DNA from: Daphnia carinata
Lineage: Eukaryota > Arthropoda > Branchiopoda > Diplostraca > Daphniidae
DNA length: 64,000 nt
Assembly (NCBI RefSeq): GCF_022539665.2
Contig: NC_081336.1
Location: 248,001 to 312,000, forward strand
Direction: 5' to 3'
In this document: positions 1 through 64,000 of the stretch, one piece after another
Position numbering within the stretch: position 1 is the first letter of the stretch
Layout: every line of letters begins with the position of its first letter
Notes under the pieces: model-generated
The model's input: only the letters and a program-made list of their open reading frames with translations
Told to the model about the DNA's origin: nothing
Database searches by the model: none
Made by a program: the position numbers and the translations under genes

Positions 1-53
1 TGGCCCTTACTTCCTTCGTCGTCTTGCTCTTTCACATGGCCTTTTTTGGGCAT
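1..53 (-). CDS. N-terminus of an unidentified divergent gene (partial)
   Basis: On the minus strand an ATG at 53 opens a frame that stays open to the window edge, giving a lysine-rich start (MPKKGHVKEQDDEGSKG). It lies only 100 bases from the WBP4 start codon on the other strand, as expected for a head-to-head pair sharing a promoter. Seventeen residues are too few to name a product or to exclude a chance frame. Confidence 0.35.
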   Translation of the reverse strand, partial: MPKKGHVKEQDDEGSKG

Positions 54-152
54 TTGTTTTGGTAACACAGTTTTGGAAATAGCGACTAGATGGTGTGTGA
101 TAAAAGCCATCTATTGTCACGATATACGAACTGCAAATCATCAACAGTCAAA

Positions 153-1562
153 ATGTAAGTGTCATGATGTTAATTTTAATTGGTATACATTCAATAAATA
201 ATAAACACACTTTCATCACTCATTTATTTCATTAGGACGGAATATTGGAAATCATTGCCTAAAAAGTACTGCGATTTTTGTAAATGCTGGATCACAGATA
301 ACAAAGCGGTATCGTAATTTGTCATGTATTTATGAAAGGGATGTTTAAGTCTCACGCGTGCCCTATTATTCTATAGAGTGTTCAGTTCCATGAACGTGGT
401 GAGGGACACAAGGCCCAGGTAGCTCGTCGGCTTACCGAGCTTACCAGGAAGGGTGAAATTGAATATAGACAGCAGCAACAAGTAAACACAGATCTCCAAC
501 GTATGGAGGAAGCTGCAATGCGAGCATATCACAAAGACTTGACAAGTAATCCAGATCTCTCAGCAAGAGTAAGCATTATTGTTTTTTGCACTTATGTACT
601 GTGCTACAATCATGTATTCCAAATTTTTCACAGAACATGGCTAGTCAGCATTCACATGTGGCAAAGGTGATAGAACATGCTGCTGCCAATCCTAAGAGCC
701 TCAAGTCAGGAGAATCTGCTGCACTCCAAGCTGCAGCTAACTATGTCGGGAGTGGACCAGGACCTTCCATGCCACTTTTGCCAGCCCCAAAAGTTTGGCA
801 TGAAGCCCTTTCACCTGAGGGCTATTCATACTACTGGAATGTTGAGACAAATGGTAAGCGAGAACACAAAACAAAAATATTAATAAAAATAAAAGAAACA
901 AAAATTATAGCTATGTATATTTTTCTTTTCACTTTTTCAATTAATTTAACAAAATTGGTCATGACAGAGACTTGCTGGGAGGCCCCTGCTGAGGGCTATG
1001 TTACACTAATGGAACAACAGCTGGAAGAACTGAAAAATGCTACAACCGACACAAAGGAAACATCAGCTGAACCAATAATCACTAAAAAGAAGAAGAAAAA
1101 GAAGAAGAAGAAGGAAATGGAAGAGGAGTATTATGAAGATTATGATGATGAATTTCAAGGAGAAGAACAAGCAGCAGCTGAGACAACACCAGTAAACCCT
1201 TACGGACAATGGGAAACAGTTCAAAAAGCGTAAGACGTCTTCTATTTTATTATTTCCGTTTACTTTCTAGTTTATTATTAACATTTTTTAAATGTTTTTC
1301 CTTTGTACATAGAGCTGAACCTGCACAACCTGTGAATTTACAGTTACCAAAGATTAAGTTCTCTAATGCTGCCAAGGCCGCAGCGGTTGTCGTTCCTGCA
1401 GAACCAAAAATTAGGTTTACTGAGAAAACAGCTGCACCTGCTACCGGACTTATGGGATCGTTAGTCAAGCGGGAGCCGGGCGAATCGGAATTCAAAAAAA
1501 GGAAAATTGGTGAAGAAGGGTCAAAGAAAAACTTAAGGACGAGAGAATCAAATTTTGACTAA
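153..1562 (+). CDS. WBP4: WW domain-binding protein 4 (FBP21-like spliceosomal protein)
   Basis: The inferred coding exons are 153-154, 236-308, 377-568, 634-853, 968-1229 and 1313-1562, giving 332 residues. The start codon is itself split by an intron (AT|G). The N-terminus is a U1-type C2H2 zinc finger (TEYWKSLPKKYCDFCKCW, then FHERGEGH). One WW domain follows (WHEALSPEGYSYYWNVETN, then CWEAP), then a long lysine run and an acidic stretch. NPYGQWE and the closing KIRFTEK...FKKRK...KNLRTR block match the conserved C-terminus of animal WBP4. Family members bind proline-rich spliceosome components in the nucleus. Vertebrate WBP4 has two WW domains and I see only one here. Confidence 0.9.
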
Positions 1563-2644
1563 CAAAAATCCTTTTATCTTGTATCGTTTTAACTTTGCCA
1601 TCAGATGTTCCATTAGCTCTTTTTTCCACGTAATGGTTCAATTGTTTTCGTACATCGCTCATGGTCTACTGGAAAAGCCATTTCAGCCCAATCATATCAA
1701 GATACATTATGATTCATTTCCAATATTGGCCGAATTTGTTCGATCCTTTGACGTTATGAAATAATATCAGACAGTAACAAGTCGTGAAATTGTTAACTGT
1801 ATCGTTTTGGAACAGCGCGTACTGTCCATAATTGAACATTCGGCTTGTTTCGTTCCAAAGAAGCAATCAAGCAAGAACAGAATATTCTAAGCCACCGAAA
1901 AGTGAATTAAAAAGTAAATTCTGTCTATTGGAAACAAATTTCGAATAATTTGGAAGAAAGCTAGCTTTTACTGGGTTTGTTGCAAACAGAAAGAATGAGA
2001 GCTATATTCTAGCAAAGTTTTATGTACGTTTCTGCCTAAAACTACGTTACTTCGAACATCTTGAGGATGCTCCTATTCGCTCACCTGCCGTGACACCTCT
2101 TCATACTCAGCAAAGGTTGCAGAGCTTGGCTCTTATGGAATTTCGATTTCATAAAGGCATCTCAAAGTACAGCATCCTGTACAAAAAGAAAAACGGTGAT
2201 TTAAAGAAAAGTCATGTGTGGGCAGAATATTTCAATTATTTACAATATTAAATAGAGCTACGGGCAGAATTGGCGCTAAACCTCAGTAAGTAGGGTTGGG
2301 TTATTTAAGTCTACATATGGTTTTTTTTGTATAGCTTTTAAACAATCGCTGTTCGTCTTATAGTGCCATTTGTTTATATACGGTAAGTAAAAAAGGATTG
2401 TTTTTCATAACAATATTTAATGGATTGGAAATCTTGGACTGTGGTTTCGTTTTTTAGCATTCCCAGCCTCATATGACCGTCATAAAAAACTGTGTCGTCT
2501 GCTACCTCTGCCAACCAGCAAACTGGTAGTTTTAGGATTTTAGCATTGATTTTTTGGGGACATCATCGAAAAAGTAATAATAATACCCCTTAAGATATTA
2601 TTTTCCCGTAAAGTGTATTCTTTCTTTCGTCGTTATCTTAGGCA
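1563..2644. other. Intergenic stretch, no gene recognised
   Basis: About 1.1 kb between WBP4 and the MICOS gene. No frame with splice signals or recognisable protein was found. It probably holds the WBP4 3' UTR and the promoter of the next gene. Confidence 0.5.
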
Positions 2645-4002
2645 ATGAATTCTTTTATGATGCTGTCTTCGGCAGCGTTTGGACTGCCGGTCGTGCTCGC
2701 AAAAGCTGATGAAGAAAATTCGGATGGAATAAATAATAGTGCAAAAAAAGTGAAAGCCTCATCAATTCCCCTTTATCCTGAACCTGTTAGGTAAGATTGG
2801 AAGTAAAGCTAAATGATTGCTTCATAATTAGTGGAGTTTTTTGTATAGTTGGGAATATACACCAAAACCACCTAATAAATTGGAGGAACTTGTTAAAACA
2901 ACACGGATTCAAGTCACCAATATCAAAGCTGAATACCAACCTATTATAGACAACATCATTCATGTTGTTGATACTGGAAAAGCTCACACAAGCCGTATGC
3001 ACTCACTAAACCTTTTAAGCCATTATTCCAAATGACGTCTTTGTCATCTTTCGTCAACTGTAGAAGCTGTTTGGCGTGTGAGAAATGATACAACCACCAG
3101 GGTCGGGGCTTTGGCCTTGGGAGGAATGGTTACTGGATTGATTGCTGCAAGGAGAAGAGGGTTGTTCAATAAGATTTCATCTTTGTTGATTGGTTTGGGA
3201 GGTAAATCCCATTTTATGGGACAATATTTAAAAAAAAATAACTATGCTGATTAATAAAACCTTGCATTAATACTTGTGGCAGGTACGGGAATGTTATGCT
3301 ATCCGGATCAAACTAAAATTTTAGCGAATGATACCGGCAAATTGGCTCTTAAAAATGCCCGAATTGCTTATCACTTTGTTGTCGGAGGTATAAGATTTTC
3401 GTTGGAATGCCTTTAAGTTTTTTTTTAAATATTTGTGGTATTACCAGCTCGTCCCGCCATCCCAAATGAAAACGGAAAACCTTTCGACCGAGTGGTAGGA
3501 ATGACTACTGAGATTGGTAAATGGGGTTTCAGCCTTTTCCAAAAAATCAATCCTAAGAATGCGGAACATGAAGCCATCACCCCGCGATCGGAGACTTCTG
3601 AATCAGGTAAAGAAGGTCCTGCTGAATCAGAAACCCCAATCCGTGAAGATGCATTGGCAAGTGATGTAATTACTAAACCTAACCCTTCAGCCCAAACGAA
3701 CGAGGACGTGAACACTTTTGCAAACGAACCATCTACTTTGGAATCACACCAATCCCCTGCAAAAGACGACGAGCTTACTCAGTCTGATACCTCCAATTCA
3801 ACCACTTCTCCAGAAAATGCACCTAGTGAGCAAAAAGTTATCATTGAAGATGAAGTTAGAGCACCAGAAGATGACTGGTAGCCTTAAAATTAAAGAATCG
3901 AAGAATGGAGAAGAACCTGCCCCTATAGCAGCAGTGGCTTATGAAGGCGATTTAGGTCAAGGTACATTGGAAGATAAAGAATTGTACACTACTCGCGAAT
4001 AA
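2645..4002 (+). CDS. MICOS complex subunit MIC26/MIC27 (apolipoprotein O family)
   Basis: The inferred exons are 2645-2790, 2849-2994, 3064-3201, 3283-3387, 3448-3825 and 3929-4002 (328 residues). The protein has a hydrophobic N-terminus, the LYP...WEYTPKPPNKLEELVKTTR block, and a glycine-rich double hydrophobic segment (ALALGGMVTGLIAARR, then LLIGLGGTGMLCYP). This is the usual layout of APOO/APOOL proteins, which organise cristae junctions in the mitochondrial inner membrane. The last intron is a choice. Using the GTGAGC donor at 3826 restores a C-terminus ending LYTTRE, like the end of vertebrate APOOL. Reading straight on stops at 3881 (APEDDW). The Ser/Glu/Thr-rich linker before this looks unstructured. 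Confidence 0.85.
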
Positions 4003-4236
4003 GCAGCTGCTATGATTTGCTAGAAAGTTTGTAAAAAACAAAAAATCTTAGCTGGGAATTGTTAATAAATTTGTTAATCATGGATTCAGCATAATGTCTA
4101 AAAAGCCAAAATTTTCGACGATTTAAAATGCAGCCATACAACTAGCTAGGAGAGGCTTCGGAGTATCTTATTTTTGAAGACGTCTAGCAAGTAAATAAAC
4201 ATTTGCCATTTCGATACTTCCCTTCCCGCTTTCCCT

Positions 4237-5218
4237 ATGATTTCCAAAAAATTCTTTCCGTTTGCAATTCATAGAGGTTTTTGCTGTGTTCCCCCATTCA
4301 CTGCATGTGAGCTATTTTCACAGGAAAGAAAAAAATCATTGCAAGATAAAGTATCCAAGTTGCATAGGGCACGATCCTCTTCGATTCGTGGTGTAGTCGA
4401 TGGAGATAAAATAGGACTATTGAAACGTGCTGCAGTTTTAGTTCCTTTAGTTTTGGTCAATGACCAATCATGGTATAAAAGCCATAAAAAGGCATTGGAT
4501 TGCACAAAGTTGTGACTCTGCTATTATTTATAAATATTTCAGCCTGCTCTATACAGCTAGATCATCTAATTTGAGATCCCACGGGGGGGAAATAAGCTTC
4601 CCTGGTGGAAAATTTGACAGTGTGGACAAAAACGCTGAAGGTGCTGCCCTGCGAGAAACGGAAGAAGAACTGGGCTTAAACAGAGATCTATTTGAGATTT
4701 GGGCACAATTACCATCTCTACAGGGGAGAGATGGCAAAACAGCTATTACACCAGTTATTGCTTTATTGAAGGTATGTATACACATATGCATTAAGTTCAT
4801 ATTAAATAACGGATTTTTATTAAAACCTGTTGGGGGAAGCCTACAGATGTAAAAAGAATACAAAAAAGGCGCTCACTACACCTTATAAAAAAATTACACC
4901 TGATAAAAAAAATCCTCTTTTGCGTAGGAACCGTTGATTCTATCCAGCTTGAAGCCAAATCCTGAAGAAGTTTCAAACACCGTCATTTGCACTGTAGCTG
5001 AGCTGTGTGAGGAGAAAAATCAAGCCTTCACCCAGTTCATGGCTGGATACACATTGCCAGTTTATTTTGGCCAGCAGACCAATGACAATTGTCATCCAAA
5101 GATATGGGGCTTGACTGCCATCATCACCCACTTAACTCTTAGTGCTCTAATACCAGATGTGTACAAATTGAAACTACCGTTCGTCAAAAGAATCTGTAGG
5201 ATTTCGAGTGATAAGTGA
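4237..5218 (+). CDS. NUDT8: Nudix hydrolase, NUDT8-like (probable CoA diphosphatase)
   Basis: Exons 4237-4472, 4543-4771 and 4928-5218 give 251 residues in one frame. The Nudix box is intact: GGKFDSVDKNAEGAALRETEEELGL fits GX5EX7REUXEEXGU, and the preceding SHGGEISFP is typical of the CoA-diphosphatase subgroup. The C-terminal part (YTLPVYFG...IWGLTAIITHLTL) resembles vertebrate NUDT8. The first ~40 residues are poor in acidic residues and could be a mitochondrial presequence. The known family reaction is cleavage of CoA and related nucleoside diphosphate compounds. The substrate here is inferred from the family. Confidence 0.85.
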
Positions 5219-5623
5219 AAAAGGCAGGCAGAGAGTAATCGTTAGTAAAATTTATCGAGTTAAAACTGAAAAAAAAAGCCTTCCTTGAATATACTGCCTA
5301 CCATTTAAGTGTAGTAAAATATCGCAATCCAACTTTTCGTAAAAGTCAGCCATCAAGCTGTGGCAGTTTTGAAATTAGGCGCTTCGCTAAATGCCACCCT
5401 AACGGCCAAAACAACAACTAGATGGCGTTCAGGCGGATCGTGTCGGGGCGTTTATCGATCTGAATTCTGCAAGGCTGGCAGGTGTGTATTAGGTGTCATT
5501 CTCAGTCGCTAGATACTTCCTCATTGTTGCCCAACAATCTTCTTGTTAAACAGTAAGTATGTTAGGTTGCTTTGCAAAAAGTACATTTCCCATTAACTTA
5601 CAAAACGTAACACATTAGGAACG
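5219..5623. promoter_or_regulatory. Intergenic region upstream of clathrin light chain
   Basis: About 400 bases without a gene. Near 5418-5436 lies an isolated ACTAGATGGCGTT, which fits the CTCF-type core CCANNAGRKGGCR apart from its first bases. No TATA box was seen. This probably includes the promoter and 5' UTR of the light-chain gene. Confidence 0.35.
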
Positions 5624-6705
5624 ATGGACGCGTTTGGCGATGACTTCACGGGAATGTCGGAAGTTGCCGAAGTTGATCCGGCTGCTGAGTTTCTAGCGAG
5701 AGAACACGATCAGTTAGCTGGATTAGAAGATCTCATACCCGCAGTATCACAACCAGAACCGGTGGAAGCTATTCAAGGTAGATCAGTGTTACTTCTTTTA
5801 TGTGATGAACTCTTTCATTGTTGTCGTGTTTAGAAACATTTTGACTTGATAATTTGAATGCCATTAGAATTGACAGTTTGATTGCGTTTAGATGATTTCA
5901 TGACCGAAAATGCATTTGAAGTCCAAGCTAGCGAAGAGGCTATTAACTTTGGTGGGGATGCCTTTTCCGAAGTTGAAGTTGACCATGGTGGGATAATTAA
6001 CAGTGAGATGATTGATCAAGGATTGTTTTTTAATTTTTGAAGTTTCAGGATTAAGCAATCAACTTTCTGGTATGGGTTTGAAAGAGAATGGCTATGCACC
6101 TCAAATGAGTAATTCTGTTCCACGAGAGGAGCCGGAAAAAATACGTAAATGGAGAGAGGAACAAAAATTACGCTTGGAAAGAAAAGGTACTGTTTGATAG
6201 TCTTAGAAATATATTTACAGTATGTTAATCAATATGTTGCTGAGAAGACGAGGAAGAAGAACGAAAAAAGAAGGAAATGAAGGAAGCGGCTAAGAAAGAG
6301 CTAGAAGAATGGTACAAACATCACAAGGAAGCTATTGATAAAACCCGTTCCGCCAATAGGTTAGTACTCGTTAATATTTCCTATAGCTATTCTTTGCTTT
6401 ATCCTGTTTATCTTTTAATGCAACCTATGATTTAAGGGAGGCGGCAATGTAAGTTGTTGACTGTGCAATGGCTTTTCCTTATTCTCTACCGCACATATAC
6501 ATTATTCTTTTTCCCTCACAGAAATGCCGAAAAGGAGCTAATTGGCACACCAACAGAGATAGAGCCCGGTCAAGAATGGGAACGAATTGCTAAACTTTGT
6601 GATTTTAATCCAAAGGCCAGCCGAAACAACAAAGATGTCTCTCGTATGCGTTCCATTATTCTTCAACTGAAACAAAATCCGACTGTCACTGCCGTTGGGC
6701 ATTAA
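5624..6705 (+). CDS. Clc: Clathrin light chain
   Basis: Exons 5624-5777, 5892-5987 (or to 6002), 6049-6186, 6248-6359, an optional 12-base exon 6437-6448, and 6522-6705 give about 227-236 residues. The acidic N-terminus contains the Hsc70/Hip1R-type region (AAEFLAREHDQLAGLED). A charged coiled coil follows (REEPEKIRKWREEQKLRLERKDEEEERKK, read as separate exons) and binds the heavy chain. The C-terminus EWERIAKLCDFNPK...DVSRMRSIILQLKQNP is the family signature. It coats endocytic and Golgi vesicles. An AATAAA at 6782-6787 probably ends the transcript. Confidence 0.95.
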
Positions 6706-6859
6706 ACTTTTTCACGTTTTTATACCACTCATTATCAGTTTTGTTGAAGAAGTTTAGAAATTCATCTTTCCCATTTCCAACAATAAATGTTTTAGTCTTA
6801 TAAGGAATAAACTAAGCTAAACTACCAGTAATTTATTCTTTTATAACTTGTACAATGGA

Positions 6860-7346
6860 TTAGAAACCCCCTTGTTGCTGGAGCATTTGGGCAAATCGTT
6901 GTGCACATAACAAGTTCAAATCAATAAATCTGTTTACACAGTTAACTATACATGTTTCGGTCTTGCTATCCAATCTGCTGCTGGGCTTGTCGATGCACGT
7001 CTCCCAGCAAATATCATTGAACTTATTTATCTGTAGAGAATGAAGACGAATAAGAATTGATTTACTAATGCAATAGTAAGGCTAATACTTGTTCTTGAAA
7101 TTGTGCCCTTTGTTGTTCTCGCATGAGGTGTCTCTGTAATAAATAAAATCAAGAAGTGATATTTTTTTTTTTTTTTTTTTTTTTTTACAAAATTCCAAGT
7201 TATACCTGGAGTTCTGCATCATCAGATGCAGACGAAGATTCACTGAAGTTTATAGGACTGCTAGGCATGACATCATGAGTTCCAGAATCAAGCTCTACAG
7301 AATATGCAGGTTCAGGTTCTGACTTCTTAGCACCAAAGCCAAACAT
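6860..7346 (-). CDS. Tim8: Mitochondrial import inner membrane translocase subunit Tim8
   Basis: On the minus strand the exons are 7206-7346, 7089-7133 and 6860-7030 (118 residues). Twin CX3C motifs are visible (CWETC and CIVNC), and the tail FIDLNLLCAQRFAQMLQ is typical of Tim8. Family members form the Tim8-Tim13 chaperone hexamer of the intermembrane space. The N-terminal ~45 residues (MFGFGAKKSEPE...SDDAELQ) are longer than in most Tim8 proteins. The gene converges on clathrin light chain with about 150 bases between stop codons. Confidence 0.9.
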
Positions 7347-7823
7347 TTCTCTGTAGCGAAAAAAAAATCCAATGTGACTGATGTTATTATATGTAAATAT
7401 AAATACCAGTTCACATGACTGGTGTTCTTTAGAAGCCAAAAGATAAGCGTACTTCACAGTTTATTTTCTTGTAGATCCTGGATACAATGTGGTCAGATTC
7501 TCATACAAGTCCAATCAACTAAAGTTATTATAGTTCACGTAAAGAACGAGTGCGAGCAAATTAATACGTAGGTTTTCTACGAAGTATGTAATTGTCGGGA
7601 ATATAATCCTTCCTCTTCACGCGTGTATCATTTGTTTCTAAGCGTAAGCTTCGTCTGCAAGGGAAAGAAATTTGAACGTTGTCATAACTTCAAATCTTAG
7701 ACTTTAATGATTGATTTTGTGTATATGTTATGGAATGGGAGCTTGTAGGTAGAGCTACATTTATTTTCTACAGAAAATATCTGAATACATTTTTGTATTG
7801 TGCTTATGGCAATGAACGCAAAA

Positions 7824-10310
7824 TTAAAATTCTTCAGGGTCAATTTCCATGCTGGATCTGTCATTATCGTCGTCTGCATCTAAGATGTGATTATTTCTGA
7901 GAAATTCATCCTGCTCAATTCTTGTCACGAGAACTTTTTCTATTCTGCTTTGCCGCTCGTTGACGCTGATCTGTCGTCCTGTTTGCTCTGTGTCAATTTC
8001 CAATTCTACTTTCCTACGAAGTTCCTTGATTTGCCGTTCCTTCACCTGATCAAGAAAAGCGTACTCTTTCTTGATCTGAGCTGCTCGCTGTTCGATACGT
8101 TGAATGACCGACTCCTTCTCAGTGACGATCATTTCTATGATGGCCTCGGAATCTTTGGTGCAATCGCCTAGCAAATTTCGCCTTTCAACTTCGGCTATTT
8201 TGGGGTCAGTGACAATGAGTTTGCTCAAACTCGATACACGAGGCATGATGAACTTGTCAGAGACATTAACATAAGTTGTAGCCATGTTGTTAACAAAAGA
8301 CGAAGCTTGTGTGGCCTTGATGGCCTTGGCGTACAACTGATCGATAACAAGTTCCTTGTGGATATTTCTCAATTTCAAACTAGTTGTATCGATGTGATTT
8401 GCAAAATCTTCTATACTCTTGGCTGCGACGGTTTCCACGATGTTAGCAATCTTCTGAAAAAACATAACCAGTTGGGTCCAGTGTTGTCTCAGGATAGCTA
8501 ACTTCTCAATACCCTTTTCTAAGGCTTTGATAATTTCATCATAACGAATCTCGTCCAATTTCAGATTTTGCTGTTCAGACAACAGCTTGATGACTTCTCT
8601 GTTATTTTCAATCATCTGCTCTCTAGTTCTCTCCATTGCCTGGCGAGTACTCAACAATGTTGCCTGAGCCATATCAGCCCGATTTTGGCAGGATGCGAGA
8701 GCCTGTTGACTAGCCAAACCTTTGGAGTTGGCTTGCTGACGACCGCGTGAAAAGAGCGGCGTATTATTAGGTATGGCTTGCTTATATCGCATTAGGAAAT
8801 CCTTCATTTTGTGGACCGATTTCCGGAACTCTAAACCGGCATTTTTCCCGATATTTTCAAGGTCAGTTTGTCGGTTTTTATTGAAAATTTCGTTGGTAAT
8901 ATTTTCAGGTTTCTGCTGACGAGCGAGCTGTGCAAGTTCTGTGACTATTAGCAAACCTCGCTCAACGGTTTCTGCTAATGGTGGGCACATCTCGACATCA
9001 GAAGCGATTGCATCTAATTTTGATTTGTCGCTATCGGGATTGTAGCGGCCTTTGGATGAATCGATCGACGCCAATTGCTTGTAGTTGTTACGCAACTGTT
9101 TTGCAAGAATAGATGTCAGTTAGGACACGCAACTTTAGCAAGTTTGTAATTGTATTTCACCTCAGTGACCAACGTGTCCAATTTAATGATACTATTCCGT
9201 TTTTGAATAATACAGGGATCCCAATCGATGTCAGTGGTGAGCGCTGATTCTGACGTTCCAGTCAATTGCTGAATGGTTGACTCGGCTGCCACTGATGATC
9301 CGCCCATCGAATGGGCTCGATTCCCTCCATTAAGAAGACCACCAACTGTCCCGATGGATTGCAAGGTCGAAGTTAACATATCGCCTACGTTTTGGACAAA
9401 GTCCATACCAATCATTTCCCACCCACTTGGCATATCCTTCAAGGCTTTTCTCATGTCCTCTTCAGCTCGATCCATAAGAGCCACATCTCTAGCTATGGAC
9501 GAATTCAACTGATCAACCAACTGCTGGAAAGATGTCAGAGTCAAATTGACAGTTTTCTGTTCCCGTACGGCTTTTTCTAAGTTGGCCTCCTGAAGGCTTT
9601 TTTCACTGGTGCACATTTCAAGAACCTCTGCTGTCAAGTTCATGACATGCTCAAACTGCCACACGACGGCTTTCGACAAAATAACACTGGACTTGGCAGC
9701 CTCTCTGATACGAAACATGGGTGCTGGAAGGTAATCAGCCACCAACTCTTCGTCGCCCTGCACCAGGATCCCTGTGGCCTCTTTCATGTAGCCGGGAACG
9801 TCGGCTGTCAGCAAGCGGATCTTGTCCATGTTGTTGTGGGCCACCATGAAGGCCCGCTGGCCCTCGTTAGCAATCTGGACTAGTGTGGCTCTGAAACTCT
9901 TTGGATATTTGACGTAGAGAATGGATCCTCTGTTCGGCAGTTGTCCGTCGATGGGGAAATCTCTCGTCTGAGTCGACATGATCATCAAATCGCCGAGCAA
10001 TCCGATGCTGAGTGGTGCGGGAGAGAGCAAATGCTCCCAGCCCATCTCAGCACTCAGTTGGTTTCTAAAATCTTCATCGACTGCTTCCTTGCTGGACACG
10101 GCATTGCTGGCGGACAATAACTTTGATTTTGGAACTGTGACGCTGTACTGGAAACCACCAGCCTCGGTATGTTTCTTTCCTTTAATTAATATGAAATTAA
10201 CTTTCGAATTGAAATGGATACCTTTTAAATTTAGTCTTACCGGTTCTTTGTGAAGAAACGAATCCGAAGACCAGTAGAAATCGTAAAACGAGCTGCAGCC
10301 GAATGTTCAT
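7824..10310 (-). CDS. Large secreted helix-rich protein, unrecognised family, copy A
   Basis: Minus-strand exons 10241-10310, 9161-10134 and 7824-9095 give 771 residues. A clear signal peptide (MNIRLQLVLRFLLVFGFVSS) selects the start at 10310 over an in-frame ATG at 10382. The second intron (9096-9160, 65 bases) has a CTAAC branch site and restores exact length agreement with copy B from DPCI to KGxYN. The rest looks almost all helical: a conserved MGWEHLLSP...DFPIDGQLPNRG block, a glycine/serine linker after FVQNVGDMLTS, then long amphipathic helices and a charged coiled coil near the end (VKERQIKELRRKVELEI). I do not recognise the family. The layout loosely recalls helical membrane-active or cytolysin-like proteins, but I see no diagnostic motif. 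Confidence 0.8.
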
Positions 10311-10382
10311 TTTGTGGCGTAACAACTTGTCAATTTCAAGTAGATGCCGATCATCTGACGAGACCCAAGCCAAGAGATTCAA

Positions 10383-10390
10383 CTTTTATA
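10383..10390 (-). promoter_or_regulatory. TATA box of helix-rich gene copy A
   Basis: On the minus strand the sequence reads TATAAAAG about 73 bases upstream of the ATG at 10310. The spacing leaves room for a short 5' UTR. A TATA promoter suggests tightly regulated rather than housekeeping expression. Confidence 0.6.
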
Positions 10391-10793
10391 CTGCCCAGTT
10401 GATTGGATATTCGACAATTACTAGAAAAAGGAACTCGTGTTTATCGCCTTGACATAAAAAAAAATTAACAACGCAGTTAAGGGGTGAACTGATAACACTT
10501 GTGAAAAAACCCACCAAACGCATCACGAAACTTGTTTGCTGACTTCGATGACCCTGCTGCCGTTTAGTGAGTCTCAGCAAATTCGAGGAAATGTCTTAAT
10601 TAAGCGTGGCAGTGTTTGTTTTCAAGTCACGTTCATCTGCGACACACAGTACGATTAATTTTATTTTTCTTCATAACTAGTTTCTTACGATAAGCTTGTG
10701 TTACACTAAACGAATAGATACGTGTCTTTTTTTGTTTAACAAATTGTTTAGGTTTAAATTCCATGAGCAGTCATGGGCGACTGGACTTTTGCA

Positions 10794-10800
10794 TATAAAT
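10794..10800 (+). promoter_or_regulatory. TATA box of helix-rich gene copy B
   Basis: TATAAAT lies 67 bases upstream of the copy B start codon, with a TCACAC initiator-like sequence about 30 bases downstream. It mirrors the TATA box of copy A; the two start codons are about 556 bases apart. Confidence 0.55.
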
Positions 10801-10866
10801 TTGGACGATAGTTCATTTTGCTCACACATAAGAAAAGGAAACCCAATCATTTGGAACCTCTTGGCA

Positions 10867-13344
10867 ATGGACAACAGACATCAGCTAGTTTTACTGGCAA
10901 CATGCTTCTTGATAATCATCGCATCAGGAGCAAGAGAGACCTTTTGTAAGTCAACTATTGAATATCTATATTACTTTTTTTTTTTATAATGTAATGTTTT
11001 AAATGGTGACAATTTTAGCCCAAAGGCGCCAAAGACTTCTAGAGGAGAAGAGAAGACAGCAGCTAAATTCATCGAATAGTATAGTTACAGCTACGACAAC
11101 TCCTGCACCTATCCAATGTGAGTATTTTTACCGATACGCGTCGTCTGCTGATACGATAGTACGCAAATAACTAATAACCTTTAATCTAGTAACAGTGGCG
11201 AGTAGTATAAACGAAGCTGTGGCTGCCAGCAATGAAGTGGCATTTGAAATCGAAATGAATACTGGGCTCAACTGGGAGCAGTACCTCATCCCCATACCAA
11301 GTAGCATGGGAATTCTAGCCACCATGATGATGGCAGCTGGTCAGACGGATGATTTCCCGCTGAATGAACATGTGCCGTCTGGTGGATTTCGTTACATGAA
11401 ACATTCCGACAGCTTCAGAAGATCCTTGTTGCAAATCGGCCACGAGAGCTATCGGGCCTTCTTGTGCGCGCATAACAACATGAACAAGATACGGCTCTCG
11501 ACGCTCACCATCCCTGCCTACATAAAAGCGGCTATCGACATCCTTGGCACCGGAGATGTACAATTGATTCAACTGCGTTTACACAGACCGTTGAGTGTCG
11601 TCATGAAGTCGATTAATGACAATGTAAACTGGTCTGAGGAGGTATCCATCGCTTTTGGTCGGCTGTCAAATCTGACAGATGAAGTTCATTTGGCTGCCGT
11701 TAGTTCCTATAACGTCAAATCAGCTCGCACGTTACAGTTGTCCGCTAAGCAGTCGACCAGTCAATTAACAGCCGACCTTCTTCAGCAATCGCTGAAGAAT
11801 TTAGAGGAACGAGTGACAAAGGATTTGGATGGGTTCGATCGAGGATTAAAGGATTTACAGGAGGCACAACTTTCAGTTCCGACGGCTATGGAAAGTTTTG
11901 GGATGAATGTGAAACACTTTGTTTTTAACGTCGTCTTAGGTAGCGTAGCTTTCATTTTCATAGCCATTATTAGCTTGAAGTAAATGTTTGATTTCATACT
12001 TTTTTTTTTTTAGGTAGCGCCATGAAACTTGTAACCACCATGCTCGGTGGAAGAAATAGATTCGGATCTTCGTCTCACGGAGAAAGTTCAATCCAACAAG
12101 AAAATGATACTGCCATCTCACCACCTGATCCTTGCATTTACGACCATTATCTTCCTACATTCAAAATTTTCGCTAAAAGTTTGACACTTTTGAACGAGTA
12201 CCAAACACTGCTGTCCATCAATTCCGCCAAAGGGAGCTATAATAAGACGCAAGACATGGCAGAGTATAAGAATTTCTTAAACATCACCAGCCAATGCGGG
12301 CCAATCAGAGAAGTTATTGAAACGGGATTAGAAACTATTGACCAGCTACACCAATTGGCCAACACTACAAAAATGCCAGATGGGTTAGAGCAAACGGAAG
12401 TGACGAACAAAGAGTCCAGATTCGAAGAATGGAGGAAAAAGGAATTTGAAAGAGTGCGCAAGTTGATGGAGTCCTTCAATGAAGAAGCGAAATATTTAAG
12501 AAATGTCGCTCTAAGGGTGCCGGCATATGACATTCGTTCTGGAAATGTTACGCGTCCGGGTGAAAAGTTTTGGACTGGCGAGCAAGCAAAAGCAAACGCA
12601 TATTACAAAGTCGCACTGCACGAAGAAAAGTTGGAAGTATTGAGACGCTCATTGAATGGTCATTGGAAGCAAATAATCTCCAAGACTGACGAATCCATAC
12701 GTGTATTAAAGGAAATTCACACATGGAAAGCGGAAGAATTGGGACTGGAGCAAGCCGTGAAAATGTTGGAAGCGGGCATGACCGAGATGAGCTCGCTCAA
12801 AAAGAACTGGAGTTTACTGGTTCGTTGTTTCATCCAGCTATCTCAAATAATTAAAACGATCAGCGACAGCAATGTGGAGCATTTTGTCAATCACCTGGAA
12901 ACAACGATTGGCACGGAGTCCTTCAAAAGGGGCAATGGCCAACTCAAAAGCTGGGTCATCCAGGCAATACAAGAGAAAACTGTTAAAGCCAATCAGGCGA
13001 TGAGTTTAGTTCACGACATGGCTGCTACGTATACTGGTATTTCCACTAAGTACCTGATGCCACGGGTGCACACACTGGATCAAATGATGAATTTCCAAGA
13101 AACTAATTCGACAGTTATGTTTTACAAAAGGAATCAATTAATTGAATCTTGCATTGACGACCAACTCAAAATCCAACAATTGATTGAAGAAGAGAAATTG
13201 CGGATGAGGGAAAAAGTCGAATCTCGTGGCCGTCAGATACGTCAGCAATACGCTATGATTTATCAACTAGAAGAAGATAATGTTAATAATGGACCCAGTG
13301 ATGATTCTGCACTAATTCTAGACATTAATGTGGATGATTTCTAA
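10867..13344 (+). CDS. Large secreted helix-rich protein, unrecognised family, copy B
   Basis: Exons 10867-10945, 11019-11117, 11190-11939 and 12014-13344 give 752 residues. The signal peptide is MDNRHQLVLLATCFLIIIASG. Exon 2 encodes a basic glutamine-rich stretch (QRRQRLLEEKRRQQL) absent from copy A. From NWEQYL onward it aligns with copy A throughout: DFPLNEHVPSGG, FRRSLLQIGHESYRAFLCAHNNMNKIRL, FGMNV, ESSIQ, DPCI and a C-terminal coiled coil ending in an acidic tail. Several N-glycosylation sequons are present. It is head-to-head with copy A, so the pair may be co-regulated. Function unknown. Confidence 0.8.
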
Positions 13345-16085
13345 AATCCATGGAATTTCTTTATTTGTCATTAATTTTTTCATTGCGAGTTCTTAGGAAT
13401 CGAACCTCGTACATATGAAACGCCAACCCAGGGTATTTCTGCAATGCCAAGACGGAACATACTATATCAGAAACATTTGTGGGTCTGTCGATGTATGCAG
13501 CGCAAACAAAGTTACGATAATAAATAACGTCTTGTTGGCTAAATGATATAGCATTTGACTGATACGACTGATACGATAAAATAAAAAATGGGAAAAGCCG
13601 GCTTATTTTAAAAGATGGCCGAATATAATTTCCAGCGGACGGCGCTGCAAGTTCACCAGCCTCTAGCGGCTGAAATCAGAACTATTTTTTGACATGCGAT
13701 TCTCATTGTTTACTTTGTTGTTACGTTGAAAGCGTGTATTTGGGTTTACTTCGTCGGAATAGCTTGTTGTTTTTACCTCCACCCCTATTATTGATGTGCA
13801 AATTTTACGCTGCTTCGTTACCAACACAAAATGTAAGCTGTTGAGCATAGAACAAGGTAATATTAACGTACTTTTGGAAAACCAGGTCTCATGTTGTATC
13901 ATTCTGAATAAAGCCATTGTTACACGCATGGAAGCATTCATTTCTCAATGCAACAAAATATTCCCACTCTGTAACAAAAGATTTTTTTATTGAAATAAAC
14001 CTTCAAGAGATTCTAACCAGATGTGCTATTTGCTATCAATATTCCGCAAGATTTGGATCTCCTGTTTACTTTTTCTGGTCATAACCATATCTGTTCCACT
14101 ATCATCTTAATTCTGATGGCTATCAAATTAAGGGAATGGTTTTGAAACATTTGCTTCAATTATTATAAGTGTGGTAGTGCTTTGAAGTGGTATACAGGTC
14201 GTACCTAAAAACTGAACTTTACGAACTTTGAATGGCCATGTTATGTTAATTTACTATAGTTTACGACTGAAACTATGCAGATCTTGCGCTCCTTTTAAAG
14301 AAGAACATCGTTCATTTTTTACATTTTCGGAATTTCAACTTCCGGTTTAAGATCCGGTTTCAAAATGCTTAATAACTCACTATCTGTTGGTCTGAACGAA
14401 AAAAGACCGACATTTTCGTAATCCTCGTGAAATTTGGGGTCGAATCCATGTGTCAGTAGAAAATACCCGAAAATCGTCAAAAATCGCAAATTTCCCTGAA
14501 CTATAGTTCAGGAAAAATCGCGATTTTGGCCAAATTCGACTTTTCGCCAAAAACAGGTCAAAGTAGGTCCGACATACCTAAAATTTCATAAGGATCACGA
14601 AAATCATATTCATTTTGTTATGGGTTCACTATTTCTGGAGATATAGACTACTTCCGGTCACTTCCGGTAAATTTTGGTTTCAACTTTGCAAAAAGTAAAA
14701 AATGAACATTAATATTCTAAACATTTCAAGCATTTTAATCATAACTGATATGGTATGGCGGTTTTTTTTCGTGTTTTTTATGCTATTTCACTGCTGTTTG
14801 ATCTTGCGAGTTGCTTATCTGCGATATTGTAAGCGCTTCGTCCTGCGACTACTAGTTGATTTACTTCGTTGTTGCGCTTGAAAAAGAATGAACTTTCTGA
14901 GACTGATAAAGGCCAAGCAAACAAGCAAACAAGCAAAGAACCAGCAAGTTTTGTATTTCTTTTCTAAAGTAATTTTTTTATTTGGTTCCAGAAATTACAA
15001 CTAGATGACACTACTGTGCTCCTTAAAGAAACAAGTAAGCAGTTGAATCTGTTTGTTAGCTTCCTTAATTGTGTTACGTTTCCTATGTATTTTCATCCAA
15101 AACATAAGGACATGTTATCTAATAAAAAAAAGAGGAGAAGAAAATCTTTAGTTCCAGAAAGAAAAACTGGATATCGCAATGGTGAATTACTATCGTTGTG
15201 TGATTACGAGCAACGAGTGAACAATCGTGTTTGAAATATTCATTAAGTTCGGTGTTCCAAAGGAAAATTCAGCTGAAACATAACGGTGCGTTATTACTAT
15301 TCCATATTTCGTTGTTTTATGGCAATACTCCAAATCCATTGTTTTGCATGTAACAGGTAATCCCTTGTTATCGGCTCCCTAGCAAGCTGGTGAACTTTAA
15401 ACAAATCTTTGCAACCCTTATCAGTTGCTTATCATCACTTTAGTATGAACCTCATTGAGAGGTATTTAACTCAAATTTTGGCTACCGTTACAATAAAAAA
15501 CTGATCTTATAATTGTGATCAGGCTCTTAAACTATAACCAAGAAGGAATTGAAGCCAGAGGACAGTCAGCGTGAGAAATTAATTGGAATACCACCACTTC
15601 ATTCTAAAACCCTTTGTCTATTTCAACTTCTGTCAGTTCCAGACTGGAAAATGCAGCATACTTCTCTTGGTTGTGGTGCTTATGATTAGCCACTACAGTT
15701 CAGCAGTCTTCATGTTATCTCTACTTAATCAGCCAACATACAAAGATGTGGGCAGCAGAAGCATTATTTTTTGGTATTTTATGTTTATTTCCTGTCTATC
15801 ATTGCTTTTTTTAAATTTGATGTCCCATTATAGAACTGCAGATTGTTGTCTTCTATCTCAAACTTGCCAGGCCTATAATTTTCCATGTCCTGACAACTGG
15901 CGTAAGTCAATTTGCCTTCTCTATTAAAATTTTGTCAATAATCATATATTCCTCTTCTAGTAACACTTTTTTTTCTTATTACCATTTAGAGCTATGCCAT
16001 CTACGTCTTCTGCTCCAAGCAAAATTGATCATTAAGATTCTAAGTTTTGCACCTTCTTTCGCCCTGTTCTCATTTCATCGCCACC
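13345..16085. other. Gene-poor stretch
   Basis: About 2.7 kb with no gene I can support. The part at 14190-14750 is rich in TTCCGG and AAAATCG-type short repeats and looks like an old dispersed repeat. It contains a perfect 18-base palindrome at 14495-14512. The open frames at 15016-15234 and 15583-15927 have no recognisable similarity or coding character. Confidence 0.45.
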
Positions 16086-16198
16086 CGTCGCTTCGTCTTC
16101 GTCTTCGCCTCGCCCGTCGCTTCGTCTTCGTCTTCGCCTCGCCCGTCGCTTCGTCTTCGTCTTCGCCTCGCCCGTCGCTTCGTCTTCGCCTCGTAGTT
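16086..16198. repeat. 29-base minisatellite (CGTCGCTTCGTCTTCG...)
   Basis: Three near-identical 29-base units (CGTCGCTTCGTCTTCGTCTT then CGCCTCGCC) are followed by a shortened fourth. The repeat is strongly pyrimidine-biased on the plus strand. It lies just left of the inverted-repeat element at 16265. Confidence 0.85.
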
Positions 16199-16264
16199 GC
16201 CCTGTCATCAATTCGCCGTCGGGGTATCGTTGTATTTTGTTTTTTGTTTTATCTGTATTGCAAG

Positions 16265-16610
16265 TTAACCCGTTGGCTGCCACCCATTTTTCTCCCCTTT
16301 TTTTTGTTAGCTTGTAGGGACGGGCCGCGCTGCTCTACTCCATGGTCTATGTGCCGTGGGGTGGAGCAGTCGCAACTGCCCAAGATTCGCCGTAAGGCGT
16401 TCAGGCAATGCACCGTAGGGATTCCCCTTGTTCGATGCGGTGGTGTTACCTGAGGGTGTGCATTCCCTGTAAAGGTTTCCACCATCGTATCAGCCCGGAC
16501 TTGTCTTCGGACAAGTCCCTTTTTCGTCAAGGATCCTTCAGACATGGCCCGTAGTATAGTAGAAGCGCAACCTAAGGGTTGTATATATGGCGTGGCAGCC
16601 AACGGGTAAA
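16265..16610. mobile_element. Short inverted-repeat element, TTAA-type (piggyBac-like MITE?)
   Basis: Perfect 16-base terminal inverted repeats, ACCCGTTGGCTGCCAC at 16268-16283 and its complement at 16592-16607, bound about 340 bases. The left flank is TTAA and the right flank TAAA, so a TTAA target duplication with one change is plausible. The ends start CCC, as in piggyBac relatives. The interior is GC-rich compared with its surroundings, has no long credible gene, and carries a 9-base-pair hairpin with a TTCG loop (16497-16518). The superfamily assignment is an inference. Confidence 0.65.
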
Positions 16611-16615
16611 CTAAG

Positions 16616-16645
16616 TGTATGTATGTATGTATGTATTGTATTGTA
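16616..16645. repeat. GTAT/TGTAT microsatellite
   Basis: A run of GTAT units grading into TGTAT/TGTAA repeats directly after the right end of the inverted-repeat element. Confidence 0.8.
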
Positions 16646-17214
16646 ATGTAATGTACGTTGTGTTAAATGTAAAACAGTGGAGGAATTGTGGGTGGATGGC
16701 GGGACAAATAAAAAGCAATTCTTTCAACTTATGAGTTTGGACTTGTTTATTTTTAAAAGTTAAACTTATATATAGATTATTAATTAAGACTAGGACGTTC
16801 TAACTGTTGAACAAATTTGTTAGACTTGGCTATCACTTCCAATCTTGAACTAATTCATCAAATTATAGAACAATTGGACAAACAACTTCTCATAGCCGAC
16901 ATATGCACAGTTTACGAACACTTTACGAAGACAGAATGTGACTAAAATTACCAAGCACTCTAGCTACAGCTAGGAGAACAGCATTTTCCCAAACAAGCAT
17001 ATGAAAAATCAACGATACTCAGCGAAGATTGTAGATCTCATTTGGCGAACTGGAACCCAATTGAGCACATGGTTATTTCAGTCGAGCAACAATCTCCTCA
17101 TCTTTGTGCAGATTGTGGCAGTCAAAATCGAATCATTGGTTATCTAACATTTAAAAATTGTCATTAAAAAAACTATCAATCAGCTCACCATCAGCTTAAC
17201 TTCACTAGGTTTCT

Positions 17215-17600
17215 GCTATGTTCAACTGAGTCGTACTATCTTCCAGGAGACCTTCTGAGTTGTAACCATCTCTAATAACACGAGGAAGGAAGTCAAACCA
17301 TTGCAGTGGACCACCATGCAGGATGTAGTAGGCATCAGGAGTTTTTTCCTAAAGAGAATATTTACTGTTATTACAATTTCTAGAACAAATTTATCTTTGA
17401 TGGCAAAATTTCATAATCCTACACACAATAAACAAGATTACACATCAATCCTCGGATCACTAAGGAATTGGAGCAGCAATTTGGATGTAAATTCTATGCA
17501 CAAATGGGTTTCGTAGGCTCTCAACCATGAAACAATTATGACGACCTTCTCCAACGGAACACCATGCTGAAATGATCTCTTTACTGAAGTTAGGAAGCTG
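17215..17600 (-). pseudogene. Decayed coding-like stretch, possibly retroelement-derived
   Basis: Two minus-strand frames look protein-like: one reading LPNFSKEIISAWCSVG then NPFVHRIY, the other DAYYILHGGPLQWFDFLP. Stops and frame changes interrupt them. The first recalls a phrase found in LINE reverse transcriptases, but the match is short and made from memory. This is a low-confidence call. Confidence 0.2.
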
Positions 17601-17696
17601 GCAAATAGTTAGAACTTCGTTCACTAGGTGTCTCTTTTACCAGATGAGAACCTCCCAAGATTCAATCATGGGTATCTCGCCATGAATGATGGCATC

Positions 17697-19970
17697 TATG
17701 GCAATCCGTTTTACCCCCCCCCCCCTATGGCAATCCGTTTTACATAAAAAAAAAAAAAAAAATGTCGAAAAAAAAAAAAAATCACACTTTTTTTTTCCGA
17801 CACGTAGCCATCTACCGCTCAGACTCGTTATTACTGGCGTAGGCAATTTCAGTCCATTGGATGCCATTCGCAGTTAAGTTCAGTAGCGTGGATGGAGAAT
17901 AACGCGTGGCTGGAGAAACAATTGAAAAATGGATAAGATAATAAATCAAAAGGATGGTAAGTATAAACATTATTATATTGGTTTTGAATTATTAATTATT
18001 GTTTATTAGATCAAATTATGGACCTGCAGGCGCAATTATTGGAACAACACAAAATATTAGATAACAGCAAAGCTAAGGATGGTAAGGCCTAATACATAAT
18101 GATTCTATTTATTTGCTTTTATTCATTTGTGTTTTGTAGCTCAAATTTTGAGTCTACAAGCTCAGTAGGGGAAAAAAACAAATTGGAACGGAACAGTTTC
18201 CAAACAGTGAAGCAGGTTTTTCCAAACTCATCCCTAACTGAACATGAGGATGAATTGGCATTAGGCGAACACAGTCAGGTACCTAAACTTTTCAAATAAG
18301 AATTCAAAATAAGTATAGAATTTTAACAAACAATTATTTATTGTTTAGTTATTCAGTCTACCACCTGACAGTGTGTTAAAGTTAAATTCTGTTAGTGCTG
18401 CACTAAAAGAATTGTTAGTAATAAGTCCATGCAGCGAAGGAAGTGAACAATTGTGGGACCGTATTTGGGCTGAAAATGGGTGTGGTACGGAAACCCAGAA
18501 ATAGCACGAGTTCAACATAAAACATGAATTAGGTACTTTTCGGTTTTTTGTCTATCGAAAAAATATTTTTAATGCTATTATTTTGCATTCACAGAATTTT
18601 AGCGGGGGATCAAGTCAAGTCTGGAAGTGTTACAGGAGGGAAGAGTGAGCCTATAGTTGAAAAACATTGAAAGTGCATTACCATTAAGGTATGAGGTAAA
18701 GTAATAGAGTATGCAAATTGTCTAATGAGAAGTACCATCTTGTGTGAATGAATCCTGTGTAACAGCAATCCTTTATAGTTCTGTCACAGCTAGAAGCCTC
18801 AAATAATTCTGCTTCTCTTGCTAAAGAACAACTTGTCCTTTACATTCAGAGTGTTGGTGAAGCTGGGTACCTAAATGGCCCTAAAGATGTTTCATTTCGT
18901 TGGCATTGCAGCGATGAACATCATACATGGACTTTTTAGGTATGAAAGGAATTTTCTTGAAAATTTTTTGAATTTATGACAAAGCATTTCTCCTGCTTTT
19001 TGCCAACCATGTCTAATCTAAAAAAAAAATTTATCCAATAGGAAAGGATTTTCAGCATACTGGGAACACAACTATCAACAATGCAACATTCTAGGGGTGC
19101 TATTTTATCATTCAAGAGCCTTATACAATGATTATCATCTGCAATTTGTATGGCCTTTCCCAAGCTTCTGCCAGAAGTTGAATCTATAAGTCATGTAAGT
19201 CACATGAGCAACAATTGAGATACTTAATGGTGTTTTTCTTTTCTCAGCATAGGTTATAGTAACATTGGATCTGAAAAGATTCTTGGTTGGGGCAAGACAC
19301 TGAATAAATTGTAATGATTGAATGGATGACATGACATTTCTATACTTAATTTGGATTCCCGAGACGGTATTTGATATTTAAAAAATTGAAGTGCATATCT
19401 GGGCTCCCTTCCTTTCCGTAGCCCCGTTTCCCCTTGACTCGTAATAAGCCCGTAGGGGGTCATGCCCCTACTGTACGGTATATATAAAAATAACATATAC
19501 CGAGGTTTGGAGGGCTCTGGCCGGAAAGGGGACGTGGGGTCCGCTTAGTCCGATGATGTGTTCACGGAGGGCGACGTGGTTACCCACAAATCCGAACTAA
19601 AGGTTAATCGCTCCTGTAAAAATGTTCCATATCTTCGGCTCTTTTTCCGGCTTCTCTTAGCCAATCACCGGGTAATCTCCCCGGTGGGTCAACAAGGCAG
19701 TGTCTCCCCCTGCCTGGGTTGACGGCAACTTTTGAAAGGGCTATTGTGCCTTTTTAAAGTTGCAAAAATAATTGTAATGTGCAGAGAATTGTCAATAAAA
19801 TTTTTTTATGAAATATTTTTTGCAAAATTTGTTTCTTTCATTGTCTGTGTTAGCTGTGTTCACATATTACATTTATAAACTTTTTTTTTTTTTTTTTTGC
19901 TTTATTTGTTTTTGTCACCTTTGATGGTAAGCATTGTTTCCATTGGTTTATCGTTTATCTGTAAGTATTC
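17697..19970 (+). mobile_element. Left arm of a 5.6 kb palindromic element
   Basis: This ~2.3 kb arm is repeated in inverted orientation at 20489-23337. It begins with TATGGCAATCCGTTTTAC, present twice around a poly-C tract, then a long A/T homopolymer. Short exon-like pieces follow: ATGGATAAGATAATAAATCA with a GTAAGT donor, a glutamine-rich coiled-coil phrase (IMDLQAQLLEQHKIL), a frame containing VKQVFPNSSLTEHEDELALG, and LPPDSVLKLNSVSAALKELL. Stop codons interrupt both arms, so any protein is no longer complete. I do not recognise the domain. A GC-rich structured block lies at 19490-19765. Confidence 0.75.
19666..19763 (+). other. Three consecutive hairpins (structured block)
   Basis: Three perfect or near-perfect stem-loops stand in a row: CACCGGG/CCCGGTG (19666-19686); GTCAAC/GTTGAC enclosing AGGCAG/CTGCCT (19688-19723); and GCAACTTT/AAAGTTGC enclosing a GAAAGGGC-type inner stem (19725-19763). 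An AT-rich stretch and AATAAA follow. The same block is kept in the right arm at about 20699-20797. Whether it is transcribed is unknown. Confidence 0.6.
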
Positions 19971-20488
19971 AGTTATTATTAATTACACTCTTTGAATTCT
20001 TCAACTTAAATTCAAGGAATAACGTGTTACATCTGGATAATTTTTGAAGTAATTTGGTATTTTATTTTACTCGTATGGGAACCGATCCCCAGACATTCAG
20101 CGTGCAACGCCGATGCTCTAACATTGAGCCACGAGATATATCGAAATATTTTATTATCGCATATCATATGTTATCGTCTAGGATGTTTATGCAATCTTTC
20201 ACAACTATATGTTTATCTTTCTATTGTATTCGTAAGGTTCATAGCTCTGTGGTAGAGCCTATAGCTGTGATTCCTGTTACTCTGGGTTCAAACCTCAGTA
20301 TATGTGTTAAAATGAAGTAGAATAAATGTAGAAGAGTATGTTGCAGTGCATTTCAGTTTTATTCTAAGTGAAATGCAAATCCACAAGTGACTAGAAAAAA
20401 GCTAACTTGTCATCACATGATTCATGGCTCACTGGTAGAGCAGCGGCGCGGTATGCCGAACATCCAGGGTTCGATCCCTGGATAATAG
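19971..20488. other. Palindrome spacer with three tRNA-like sequences
   Basis: About 520 bases that are not part of either arm. They contain three segments with A-box and B-box character: minus strand about 20076-20141 (GGCTCAATGTTAGAGC and GGATCGGTTCCC), plus strand about 20238-20300 (AGCTCTGTGGTAGAGC and GGGTTCAAACC), and plus strand about 20425-20490 (GGCTCACTGGTAGAGC and CCAGGGTTCGATCCCTGG). None folds into a clean tRNA: the T loop of the third is one base short and its anticodon loop lacks T33. Confidence 0.55.
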
Positions 20489-23337
20489 TTGAATGCTTAC
20501 AGATAAACGATAAACCAATGGAAACAATGCTTACCATCAAAGGTGAAAAAAACAAATAAAGCAAAACAAAAAAAAAAAAGTTTATAAATGTAATGTGTGA
20601 ACACAGCTAACACAGACAATGAAAGAGACAAATTTTGCAAAAAATATTTTATAAAAAAAATTTATTGACAATTCTCTGCACAGTACAATTATTTTTGCAA
20701 CTTTAAAAAGGCACAATAGCCCTTTCAAAAGTTGCCGTCAACCCAGGCAGGGGGAGACACTGCCTTGTTGACCCACCGGGGAGATTACCCGGTGATTGGC
20801 TAAGAGAAGCCGGAAGAAGAGCTGAAGATTTGGAACATTTTTACAGGAGCGATTAACCTTTAGTTCGGATTTGTGGGTAGCCACGGAGCCCTCCGTGAAC
20901 ACATCATCGGACTAAGCGGACATCCACGTCCCCTTTCCGGCCAGAGCCCTCCAAACCTCGGTATATGTTGTTTTTATATATACCGTACAGTAGGGGCATG
21001 ACCCCCTACGGGCTTATTACGAGTCAAGGGGAAACGGGGCTACGGAAAGGAAGGGAGCCCAGATATGCACTTCAATTTTTGAAATATAAAATACCGTCTG
21101 GGGAATCCGAATTAAGTATAGAAATGTCATGTCATCCATCCAATCAATACAATTTATTCAGTGTCTTGCCCCAACCAAGAATTTTTTCAGATCCAATGTT
21201 ACTATTAACCTATATTGAGAAAAGAAAAACAACACCGTTAAACATATCAACTGTTGATCATGTAACTTACATGACTCATAGATTCAACTTCTGGTGGAAG
21301 CTTGGGAAAGGACATACAAATTGCAGATTAACATCATTGTATAAGGCTCTTGAATGATAAACTAGCACCTGTACAATGTTGCATTGTTGATAGTTGTGTT
21401 CCCAGTACATGAAAATCCTTTCCTTTTGGATAAAATTTTTTTTTGGTAGATTAGACCTGGTTGGCAAAATCCTTCAAAATTATCTGAAGAAAAATCCTTT
21501 CATACCTAAAGAGTCCATGTATGATGTTCATCTCTGCAATGGCAGCAAAATTAAAACTTCTTTAGGGCCATTTAAGTACCCAGTTTCCCCAACACTCTGA
21601 ACGTAAAGGACAAGTTGTTCTTTAGACAGAGAAGCAGAATTATTTGAGGTTTCTAGCTGTGACAGAACTATAAAGGATTGCTGTTGTACTGGATTTATTA
21701 ACACAAGATGGTACTTCTCATTAGACAATGTGCATTCTCTATTACTTTACCTCATACCTTAATGGTAATGCACTCTCAGTGTTTTTTCATCTGTAGGCTG
21801 ACTCTTCCATCCTGTAACACTTCCAGACTTGATTTGATCCCCCATTAAATTCTGTGAATGCAAAATAATAGCATTAAAAATACTTTTTCAATGGACATAA
21901 AACCGAAAAGTACCTAATCCATGTTTCATGTTGAACTTGTGCCATATCTTGATTTTCGGCCCAAATACGTCCCACAATTGTTCACTTCCTTCACTGCATG
22001 GGCTTATTACTAACGATTCTTTTTGTGCAGCACTAACAGAATTTAAATTTAACACACTGTCAGGTGGTAGACTGAATAACTAAACAATAAATAATTGTTT
22101 GTTAAAATTCTATACTTATTTGGAATTCTTATTTGAAAAGTTTAGGTACCTGACTGTGTTCGCCTAATGCCAATTCATCCTCATTGTCATTTAAGTACCC
22201 AGCTTCACCAACACTGAGCGTAAATGACAAGTTGTTCTTTAGCAAGGGAAGCAGAATTATTTGAGGCTTCTAGCTGTGACAGAACTATAAAGGATTGCTG
22301 TTATACAGGATTCATTCACACAAGATGGTACTTCTCATTAGACAATGTGCATACCCTATTACTTTACCTCATACCTTAATGGTAATGCACTCTGTGTTTT
22401 TTTTCAACTGTAGGCTGACTCTTCCATCCTGTAACACTTCCAGACTTGACTTGATCCCCTGCTAAAATTCTGTGAATGCAAAATAATAGCATTAAAAATA
22501 TTTTTTCGATAGACAAAAAACCGAAAAGTACCTAATTCATGTTTTATGTTGAACTCGTGCTATTTCTGGGTTTCCGTACCACACCCATTTTCAGCCCAAA
22601 TACGGTCCCACAGTTGTTCACTTCGTTCGCTGCATGGACTTATTACTAACAATTCTTTTAGTGCAGCACTAACAGAATTTAACTTTAACACACTGTCAGG
22701 TGGTAGACTGAATAACTAAACAATAAATAATTGTTTGTTAAAATTCTATACTTATTTTGAATTCTTATTTGAAAAGTTTAGGTACCTGACTGTGTTCGCC
22801 TAATGCCAATTCATCCTCATGTTCAGTTAGGGATGAGTTTGGAAAAACCTGCTTCACTGTTTGGAAACTGTTCCATTCCAATTTGTTTTTTTCCCCTACT
22901 AAGCTTGTAGACTCAAAATTTGAGCTACAAAACACAAATGAATAAAAGCAAATAAATAGAATCACTACGTATTAGGCCTTACCATCCTTAGCTTTGCTGT
23001 TATCTAATATTTTGTGTTGTTCCAATAATTGCGCCTGCAGCTTCATAATTTGATCTAATAAACAATAATTAATAATTGAAAACCAATGTAATAATGTTTA
23101 TACTTACCATCCTTTTGTTGTATTATCTTATCCATTTTTCAATTGTTCCTCCAGCCACGCGTTATTCTCCGTTCACGCTACTGAACTTACTGCGAATGGC
23201 ATCCAATGGACAGAAATTGCCTACGCCAGTAATAACGAGTCTGAGCGGTAGATGGCTACGTGTCGGAAAAAAAAAAGTGTGATTTTTTTTTTCCGACATT
23301 TTTTTTTTTTTTTTTATGTAAAACGGATTGCCATAAT
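20489..23337 (-). mobile_element. Right arm of the 5.6 kb palindromic element
   Basis: This is the inverted copy of 17697-19970, ending in GTAAAACGGATTGCCATA. It is longer than the left arm because about 615 bases (roughly 21575-22189) are tandemly repeated at 22190-22830. Both ends abut TA, consistent with a TA target duplication. The frame at 20965-21357 is the mirror of the minus frame at 19254-19496 and both start MLFLYIPYSRGMTPYG, so the arms diverged little. The longer open frame here suggests this arm is less decayed in that part. Confidence 0.75.
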
Positions 23338-23439
23338 AGTATGGCAATACTATTATCCGTCAGCTCGAATACCTACTTGCGCGTTAATATCGTCTATAGT
23401 TTAGACTCCCTATTACAGCCAATACCATTTATTGATAAA

Positions 23440-23880
23440 TACCCCTTGTAGCGTCGGCGCCATCTAGTGATAAGTACCCCTACTAGAGTTAGCACCACCT
23501 GTTGGAAGGAATCTGTATTAGAGCCTACGCTGTTGATAGGTACCCGTTTTAGAGCCTACGCCATCTGTTGATAGGTTTTCCTACTAGAGCAACGCCATCT
23601 GTTGATAGCTTTTCCTACTAGCGCAACGCCAGCTGTCAATAGAATTTTCTACTAGCGCAACGCCTTCTTACTAGCACACGCCATCTGTTGGAAGGATTTC
23701 TTACTAGCACCGCTATCTGTTGATAGAATTTCCTATTAGATCCTACCTACCCCAACTGCTGATAGGAATTTCTACTAGCGACTGTCCCATCTGTTGATCT
23801 GGATCCCTATTAGCGCATTACCGCTCTCTATTATCCGAAACCGCTATTGCCAAACGTCGTCTGTTGACAGACATTGTAAA
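23440..23880. repeat. Degenerate ~34-base tandem array with CGCCATCTGTTGATAG core, copy 1
   Basis: About a dozen imperfect units of roughly 33-35 bases, each carrying CGCCATCTGTTG or close variants followed by T-rich then CTACTAGCG-type sequence. The reverse complement of the core (CAACAGATGGCG) approaches the CTCF core CCANNAGRKGGCR. The best unit reads GGCGCCATCTAGTG. The array marks the left end of the larger repeat described next. Confidence 0.75.
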
Positions 23881-25900
23881 TCGGCGTCGACGATGTACAA
23901 TATCTAAGCAGAAACCCCATCGAGAAACAAATACTGGCTTACGAAAATGTGACGTGATCGACTTTAGGTCTTCTAGAATAAATTAAAAATGCGAACCTTT
24001 CATCATCACATCAAACCCCAACAGCAAACGAACACAAACGCACAACAAATAATCGGCATATCCAAAAGATACGCTACCATTGTTAACAGAATGTTACTGT
24101 CTTGATTAGTTACCTACATGTTTTCCAAATTGGTAATTGCAGACAATGATTTTCAGTTGATGCACCTTTGAGCGTAGCTTCTTCTATCTAGAAAGTGGAC
24201 AACGTAACGCAATTCAGACATATAAATAAAGAAACCAATACAAAACAGTCCAAGCGCTGATGACGATTCACAATCCTAGTCGCTGTTCTATTACTGCGGT
24301 GGAATCAGCTATCGGTTGCATTCGTGCAGAATCCTCGTTGAAAGGTAAAGGTAGGCACGCTACTCACTGAAAAATAACAAAACAAAAAGGTTGCAAAATA
24401 TTTCGAGTTTCAGCTCTCATAGCAAGCTGTACTCCAAGTAGACATTACAGTAAAATACTACCGTTAAACCTTCTGATGAATGATATTTGGGATCAGCGTA
24501 ATAAATTTTGAACGCAAACACGAATTGTTATCGACCGATGGCGAATTCCACAATTTGGAACCTTTCGTCGACTATGAGGATTACCCAACCCATGTAGCAT
24601 TGTCGCCACCAGAATTGCTATTTTTAAGTACTACTAAAGATTGACAAAGAACATTTGTTTGTCAATAGCCAATCAATTGGTTTGCAAGCTACAACTGACA
24701 ACAAAGAGATTTGATTTCTTCACTCTGATACTCTACACCTATGACCCTGGTCATAGAAACACTAGGATAGCTCTCTGATAACTATGTTGACAAACCTGTA
24801 CAACAATGGTGTTAGGACATCACAATACTTTTTTAGATCTCCAATACAATATCCTCTGCATGTGGATATAACCTTCAGAATCTCCAATTAAAAGAACCTG
24901 AAAGAAAATAAAACAGTTAAGGTACATTTCATCATAGTGTTTTACTTCAAGTACAGCATGTATGTAGCTGGTTAGCTGAAAGTAGGTAAGAATCTCTGGC
25001 ACCAAAGCTAACAATATGTTACACGTTCAGGGAAGGCACTGATTACAGAAATTTTCTCAAGTGCATCATCCATCAGGAAATAACATGTATATAACCTTTC
25101 AGCATGGCTAATTAACCCAACCTGAAAGAAAATAAAACAGTTAAGGTACAATTTTTCATAGTGTTTTACTTCAAGTACAGTGTGAATGTAAGCTGGTTAG
25201 CACAAAGTAGGTGTGAATCTAGTGGTACACATTCAGGGAAGGCCCTGATTACAGTCATCTTGCTGAGGGCATCAGGCAAATGACATGCATGGTATTTAAT
25301 AGTGCAACAGCAAGGATGGCATCTATGATTTATCCAGCTACTTGAATTGTCTGTTTCTTCCTTCTATATCAGAAACAAAATTAGACAATTTAATATTGAA
25401 ATTCTAGTTAAAACGCAAAAATTTTGAATTTATGAGCAGCATCCACCTCAGCCTATGTGCCTCGGTGCCTGACTAATGAAAAATCTTCAATCTTCTTTTC
25501 AGCTTTCCCTCCAATTTTTGCCACAGCTACAAACCTTTACATATTTTTAGTCAAAGAACTACACTATTGAAGACAATTGACATATATTCGTCACTCTCCC
25601 TGCCTTTCTTTCCTTTTTGGTAACCTTAGCCGCTAACTTCTGAAAAATATTTGTGAAATTTCAATCACATTAGCGAGAAACTACAGAGCTAAAACGTCGC
25701 CATCAGAACAGGAACGTACAATGCGGGAAATACTAAACACTAATCTCATTGGTCGACTCTCCCAAGTCGGCCATTATTGTACAAGGAATGGTATCTCTAA
25801 TCCCATTGGTCAACAATTCGAAAATCGGCCATCATGATTTCGATTAAGAGGTAGGGACAACGGTTTCGGCAACCACGAATGTATAAAAACGTTAAACGAC
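23440..25900 (+). repeat. ~2 kb direct repeat, copy 1
   Basis: Long stretches here recur in the same order at 27300-29390. Shared landmarks include CTGTTCTATTACTGCGGTGG (about 24287 and 28385), the AAAGGTAAAGGTAGGCACGC region, and the closing block TTGTACAAGGAATGGTA... to ...GAATGTATAAAAACG. Copy 1 also has an internal duplication (about 24890-25070 and 25115-25260). No intact protein is visible. The unit may be a non-autonomous element or a segmental duplication. Confidence 0.7.
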
Positions 25901-27240
25901 GAAAGATCACCTATCCGTCGAAGCTCCTCTGTTTAGATTGCTAAGTTAAACAAGATTTTCATTATGCAATTTTCTATATCAGTGATTATGTATTACCTAA
26001 TATCTCTGCTGGACCCTAGTCATTAGTCTTTCGTTCCTATCAAATAGTGGCTACAGTAATCTGTTCTACATTTTCTTGAACTAATCTCTGAAGACGTTTT
26101 GTGTTTTCAGGTGTGTTCTGCCCTTCCAATGTGTTTTGTTGATTTCCTCAAATAGGTTGAGCTAATAGTTCCTCGGCATGACTGATATTTGTGCTAAGAT
26201 TTTACTTTCAGGTATTTTATTTTAGTAACTTACCTTCCAATGTCATATGTTACCTTGCTTTGTTATGTTTGATGTTCTTCATGGTTGTCATGCATCCTAG
26301 TCTGCCATTATTCTGGTTGGGAGTTTTTGTCATGATACGTGGAAATTTATAGTGAGATTGATTAATTTGCTCATTAATTATTAATAACAATATTATAGTT
26401 CTAACTGGTGAGTATTTAAGCAGAAGTATTTGTATCACCTGAAACAATCAACTAAAACCAAATTCTTCTTCGCTGTAATTTGCTGTGTTTCGCTTCCCGA
26501 GCGTATAGTAGACGGGGGATGGTGCAAAGTTCGTTAACGGAAATTGTCGTTGTACCGCCATGGTCTGTTTAAATAGAGAAGCTTAATAAAATAAATAACC
26601 ACTTATACAATATAATTTTTTGTGTTTACTCCAGCAATTTTCTCATGAGCATTGTGTCCAGTGCACATCATTAGTTTAGAAATAAAATGTTAAATCTAAT
26701 ATAAAATAAATACATACCTTACTACCTTACTGGAAAAGCACAAACTTGCAAGCAATGTGCAGTTTTGCGCAAATGTGCAAGTTAATAACACAACAATAAC
26801 CAAAAGAGCTCAGACTTCTTTTTCTGTTGCAAAACATAGTTTTCAATTTATTTACACAGACTTCCACTTCCCGTTCTAGTTATAATAGCAGTTAACCTAC
26901 CTAAAAGTAAAACGAGCATTGTCAAAATATACTTGGCAAAGAAAATTTTAAATTAGATATAAAATAAATCTATACTTACCTTACTGGAAAAGCACAAATC
27001 TCTACATTATCAACACAATGTAGTTTTGTGCAAATGTAAAAGTTGATTGTGCAACAATAACCAACACAGCTCAGACTTCTTTTTCTGCTGCAAAATGGAG
27101 CTCTACAATTACTTGGCACAGACTTCCACTTCTCGTTCTACAATCAGATCTAGCTCATGTGCTACAAAGATGCATAGTACTACTCCTGACCTGCAGAAGT
27201 GCATCAAAACGTAAGATATAAACTTAATAAATAACTAAAT
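25900..27240. other. Stretch between the two direct repeats, with its own duplication
   Basis: AT-rich DNA without a recognised gene. A ~200-base block at 26690-26890 (ending near CAGACTTCCACTTC) recurs at 26945-27150, about 255 bases further on. Confidence 0.55.
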
Positions 27241-27299
27241 GTAAAATGCTCGACCACCATCAGCCATCGTACAGAAATCCAAATGAAATCATTTCATTT

Positions 27300-27740
27300 T
27301 ACTGCGCCAGACGTTATTGTTGTTTTTACGCCATCTATCGTCGCCTCCAATCCCTATTGCTATTAACGCCATCTGCCGTCGACTCCAATTCCCATTACTG
27401 TAACGCCATCTTTCTTCGACTCCTTTCCCTATTAACAATATCCTCCTATTCCCTGCTCTAATACTACTTAGGTGCGACCTGTTGGGTGGGATCGCTAGTG
27501 CCGCAACGCCATCTATTGGACGGAAACCTTAGGTGCCACCTCGCCATCTATTGCATAGAAACCTCGGTGCCACCTCGCCATCTATTGCATAGAAACGTTA
27601 GTGCAACAACGCCACCTATTGCATAGAAACGTTAGTGCAACAACGCCACCTATTTGGTGGAGACGCTAGTGCCACCTCGCCATCTATTCGACGGAAACGT
27701 TAGTGCAACAACGCCATCTATTGGGTGAACACGCTATTAC
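27300..27740. repeat. ~34-base tandem array with CGCCATCTATTGG core, copy 2
   Basis: About ten units, period 34 where clean. The core CGCCATCTATTGG occurs exactly at 27507-27519 and 27712-27724, with close variants (CGCCACCTATTG, CGCCATCTATTG) in between. The complement CCAATAGATGGCG is a full match to the CTCF-type consensus CCANNAGRKGGCR. The left part (27320-27430) is more diverged. Confidence 0.75.
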
Positions 27741-29390
27741 TGCAGCGCTGTTTCATTATTGTAGACTATTTGCATCTTAACGTCAACTGGAAACTCTTCA
27801 ATCTCTTACCTTCATTTGTTGAGACAAATATCATAAAAACGGCATCGATGGTGTACTATATCCACGCAGAATCCCCGTTGGGAAATGAATATCGCCATAA
27901 GAAATGGCAACGTGATCGACTTTAGTTCGTCCAGAATAAATTAAAAATAAAAAAAAATTAGCGCTTCTAACCTTAAGTACTGTTTGCCTGAAGCGCCCAT
28001 GACGGTTTGAAGTTGTTACGGTGAATAATGAAGAACTTAGCAAGCTAATAGCAACAAGAAAACCATCCTCCAGGTCACTACGTCGTAGCGGCAAAGTCCA
28101 GATGTCAAAAAAGATTTTTAAAAACACAGAACAGAAAGCATGCACAACATATGAACCGGTATATCCAAAAGATACGCTTCCATTGTTAACAGAATGCTAC
28201 TGCCTTGATCAGCTACCTACATGTGTTGCAAATGGGAAAACTGGTCCTGCAGACAATGATTTTCAGTTGGTACACCATTAAGCGTAGCTTCTACCTAGAA
28301 AGAGGACAATGTAACGGAATTCAGACGTAAATAAACAGATACAAAACAGTCAAAGCGCTGGTGACGGTCTACAGTACTAGCCGCTGTTCTATTACTGCGG
28401 TGGAATCAACAATCGCTTGCATTCCTGCAGAATCCTCGTTGAAAGGTAAACGTAGGCACGCTACTCACTGAAAAAGAACCAACAAAAAAAAAAAGGTTGC
28501 AAAATATTTTGAATTTCAGCTGATGGTGAACCGGTACAACAAAGGCATTAAGGGCATCACAATACCTTTTCAGATCTCCATAAGAATATCCTCTGCATGT
28601 GGATATAACCTTTCTGAATGTCCAATTAAAAGAACCTGAAAGAAAATAAAGTGTTTAATGTACATTTTGTCATAGTGTTTTACTTCGAGTGCAGCATGTG
28701 TGTAGCTGATTAGCACAAAGTAGGTACGAGTCTCTGGCACCAAAGCTAACAAAATGGTACACATACAGAGAAGGCACTGATTACAGAAATCTTGCCGAGT
28801 GCATCAGTCATCAGGCAAATGACGTGCATCGTATTTAATAATGCAACAGCAATTATGGCATCTATGACTTGTCCAGCTACTTGAATTATCTGTGTCTTCC
28901 TTCACTATCATAAATAGAAATAGACAATTCAATATTAGAATTCTAGCTAAAATGCAAAAACTTGACTAATGAAGAATGTTCCACCTTCTTTTCAGCTTTC
29001 CCTCCAATTTTTGCGACAGCTACAAACCTTCGCATATTTGGTAAAAGAACTACACTATTGAAGACAATTGACATCTACTCCGTCTCTCTCCCTGCATTTC
29101 TTTTCTTTTTGGTAACCTTAGCCGTTAACTTCTGAAAAATCTTTGTAAAATTTCAAATACATTTAGCCAGAAACTACAGAGCTAAAACGACGCCATCATC
29201 ACACGAACATACAATGCGGAGAACACTCGCCCCTACTCTCATTGGTCGACTCTCCAAAGTCGGCCATCATTGTACAAGGAATGGTACCTCTAATCCTATT
29301 GGTCAACAACTTGAAAGTCGGCCATCATGATTTCGACTAAGAGGTAGGGACAACGGTTTCGGCAACCACGAATGTATAAAAACGATTTGG
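27300..29390 (+). repeat. ~2 kb direct repeat, copy 2
   Basis: This is the second copy of the unit at 23440-25900, in the same orientation and with the same order: tandem array, ACGTGATCGACTTTAG block, CTGTTCTATTACTGCGG block, ACCTGAAAGAAAATAAA block, then the CGGCCATCATGATTTCGACT ending. It lacks the internal duplication of copy 1. The frame at 28021-28281 lies inside it but begins with GTG and is broken in copy 1, so I do not count it as a gene. Confidence 0.7.
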
Positions 29391-29457
29391 CTCATCAAAT
29401 TGCAATTGTAAAAAAAAAACTCTAACAGCGGAACCAAATGAACCACACACATAGTAT

Positions 29458-29515
29458 TAATATATATACATATTTAAAACACATATAATAATATATTATG
29501 AATACACACACACAC
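29458..29515. repeat. AT/AC-rich simple repeat
   Basis: Alternating TATA/ATAT sequence runs into a short (AC)n tract upstream of the superoxide dismutase gene. Confidence 0.7.
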
Positions 29516-29918
29516 ATTAAAATAACGATCTTTTAACAATTGTAAAATAAGGGTCGACCACGGGCTACCCGATACCAATAATACCAGAAAGTACTAGAAC
29601 GACACACGTAATTTTTTTTTTGCTATTTTCCTTTGACTTCAGGCCTGCAAAGTAAACTCGACGTTTATACCGATGTCATACAGTCATCGTAATGTACTCG
29701 ACGTCGTCGACTTGTCGTACAGATACAGTAGTTTGACGTTGATTTCCTTTCTTCTACTGTCCTCGCATTACTTTCATTACGTCTAGAGTTTCTTCTGTGA
29801 AAACAGCCGGTAAGAATTCATCGTTTCGTTTTCCTGAACAGTGTTAGTTCCTATTGGTGATCCATTATCTTTCGCTGTAGTTGTTCAAGAGAAAAGCTCA
29901 TAATCATCAATCGACAAA

Positions 29919-30848
29919 ATGTTTCGAACGCTTTCCCAGCGAGTATGGCCAAGGTAAGAATTAAATTTGACTCACAAACAGAAAATTACTTCCAAATCGA
30001 ACGTGTGTCGAATGGCTAAAACTTGATAGTATTCTTTTTCATTGTTAAACGAATGAAAATTACATCAACGTCGTAGGACTGTCTTTTTACGTCAGAAGCA
30101 TACTCTTCCCGATTTGCCATACGACTACAACGCTTTAGAGCCAGTTATTTCGGCGGAGATTATGCAACTGCATCACCAGAAGCATCATCAGACCTATGTT
30201 ACCATGCTTAACCAAGCTGAAGAGAAGTTTATGGAAGCAAAGGAGAAGAGTAAGTCATACAAACAATTTAATGACGCCCTTCTGCTAACAGTACGGTTTT
30301 CTTCTTGCGATTACACTAGACGATTTGAAGACGATGGTTGCTCTTACGCCTCAGCTTCGTTTTAATGGTGGCGGCCACATCAATCATTCCATCCTTTGGC
30401 AGAATTACTCTCCTAAGGGAGGCGAACCTGAAGGAGACCTGTTGAAAACGATCGAAGCAAATTTTGGCTCATTTGATACGTTGAGGAATGGCCTGTCTTC
30501 TTCGGCCGTATCTCTCCAGGGTTCTGGATGGACCTGGTTGGGCTACAACAAGAGCACAAACAGCCTAGCTATTGCCACTTGTGCTAATCAAGATCCCCTG
30601 GAGCCCACAACAGGTATGCTAATTGCTGATGAATCTTTGTGGCTTGATTAGAATTGACATGATCAACTGTTGACGTATACTAACCACACCGTGTGATTAC
30701 AGGACTCGTTCCACTGCTTGGAATTGATGTTTGGGAGCATGCATACTACTTGCAGTACAAGAGCGTCCGAGCTGACTATGTCAATAATGTCTTTAAGATA
30801 ATCAATTGGAAAGATGTGGCCACTCGACTGGCCACAGCAAGACAATAA
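29919..30848 (+). CDS. Sod2: Mitochondrial manganese superoxide dismutase
   Basis: Exons 29919-29953, 30077-30249, 30320-30613 and 30703-30848 give 215 residues. The basic N-terminus [20 protein letters not shown] is a mitochondrial presequence, followed by the mature start [14 protein letters not shown]. The metal ligands are all visible: His in [10 protein letters not shown], His in [10 protein letters not shown], and Asp and His in [11 protein letters not shown]. The enzyme turns superoxide into oxygen and hydrogen peroxide in the matrix. The length is normal and I see no defect. Confidence 0.97.
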
Positions 30849-31395
30849 TTCGTCCCGAATCCTGGGGTTTACTTACGAGCTTATTAAATAGTAATGGACT
30901 GGTATTAATTAATTTTACAATAGTTAATTCGTTTGTTTGTTTGTTTTGTTTATTTTTTTGTCTTTGAATACAGAGAAAGTATTAAACAAACTGAGTTGCA
31001 TCATGGGGCTTGTGTGAGTCATCAACAATGGATGACTTGGTGAATAGTATTTTTAATTCACTGATACTTTATCACCTGCTTCGCATTTCCCAACAGCAAA
31101 GGGGAACTATAGGAATGTAATGTCAGCAGTAACATTACCGCATTGAACGATTAGGACGTCGGATGGGGGCAAGGTTAGGGGACGTGTTTACGTTTGGCAC
31201 CGATAATAATAACGTCCCGTTGAATCATCAAATGGAGATAGAACGAGATAGGCTAAATGTTTCCACTGAGATAACAAGGAAACGCTAGTTGGTAGTTGTA
31301 GTTTAGACTACTCGCTGTTTCAGATAACAGTTGCAACAAGCTGGCTACTTTGTTAGCCTGCAGTTAGAACATAACTTCACGCTGTCCCCCTCGCC
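30849..31395. other. Intergenic region
   Basis: About 550 bases: the Sod2 3' UTR (with an imperfect GTTT repeat near 30930) and upstream sequence of the kinase-Rab gene. No gene seen. Confidence 0.5.
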
Positions 31396-33795
31396 ATGAT
31401 CTGCCTTGAGATGATGACGATCGACGAAGTGGATGAGCCGGACATCTTTTTCACTGAGCCAGATCCAGATCACCAATGGGATGGTTTCACATCTCGTTTT
31501 CTTGAAGATTTCAAGCCTCTTCGTTTGCTCGGGAAAGGTGCTTTTGGACTGGTCTTTGAAGCCCGCAAACGCATCGATCAAAAGGATTACGCTGTTAAGC
31601 GCATCAAATTGCCGTCCAATGAAGAGGCTAGAGCCAAAGTCATGAGAGAAGTCACGGTATGGTTCACTCTCCTGCCACTCGTTTGCTACTGTGGTTTTTA
31701 ATGGCAACTGTATACAGGTACTGGCTGAGTTGAACCATCGCAATATCGTTCGCTACTTTCACGCTTGGAGGGAATTCCCACCACCCGGATGGCAGGAAAT
31801 GCAGGACGCTACCGAATTGGCCAAACTGGCGTCGTCGTCCGACGATGATGGCTATCGGGGCGACATTTTGAATTCAAGTTCTACCGATGAAATGATAGAC
31901 ACAAGTGAATCACCACTACCGTCATTTGCTTCGATCTTCGGTGTTCCAAACCAGTCGCCAGCCCGACTCAACAATCGCAGCTCTTCATCCGCTGATCTGA
32001 CGACTCCGAAGAACACGCTGAATAGGAACTGCAACAGGTACCTGTACATCCAGATGGAACTGTGCCGCAAGGAGAGTTTAGCCGAGTGGTTAATGCCGAA
32101 GTCACGAAAACCGACACGCGACATTCACCAAATGTATCGTGAAATTCTCGAAGCAGTTGCCCATCTTCATTCAAAGGTCATTTTTTTGTTTGTTCTTTGT
32201 TTTGTTTACTGACTCGCACAAATATTGAACGTAATTGAGGGTGTGGTTGCGGTGTTTACAGGGTCTGATCCATCGTGATCTGAAACCGTCCAACATTTTC
32301 TTCGCCATGGACGGGACGATTAAAGTTGGCGATTTGGGATTAGTCAAAGACATGATGACGCACGACGACGTCCAGCAAAACGAAGAGACATCATCGGTTG
32401 TTGGCCAGGACCAGAAGTCATTGTCGTGCAAGAACCACACGGACCAGATCGGCACTCGGCTCTACATGAGTCCCGAACAAGTGGCGTCGAAACCCTACAA
32501 TCACAAAGTTGACGTTTACGCCTTGGCCATAATCCTGTTTGAACTGTTGGTCGAGTTCTCTACCGGTGCGGAGCGTGCCCGCGTCATACTTGATTTGAAA
32601 ACATCGTTCCAGTTCCCGCCGAACTTCAAAAGTCAATACGGCAACGCAATGGTATTGCACGTAGCTCCCAAAAAACATGATCATTAAAGAATATTTATGA
32701 TTTTCGATTGATGCAGGAGCAATTGCTTATCGATATGCTATCAGCCAATCCAAACAGACGACCAGAAGTCAAAGACATTCTTTTACGTCCATGCATTAGA
32801 GCCAATTTAGAGACGACGAGTAGGAAAGCCAAAATCACGCCGATCAAAACGAACCAAACGGTACGTTGTGTGTCTGATCTGAGACGTGTTTTGCGACATT
32901 CTGACGTTCGTTTGTCACAGGTGAACGCGCTAGCCAAGAAAAAATATTACAAGTTGCTGGTGATTGGAGACCAAAACACGGGCAAGACGTCCATCATTCA
33001 TCGCTACGTTCACGGTGTGTTCCGCGACAGATACCAGGTGACGATTGGGGCAGGTATTAATCTCAAAGAAATCAAGTGGAACGGCACGGATGCGTTGACG
33101 TTGGAATTCGTCGACATAGGAGGTACACGAGACGTGTGTCAAGCGAGTTGAATCTTTCAAATTCAAAAATGCAATGTGAAATAGGTGAAGAGAGAAGTCG
33201 GTTAATGACGAGCGCCTTCTACAGGAAAGCTGTCGGCGCCTTCGTCGTAACGGACGTGACCCAACCCAATGGTTTCGAGGCAGCCACCTTATGGAAGAAA
33301 GACCTGGACACGAAATTGAGGATGCACGATGACAGTCTCGTGCCTTCTGTTCTCTTAATTAACAAGGTGTGTCATATTGCGCCCTATACAACTCTGATAC
33401 GTCTGTTTTGTTTTTTTAATGAACGAAATGGCTCCTCTTACGCGCAGTGCGATGGAGAAACGGAAAACGGAAATCTTCCGAACAAAGAAGTGGATACAGT
33501 CAAGGTAGATCGCTATTGTCGCCAACACAAGTTCAGCGGCTGGTTCGACACGTCGGCCAAGAACGACATCAACATTGAAGAAGCTGTCCAGTTCCTCGTT
33601 GGCAAGGTAAGTCGTAATCATACTCCAATAAAGAATTCGATTGAAGTTTCAAACGGTTGAATGAATGAATAATTTTGAAACGTTTAATGGGACATGCAGG
33701 TGCTCGCTAGCGAGACGAACGAAACGCAAGTGACCAGTCATGACGACAGCCTCAACATTTCCTCAGCTCCTTTCAACATCCGCAGCTGTTGCTGA
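31396..33795 (+). CDS. PERK-type eIF2alpha kinase domain fused to a Rab32/38-like GTPase
   Basis: Exons 31396-31656, 31718-32176, 32262-32651, 32717-32860, 32921-33122, 33185-33366, 33448-33606 and 33700-33795 give 630 residues. Residues ~35-430 are a PERK-like kinase: LGKGAFGLVFEARKR, AVK lysine, HRNIVRYFHAW, a serine-rich insert, YLYIQMELCRKESL, HRDLKPSNIFF, DLG in place of DFG, and IGTRLYMSPEQ. There is no signal peptide, lumenal domain or membrane segment, unlike true PERK. Residues ~435-630 are Rab32/38-like: GDQNTGKTS P-loop, DIGGEERS where Rabs have DxxGQE, YRKAVGAFVVTDV, INKCD, GWFDTSAKNDINIEEA, and a C-terminal CC for prenylation. The joining intron (60 bases) keeps frame whether removed or retained. 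The likely substrate, eIF2alpha, is an inference. Confidence 0.85.
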
Positions 33796-33862
33796 TTGAT
33801 ACTGTGTATTGGTAGATAGACGTCGATAATCGTAATGATATATTTATCTAACAGAGTGATAT

Positions 33863-33868
33863 AATAAA
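33863..33868 (+). terminator. Polyadenylation signal of the kinase-Rab gene
   Basis: AATAAA lies 68 bases after the stop codon, placing the transcript end shortly downstream. Confidence 0.6.
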
Positions 33869-34335
33869 GTTGCTTGCCGCTATAGACGTTGAAGAATAAA
33901 AATGGAGACATTAACAGTATACGCGATGGTAGGGCTCTCATATACTACACGACAGCAGCCGCCCCTTTTTGAAAGGGACAGAGTCACTGAAGGTGTTGTC
34001 CAAAACGATTGATTAATATGATCAAAATAGATACGTGCACAATAACATTCAGGGCGGAATAAATGTATAATAAATTTGGTGGACGTCATAATAAGCAAAA
34101 AACATTGTTTCCAACCATTTTCCCCCTCTGTGAACGGGAAAGTGGCACTCGCAAATAATTTATACAAGGAGACATAAAAAAAACAAAAAAACATAAACGT
34201 ATTGTAATGAGACACGCGACCTGTTTGAAAAGTCGAACGAAAAGTCGATGGTTGCACATCTGCGGGTCTACAACGCTCGTTGCCGTAAAAACAATTGAAT
34301 TTGAACTCGTCGTCATTTTTGGTTGAATTCGTCCG

Positions 34336-34755
34336 TTAGACGCAATGATATTTGACTTGCAAATATTTCAAAACACCCGGACAAGTGTCGCCAAACACCT
34401 CGTTGGAGGCGGGCAACACGCAGGTGGTCTGGCCGTTGCACAGCATGCCCACCAAATCCGTGTGCGATTCGTCGTAGCAATTGTTGATGCGGTCGGCTCC
34501 CGAACGATAACCTCCGCGCGAGCAAACGTTGTGACCAATGCGACCGTAATTGGCGAACTTGATGTCGAGGCTCTTGCCATTTCGACAAGCCAACGTTTTC
34601 GATGTAAACTGGCAGATGAATTCAGTTTCCGCCTCTGATTTTAAACATCATTTTTTTTTTATTTCCATTTCGTTGAATGAAGGTCTTTGATCAAACTTAC
34701 CCGCACCGATGGCGACTAGGACGATGAAGCAGCAAAGGATGCCAAAATATTTCAT
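34336..34755 (-). CDS. Small secreted SUEL-type (rhamnose/galactose-binding) lectin
   Basis: Minus-strand exons 34701-34755 and 34336-34634 give 117 residues. The first exon is a signal peptide (MKYFGILCCFIVLVAIGAG). The second encodes one SUEL lectin domain: TLACRNGKSLDIKFANYGR, CNGQTTCVLPASNEVFGDTCPG and the closing YLQVKYHC. Cysteines are spaced as in the family. Such domains bind galactose or rhamnose outside the cell, often in defence or egg-surface proteins. No other domain is present. The role is inferred from the family only. Confidence 0.85.
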
Positions 34756-37153
34756 CACTGCGATGAGATCAATGGAAAATATTTTGTTGTTTATTTAAAA
34801 AAGAAAAAAGATTAAGATTGATGACTTACTGGCTGAGCAACGGATTTTGAAAAGCGATTGCAAGAAAAAAACGTTGATCGGAATAAATTAGAAGTCGGAG
34901 AGGGTGGAAGAGAAAAAAATGTGTCGAATGCCTTTTTTTGTTTTGTTTTTTTTTTCAAAAAAAAAGTTGAGTGAACGAACGAACCGACACGACTCAAGGC
35001 TTGAACGATAATAAGGAAAAGGAAGAGCCGATACGCGTTGATGTTGGGGATTTGACGCGCGGCCGACGAGCGACGAGGAAATGAAACAAACGCCGTGTCT
35101 TGCGCACTTCCCCACTCTCTTTTATTTCTGAATTTTTTGTTTTTCGCCGTCTCTTTTTTTTTTTTTTTTTTAAATTGTATTGTTGTTTACACCCAGCACG
35201 GGTCGTTGTTTATCATTTCTATTTCATTCGATTTTTTTTATACCACCGCCATCCTCTGCGTCACGGCCTTTTCTTTTAACGAAAACAGATTGCGTTTCGT
35301 GCGTGTGCGTCTTTTTGAGTTTGTCAGTTGCGTGGGATTGCCTATGGGTGATGATGATATGATATTGCCTACATCTGTCCTAGAGGGATTGACGTCAAAA
35401 ACTCTCGCATTCGATTCCGCCGTTGCGGTCTATATCGACAAAGGAAATGCGGGTTTTCTTTTTTGGTCTGCATTATAAGCCGGTGTTTGTCTAGACGGAT
35501 TCATTGGGCATTGGGTCGCCGTCGATTAAATACTACAATTTATTTCCTTTACTAGCCTGTTTGTTTTTTTCGTTTTCAATTTGTCCAATCTCACTTGTAA
35601 AGGTTCCACATGTCCAACGCCACAATATAATAAGAACTGCCCCCCCCCCCTCCCAGTACCCTGTGCCAGAATGCGTGTCGATATATCCGGCGCGGGTGGG
35701 GTCTTGGTGATCACGCGGACGTGACGACGAAAGCCCTTTTATGTATACACTGTATTATATATATATATTTTCCTTATCAATAAAAATATTGCCACTCTAG
35801 CTCCTTTCGTAGGTTTTCTATTCGATGCATTCCCCGCTTGTGTTGAACCGTGAAATATAAAATGCTTTTACTCCAGCCGTTTAAAACGTATACACGACCT
35901 CATCTCGTGTCGTGATTTGTGCAGTTCCATTCAAGAAACTCGCCCGGTTGGGCTGCGTCGTGTGAGTAACAAACAGGTGGGGGGGGGGGGGGGGGGGATG
36001 TAGCTGCGAAATCGAGTGGGCGTCGAGTGCTGTTGCACCATATTGCGCGATTGAAGATCATATGGCCCTATTGACAATAGGGAGCGAGTGATGGGCTCAC
36101 ATCGGGCAGCAGAGCAACACTACTTTTGAGGCTTATCAGCGGATGTTGTTGACGCGGCCGTGAATGGCACACGGTGTGGCCAGCACGTGACGCAAACACC
36201 TCGATTCATAAGCAGATCAGATTACCAAGCTGTGAAAGTTATTCAAATTGAATGTTCGTGTCATACCTACAGAGCTGGGGTGCTGGCCGATGGCTGACAA
36301 TGAGGGTCACGTCACACGTTTCCAAAGCCTATCGCATACGCTACACATTAATAGCGATTTGATTGGAGTTTGTGGCATTGGACGATGTCGGGATGAAACA
36401 GGTTAACAGCAGCAGCCGTGAGATTGACAATTGCATTGCCAAAGGACATCGGTAGATACAGTCTTGTGCAATTGATTTACATAATAGTCTGATGCCATCG
36501 ATCGGTTTCTATACTCGTTCTTTATATGTATACGTGGCGAGACAGGAAATTGAAAATCGCTTTGGGAAATTGAGGTCACCACTTCGTGTCAATTGTTTTT
36601 GTGTGCGGTCAGAGAACTATAACGATTCGCCCTTGTTGTATCGTCCCGTGTTTGGCTAATTTATTATGCACGTCAAAGGCATAAAGCGATAAGCCAATGG
36701 CCAGCTATAGTATAGACTACAGAAAGTGTTGTTCAATAATTGAAATTGATATGGCAGAGTGCTATCAAACATTGGGAAAACGATAAAAACGTACCTCTGG
36801 TAAATGATCGCCTGTGGCCCAGCTGATTACACTCGTATAGACGCATAAAACGTTGATGCGGGCATATGCCATAAAGTCAGTCACCCTGTTTTTTTTTCAA
36901 CTGACATATCATTTTCGGTAAGAGACAATGTTCAAATGCTAACTATGGTCCATTTCCAGATCAGAATTCGTCTGAATAGACAGTTCGACAGCTCTCTACT
37001 TCAACCTCAGTTCAACTGGAAACGAACGAGACTGCATGTTATATCAGCCATAGAGATAAGATTAGATAAAGGGTTTAAGAACTTGCGTTAATCGCGTTAT
37101 TTCTAAGCATCGTCTACGCAAATGTTGTGTATGTCTAAACGGCTGTACGCTAC
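34756..37153. other. 2.4 kb non-coding stretch with long homopolymers
   Basis: No supported gene. It contains several T runs, a C run near 35640 and an uninterrupted G run of about 18 near 35980-35998, the latter able to form a G-quadruplex. Probably intergenic regulatory DNA for the lectin and C1q genes. Confidence 0.5.
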
Positions 37154-38966
37154 ATGGACGACAGGATGCCGCATTGTTTTTGCGTAACGATTGTTTTGAT
37201 ATTGGCGCTGCCGACTTGTTTTGCGGCTGCATCCGATTGGAAAGCAAAATTTGAACAACTTGAGGAAAACTATGTGAGCCAATATCGTCTCTTATCTCAA
37301 ATCATTGATTATACTAATATTTTATGTTATACCACAATCATCTAAAAGGACAAAATGAAAGCACATTTCGAAACTTTGGAGAGGAAAGTCGATCAGCTGG
37401 AAGCCAAAGTTAAGAAACAGGATTCAATTTTGGCTGTTTTGGAAAAAGGACACAGGCCTTTGAAAGATAGTGTCGATATCAACCAACATCGCCGTCACAA
37501 CGCCACCCTTCGTACTTGCCACGAAATCCACGTAGCAAATCCATCGTACACCTCCGGCATGTACTGGATCGATCCAGATGGTCACGGCATTGGCGATCCA
37601 CCCATCCACGTCCACTGCGACATGGTACATAAAACGAATAACGTAACAAAAGGTGCTGAAGGGTTCCAATCAGGTATTCCATTTTGTTTTTGTAATTTGC
37701 CATAACATTTGAACTGATTACATTACAACATTTATGAATGCTGTCAAAGGTATGACATCTATATTGCACGACAGCGAGTCGAAAAAGGATATTGGGAATT
37801 GCACCGAACCTGGATGTTACTCGAGACAAATCAAACATTATGCGAGCGAACGGCAAATCGCAGCTTTGATTCAATTGTCCAGTAGCTGCACCCAAAACAT
37901 TTCGGTATGTGGCTCAAAGCTCTGATTGATTAGAAAGATCGTTGGGTTCTGAAATTCACAGTTGATTGCATCAGTATCATTGTAGAAATACGCCTTTGAA
38001 TTACAATGGCATCGCCTACGCCTGGTGGAATGGCAAAGACGGCCAAAAGCACGAGTTCTCCGACTGGTTAACTTCGTGTGAACAACTCTCTGGCAAAAAA
38101 TACGCAATCAACGGTGTGAGCGACAACGTGTGATCGTTCAAAAAAGAAATGCAATAAAAATTGAGGACGTGGAAAAATGTTTGCAGGTGTCATCAGAGGC
38201 GAGCGTTTGCCGATTACGCGCGTTCATTTTAGCAACCCGTTCCAAGGATCCGGCCAGTACACCGTGAGTCGGCTGCGATGTAGCGGAAAGGCAAAAGTGG
38301 AGCCGATGCCGACGTCGTGCGATGATTTGTGGCGGATGGGACACACTCTTAATGGGTTCTACTCGGTCAGAGGAGCTAAACGAATGGAAACTGTTTACTG
38401 TCAATTCGATAAACGACCCAATGAACAAGGTGTTTCTCGTCTTACGAATGATTCAAAAGTGCTAAACGGTCATTTTGTTTTGAAAAGGTTTCCAAAAATG
38501 GATCGGATACGTCGACGTCAAATCCCAGCCGACGTATTTCTACGTTCAGAAGAACACTACCTTCAATAGCACGAATGTTTCAATTCCATTTGAGGTTGAA
38601 AAGGTCAACGTCGGCAACGCCATGGATTTGAAAAATGGCACCTTTACAGCTCCACGTGACGGCCTTTATTTCTTCTCCTTTAGCTGTTTGACCACCGCTG
38701 GAACCACTGCAAAACCCGTTTTCGCTGCGGTAGGCCTCTTTTTGAACGCCGTACAAGTCGGGGAGGCTTGGGTACACGAGGGGACCACCACGGTCAACCG
38801 AGACAGTCCACTGACGTTTCAATCGACGCTGACATTGAAAGCGGGGGACCGTATCTGGTTGCAAATTAAAAGCTTAGGGGACACGGGCTTTCTGTATGAC
38901 GACAAGAATGGTTATAATCACTTTAATGGTTTCATGTTGGACGAAGAAATTACCCGATCCCTTTGA
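37154..38966 (+). CDS. Secreted coiled-coil, cysteine-rich and C1q-domain protein, copy 1
   Basis: Exons 37154-37273, 37349-37652, 37750-37904, 37975-38113, 38187-38429 and 38488-38966 give 479 residues. The order is: signal peptide (CVTIVLILALPTCFAAA); coiled coil (FETLERKVDQLEAKVKKQDS); a region like the collagen C-propeptide/contactin-associated module (TCHEIHVANPS, GMYWIDPDGHGIGDPP, HVHCDM, CTEPGCYSRQIK); a linker module (CDDLWRMGHTLNGFYSVRG); and a C-terminal C1q domain (FEVEKVNVGNAMDL...GLYFFSF...VGLFLNA...DRIWLQI). A donor at 37674 instead of 37653 would add seven residues. C1q proteins of invertebrates act in recognition outside the cell; the ligand is unknown. Confidence 0.85.
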
Positions 38967-38977
38967 GTTCCATTCGC

Positions 38978-38983
38978 AATAAA
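38978..38983 (+). terminator. Polyadenylation signal of C1q copy 1
   Basis: AATAAA, about 12 bases after the stop codon. Confidence 0.55.
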
Positions 38984-39365
38984 CGTGTTCCAAGTGAATT
39001 GACCTTTAATTTTGAATGATTATGTGTTGGGTTTGAGTGTATGTGACTGAGCATCTGACCCAGAGTATGCGAAACGGGGTATTCATTGAGATCGTTGTGC
39101 AACGTCTTTATCACATTAAACTTGAAAATGTACGAGCTCAACTTGTGCCTAGTCAACTCCATCGTAGTTAAGTTACAAGGCACCTGATGGCTACGCAGCA
39201 GATACGATGATAAGATAAGATGAACGGATTGAAATTGCCAGTATGTACCTGCAACTGACTCATTTTCATCGGGCGTCGTTTCCACTTACACTCGTGACAT
39301 CTTTTGTCTAAATCATAGTTTTCGTTGCATTTCATTCAAAGCTGCTTTTGAACAACGACTAAAGA

Positions 39366-41166
39366 ATGTTGCATTCTTTTTCCGAGACAGTGCGATCATT
39401 TCTTTTGATTTTGGCGCTGTCTACTTGTTTCACGACTGCGTTTGATTTGCAAGCAAAAGTTGAGCAACTCGAGAAGAACTACGTAAACCCATATCACCTC
39501 CTTATCTCATTGATGTATTGATTTCTGATATTTTAGTTATATATTCACTACACAAAGGTAAGAATTAAAGAACATTTGGAAGCCAAAATCATGGATTTGG
39601 AGACGAAAGTTGGTCGACTGGAAGACAAAGTTAAGGAACAGGATTCACTTTTGGCTGTTTTGAAAAATGGGCACAAACCTTTGAAAGATAGTGTTGACAT
39701 CAACCAACATCATCGCTACAACGCCATTCTTCGTACTTGCCACGAAATCTACGCAGCGAATCCGTCGTTCTACCCCGGTATGTACTGGATCGATCCAGAC
39801 GGCCACGGCATTGGTGATCCACCATCTCCGTCCACTGCGACATGACGGGAGGATGCCATAACAAGGGTGAACGACTCTGGGTACATTTTCCGCAATATAT
39901 AGAGATGATTGCATTGAATAATGTTTGCAAAGGTGTACATCATATTTTGCATGACGGCGAGTTGAAAATGGACATTGGACATTGCACCGAACCTGGATGT
40001 TACTCGAGGTCAATCAAGTATTACGCGAGCGATAGGCAAATCCAAGCGTTGATTCAATTGTCCCATGGCTGCGCACAAAACATTTTGGTATTTCGATTAA
40101 AGCTCTGATTTTGAACGATCGTTTACCTTATAAACTGGCGGTTGGTGGTGCAGTACTATTGCAAGAAATCGCCATTAACCTACAACGGGACAGCCTACGC
40201 TTGGTACGACGACAAAGACGGCAAAAAAAACGTGTTTACCAATTCGTTGACGGAGTGTGATGGACCCTCTGATAAACAACATGTGGAGAACGGTGAGAGC
40301 GATTTATTTATTTGATTTAAAAAAAAAAACAAAACGAAATGACAATTGAAATCGGTGCCAAAAATCCAGGTATCGTAACAAACAATGGTCTGCCGTTTGC
40401 GCGCTTCCATTTTAGCAATCCGCTGAACGGCTCCGGTCAACACGAAGTGACTCGGTTACGATGTCAAGGAAAGGCGAAGACGGAGGCAATGCCGACGTCG
40501 TGCGAAGATTTGTGGCGAATGGGACACACACTCAACGGAATCTACTCGGTCAGGGGAGCTAAACAAATGGAAACTGTTTTCTGCCAATTCGATAAACGAC
40601 CTAATGAACAAGGTAATAGATCAATGGTCACATGTGGATTGTGGCATTTTTATTTGATGAACGTTATCGAACATTTTTGATGCACAGGTTATCAAACATT
40701 AATCGGATACGTCGATGTCAAATCTTTGCCGACATATTTCAACGTTCATAGGCTCAACAGTTTCAACTCAACGGGCGTTGCTATACCATTTGAAGTGGAA
40801 TCGGTTAACGTCGGCAATGCCATGAATTTAACAACGGGAATATTCACGGCACCACGTGGTGGCATTTATTTCTTCTCCTTTAACGGATTGGCCTTTAGTG
40901 CAGCTACTGAAACATGGCTTTTCCTCAGAGTAGGCCTTTTTTTGAACGGAAAAAAAATTAGCGAAACTTGGGAAAGGGAGAGGGACATCACCGGAGAGCA
41001 TTATAGTCCAGTGACAATTCAATCAACGTTGAAATTGAAAGCCAACGATCGTATTTGGTTGCAGATTGCAGAAATGCGACCGACGACCACGCTGTATGAT
41101 GATACAGATGGATATACTCGCTTTACAGGTTTCGTGTTGGACGAGGAATTTGCAGTGCCTAATTGA
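39366..41166 (+). pseudogene. Secreted coiled-coil/C1q protein, copy 2, with one-base frameshift
   Basis: The six-exon plan matches copy 1: 39366-39482, 39558-39866, 39933-40087, 40154-40292, 40370-40612 and 40688-41166. The signal peptide (FLLILALSTCFTTA), coiled coil, DPDGHGIGDPP block, CTEPGCYSR and C1q domain are all present. In exon 2, where copy 1 reads CCACCCATCCACGTCCAC, copy 2 reads CCACCATCTCCGTCCAC. It is one base short and the frame ends in TGA at about 39843. Every other exon, splice site and domain is intact. The gene is therefore either recently disrupted or carries a sequencing or assembly error. It would otherwise encode about 480 residues. Confidence 0.75.
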
Positions 41167-41245
41167 TGAACTTATTTCGCATTTGTATTAGTGGTTTGTT
41201 TGTTTTTTTTTACGGGTGTTTTTTTTTTTTTGTTTGTCTCCATGA

Positions 41246-41251
41246 AATAAA
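41246..41251 (+). terminator. Polyadenylation signal of C1q copy 2
   Basis: AATAAA about 80 bases after the stop codon, following two T-rich tracts. Confidence 0.5.
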
Positions 41252-42527
41252 GAGCGGATGTGTTTTCAATGTGGAATCAAGTTGAAAATAAACGCCATTC
41301 GACCCATGTTGTTGATGTCGCTTTCACCTTCTCCAGGGAAAAAATATATCCGTTTCAAAGAAATGAAGCTTATAGTTTCATGTGCTTTTCGTGACATGAC
41401 GAAACTCGTCATCAAAAGCCAACGTCTTTTGGCCAGTCTTTATCTGTCGTGTTGCCCAGCCCTGCGAAGCATATAGACAAGCGACTTCCGCGCATAAACA
41501 CAAACCACACAATTTATAGACATGAGCTTTGTTTTCTAATTTGGTCATCCTCGTCGAAATGGCAAAAGCCCGATGGCCATCGAAATCTTGTTAAAGAGGC
41601 TACGCCATCATTTCAGCAACAACCTGTTTCTTACAATTGGATGCAGAAAAAACAGCTGTTGATTTTTTAAAAATATTTACAGGATAATGTGAGAGGAACG
41701 CCCTGACTTCCGCACGACAACTCCACTGTGTTTTTTTGAACGAATACGCTCTGGCTTTGACCGTGCAGGTTCCGCAAAACCCAAATCAGACCCAGAGGCA
41801 ATGGCCATGATTAGCAACTGTTTTGATTTCACGGTCGTCTCAAAAACCAACTTGCATATAAAACAAGGTCACATGGGCTCCTCTTCTTCATCACTGTCGT
41901 CGTTTCTCAAAACATGTACCGTTCATTTACAGTTGGAATTTTATTTCCCTGGGGCCGAAAACCTTCGTGAATTGTACGTTGTGGTGCTGGAGCGCTCAAC
42001 GACTATCATCGACAGTTTTCACAGCTCAAAAGAAACGCTTTTATGGTTGATGGTAAATAGTTTAATGATCATAAGAGACACGGTGAATACATTACGAACT
42101 TATGTATTAGTTGGCTCTAGCCACAAAAAATGTTCAAACTCTTCCGGAGCAACCCAAACGTTTGGTTTCCTCAAAGTCCGAGACGAATGTTAAAGGAAGT
42201 TCAAAAAAGACAGACAAAGGCAACTGTCCAAATGTAGATGAAATTCTTCATTTCCATTAGCTAACGAATTACAGCTTTTTAGAAACCGGTTCTGTTTTCT
42301 TCATTGGCTGCTGGCCAGCGTCACCAAAGTTGCTTATATCCTCGAGCTACGTTCTCGCATTATAATTGCTCTGCAAAAATAACAACCTTGTTGCTACCTC
42401 CATTCTCTTTGGGCACACGGGGATTTCCAAAACGCAGCTCCACATTCGAACAACGCCAAGCTTTGTCAACTGCACGTTCTAAAATTTCGTGCCGTCACAT
42501 TCGTGTCGTTTGTGCATACGTTGAAGG
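41252..42527. other. Intergenic stretch
   Basis: About 1.3 kb. The open frames at 41258-41476 and 41801-42193 show no known domain, splice logic or paralogue support. It probably holds the promoter of the first receptor kinase. Confidence 0.45.
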
Positions 42528-46516
<3,989 letters not shown>

Positions 46517-48074
46517 AAAAAAAAAAATATTTCCGATTAAATACAAAATTTTATTTTCTTCAATTTCAACATGACATTGCCCTGCTTTGGTCATAGGACT
46601 AACATCGACGCCATGTCCCAACAAAAGACGCAGATAGGCAACCAGTACGTTTAGGGTTGGAGTCTTGGGTTTTATTATTGCCCGATCACCTGTATGCTGG
46701 GCCAGCGGTTAGGGTACGTAGTTGTCTGTAAAAAGAGGCCAACTAAATCTCGATCATTGCCATTTTTCTATAAATGTGTTGTCTTTTTATCGTTTCATTT
46801 ACTGTGTCACCGCGACTGAGATGCAGTCAAAAACAATACATTTAGCTATACCTTTTGAATCGTTTTCATCCATTCGTCCAATTCAATCGCTTAGCAGGGG
46901 AAAAAAAGCCATGTCCTCTTCTAAGAAGCAAAATATGTGAAACGGTCTTTTAATAAATTGGGTAGGAAACGTGGAATGCAGGATTTTACATCCATGTATG
47001 TCACTCGTATAGGATCGCCATTTTGAAAACCAGTTTATATAACTGTATCTACTACGACGTTGTGCCATGAACAATCTGTTGGGAAAAACTGGAAAACCCT
47101 CTCATTGTTTACAAATGGATTCGGAATTTTAAAGTGAAAAGATTTTCGTTCGGATGTGATTATTCAGTGACAACTCAAACAAGAAAACGTCCGTGGCCCA
47201 CTTTATGTTGCAGCACACTTTCATTTTCGTCCCTCTTAATTTTGTGCTTGAAGTCAACGTTTCGAAACGTGCTGCATTTCTCTTGGTTTTACATAGCCGA
47301 GTTTGGCTCGCGAATTCTTGCTTGTGGTTTCCCCCTTTTCTAACGTGATACTGAAGTCGGTTTGGAGATTAGCACAATTCGAGTCTATTTCAGTTTCCCG
47401 CATCCGCCAGCCGTTTTTCCTACCGAATATTATCAAAATCCATTTTCACTTAGTGTTAATGACCTATAAGTAACTTGCATGCTAAAATGAATGTTAAAAA
47501 TAACCTATGCTATGTGGGAAGCTATTTGAATCATGTTTTTTTTTGCAACACGTAAAAAATCGAAACATACATTTGTCTGGCCTTGACGGCGTCCAGTTTC
47601 GATTTCAGAAACATGTTTGTTTGGTTTTTTAAAATCTATTTTGTGGCCCTTCCCTCCGACAGGGACCTAGGTACGCTTTTAGTCAAATTAGCCTCAGGTG
47701 TAAGGTTCACCTTGGTCAAACGCAAAGTGCCTAACATCTTCAGGCCAACGGCAGGCAAGCCTAACTATACGCTTCCATATTCAGACAGTGGCCAAAGAGC
47801 AGAGCGGTAAGACGCAGATGTTTAACGTCCTTGGTTGATGGGCCAGGAAGAGGAAGTGGTAACGTTTTTTTTTTATTACGTTTCGCTAGTCGTCTGTGTC
47901 CTTACGAAAATGCTAAACATTCATCAGAAATCTAGTTGACATTGGCTGGCGTCTGGAAGTCATTCTCAACTGAAACTCTGTTTCTCATTGTTTGTCTTTG
48001 CATTTTCTCTTCTGTTATGTGCAGTGGCTCTTTTGTTTAAGAGGTGAATTTCGACTGACTTAACGGTGAATGCG
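46517..48074. other. Spacer between the two receptor kinases
   Basis: About 1.6 kb without a supported gene. The small frames at 47134-47343 and 47583-47810 have no features beyond chance. It must contain the 3' end of copy 1 and the promoter of copy 2. Confidence 0.45.
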
Positions 48075-51000
48075 ATGGCGGTGAATGGGCTGTTGCTAGG
48101 TCGTTTAAATACTAGCGGATTCTTACCGTGGGTTACGTCGGCGCTTCGAGTGTTTTCAATCGTTGTGTTAATATCGCACGCGTACGGCCAAACCAACGAA
48201 TTAAACAAAAACAATGGGATTATGTTACCCAACGTTCCTGAACGAATCGTCAAAGCGGGTGACAATGTAACAATCACTTGCATGTTTATCCATACCACAG
48301 ATATCGAATGGATATTACCGAAAGATCCATCTGCAGCGGTACGTATGACTAAATTATCTTCATTAACTTAGTTCTATGCGTATAGTTGGTTTTTTAAAAA
48401 ATTGGATTCCAACAGACCGGCAAACGGATGGAACGATTAGTACGTGAGGCAATCTTTCAGAACGATACCCTCGTTTCATCGACGATAACATTGAGAAAGG
48501 CCACAGTAAAAGACACGGGATTCTACGAATGCTTTTTGCCTCAATTTCCTGAGCTTCGAGTCAGACAATATATCTACGTCTACAGTAAACTAATGGTTTG
48601 AACGAAGATCAAGTGACTGTTTTATAACGTTATATCGCTTGAAAACAGACCGCAGAGACCTCGTTTTCCTCAGTGACGATCTGGGGAAATTCACTTTGAC
48701 GAATGGAAAGAGAGCTGAGATTCCCTGCAAACCGACTCATCCGGACGTGCGCGTTTCACTCAAACGCTGGAATAGTTTTACCGTTGAGCCATTGTCAAAG
48801 GTACTACGCCTTCTTCCCTGTTTTGTTTATAGATTAACTGAGCAACGTATGTTCATGTAGGAAGAAACACAAATTGATTTGTTATCAGGACCGAATTGGA
48901 CTCTGGATGTGCAGAGCGGATTGACGTTGGACAAGGCGACGTTAAACGACTATGGCAGATACGAATGCGTTGGTAAACTGGGCAATTCCACTTCAAAAGT
49001 ATTCTTCAATATCGTCATGAATGGTCCGTGTTTTTAACACTGAATACAGCACAACCATCGTTTTTGATTCACTTGACTTTACTGTTTATAGGAATTGAAC
49101 TGACAAGAAATGGCAGTGATCCAGTCCTGGAAGGAAGTAACGTCACTTTGATCTGCCGGTCTTATTTAGCTACCTCTTCGCCACAATGGGCGTATTACCA
49201 AACGATAAACGGCACTGAGGAACTAATCCCAATCAACGAACAGGAGCCATCCAATTTCACTATAGGTACGTTGATCGTTTGAGGTCAGCAAAATTGCGCG
49301 TTCATAGCTAAACTTGTTGGACGTAATCATCGACAGATATAGTGACGCAGAACAAGACGGCTCAAGGAGAGTTACCTTCGTTGCGTAATTACAAGAGTTT
49401 GTTGGTAATGACGAACATCACCAACCGTTTCCCGACAAAGTTTCGATGCACGGGACGTGCGGTCGGCGGTACCTCTGCGTTATTTGCAAATACGGCGCCA
49501 ATGCATTCGTTCGCCATCACAAGTACGTCTCGTCAAATGACAAATGTGCTCTATTCTTAAATGGGTTTGCACGGCAGAGCCACGAGTACCTTTTATAGTC
49601 GACCCGGAGAATGCAACAGTTTTGCTTGTCCTTGGACGCGAAACGAGTTTAAGGTGTGACGGCTATGGAGTACCTGAGCCTACCTTTCAATGGCTCAAGG
49701 TTCGTGCATTAAACAGCCATTTTTTTAAGTCTTAATGGCATTCGCTGCTCGTTGAACAGGATGGCAAAGTGATGGTGGAAGATCAATTGATTTTATCGAC
49801 GGGCAATTCGACAGTGTTGACTCTGCGAGGAACCACAGGTGAAAACGGTAGTTACGCTTGCCAACTGAGCAACAGTGTAGCCGAGAGCTACAAATATTTT
49901 GATGTTAAATTCGCCGACGAATCTCAGATATCCATCGCTTTGATCAGCACGGTCGTCGTTGTGGTGGTCATCCTGATCGTGACGCTCGGCACAGGAATCA
50001 AACTCTATCAAGATAAGGTAATTTCCCACTTTCCAACAAATGTGTACAGCAAACCTAAGTTAATTATTTTTAAAATGAAAGAAGCAAATATTTTTCCCTG
50101 GTGCTGAAGCACTGCTCAGAGGAAATGCAAGGGAAATTGACCAACACCTAGGATTGGAAGAACAAGTTGAGATACTTCCATACGACAAACAATGGGAGTT
50201 TCCCAGACATCGACTTAAACTCGGTATAAATTATTTTTTATTGCGTTCACATTCACCTGATTTTCTATCACTTCGCATTGCTGATGAAAAGGTGTGCAAT
50301 TGGGCGCCGGATGTTTTGGCCGAGTGGTCAAGGCCCTAGCTATTGGTCTTAAAGACTCTGAGGAAACTGTCAAAACAGTGGCAGTGAAGATGGTGCGATC
50401 GCAAACGAATGCCACAGCCCTCGAAGCTCTGATTAGCGAATTGAAAATTATGATTCATCTGGGGTCGCATTTGAATGTCGTTAATCTGCTGGGAGCTTGC
50501 ACGAAAAGCATCATCAGAGGTACTTGTAGTTGTTGGTAAGGGAAAGACGAATCAAATTTGGTTGGTTTTTGCAGGAGAGCTTTTGGTAATCGTCGAGTAT
50601 TGCCGGTTTGGCAATTTGCAAACGTATTTGGTCGGACATCGCAACACTTTCATTAATCAGGTGGACGAGTTGGGCAATTTCGTGGCGGATGCACAAATGC
50701 AGGAGATATGCGACGTATCGGGCAAGACGATGGAATCGATGAACGATTGCGTGGCTGTGAATGTCGATGAAATCGAAATGACACCTCAACATTCAGCGAA
50801 TTTGGAAAACGAATTTCTTGGGACTGAGGCAAATCGCTCAAATAAAGCTAGTGCCACTGAAGGTGAATCCTATCCTGACCGTTCCATAATTTCTCACTTG
50901 ATTATTTTCGTTGTTGAACTGGTAGAACAAGGGGACGACGAACGGCCGCAATCCATGTGGGTTTGCCAAGAAGACCCCGAGACTCAAGCCTATCAGTCAT

Positions 51001-51974
51001 CGGTTTGCACAGCCGATTTGATTTCATGGGCTTTCCAAATCGCGAGAGGCATGGATTATTTGGCTAGCAAAAAGGTATGTCAATAAATAATTCTCTGTTG
51101 TACACATCAAACAAACTACTTTTTGTTTTGTTTCGATTTAAAGGTCGTTCATGGCGATTTGGCTGCTCGCAATGTTTTGCTGGCCAACAACGGCGTGGTC
51201 AAAATAGCCGATTTTGGCATGTCCCGCAAAATGTATTACAAGGGAAATTACCAACAATCGGGACAGGTAAACTTCATAATTTCTCAATAAAATGGATTTG
51301 TAGTTGATTGACGAATCATCTTCGCATAGGGTTTGATGCCAGTCAAGTGGATGGCAATCGAATCGCTGACAGACCGCGTTTTCTCAACTCGATCTGACGT
51401 CTGGTCTTATGGCGTTTTCGTCTGGGAACTGTTCACGCTCGGTAAAGTGCCATATCCAGGTAAGTCCTATTTTACCGTAGGCTGGAGGCCAAAGTGCAAT
51501 GTTTCAAATTCTCTATCATTATAATTATTTAATTTTCGAGGTATGGAAGCTAATCACGAGCTTATAAAGCAACTGGAAAAGGGCTACCGAATGGAGAAAC
51601 CTGCTTTTGCGCCCAATTACCTCGGAGAAATAATGGCAGGTTGCTGGAAATTGGACCCGAAGGAGAGACCGACCTTCAGCCAAATCGAAGAACTCATTTG
51701 CGGCCAAATGGAATCGACTGTGTGCGCCAACTATTTCAATCTGTGTAAAACGAATGAAAATTTCAACCAAGAGAGAGTTGATCCTCCGGCCATTGAACCC
51801 TCCGGGCTTGTAAAACCGCCCGTCTGTGACGATATGCTGAAAGAATCGAAACCGTTGCCCGTCTGTGACGAAAAGCAGAAAGAATCGAAATCGTTGCCCG
51901 TCAGTCGTGGCAATAGTGTGAGTATTTTCAGTCACCTCAAAAGAGGCTGGAGTTTAAACGAATATTTCATTTGA
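48075..51974 (+). CDS. VEGFR/PDGFR-like receptor tyrosine kinase, copy 2
   Basis: Fifteen exons (48075-48338, 48416-48584, 48649-48800, 48861-49023, 49092-49265, 49337-49522, 49578-49699, 49760-50017, 50082-50223, 50292-50519, 50575-50862, 50926-51074, 51144-51266, 51330-51459, 51541-51974) give 993 residues. Domains match copy 1: signal peptide, Ig-like repeats, membrane helix ([20 protein letters not shown]), [19 protein letters not shown] juxtamembrane, then kinase with [30 protein letters not shown] and [10 protein letters not shown]. The 63-base intron at 50863-50925 is open in frame, so retention would add 21 hydrophobic residues to the kinase insert. The tail has a ~13-residue repeat ([26 protein letters not shown]) missing from copy 1. 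Confidence 0.9.
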
Positions 51975-53077
51975 GTTATTTGTAGACTCGTTTGAATTTA
52001 TGGCCCATTTTAAATTCACATTGTGACTCCATGGGTATTTAACTAATTCGCTGTGCCATCCCATTCGGTTGAATAATATTTAATCATTTCTTTTTCTAAT
52101 TGGCCTGTACTGCATATTCTAACGTATTCATTTTTCATTGTTCTTCCACCGTGTTCGACTAAATTTTCAACTGTCGTCTGTTTTTTTAAATACAAAGCCG
52201 ATGAAGACAAAGGCCAAAGCTGGATATAGTTTCTTTCTCCTTATTGGATGAGTTGAATCAGTTCAAATCGAATGCGTTTTGCAAATGGACAGGCAACTAC
52301 GCACTGTGAGAACGGCTGCCTCAATATCTCAAATAGGTGTGAAATGTAGCACAATTACACCAAGTCCATCAACGTTTGACTTTCGTCCTGGAAATGTAAA
52401 GGGGGAAACGAAAACGAAATGTGTTTCCATTGGGCCACACAGTCTCTCATTGTCATAGTTGTACTGTACATGCTCGTAATGAGAGTAGGCTGATGCGATA
52501 TTGCTACCCTTTCATATAATATGTATATTTTTGCATGAATAAAAGCCTATCACAAAAACTTGTATGGCAACCTGCAAAGAGCTATGCAATGGAAAAACCT
52601 GATTTTGTGTGATGAAGGAAATATCGTATGCATTTTCTCGTCGACCTTGACAATATTGAACGCAGGATCATAGAACCTGTTTCTTTTCGGCTTAGTCGAT
52701 GCCTGAGACGATACGAGTGGTCGACGGCAGCGGTCCTCATTCAGAGACAAAAAGCGTGAGCGAGCGTATCAGCCGAGCTTAGCAACCAACATGTTGTGAC
52801 AAGCGTGTGTTTTCAATCCAATCGGAAACGGATTTTGCTGAAACTTTCATCATCGTCAGGTGAGTTGTCATCATGGCTGCTTTATTCTTTGCCCAATTTT
52901 AGTTCGCAATTTCACAAATTGCGATATTTTTACAGCAGCACAAGTTCGTCAACGTTTCACATTCGACCTGAGGGCAATTGAAACGGCTGTGTTTCTTGTT
53001 GCTGTCGTTGCGGTACTTGCTTATCGCTTTTGAAATGATATAACAATCACATTGTTACATTTTTAGTTGAACCCAAA
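51975..53077. other. Intergenic stretch containing a receptor-kinase relic
   Basis: About 1.1 kb. Apart from the relic listed at 52545 it shows no gene. It contains the promoter region of the first CASD1-like gene. Confidence 0.5.
52545..52610 (+). pseudogene. Relic of a receptor tyrosine kinase C-terminal exon
   Basis: CTTGTATGGCAACCTGCAAA followed by ATGGAAAAACCTGATTTTG lines up with the last-exon segment of both receptor kinases (copy 1: CTTGTAGTGCAACTGG... ATGGAGAAACCTGATTTTGC). It retains MEKPDF in frame and then meets a stop. It looks like the worn remainder of an extra gene copy. Confidence 0.55.
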
Positions 53078-54429
53078 ATGAAAATCGCGAACCCTTTGCC
53101 AATGCGTAAATGTACGTCTATGTTAGCAGTCGTTTTCAACATCATCTTCCCGTGTTGTTTCCTTTTTGGACTTGTTTGGACATTGATCGACGGTCAAAAG
53201 AAGTCGGAGACACCGTCGGGACAAGGTGAGAAGCCTCGCAATTTCAAAACATACTGTCCAATTCAAGATAGATTCCTTGGTAATGGAACAAACAAATTTG
53301 TTTCAGATGGACAGGATTCATCTGTTTGCACGGGGGACCTTCTCGATCAGCGTCATTATCATTACGAAAAAGAAACTGATGGCAGTTATCGATTCACGTC
53401 TGATCAGAGTGGATCGTGTCGACTTGTCCAGTACACAACTGACCGCGTAGTGTCGTGCATTGATTCGCTTCATTATGCAAAGCAGTTGGCTAGCAATGGC
53501 AGTAGCAATAGCCCACTATTCTTTATATTTTTGGGCGATTCGAGAGTACGTCAACAGTATATTAATTTTGTCAGGGTAAGTGAATACACGATTAAAGAAG
53601 CTGTTCCTAGTACTATAAAAGAAGACCACATATAGCTGATTCCAGACTATGATCACGAAATGCATCCCATGCGAGATATGTATAAATTTCACGGTGAGGT
53701 GGAAATCAGGAGCAACATCCTCAGATTGCGAATGGCGTTTAAATGGCGACCCTTCGTTGATGATAATGTCACCGAGGCGGTACATCGATGGGTAACTTCC
53801 GACCCAACTGAACGGCCCCATGTCGTGTTTCTCGGTGACATTCTCGTTCATTTCAAAGTTGCTTTTTAATTTATCGAGGTTGTCTTCGTTTTCAATACAG
53901 GTATGGCACTTCACCATATGAAGCCAATAAACGGGACCAATCATCAAATTTATCAGAAAAAATTAAAGGAATTAGCTCCAGAGTTAGGCCGATTGGCCAA
54001 TGTCACTCACGTGATTTGGCTCAATCAATATTCGATCGACGAAACATTCAAAACTGGTGCTGGACAGTTGAGATATCACACAGAGAAATTGCACAACTAC
54101 AACAAAGCAGCTCGGCGAGTGTTCAGGTGAATTATTAATGGATAGAGAATAATGCTTGAAACTACGTACAAAAATCATTCGTGTATAGGAATGAAAACAA
54201 GCACATTCGCATTTGGGATTCGAAAGATCCCCTCGTAGACGAGTACATCCGCTCGTGTTTCGTCCTAAAGCGCAATGAGGTTCTTCATCCCGCCAAACGA
54301 CCTTACCTGTTCCAAGAGACTTTCTACGAGAATTGCAGAGACTCTATTCACACGGGTTCTTCAGCCCTTTTGCTAGCTACTAATCTTTTCTATAATGACA
54401 TCTGTAATAATGCGATGAACTTTTTCTGA
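53078..54429 (+). CDS. CASD1-like SGNH acyltransferase/esterase, copy A
   Basis: Exons 53078-53575, 53636-53834, 53901-54126 and 54189-54429 give 387 residues. An 81-base in-frame stretch (53226-53306) has good splice signals and may be removed, leaving 360. One membrane segment near the N-terminus (LAVVFNIIFPCCFLFGLVWTL) makes a type II protein. The SGNH fold is marked by FLGDSRVRQQYINFVR (catalytic Ser) and CRDSIHTGSSA (Asp-x-x-His). RPHVVFLG, VIWLNQY and HNYNKAARRVF match the N-terminal lumenal domain of CASD1, which O-acetylates sialic acid in the Golgi. The multi-pass CAS1 domain is absent, so the donor and substrate are uncertain. Confidence 0.8.
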
Positions 54430-54552
54430 TTCCTCGTTTCACCCATTCACCAAAATGCTTGAGAGCTTTTGTTACCAGTACACAAACAGGCCATTCATTC
54501 GTCAGAAACAACAAATCGATTTTATTATTTGTTTCTATTTTTTTATGTTTTC

Positions 54553-54558
54553 AATAAA
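54553..54558 (+). terminator. Polyadenylation signal of CASD1-like copy A
   Basis: AATAAA about 125 bases after the stop codon. It lies inside the 3' flank of the opposite-strand glycosyltransferase fragment. Confidence 0.5.
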
Positions 54559-54593
54559 ATTAAATGGGGACCAATTGGCCATTGCAATCATCT

Positions 54594-54860
54594 CTAAAAG
54601 ACATCAGGAGCTACAGAAAAAACGCTAGGACAATGGGTTCGAGCCAATCGAATGTAGTCTTGCGTCGAATTCTTGTAAATCGGTTGATTTTGACTTAATT
54701 TATTCCATATATGGACTCCAATGACTCTCTCCGTCAGCCAGGTGAGACGAGCTCCGGTTTCATTCGCCAACGGCTGAGCAAATAAATTTTTCATTCGACC
54801 GTAGTGAACCGGATGAAACGATGTTGTCATCGTTGTATATGCTCGCTTTTTCAAAACGAA
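54594..54860 (-). pseudogene. C-terminal fragment of an alpha-1,4-glycosyltransferase
   Basis: Minus-strand reading gives TTSFHPVHYGRMKNLFAQPL, WLTERVIGVHIWNKLSQNQP, YIRLARTHCPSVFSVAPDVF and a stop. This is nearly identical to the last ~85 residues of the complete gene at 56953-58274. Similarity ends at about 54850 (upstream of TTSFHP) and no DXD domain, membrane segment or start is present. It is a truncated duplicate. It sits in the same position relative to copy A as the full gene does to copy B. Confidence 0.8.
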
Positions 54861-54897
54861 ATCATCAAATAAAATAACCCCCTTGTTACAATTCCAG

Positions 54898-56789
54898 ATG
54901 GACGTCAAAAATGGCAACGTGGGAGGCAATGGGGAAGGGAAATGTGCGTTTACGCCAACGGCTGCCTTCAAGATCATCTTTCATTGTTGTTTGCTCTTTC
55001 TACTGGTCTGGAAATTGAATGATGGACAGCGGAAGTGGGTCACATCGTCAAGACGAGGTAAAAACTCTCGAAATGTGAAACGACCATCAACCCTATCCAT
55101 GGCCGAGTATAGAAGATGAAGATATGAAGATTAGCAGAAGAGTATGAAGATTAGCAGCATTTTGTTATTCCCCGACTGATCTTTACGACATTCCTTGGTA
55201 AAGAGACAAACAGATTCAATTCAGCTGGACGAGAGTGAGCCCTTGGGGCTTGCAAAGTTTCTGGATCGCGACGAGAAACAGAAAGAATCGTAACCGTTGT
55301 GTGTCAGTCGTGACAATACAGAGAACACATTCAGTCAGGTAAGGAGAAGATGAGGTTTCCACGAACGTTTCGTCATCAGGTGAGTTTTTTTGTGTTTTGT
55401 TTGTTGCTCGTTTTAATGAAGTTTCATCTACACTGTTATTCCTCTTCAAGATTATTTTGCCGTGTTGTTTGCTTTTCTTACTGGTCTGGACATTGAAGGA
55501 TGAAAGTTACTGGAAATGGATTGCATTACCAGGAGAAAAGGCTCTAAACGTTAAACGACCATCAAACCTGCGGCCGAGTATGCAAAGATTAGACATATTT
55601 TTTAATTCTTCAAATGATTTTGACGAAATATGCCCTTTGGTAAAGGGGCAAACAGATTAGATTCAGCCGTTTGCACGGGAGACCTTCTCGATCAGCGTCA
55701 CCATCATTTTGAGAAAGAAACTGATGGCAGTTATCGATTCACATCTGATCAGAGTGAACCGTGTCGACTTGTCTGGTACACGACTGAACGCATAGTCTCG
55801 TGCTTTGATTCACTTCGTTATGCAAAATGGCCGGACGGAAGTTTGAGCGAGCGCAGCAACAACTCGCTACACTTTCTCTTTATGGGTGACTCGAGAATTC
55901 GCCAACAGTTTTACAACTTTGCTGCGGTAATAAAGTTGAAATGTTTTTCCTGTTTTCCTTTTTTTAATAGCGAAAAATGCTACGCAATTTAGTTGATTCC
56001 AGACTACGATCAAATAAGGCAGCCCATTCAACTTTCATCAGGGTCTCACGATAACATTGAAATCACGAGCAACATCCTCAATCTGCGATTGTCGTTCAAA
56101 TGGCGACACCTCCTTGATGACAATGTCATCGACACAGTTCGTCGATTGGCAACTTCTGACTCATCTGAACGACCTCATCTCCTTTTTTTCAGTATTATTT
56201 TAGCTCATTAAATGAGTGCTAATTTCTTAGTGTCATGGTGGCTGAAATGTAGGTATAGTAGTACATCACATGTTGGGAATCCACGGCGCCGATCATCGAC
56301 TTTACGAGGAACAGTTTAAAAAATTAGCTCCAGAGCTAGGCCGGTTAGCGAATGTTTCTCAAGTGATCTTGTTCAATCAGTATCCAGTTGAGGAATTACA
56401 AGAGAAAAATTACGACATCAACACTTACATTCATTCAGGGAAGATCGACAACTACAACAAGGCCATTCGACGTCTGTTAGAGTAAGTTATATTGATTGAT
56501 ATACGAGGATATTGTCGATATGGTAACCATATACTTTTCTCTTAGGAATGAAAGCAGTCGTATCCGCATATGGGATTCGAGTGATCCGTTGGCAGAAGAG
56601 TACGTCCGCTCGTGTGTCGTTCTAGAACGCGATGAGGTCTTTTACGCCGGTCATCGCCCCTACCTGTCCAAAGATACTGCCTTCGCAGATTGCAACGACT
56701 TTATCCACACGGGTTATTCAGCTCTTTCAGAAGCCACTAATCTTTTGTATAATGACATCTGCAATAATGTGATGGATTGGACCCAGTGA
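54898..56789 (+). CDS. CASD1-like SGNH acyltransferase/esterase, copy B
   Basis: Exons 54898-55057, 55661-55926, 55993-56191, 56253-56481 and 56546-56789 give 365 residues. Exon 1 supplies the start and membrane helix (FKIIFHCCLLFLLVWKL); its GTAAAA donor joins in phase to DSAVCTGDLLDQ, as in copy A. Catalytic motifs are FMGDSRIRQQFYNF and CNDFIHTGYSA. RPHLLFF, VILFNQYPVEE, DNYNKAIRRLL and RIRIWDSSDPLAEEY correspond to copy A. The large first intron holds a second, startless version of exon 1 (near 55449-55660) and a receptor-kinase relic. A Golgi acyltransferase role is inferred from CASD1. Confidence 0.75.
55215..55345 (+). pseudogene. Relic of a receptor tyrosine kinase C-terminal tail
   Basis: The stretch reads EPLGLAKFLDRDEKQKES, a stop, then CVSRDNTENTFSQ. 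The first part matches the tail of receptor copy 1 (EPLGLAKALDSKEK) and the rest the tail of copy 2 ([17 protein letters not shown]). It lies inside intron 1 of CASD1-like copy B and is out of any gene context. Confidence 0.65.
55440..55660 (+). pseudogene. Startless duplicate of CASD1-like first exon
   Basis: Reads KIILPCCLLFLLVWTLKDES, close to exon 1 of copy B (KIIFHCCLLFLLVWKLNDGQ), followed by LNVKRPSNLRPSM, which matches the RNVKRPSTLSM tail after exon 1. No ATG is found in frame before the helix except far upstream. It is probably an inactive duplicate, or an alternative first exon if an upstream start exists. Confidence 0.55.
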
Positions 56790-56897
56790 TCCTGAATTTT
56801 TCTCAGCTTATCGATTCACCACGCCTTCTGTAATCAATCAACAGGTTATTCACTTGCCCGGAACAAAAATGTAACCTAAAATTTGGTTTTATAAACT

Positions 56898-56903
56898 TTT
56901 ATT
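56898..56903 (-). terminator. Polyadenylation signal of the alpha-1,4-glycosyltransferase
   Basis: AATAAA on the minus strand, about 50 bases past the stop codon at 56953. Confidence 0.5.
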
Positions 56904-56952
56904 TTAGAAATTGAAATGAAACATTGAGATGCAGTTGATGAAAATGAGTCTT

Positions 56953-58274
56953 TTAAAAAACATCAGGGGCTAGAGAAAAAACATTAGGGCAATGGATTCG
57001 TGCTAATCGAATATAATCTTGCGTCGAATGCTTGTAGATCGGTTGAGTTTTACTTAATTTATTCCATATGTGGACTCCAATGACTCTCTCTGTCAGCCAG
57101 GTGAGACGAGTTCCACTTTCATTCGCCAACGGCTGAGCAAATAAAGTTTTCATTCGACCGTAGTGAACCGGATGAAACGATGTTGTCGGCAGAATGTTGA
57201 AACCGCGACACGTTACGTAATCCATCGATTCGATATCCGTAACGTTGCACCATTTTCGTAAAACGCGCGTTATCAAGGACGGTCCATTATGTCCCCAAAT
57301 TTCGGGGCTATTTAAAAAAAAATGATTTTGCTGTTAAATCTAAAAAAGGTGAGCACAACAAATTCAAAAACACTTGCTTGAAATTAACAATGAAATCTTG
57401 AATGGCCATTTCGATGAACGGATGTTCCTTATCCGCATGGATGACGTCATTATTCAAACTAGTGGCATCTTGCACGGCGACGAAATTGCGATAGAACGTC
57501 ACTGGCCGGACAGAGATGATGTCGAGATCGAAGTAATAGCCTCCGTACTTTTGCAGCGTTAGCAAACGGAGGCCATTGCTCAAGTTGTTGACGTGGAACG
57601 AGCCCTTCTTCCAATTCGTGCAGTGATACCAACGTTCCAGTGCTGTCCCAGCTAAATAAATGTCCACATTGACACTGGCCAGTTGAATGTTATTATATTT
57701 ATCTTTTAATTGTTGTAAAACGACGACGCTCGTGTTGATTGGCACGTCCATAAAAAGAACGTTGACTGTCAAATTCGGATTGTGCAAGGCCAGCGATTCC
57801 ACTGCGCAGGCCTGTCGAATAGTCAACAAACCACTGCCCGATGTCTCAATGAAAAAAGCATTTTGATTCTGATTAATAATTGATTCTGTTGGATGGCTGT
57901 AAAAAATCAAAGACTTTGGCTGTGGACAAGCCAACGTGCAATTGGTTTTCACGCAAACATCTGCTCCGGGAGGAAGACAGCAGGTCCGGCGATCTACTTG
58001 GACTGAATATCCCGTCTGTGAATGAAGGGAATCAATTCTTGTGCGAAATAACGAATAAAGTGTTAAATTCCATGAGAATTACGTTGACGTGTTGTGGAAA
58101 GCCCCACTGGATGAATAAGATGAAATAAATAGCACAGGTGATTAACAACGAGAATTTCATAATGGACCATCCAGCAGGAAGTTGGCGATTGAGGCATCCA
58201 AACCTCCTAATATTTAAATGACGTCCCGTATCGGTGAATAATAACTGATCTTCTATGCTATTGTCGGACGCCAT
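56953..58274 (-). CDS. Alpha-1,4-glycosyltransferase (A4GALT/Gb3-synthase family)
   Basis: Minus-strand exons 58089-58274, 57378-58015 and 56953-57307 give 392 residues. The type II anchor is MKFSLLITCAIYFILFIQWG after a ~38-residue cytoplasmic tail. The sugar-nucleotide DXD motif is in GGYYFDLDIISVRP. The C-terminal Gb3-synthase region has IWGHNGPSLITRVLRKWC, HPVHYGRM and GVHIWNKLS. The second intron must begin with GC (TTCAA|GCAAGT) to keep frame and give NFNPEIWGHNGP. In vertebrates the family adds alpha-1,4-galactose; insect members add alpha-1,4-GalNAc to glycolipids. Which applies here cannot be told from sequence. Confidence 0.88.
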
Positions 58275-60067
58275 CGTCGATACAACCTCACTGGATTTAA
58301 TCCAACAACGGTTTGAAACTTATATTCTAACGTAAATGGATCTTTTTCTGTTCAGCTAGTCATAATCAGAATAAACTTTTTTTTCTAAGGTAAATAGACG
58401 TTGTGAGTACAAGGTCAATGTTTCGAATTGATGTTAAGTTTAGTACGAGTCCGCCAACATATTTCATTCGACAGAAAAAAATAATCAATCGAGTATTAAC
58501 AATTGCCTCTCATCTTCATTTGATCTTATATTGTGCTCCCCTTATGCTATCGTGAAATCACGACACTATAATGTTAAATTTTGTACGCGTACGACAAATT
58601 ACAATAAATCAGAACGAAATACAGAAAGCGGCTTATGTAAATATGAATTTATTTTTTCATTTTCAAAAAAGTCATCACAAAAGTTTAAAAACATACGAAT
58701 GTTAGAAAAACGACAAACCCAAGGGAAATGGGTTTTCATATACAAATTAAATAAACATTTGAATATTTAAATACATTGACGATAGAAGGATGTATTTAAA
58801 TTTTTCACTTTTTTGCCCCTTATCGTCCTTTTAGCCTTGCACATTTATGTTCGATATTCTCATGTTTTCTGTACGTCTCCCGCCCTTTCGCAATGGGAGA
58901 AAAAAGCTAACCATTCCTCCTTGTGTAGATCTTTCGAGAAGAAAAGAAACAAAAACAAGATGGTTGATATACACAGATAGGGGCAGGGAGAGCAAATGCT
59001 TTCTTTTCACACGAGATGCCCTAGCCTTGCAGTTTTTAGTTTGAAACAAACAACATCGCGTGACAGGTCATTGTCCTTGGAATTTATTTAAATTCGCTCC
59101 AAAGGCAGGGAAACAAAAACAAAAAATTGAAATCGTTGGCGCCATATGAATAATTTTCTAAAATTAATTCTGGCTTATCTTAAAATAAATCAATTCATCG
59201 TCAACTTAACTTTTTTCTTTTTTGTGCGTAACAATCATGATAGCTGTTTTATCTTTCAAATTGCAGAATGTGGCTATAATCAAATGACGTGACAAAAATA
59301 AAAAAAAGAAATAGATAAAGGGGAAGGGGATTAATGAGTCATACGTGAAGGCTGGGTTTTGTCAATTTCCTACCGAATTTAAACAGGTAGGCCCAGCCAG
59401 ACATTTATGTTCGTCATTCTTTTTAACAAGTTCTCATTGTATATAAATAAAGTAAGAGAGATATAATACAAGAGAGTATAACTGCATAAGAGTAAATCAC
59501 TGTGACAGTCGGCATATGGTGAAAATGCATGTACCGTTGGTTAACCATGTGCACAAACAACTGTGTAAAGTCATCTGTTTGCAGTTAACTTGGTAGGTAA
59601 ATGTCTATGTTTAGTGCATGCAGTATTTTTCGTGCAAAGCAATAATTACGTATTAACGTGGGAGAACAAAAAAAAAAGCAACAGCTGATTTATACAAGTA
59701 AAACGGGTGGCTAGGTAGAGAGACAGGTGCAATAAATGTTTGTCTCAATCAGTGAATTTTTATGCACTTTGTTTTGATCAAGATTCTCTGTGTCTGTCAA
59801 TCAACAGCAATTATGACCTTTTTCAGATGAGTTTTTGTCACGTAGTTCCATCGAGTTCAAATAATTCAAGACTATATTTATCCACAAATAAAATCTTCCC
59901 AACACCTGGCCATAAACAAGAAAAAACAGGTAAAAAAGCTCGTTAAAGACTCTTTCTTTCCTTTTTATGCTCAAAGACAGCAACGCAAAAACTGCTGCGG
60001 GCAATTTTACCCGAAAAATACCGCCCCTGTCGTTTGCATCGTTCCCCCACCCCAACGGTCGTGCAAC
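58275..60067. other. Intergenic stretch
   Basis: About 1.8 kb of AT-rich DNA between the glycosyltransferase and the fucosyltransferase. The small open frames have no coding character. Nothing else recognised. Confidence 0.5.
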
Positions 60068-61468
60068 ATGAACGAACGAGAGTTTCAGTCTGTGGCCGAC
60101 CGTCAAGTTACGATGAGACCTCCGATGATGGGATTCAGAAAGTCAGGGGAAACGATCCAATCTTCAGCGGTCGCGTTTTTCACGCGTTTACTTCGTCCGA
60201 GGACAATCGTTTCGTTATTCCTCGTCGTCTGCCTTGGCTATTTACTTGTAGTCAGCAGCAATCGTCACGTGATAGACAATAATCAATTAGGCCTGACGGA
60301 GAGCAACACATTCCAATCTGAAACTGAGGTTTTTGAAACAAACACATTTGATTTTCTTTTGTTTAATTTCATTTCATTTTGATAGGATGGTAATTCAGGA
60401 TCAGAACCGAAGAGGATCTTGTACTGGACGGGCTATTACGATAGGCCGGACATGATTTTTGGCTTTGGCCAGCAACCGTTTATCAAGGCCGGTTGTAAGG
60501 TAACCAATTGCGTGGCCACAGCCGACCGCAATCTATTGGATCAGAGCGACGCCATCATTTTTCACGCCGGTCAGTTCAATTCGAGCGATTTGCCGAGCAA
60601 AAGACTTGGACATCAGCGATACATTTTCTATTTATTCGAAACGTTGCCGTCGGCTCGTGACAGCGCCATTTATTTTTCTAACGTTGTGGACAATTTCTTC
60701 AACTGGACTATGACACATAGACGAGACTCTGACATTTATTGCGCAGAACCTTACGGCAAAATTAGACGCAAAGCTTCGTCCCCCTGGATCGAACAATTAC
60801 CACCCACTTTAGCACCTGGAGAACGGCCGATAGCGCCAGCCAAATTGATGGAAACAGTTCGAAATCATCCGCGATTAGCTAAGAAAGATAAACTATTAGC
60901 CTGGTTCTGTTCAAATCAGAGGACTCACGGTCGCAGGGAAGATTACATCCGACAGCTAGGCCAGTACATGCCCGTCGACATCTACGGCAACTGCGGGAAT
61001 CTGACGTGTCTACCAAAGAACAGCGACAGGTGCAATAATTTATTAGACGAATACAAATTCTATCTGTCGGCAGAAAATTCGCTTTGCGCCGACTACGTCA
61101 GTGAGAAGTTCTACCGTGCTTTACAGACGGATATTATTCCGGTGGTTTACGGAGGGGCGGACTATGCAGCATACGCTCCGCCTCATTCCTACATCCATGT
61201 AGCCGATTTTGCATCGCCCAAGGAATTGGCAGAGTACTTGTTGTTGTTGGACAAGAACGAGGCTCTTTACTTGAAATATTTCGAATGGAAAAAGGACTAT
61301 GACGTGCTGAGGGGTCCGCTCGATGGTTGGTGCGATTTGTGCGAGAAATTAAACAATCCGCAAGAGCCGATTAAAAGCTACGAGAGTATGGCCAAATGGT
61401 GGTACGATGATGTGCCTTGTTATCCGGGCGAAACGTTTATCCAAACAGTCCTCAATCATGATTCGTAG
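60068..61468 (+). CDS. Alpha-1,3-fucosyltransferase (GT10), copy 1
   Basis: Exons 60068-60328 and 60386-61468 give 447 residues. The type II anchor is IVSLFLVVCLGYLLVV near residue 50. The catalytic domain runs from RILYWTGYY onward and contains FNWTMTHRRDSDIY, LLAWFCSNQRT, REDYIRQL, VDIYGNCG and the GT10 signature YKFYLSAENSLCADYVSEKF followed by PVVYGGADY. The C-terminal WCDLCEKL has the CxxC typical of FucTs. It transfers fucose from GDP-fucose to GlcNAc on N-glycans or related chains in the Golgi. It could be core alpha-1,3 or Lewis-type. AATAAA follows at 61522-61527. Confidence 0.93.
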
Positions 61469-62711
61469 ACTAGCGAATATCAGTATTTAATAATTTTGAA
61501 TTTTCTTTTGATTATGAAGTTAATAAATACATAACCGTGTTTTATTGTGTACAGAAAATTATGTCTCCTTCTTCTGCCATGTCGTTTATGATGAATAATT
61601 AATACAGATCTTATGAAAATCATGGCTGATTGTACATTTAAAATTTTTTAATATAAATTTTTTATATAAATTATTCCCTATACAAAAGCAGTGGTTTCGG
61701 AAATTAGGACTCTGCGGGGGGTGTTTCAATGGCTCAGAAGTCTATAGCTGTGTTTTGTTTAAACAAATTTTTAAAAATGTATTTGCAATTGTTATTTAGA
61801 ATCGTTCTCGCCCATCGAATACAACGCCATGGTTATCTACCATGAATATCTAATTCTAAGAACAAACTGAACACACTACCGCCCTGACTTTGAAAAAATG
61901 CCATGCGGTCGTGACTATCTCCAAGGATACATTTGCATAGCCACCATCTGCCGCATATTCGTTTAAAAAAAGAACATTCAAACGATCTGTACTGTACTAA
62001 AAGGGAAAGAAATGTAGCCTCCCTTTGAATGTCGGTGCATAAATGCAAGTTTCATGTTTTCTTTCGGTGCATCATCATACCAACATGCCCAAGGCTTGAA
62101 CTAAACATTTGTACAAAATTCCCATAATTCATTAAATACAATTTATGTGCAGCCATAGCAGATTTATGAACTCTTGTTTTCGGTTAATGTGCCCATTCAA
62201 TCGTCTATGATTTCAGCACAACTGGAACGCAATGAATTTCTTATGGAGCCTGCCACATGTTCCAAAATAAAATTCCTAAACAACGAAATGGAACTGAAAG
62301 ACGTAAAAGGCAGTTGCCCAACTTTACCTGGTTTTATCTGATGAAATTCAAGAACAACGAACGACGTCTCCCTTAACCTTTCGTTCCTTTTTCCTCTTTC
62401 CATTTCGTTTTTCTCAGTACCGTCACCGAAGCCACGGGAGGTTATTACCTCCTGGCCAAAACGCAAATAACAAAGGCTCTCAAGGAATGGCTGATCAAAA
62501 AGAGAGAGATCTCCATACCGTGAAATATCACACGTGTCGCGTTCCAAGTTTCACGACCGAAAGGTAACTCTGCCCCAAGGGTTTCCATCGTGCAAACGAG
62601 GAGGAAGGGTCTTGTTTTTATTTAGTTTCTTTTTCTTTGAGCAAGAATACGCAGTGGCTATTCTCCAAGCAAAGTTTGTGCGGATCAGCAGAACTTTGTT
62701 CACATTCGAAA
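61469..62711. other. Intergenic stretch between the fucosyltransferases
   Basis: About 1.2 kb. The minus frame at 62197-62547 has no recognisable content and probably arises by chance. It holds the promoter of the second fucosyltransferase. Confidence 0.5.
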
Positions 62712-64000
62712 ATGAAATTTCATCGGTTGAATCTCTTTAAAAGAATCATCGTAACAATTTTGGGAATCTTTTTCATCGTTGTCGTTGTGTTCCGTCGTCG
62801 TGGAACTCTTCCACCGTCACTGTCGTCCATCAACTTCAATTCGATTAGAGATGATCTTCCTGCTGAGGTAAGTGCAAAATTTTAATTGATTTAAATAGTA
62901 AGATAACTTTATAATAATTTTCACAATTCAGACGTCAGAAGAGGTTAACGTGAAACGTAAAATCGTTTTGTACTGGAACACGTTCTATAACCAAACAGAC
63001 ATGACATTCGGTTTTGGCCAACAACCGTTCATCGACGCTGGATGTCAAATAACTAATTGCATCGCAACCAACGATAGAAGTTTATTCAGTCAAAGCGACG
63101 GTGTCATCATTCACGCCGGTGATTACCAGGAACGCGATCTACCAACGCATCGTTTGCCTCATCAGAGATTTATTATGTTGCTGTTTGAAACTCTTCCCGG
63201 CGGACATCAACTGCCGTTCTTTTCGCGTCCACATTTCTACAATTGGACGATGACCCATCGAAGGGATTCAGACATTTACCTGAGCAAATCGTACGGTGCA
63301 CTGAGACGACGTCGCAATGCCGAGACCATCAACCAACTGCCTCCCAAGTTGAAACCCGGCCAAACGTTGCCTAAACCGAGAGACTTATTCACACGAACAT
63401 ATCCGGAATTGGCAAACAGAACGAAATTGATTGCCTGGTTCAATTCGCATTGCCCGACGCACAGCCAACGTGAGGATTACGTCAAGAGATTAGCCGAGTT
63501 CATCCCGGTCGATATTTACGGCAAGTGTGGGACGTTGGAATGTTTGCCTTACAACGATCCTCGATGCGACACACGTATCCTCGTTAATTACAGGTTTTAT
63601 TTAGCCGCAGAGAATTCCCTGTGTCCGGATTACGTCACTGAAAAGTTTTATCGTGCCTTGATGAACGACATCGTGCCCGTGGTGTTTGGCGGGGCCGATT
63701 ACAGCCAGTACGCCCCGCCCAATTCTTACGTGAACATTGCCGATTTCCAATCACCGAAGGAGTTGGCTGAATATTTGATGTTGCTGGCCAAAAACGATGC
63801 TCTTTACAACAAGTATTTCGATTGGAAGAAAGATTACGAAGTGATACGAAAACCACTGAACGGTTGGTGCGACTTGTGCGAGAAATTGAACGATCCAACT
63901 GTCGAAAGCAAAAGTTATGAAAGTGTTGCCAAGTGGTGGTATGATGAAACTCCTTGTTTGGCAGGCTCATCTTACATCAAGTCAATGTTTCAAACTGTGA
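62712..64000 (+). CDS. Alpha-1,3-fucosyltransferase (GT10), copy 2 (3' end cut by window)
   Basis: Exons 62712-62867 and 62932-64000. The frame is still open at the last base (...FQTV, then one base), so the stop lies outside. The anchor is IIVTILGIFFIVVVVF. The catalytic domain parallels copy 1: IVLYWNTFYNQTDMTFGFGQ, FYNWTMTHRRDSDIY, REDYVKRL, YRFYLAAENSLCPDYVTEKF, PVVFGGADY and GWCDLCEKLN. The intron position and phase are the same as in copy 1, so the two arose by tandem duplication. All sequence seen is intact. Confidence 0.92.

What the first reader, a model, noticed from the sequence alone, without database searches (positions are those of the whole stretch)
31396..33795. PERK-type kinase joined to a Rab32/38-like GTPase in one frame
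Seen: eight phase-compatible exons read through from a complete eIF2alpha-kinase-like domain into a complete Rab domain with a C-terminal CC. No ATG in the Rab frame lies between the two. Known: true PERK has an ER-lumenal sensor and membrane anchor, both absent here, and Rab32/38 act on lysosome-related, ER and mitochondrial membranes. Inference: a prenylated, membrane-addressed stress kinase whose location or activity is set by a GTPase switch. I know of no described kinase-Rab protein of this type.
Basis: partly seen in the sequence, partly recalled or inferred. Interest (0 to 1): 0.9.

Follow-up and report, generated by a model that had tools for sequence, protein, structure and literature searches.

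The report
Stress kinase fused to Rab switch
At least two water flea species carry a gene that joins a stress-type protein kinase, of the sort that shuts down protein synthesis, to a membrane-trafficking switch protein, a combination that I did not find described and that may let cells start a stress response from a chosen membrane.

Summary
Window 31396-33795 (+) in Daphnia carinata encodes one 630-residue protein: a PERK-family eIF2alpha-kinase domain (about 31-400), a disordered linker (about 403-420) and a Rab32-family GTPase (about 423-610) ending in CC. All seven introns are GT-AG and frame-compatible. A gene-model artefact is very unlikely. D. sinensis has the full protein (82%). A 2,439-base contig of an unnamed species encodes 633 residues; a second record with identical coding residues keeps two introns, so the first looks like spliced mRNA. 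Two more divergent unnamed records also cross the kinase-Rab join. Intron positions match the genome's own separate PERK and Rab32 genes, so the fusion arose from intron-bearing copies. Catalytic and GTP-binding motifs are mostly kept; the Rab carries an invariant Q-to-E change in its G3 motif and an altered switch I. Most likely it is a soluble PERK duplicate that gained a prenylated Rab32-type module, giving a membrane-addressed eIF2alpha kinase; substrate, location and GTP control are inferred. It is not PERK itself, which exists elsewhere in the genome with its lumenal part. Two sister kinases are fused to a region shared with a NACHT (NLR-like) protein.

The parts
31396..31656 (+). exon 1: start ATG, 30-residue N-tail, kinase glycine loop, VAIK lysine and alpha-C
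   Evidence: in-frame TAA at 31372 upstream
31718..32176 (+). exon 2: rest of kinase N-lobe, insert loop (about 121-190), start of C-lobe
   Evidence: flanking intron positions shared with own PERK
32262..32651 (+). exon 3: HRDLKPSN, DLG, GTRLYMSPEQ activation segment, alpha-G FSTGAER
32717..32860 (+). exon 4: end of kinase C-lobe and linker
   Evidence: linker of low model confidence
32861..32920 (+). intron 4 at the join: 60 bases, phase 0, no stop in frame
   Evidence: the 20 residues it would add are absent in P0002, P0003, P0004 and P0133
32921..33122 (+). exon 5: Rab P-loop GDQNTGKTS, switch I, start of G3
   Evidence: ordinary Rab32 core exon also starts at a phase-0 acceptor
33185..33366 (+). 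exon 6: rest of G3 (DIGGEER), central Rab, NK of NKCD
   Evidence: intron positions as in own Rab32
33448..33606 (+). exon 7: CD of NKCD, TSAK motif
33700..33795 (+). exon 8: hypervariable tail ending in CC, stop TGA
33863..33868 (+). AATAAA, candidate polyadenylation signal (another at 33895)
   Evidence: motif only

Best explanation
A duplicated PERK gene copy without lumenal and transmembrane parts was joined, probably intron to intron, to a Rab32 gene copy. The product is one protein: an eIF2alpha-type kinase on a flexible linker followed by a Rab32-family GTPase with a CC tail. SHOWN: the single reading frame, the same fusion in relatives, transcript-like evidence in one relative, the family of each half, kept kinase motifs (DLG in place of DFG) and kept GTP-binding motifs. 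INFERRED: the CC is geranylgeranylated; the Rab module takes the kinase to Rab32-type membranes (ER-mitochondria contacts, endolysosomes); crowding there drives the dimerisation that activates eIF2alpha kinases (recalled biology), so eIF2alpha is phosphorylated and translation falls in response to a trafficking or organelle cue instead of lumenal misfolding. The G3 Q-to-E change suggests an altered GTPase cycle.
For: Fusion. Origin: kinase introns at REVT|V, HSK|GLIHRD and NAM|EQLL match own PERK in place and phase, and Rab introns at DIG|GEER, LLINK|CDG and FLVGK|V match own Rab32; phase-0 acceptor before both Rab core exons. Family: the kinase lies with two sister soluble kinases (100/98; 99/98) among PERKs; best solved match PERK 274 bits, best GCN2 190. 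Fusion Rabs are one clade, 100/100, in the cleaned tree, best solved match Rab32. Motifs. Two confident domains and a low-confidence linker; Foldseek rows for PERK have TMt 0.86-0.91 and for Rab32/38 0.87-0.94 among the 50 shown. CC tail in P0001, P0002 and P0003.
Against: No assay or localisation. The model gives no trusted orientation between the domains (pTM 0.60). P0004 lacks the activation-loop threonine (LLYTSPEQ). Switch I reads IGAG here, not the IGVD of Rab32, so usual Rab32 effectors may not bind. One of the three shared kinase intron sites (NAM|EQLL) also lies at the matching place in the genome's GCN2, so only two are PERK-specific here. No row named D. pulex or D. magna was among those I saw, so spread in the genus is unknown. 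P0139 and P0140 start with M just before the Rab.
Confidence: 0.5

Rival explanations
1. Immune-type sensor: the Rab32-like half is a bait or monitor for organelle tampering by parasites, and the kinase is the output that stops translation.
For: The two sister kinases are fused in one open frame to a region that elsewhere in this genome sits on at least one NACHT protein. Rab32 is part of a host defence pathway and is cut by a bacterial protease (passages of PMC11475232). Wheat Pm4 is a kinase fusion protein that confers disease resistance (start of abstract of PMC12830362 in a listing).
Against: The Rab half is well conserved (98 of 128 aligned residues kept in P0004), unlike a fast-evolving bait; no infection data.
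Confidence: 0.18
2. The Rab half is mainly an anchor: prenylation holds the kinase on membranes and GTP exchange plays little part.
For: CC tail kept; the G3 Q-to-E and switch I changes suggest departure from a normal Rab cycle.
Against: P-loop, NKCD and SAK motifs kept, and against P0004 the Rab core keeps more residues than the kinase C-lobe (98/128 against 113/202), more than an anchor would need. Against P0002 the gap is small: Rab 159/177, C-lobe 175/202, N-lobe 84/90.
Confidence: 0.17
3. The kinase acts on Rabs or Rab effectors, LRRK2-like, not on eIF2alpha.
For: LRRK2 binds Rab32/38 directly (abstract of PMC4216093); Rab kinases phosphorylate the switch II region of some Rabs (start of abstract of PMC8469595 in a listing).
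Against: PERK descent and alpha-G residues FST..ER as in PERK.
Confidence: 0.1
4. Gene-model artefact: two neighbouring genes wrongly merged.
For: The join lies at an intron with an open frame; no cDNA of this species was available to me, and P0002 is itself a predicted protein.
Against: 633-residue record P0003 on a 2,439-base contig, uninterrupted joins in P0004 and P0133, same fusion in D. sinensis.
Confidence: 0.03

Closest known systems
PERK (EIF2AK3)
   Same: Kinase ancestry, three kinase intron positions, activation segment GT.LYMSPEQ, alpha-G FST..ER
   Different: No lumenal sensor domain and only a 30-residue N-tail; DLG instead of DFG; added Rab. A true PERK is a separate gene here
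Rab32/Rab38/Rab29 (Rab7L1) GTPases
   Same: Best solved matches in that order, introns shared with own Rab32, CC tail
   Different: A kinase in front; DIGGEER instead of DIAGQER; IGAG instead of IGVD; a separate ordinary Rab32 is present
Large Rabs (Rab44, Rab45/RASEF, Rab46)
   Same: A C-terminal Rab on a longer multidomain protein (passages of PMC8303950)
   Different: Those carry EF-hand and coiled-coil parts; no kinase domain is mentioned in the passages seen
LRRK2 and other ROCO proteins
   Same: GTPase and kinase in one chain; LRRK2 works with Rab32/38 (abstract)
   Different: Roc-COR precedes the kinase and is not a prenylated Rab (recalled); another kinase family
Long Rab32-like proteins of decapods (P0121-P0131)
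   Same: A Rab32-like core in a protein of 750-967 residues
   Different: No kinase Pfam domain listed in 11 of 11; ordinary G3 motif in the 2 read, P0121 and P0128

Membership tests
eIF2alpha kinase family | kinase domain nearest to eIF2alpha kinases | tested here: met
   PERK, then GCN2, then PKR and HRI are the top solved matches; placed among PERKs in trees
eIF2alpha kinase family | catalytic residues and substrate-contact helix alpha-G | tested here: met
   G-loop, VAIK, HRD, D of DLG, T-loop Thr and FST..ER present; relative P0004 lacks the T-loop Thr. The role of alpha-G is recalled
eIF2alpha kinase family | phosphorylates eIF2alpha Ser51 | not testable with these tools
   needs an assay
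PERK | lumenal sensor and transmembrane segment | tested here: not met
   Pfam finds kinase and small-GTPase families only; N-tail of 30 residues closed by a stop at 31372, no hydrophobic span outside the kinase fold
Rab32 family | sequence and structure nearest Rab32/38 | tested here: met
   tree grouping with Rab32-like rows apart from three other Rabs
Rab32 family | GTP-binding motifs G1, G4, G5 | tested here: met
   GDQNTGKTS, NKCD, TSAK
Rab32 family | IGVDF switch I and catalytic Gln in G3 | tested here: not met
   IGAG and DIGGEER
Rab proteins | C-terminal prenylation cysteines | tested here: met
   CC in P0001, P0002 and P0003; the modification itself not tested
ROCO/LRRK | Roc-COR-kinase order | tested here: not met
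   the kinase precedes the GTPase and no COR family is listed; the Roc profile also hits the Rab half, but more weakly than Ras (67.5 against 102.8 bits)

The most novel reading that the evidence does not exclude
Cladocerans evolved a plug-in family of cytosolic PERK-like kinases whose lumenal sensor was replaced by other sensors, Rab32 in one line and part of an NLR-like protein in another, so that translation shutdown is triggered by organelle-membrane or pathogen cues: a further class of integrated-stress-response kinase, read in one case by a GTPase switch.
Probability: 0.25. Interest if true: 0.9.

Novelty: new variant of a known kind. Interest (0 to 1): 0.72.

Why it matters
PERK, GCN2, PKR and HRI are told apart by what sits beside the kinase (recalled). 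A natural kinase of this family that carries a Rab instead of a sensor would show that the integrated stress response can be wired to a trafficking switch, and gives a ready-made protein for testing whether membrane recruitment alone activates such kinases. Rab32 already links ER stress and mitochondria in mammals (passage of PMC6213962), so the fusion joins two functions that are neighbours elsewhere.

Tried and rejected
Two separate genes: rejected on P0003, P0004, P0133 and D. sinensis. Missing upstream lumenal exons: rejected; the open frame of a superoxide dismutase gene ends at 30848 and an in-frame stop lies at 31372. Misread ordinary PERK or Rab32: rejected, both exist elsewhere in the genome. 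Lack of an ATG as proof of fusion: dropped, the ordinary Rab32 core exon lacks one too.

Results against or unclear: in the first kinase tree (44 rows) the four fusions were not one group (2 changes; one group in 18% of 200 bootstraps), with the long-branched partial P0004 outside and the two sister kinases beside the other three. In a smaller tree (27 rows) P0004's place is open and one group of four is not rejected (p-AU 0.466); nor is a group of these, the sister kinases and own PERK (p-AU 0.229). In a first Rab tree (37 rows) the five fusions and the fragments P0136, P0138, P0139, P0140 shared one branch (94/99), the five alone not being a group. For the cleaned tree (24 rows) I dropped 13 rows: those four fragments; P0141, P0143, P0144; and own-genome L002, L008, L010, L012, L039, L041. 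The DNA behind P0002-P0004, P0132 and P0133 was not seen. Selection tests (dN/dS) were not possible: no second-species DNA was held. Species of P0003, P0004, P0132, P0133, P0136, P0138, P0139 and P0140 are unnamed. Literature: nine searches on the subject and one for D. carinata genome papers; two gave no paper, and in the others I saw the rows listed, often a small part of the hits (for example 15 of 1,239 and 8 of 515).

Full report
Check of the observation. The window lies in contig C6 (248001-312000) of a 108-Mb genome and its protein is identical to a deposited Daphnia carinata protein. Eight exons at 31396-33795 join into 630 residues, 7 of 7 introns GT-AG. A spliced alignment guided by the D. 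sinensis protein gives the same internal splice sites. Pfam finds Pkinase and Ras. The kinase half matches solved PERK best (274 bits; best GCN2 190) and the Rab half Rab32, then Rab38, then Rab7L1.

The fusion is real. Of the 120 rows listed (of 3,959 hits) for the whole protein, 4 carry both kinase and Ras Pfam domains: P0001 D. carinata, P0002 D. sinensis (623 aa, 82%), P0003 (633 aa, 82%) and P0004 (417 aa, 53% over 61%). A search with the Rab part, with candidates held to 0.55-1.75 times the fusion's length, gave 15 hits: the same 4 fusions and 11 proteins with decapod names (taxonomy recalled) and no listed kinase domain. A search with the Rab part alone gave 13 hits, of which I read 9: P0133 runs from the kinase's last lobe into the Rab; P0132, P0136 and P0138 hold Rab pieces beside what look like introns read through; P0139 and P0140 are short first-Rab-exon pieces starting with M, which may be a true ATG or an alternative start and cannot be settled; P0134, P0135 and P0137 are Rabs without kinase tail and without the DIGGEER motif. 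P0003 comes from a contig of only 2,439 bases, and P0132 repeats 143 of its residues exactly in three blocks, with two intervening stretches at the sites of introns 6 and 7, so P0003 most likely is spliced mRNA. P0004 and P0133, as predicted proteins, cross the join without interruption; their DNA was not seen.

Origin. The kinase half shares three phase-0 intron sites with the genome's own PERK, one of which also lies at the matching place in its GCN2; the Rab half shares three sites, including the phase-1 site in the G3 motif, with the genome's own Rab32. Both Rab core exons begin at a phase-0 acceptor without an in-frame ATG. The simplest history, an inference, is joining of two gene copies within introns. 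Own PERK keeps its lumenal region and, by reading, a hydrophobic span. A GCN2 is also present.

Sister kinases. Two tandem genes on C6 (about 2.781-2.787 Mb) have PERK-like kinases that group with the fusion kinases (100/98; 99/98). By solved structures the one tested scores GCN2 and PERK almost alike (200.7 and 197.1 bits). Like the fusion they lack the alpha-G intron found in own PERK. Each runs in one open frame from the kinase end into a long region without a Pfam match over cut-off; the L044 piece has no solved match. That region gives 24 matches in the genome, 3 of them the pair's own; the one relative scanned carries a NACHT domain (E 1.2e-10).

Anatomy. The N-tail is 30 residues. The most hydrophobic stretch (325-343, mean 1.76) is a helix of the kinase C-lobe; PERK controls P0008 and P0015 reach 2.06 and 2.34. 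Kinase motifs are present, with DLG for DFG; alpha-G reads FSTGAER. Rab motifs GDQNTGKTS, NKCD and TSAK are present; the usual G3 glutamine is glutamate in 5 of 5 fusion sequences, and IGVD reads IGAG, VGAG or IGAV. Against P0004 the Rab core keeps 98 of 128 aligned residues and the kinase C-lobe 113 of 202; against P0002 the figures are 159 of 177 and 175 of 202. From memory, glutamate at this position in Ras does not block GTP hydrolysis as other changes do; this is a lead, not a test. The predicted model has two confident domains and a linker (403-420) under pLDDT 50, mean 77.3, pTM 0.60; its halves match PERK and Rab32/38 structures.

Mechanism. The best reading is a membrane-addressed eIF2alpha kinase. 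The steps shown are the protein, its descent and its motifs. Prenylation, location, activation by crowding, eIF2alpha as target and GTP control are inferred. Rivals are an immune-type sensor, a mere anchor, and an LRRK2-like Rab kinase.

Novelty. The parts are known kinds; the combination is new to me and was not among the rows seen in nine literature searches (listed in Tried and rejected). The two named deposits mention the kinase alone or call it hypothetical. I rate it a new variant of a known kind.

Noticed in passing
L044:2860-6000 and L045:1561-5410 (G000 C6 about 2.781-2.789 Mb): Two tandem PERK-like kinases, each fused in one open frame to a large region shared with a family that includes a NACHT (NLR-like) protein: an eIF2alpha-type kinase on part of an NLR-like protein.
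   Followed up: partly
G000 C6 about 8.08-9.36 Mb, also C5, C1, C3: A family of long open frames (up to 2,151 aa) sharing that region; the one scanned (L056) has a NACHT domain.
   Followed up: partly
window 30057-30848: Iron/manganese superoxide dismutase gene directly upstream on the same strand (Pfam on two of its open frames).
   Followed up: partly
window 34336-34647 (minus strand): A SUEL galactose/rhamnose-binding lectin domain just downstream.
   Followed up: partly
window 46091-46513 and 51525-51971; 60386-61465 and 62902-63999; 38484-38963 and 40681-41163: Three pairs of similar open frames, the first pair kinase-tail-like by reading, suggesting tandem duplicates.
   Followed up: no
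P0005 (Halotydeus destructor, 916 aa): A deposited mite protein with two PERK-like kinase regions in one chain, by reading its sequence.
   Followed up: no
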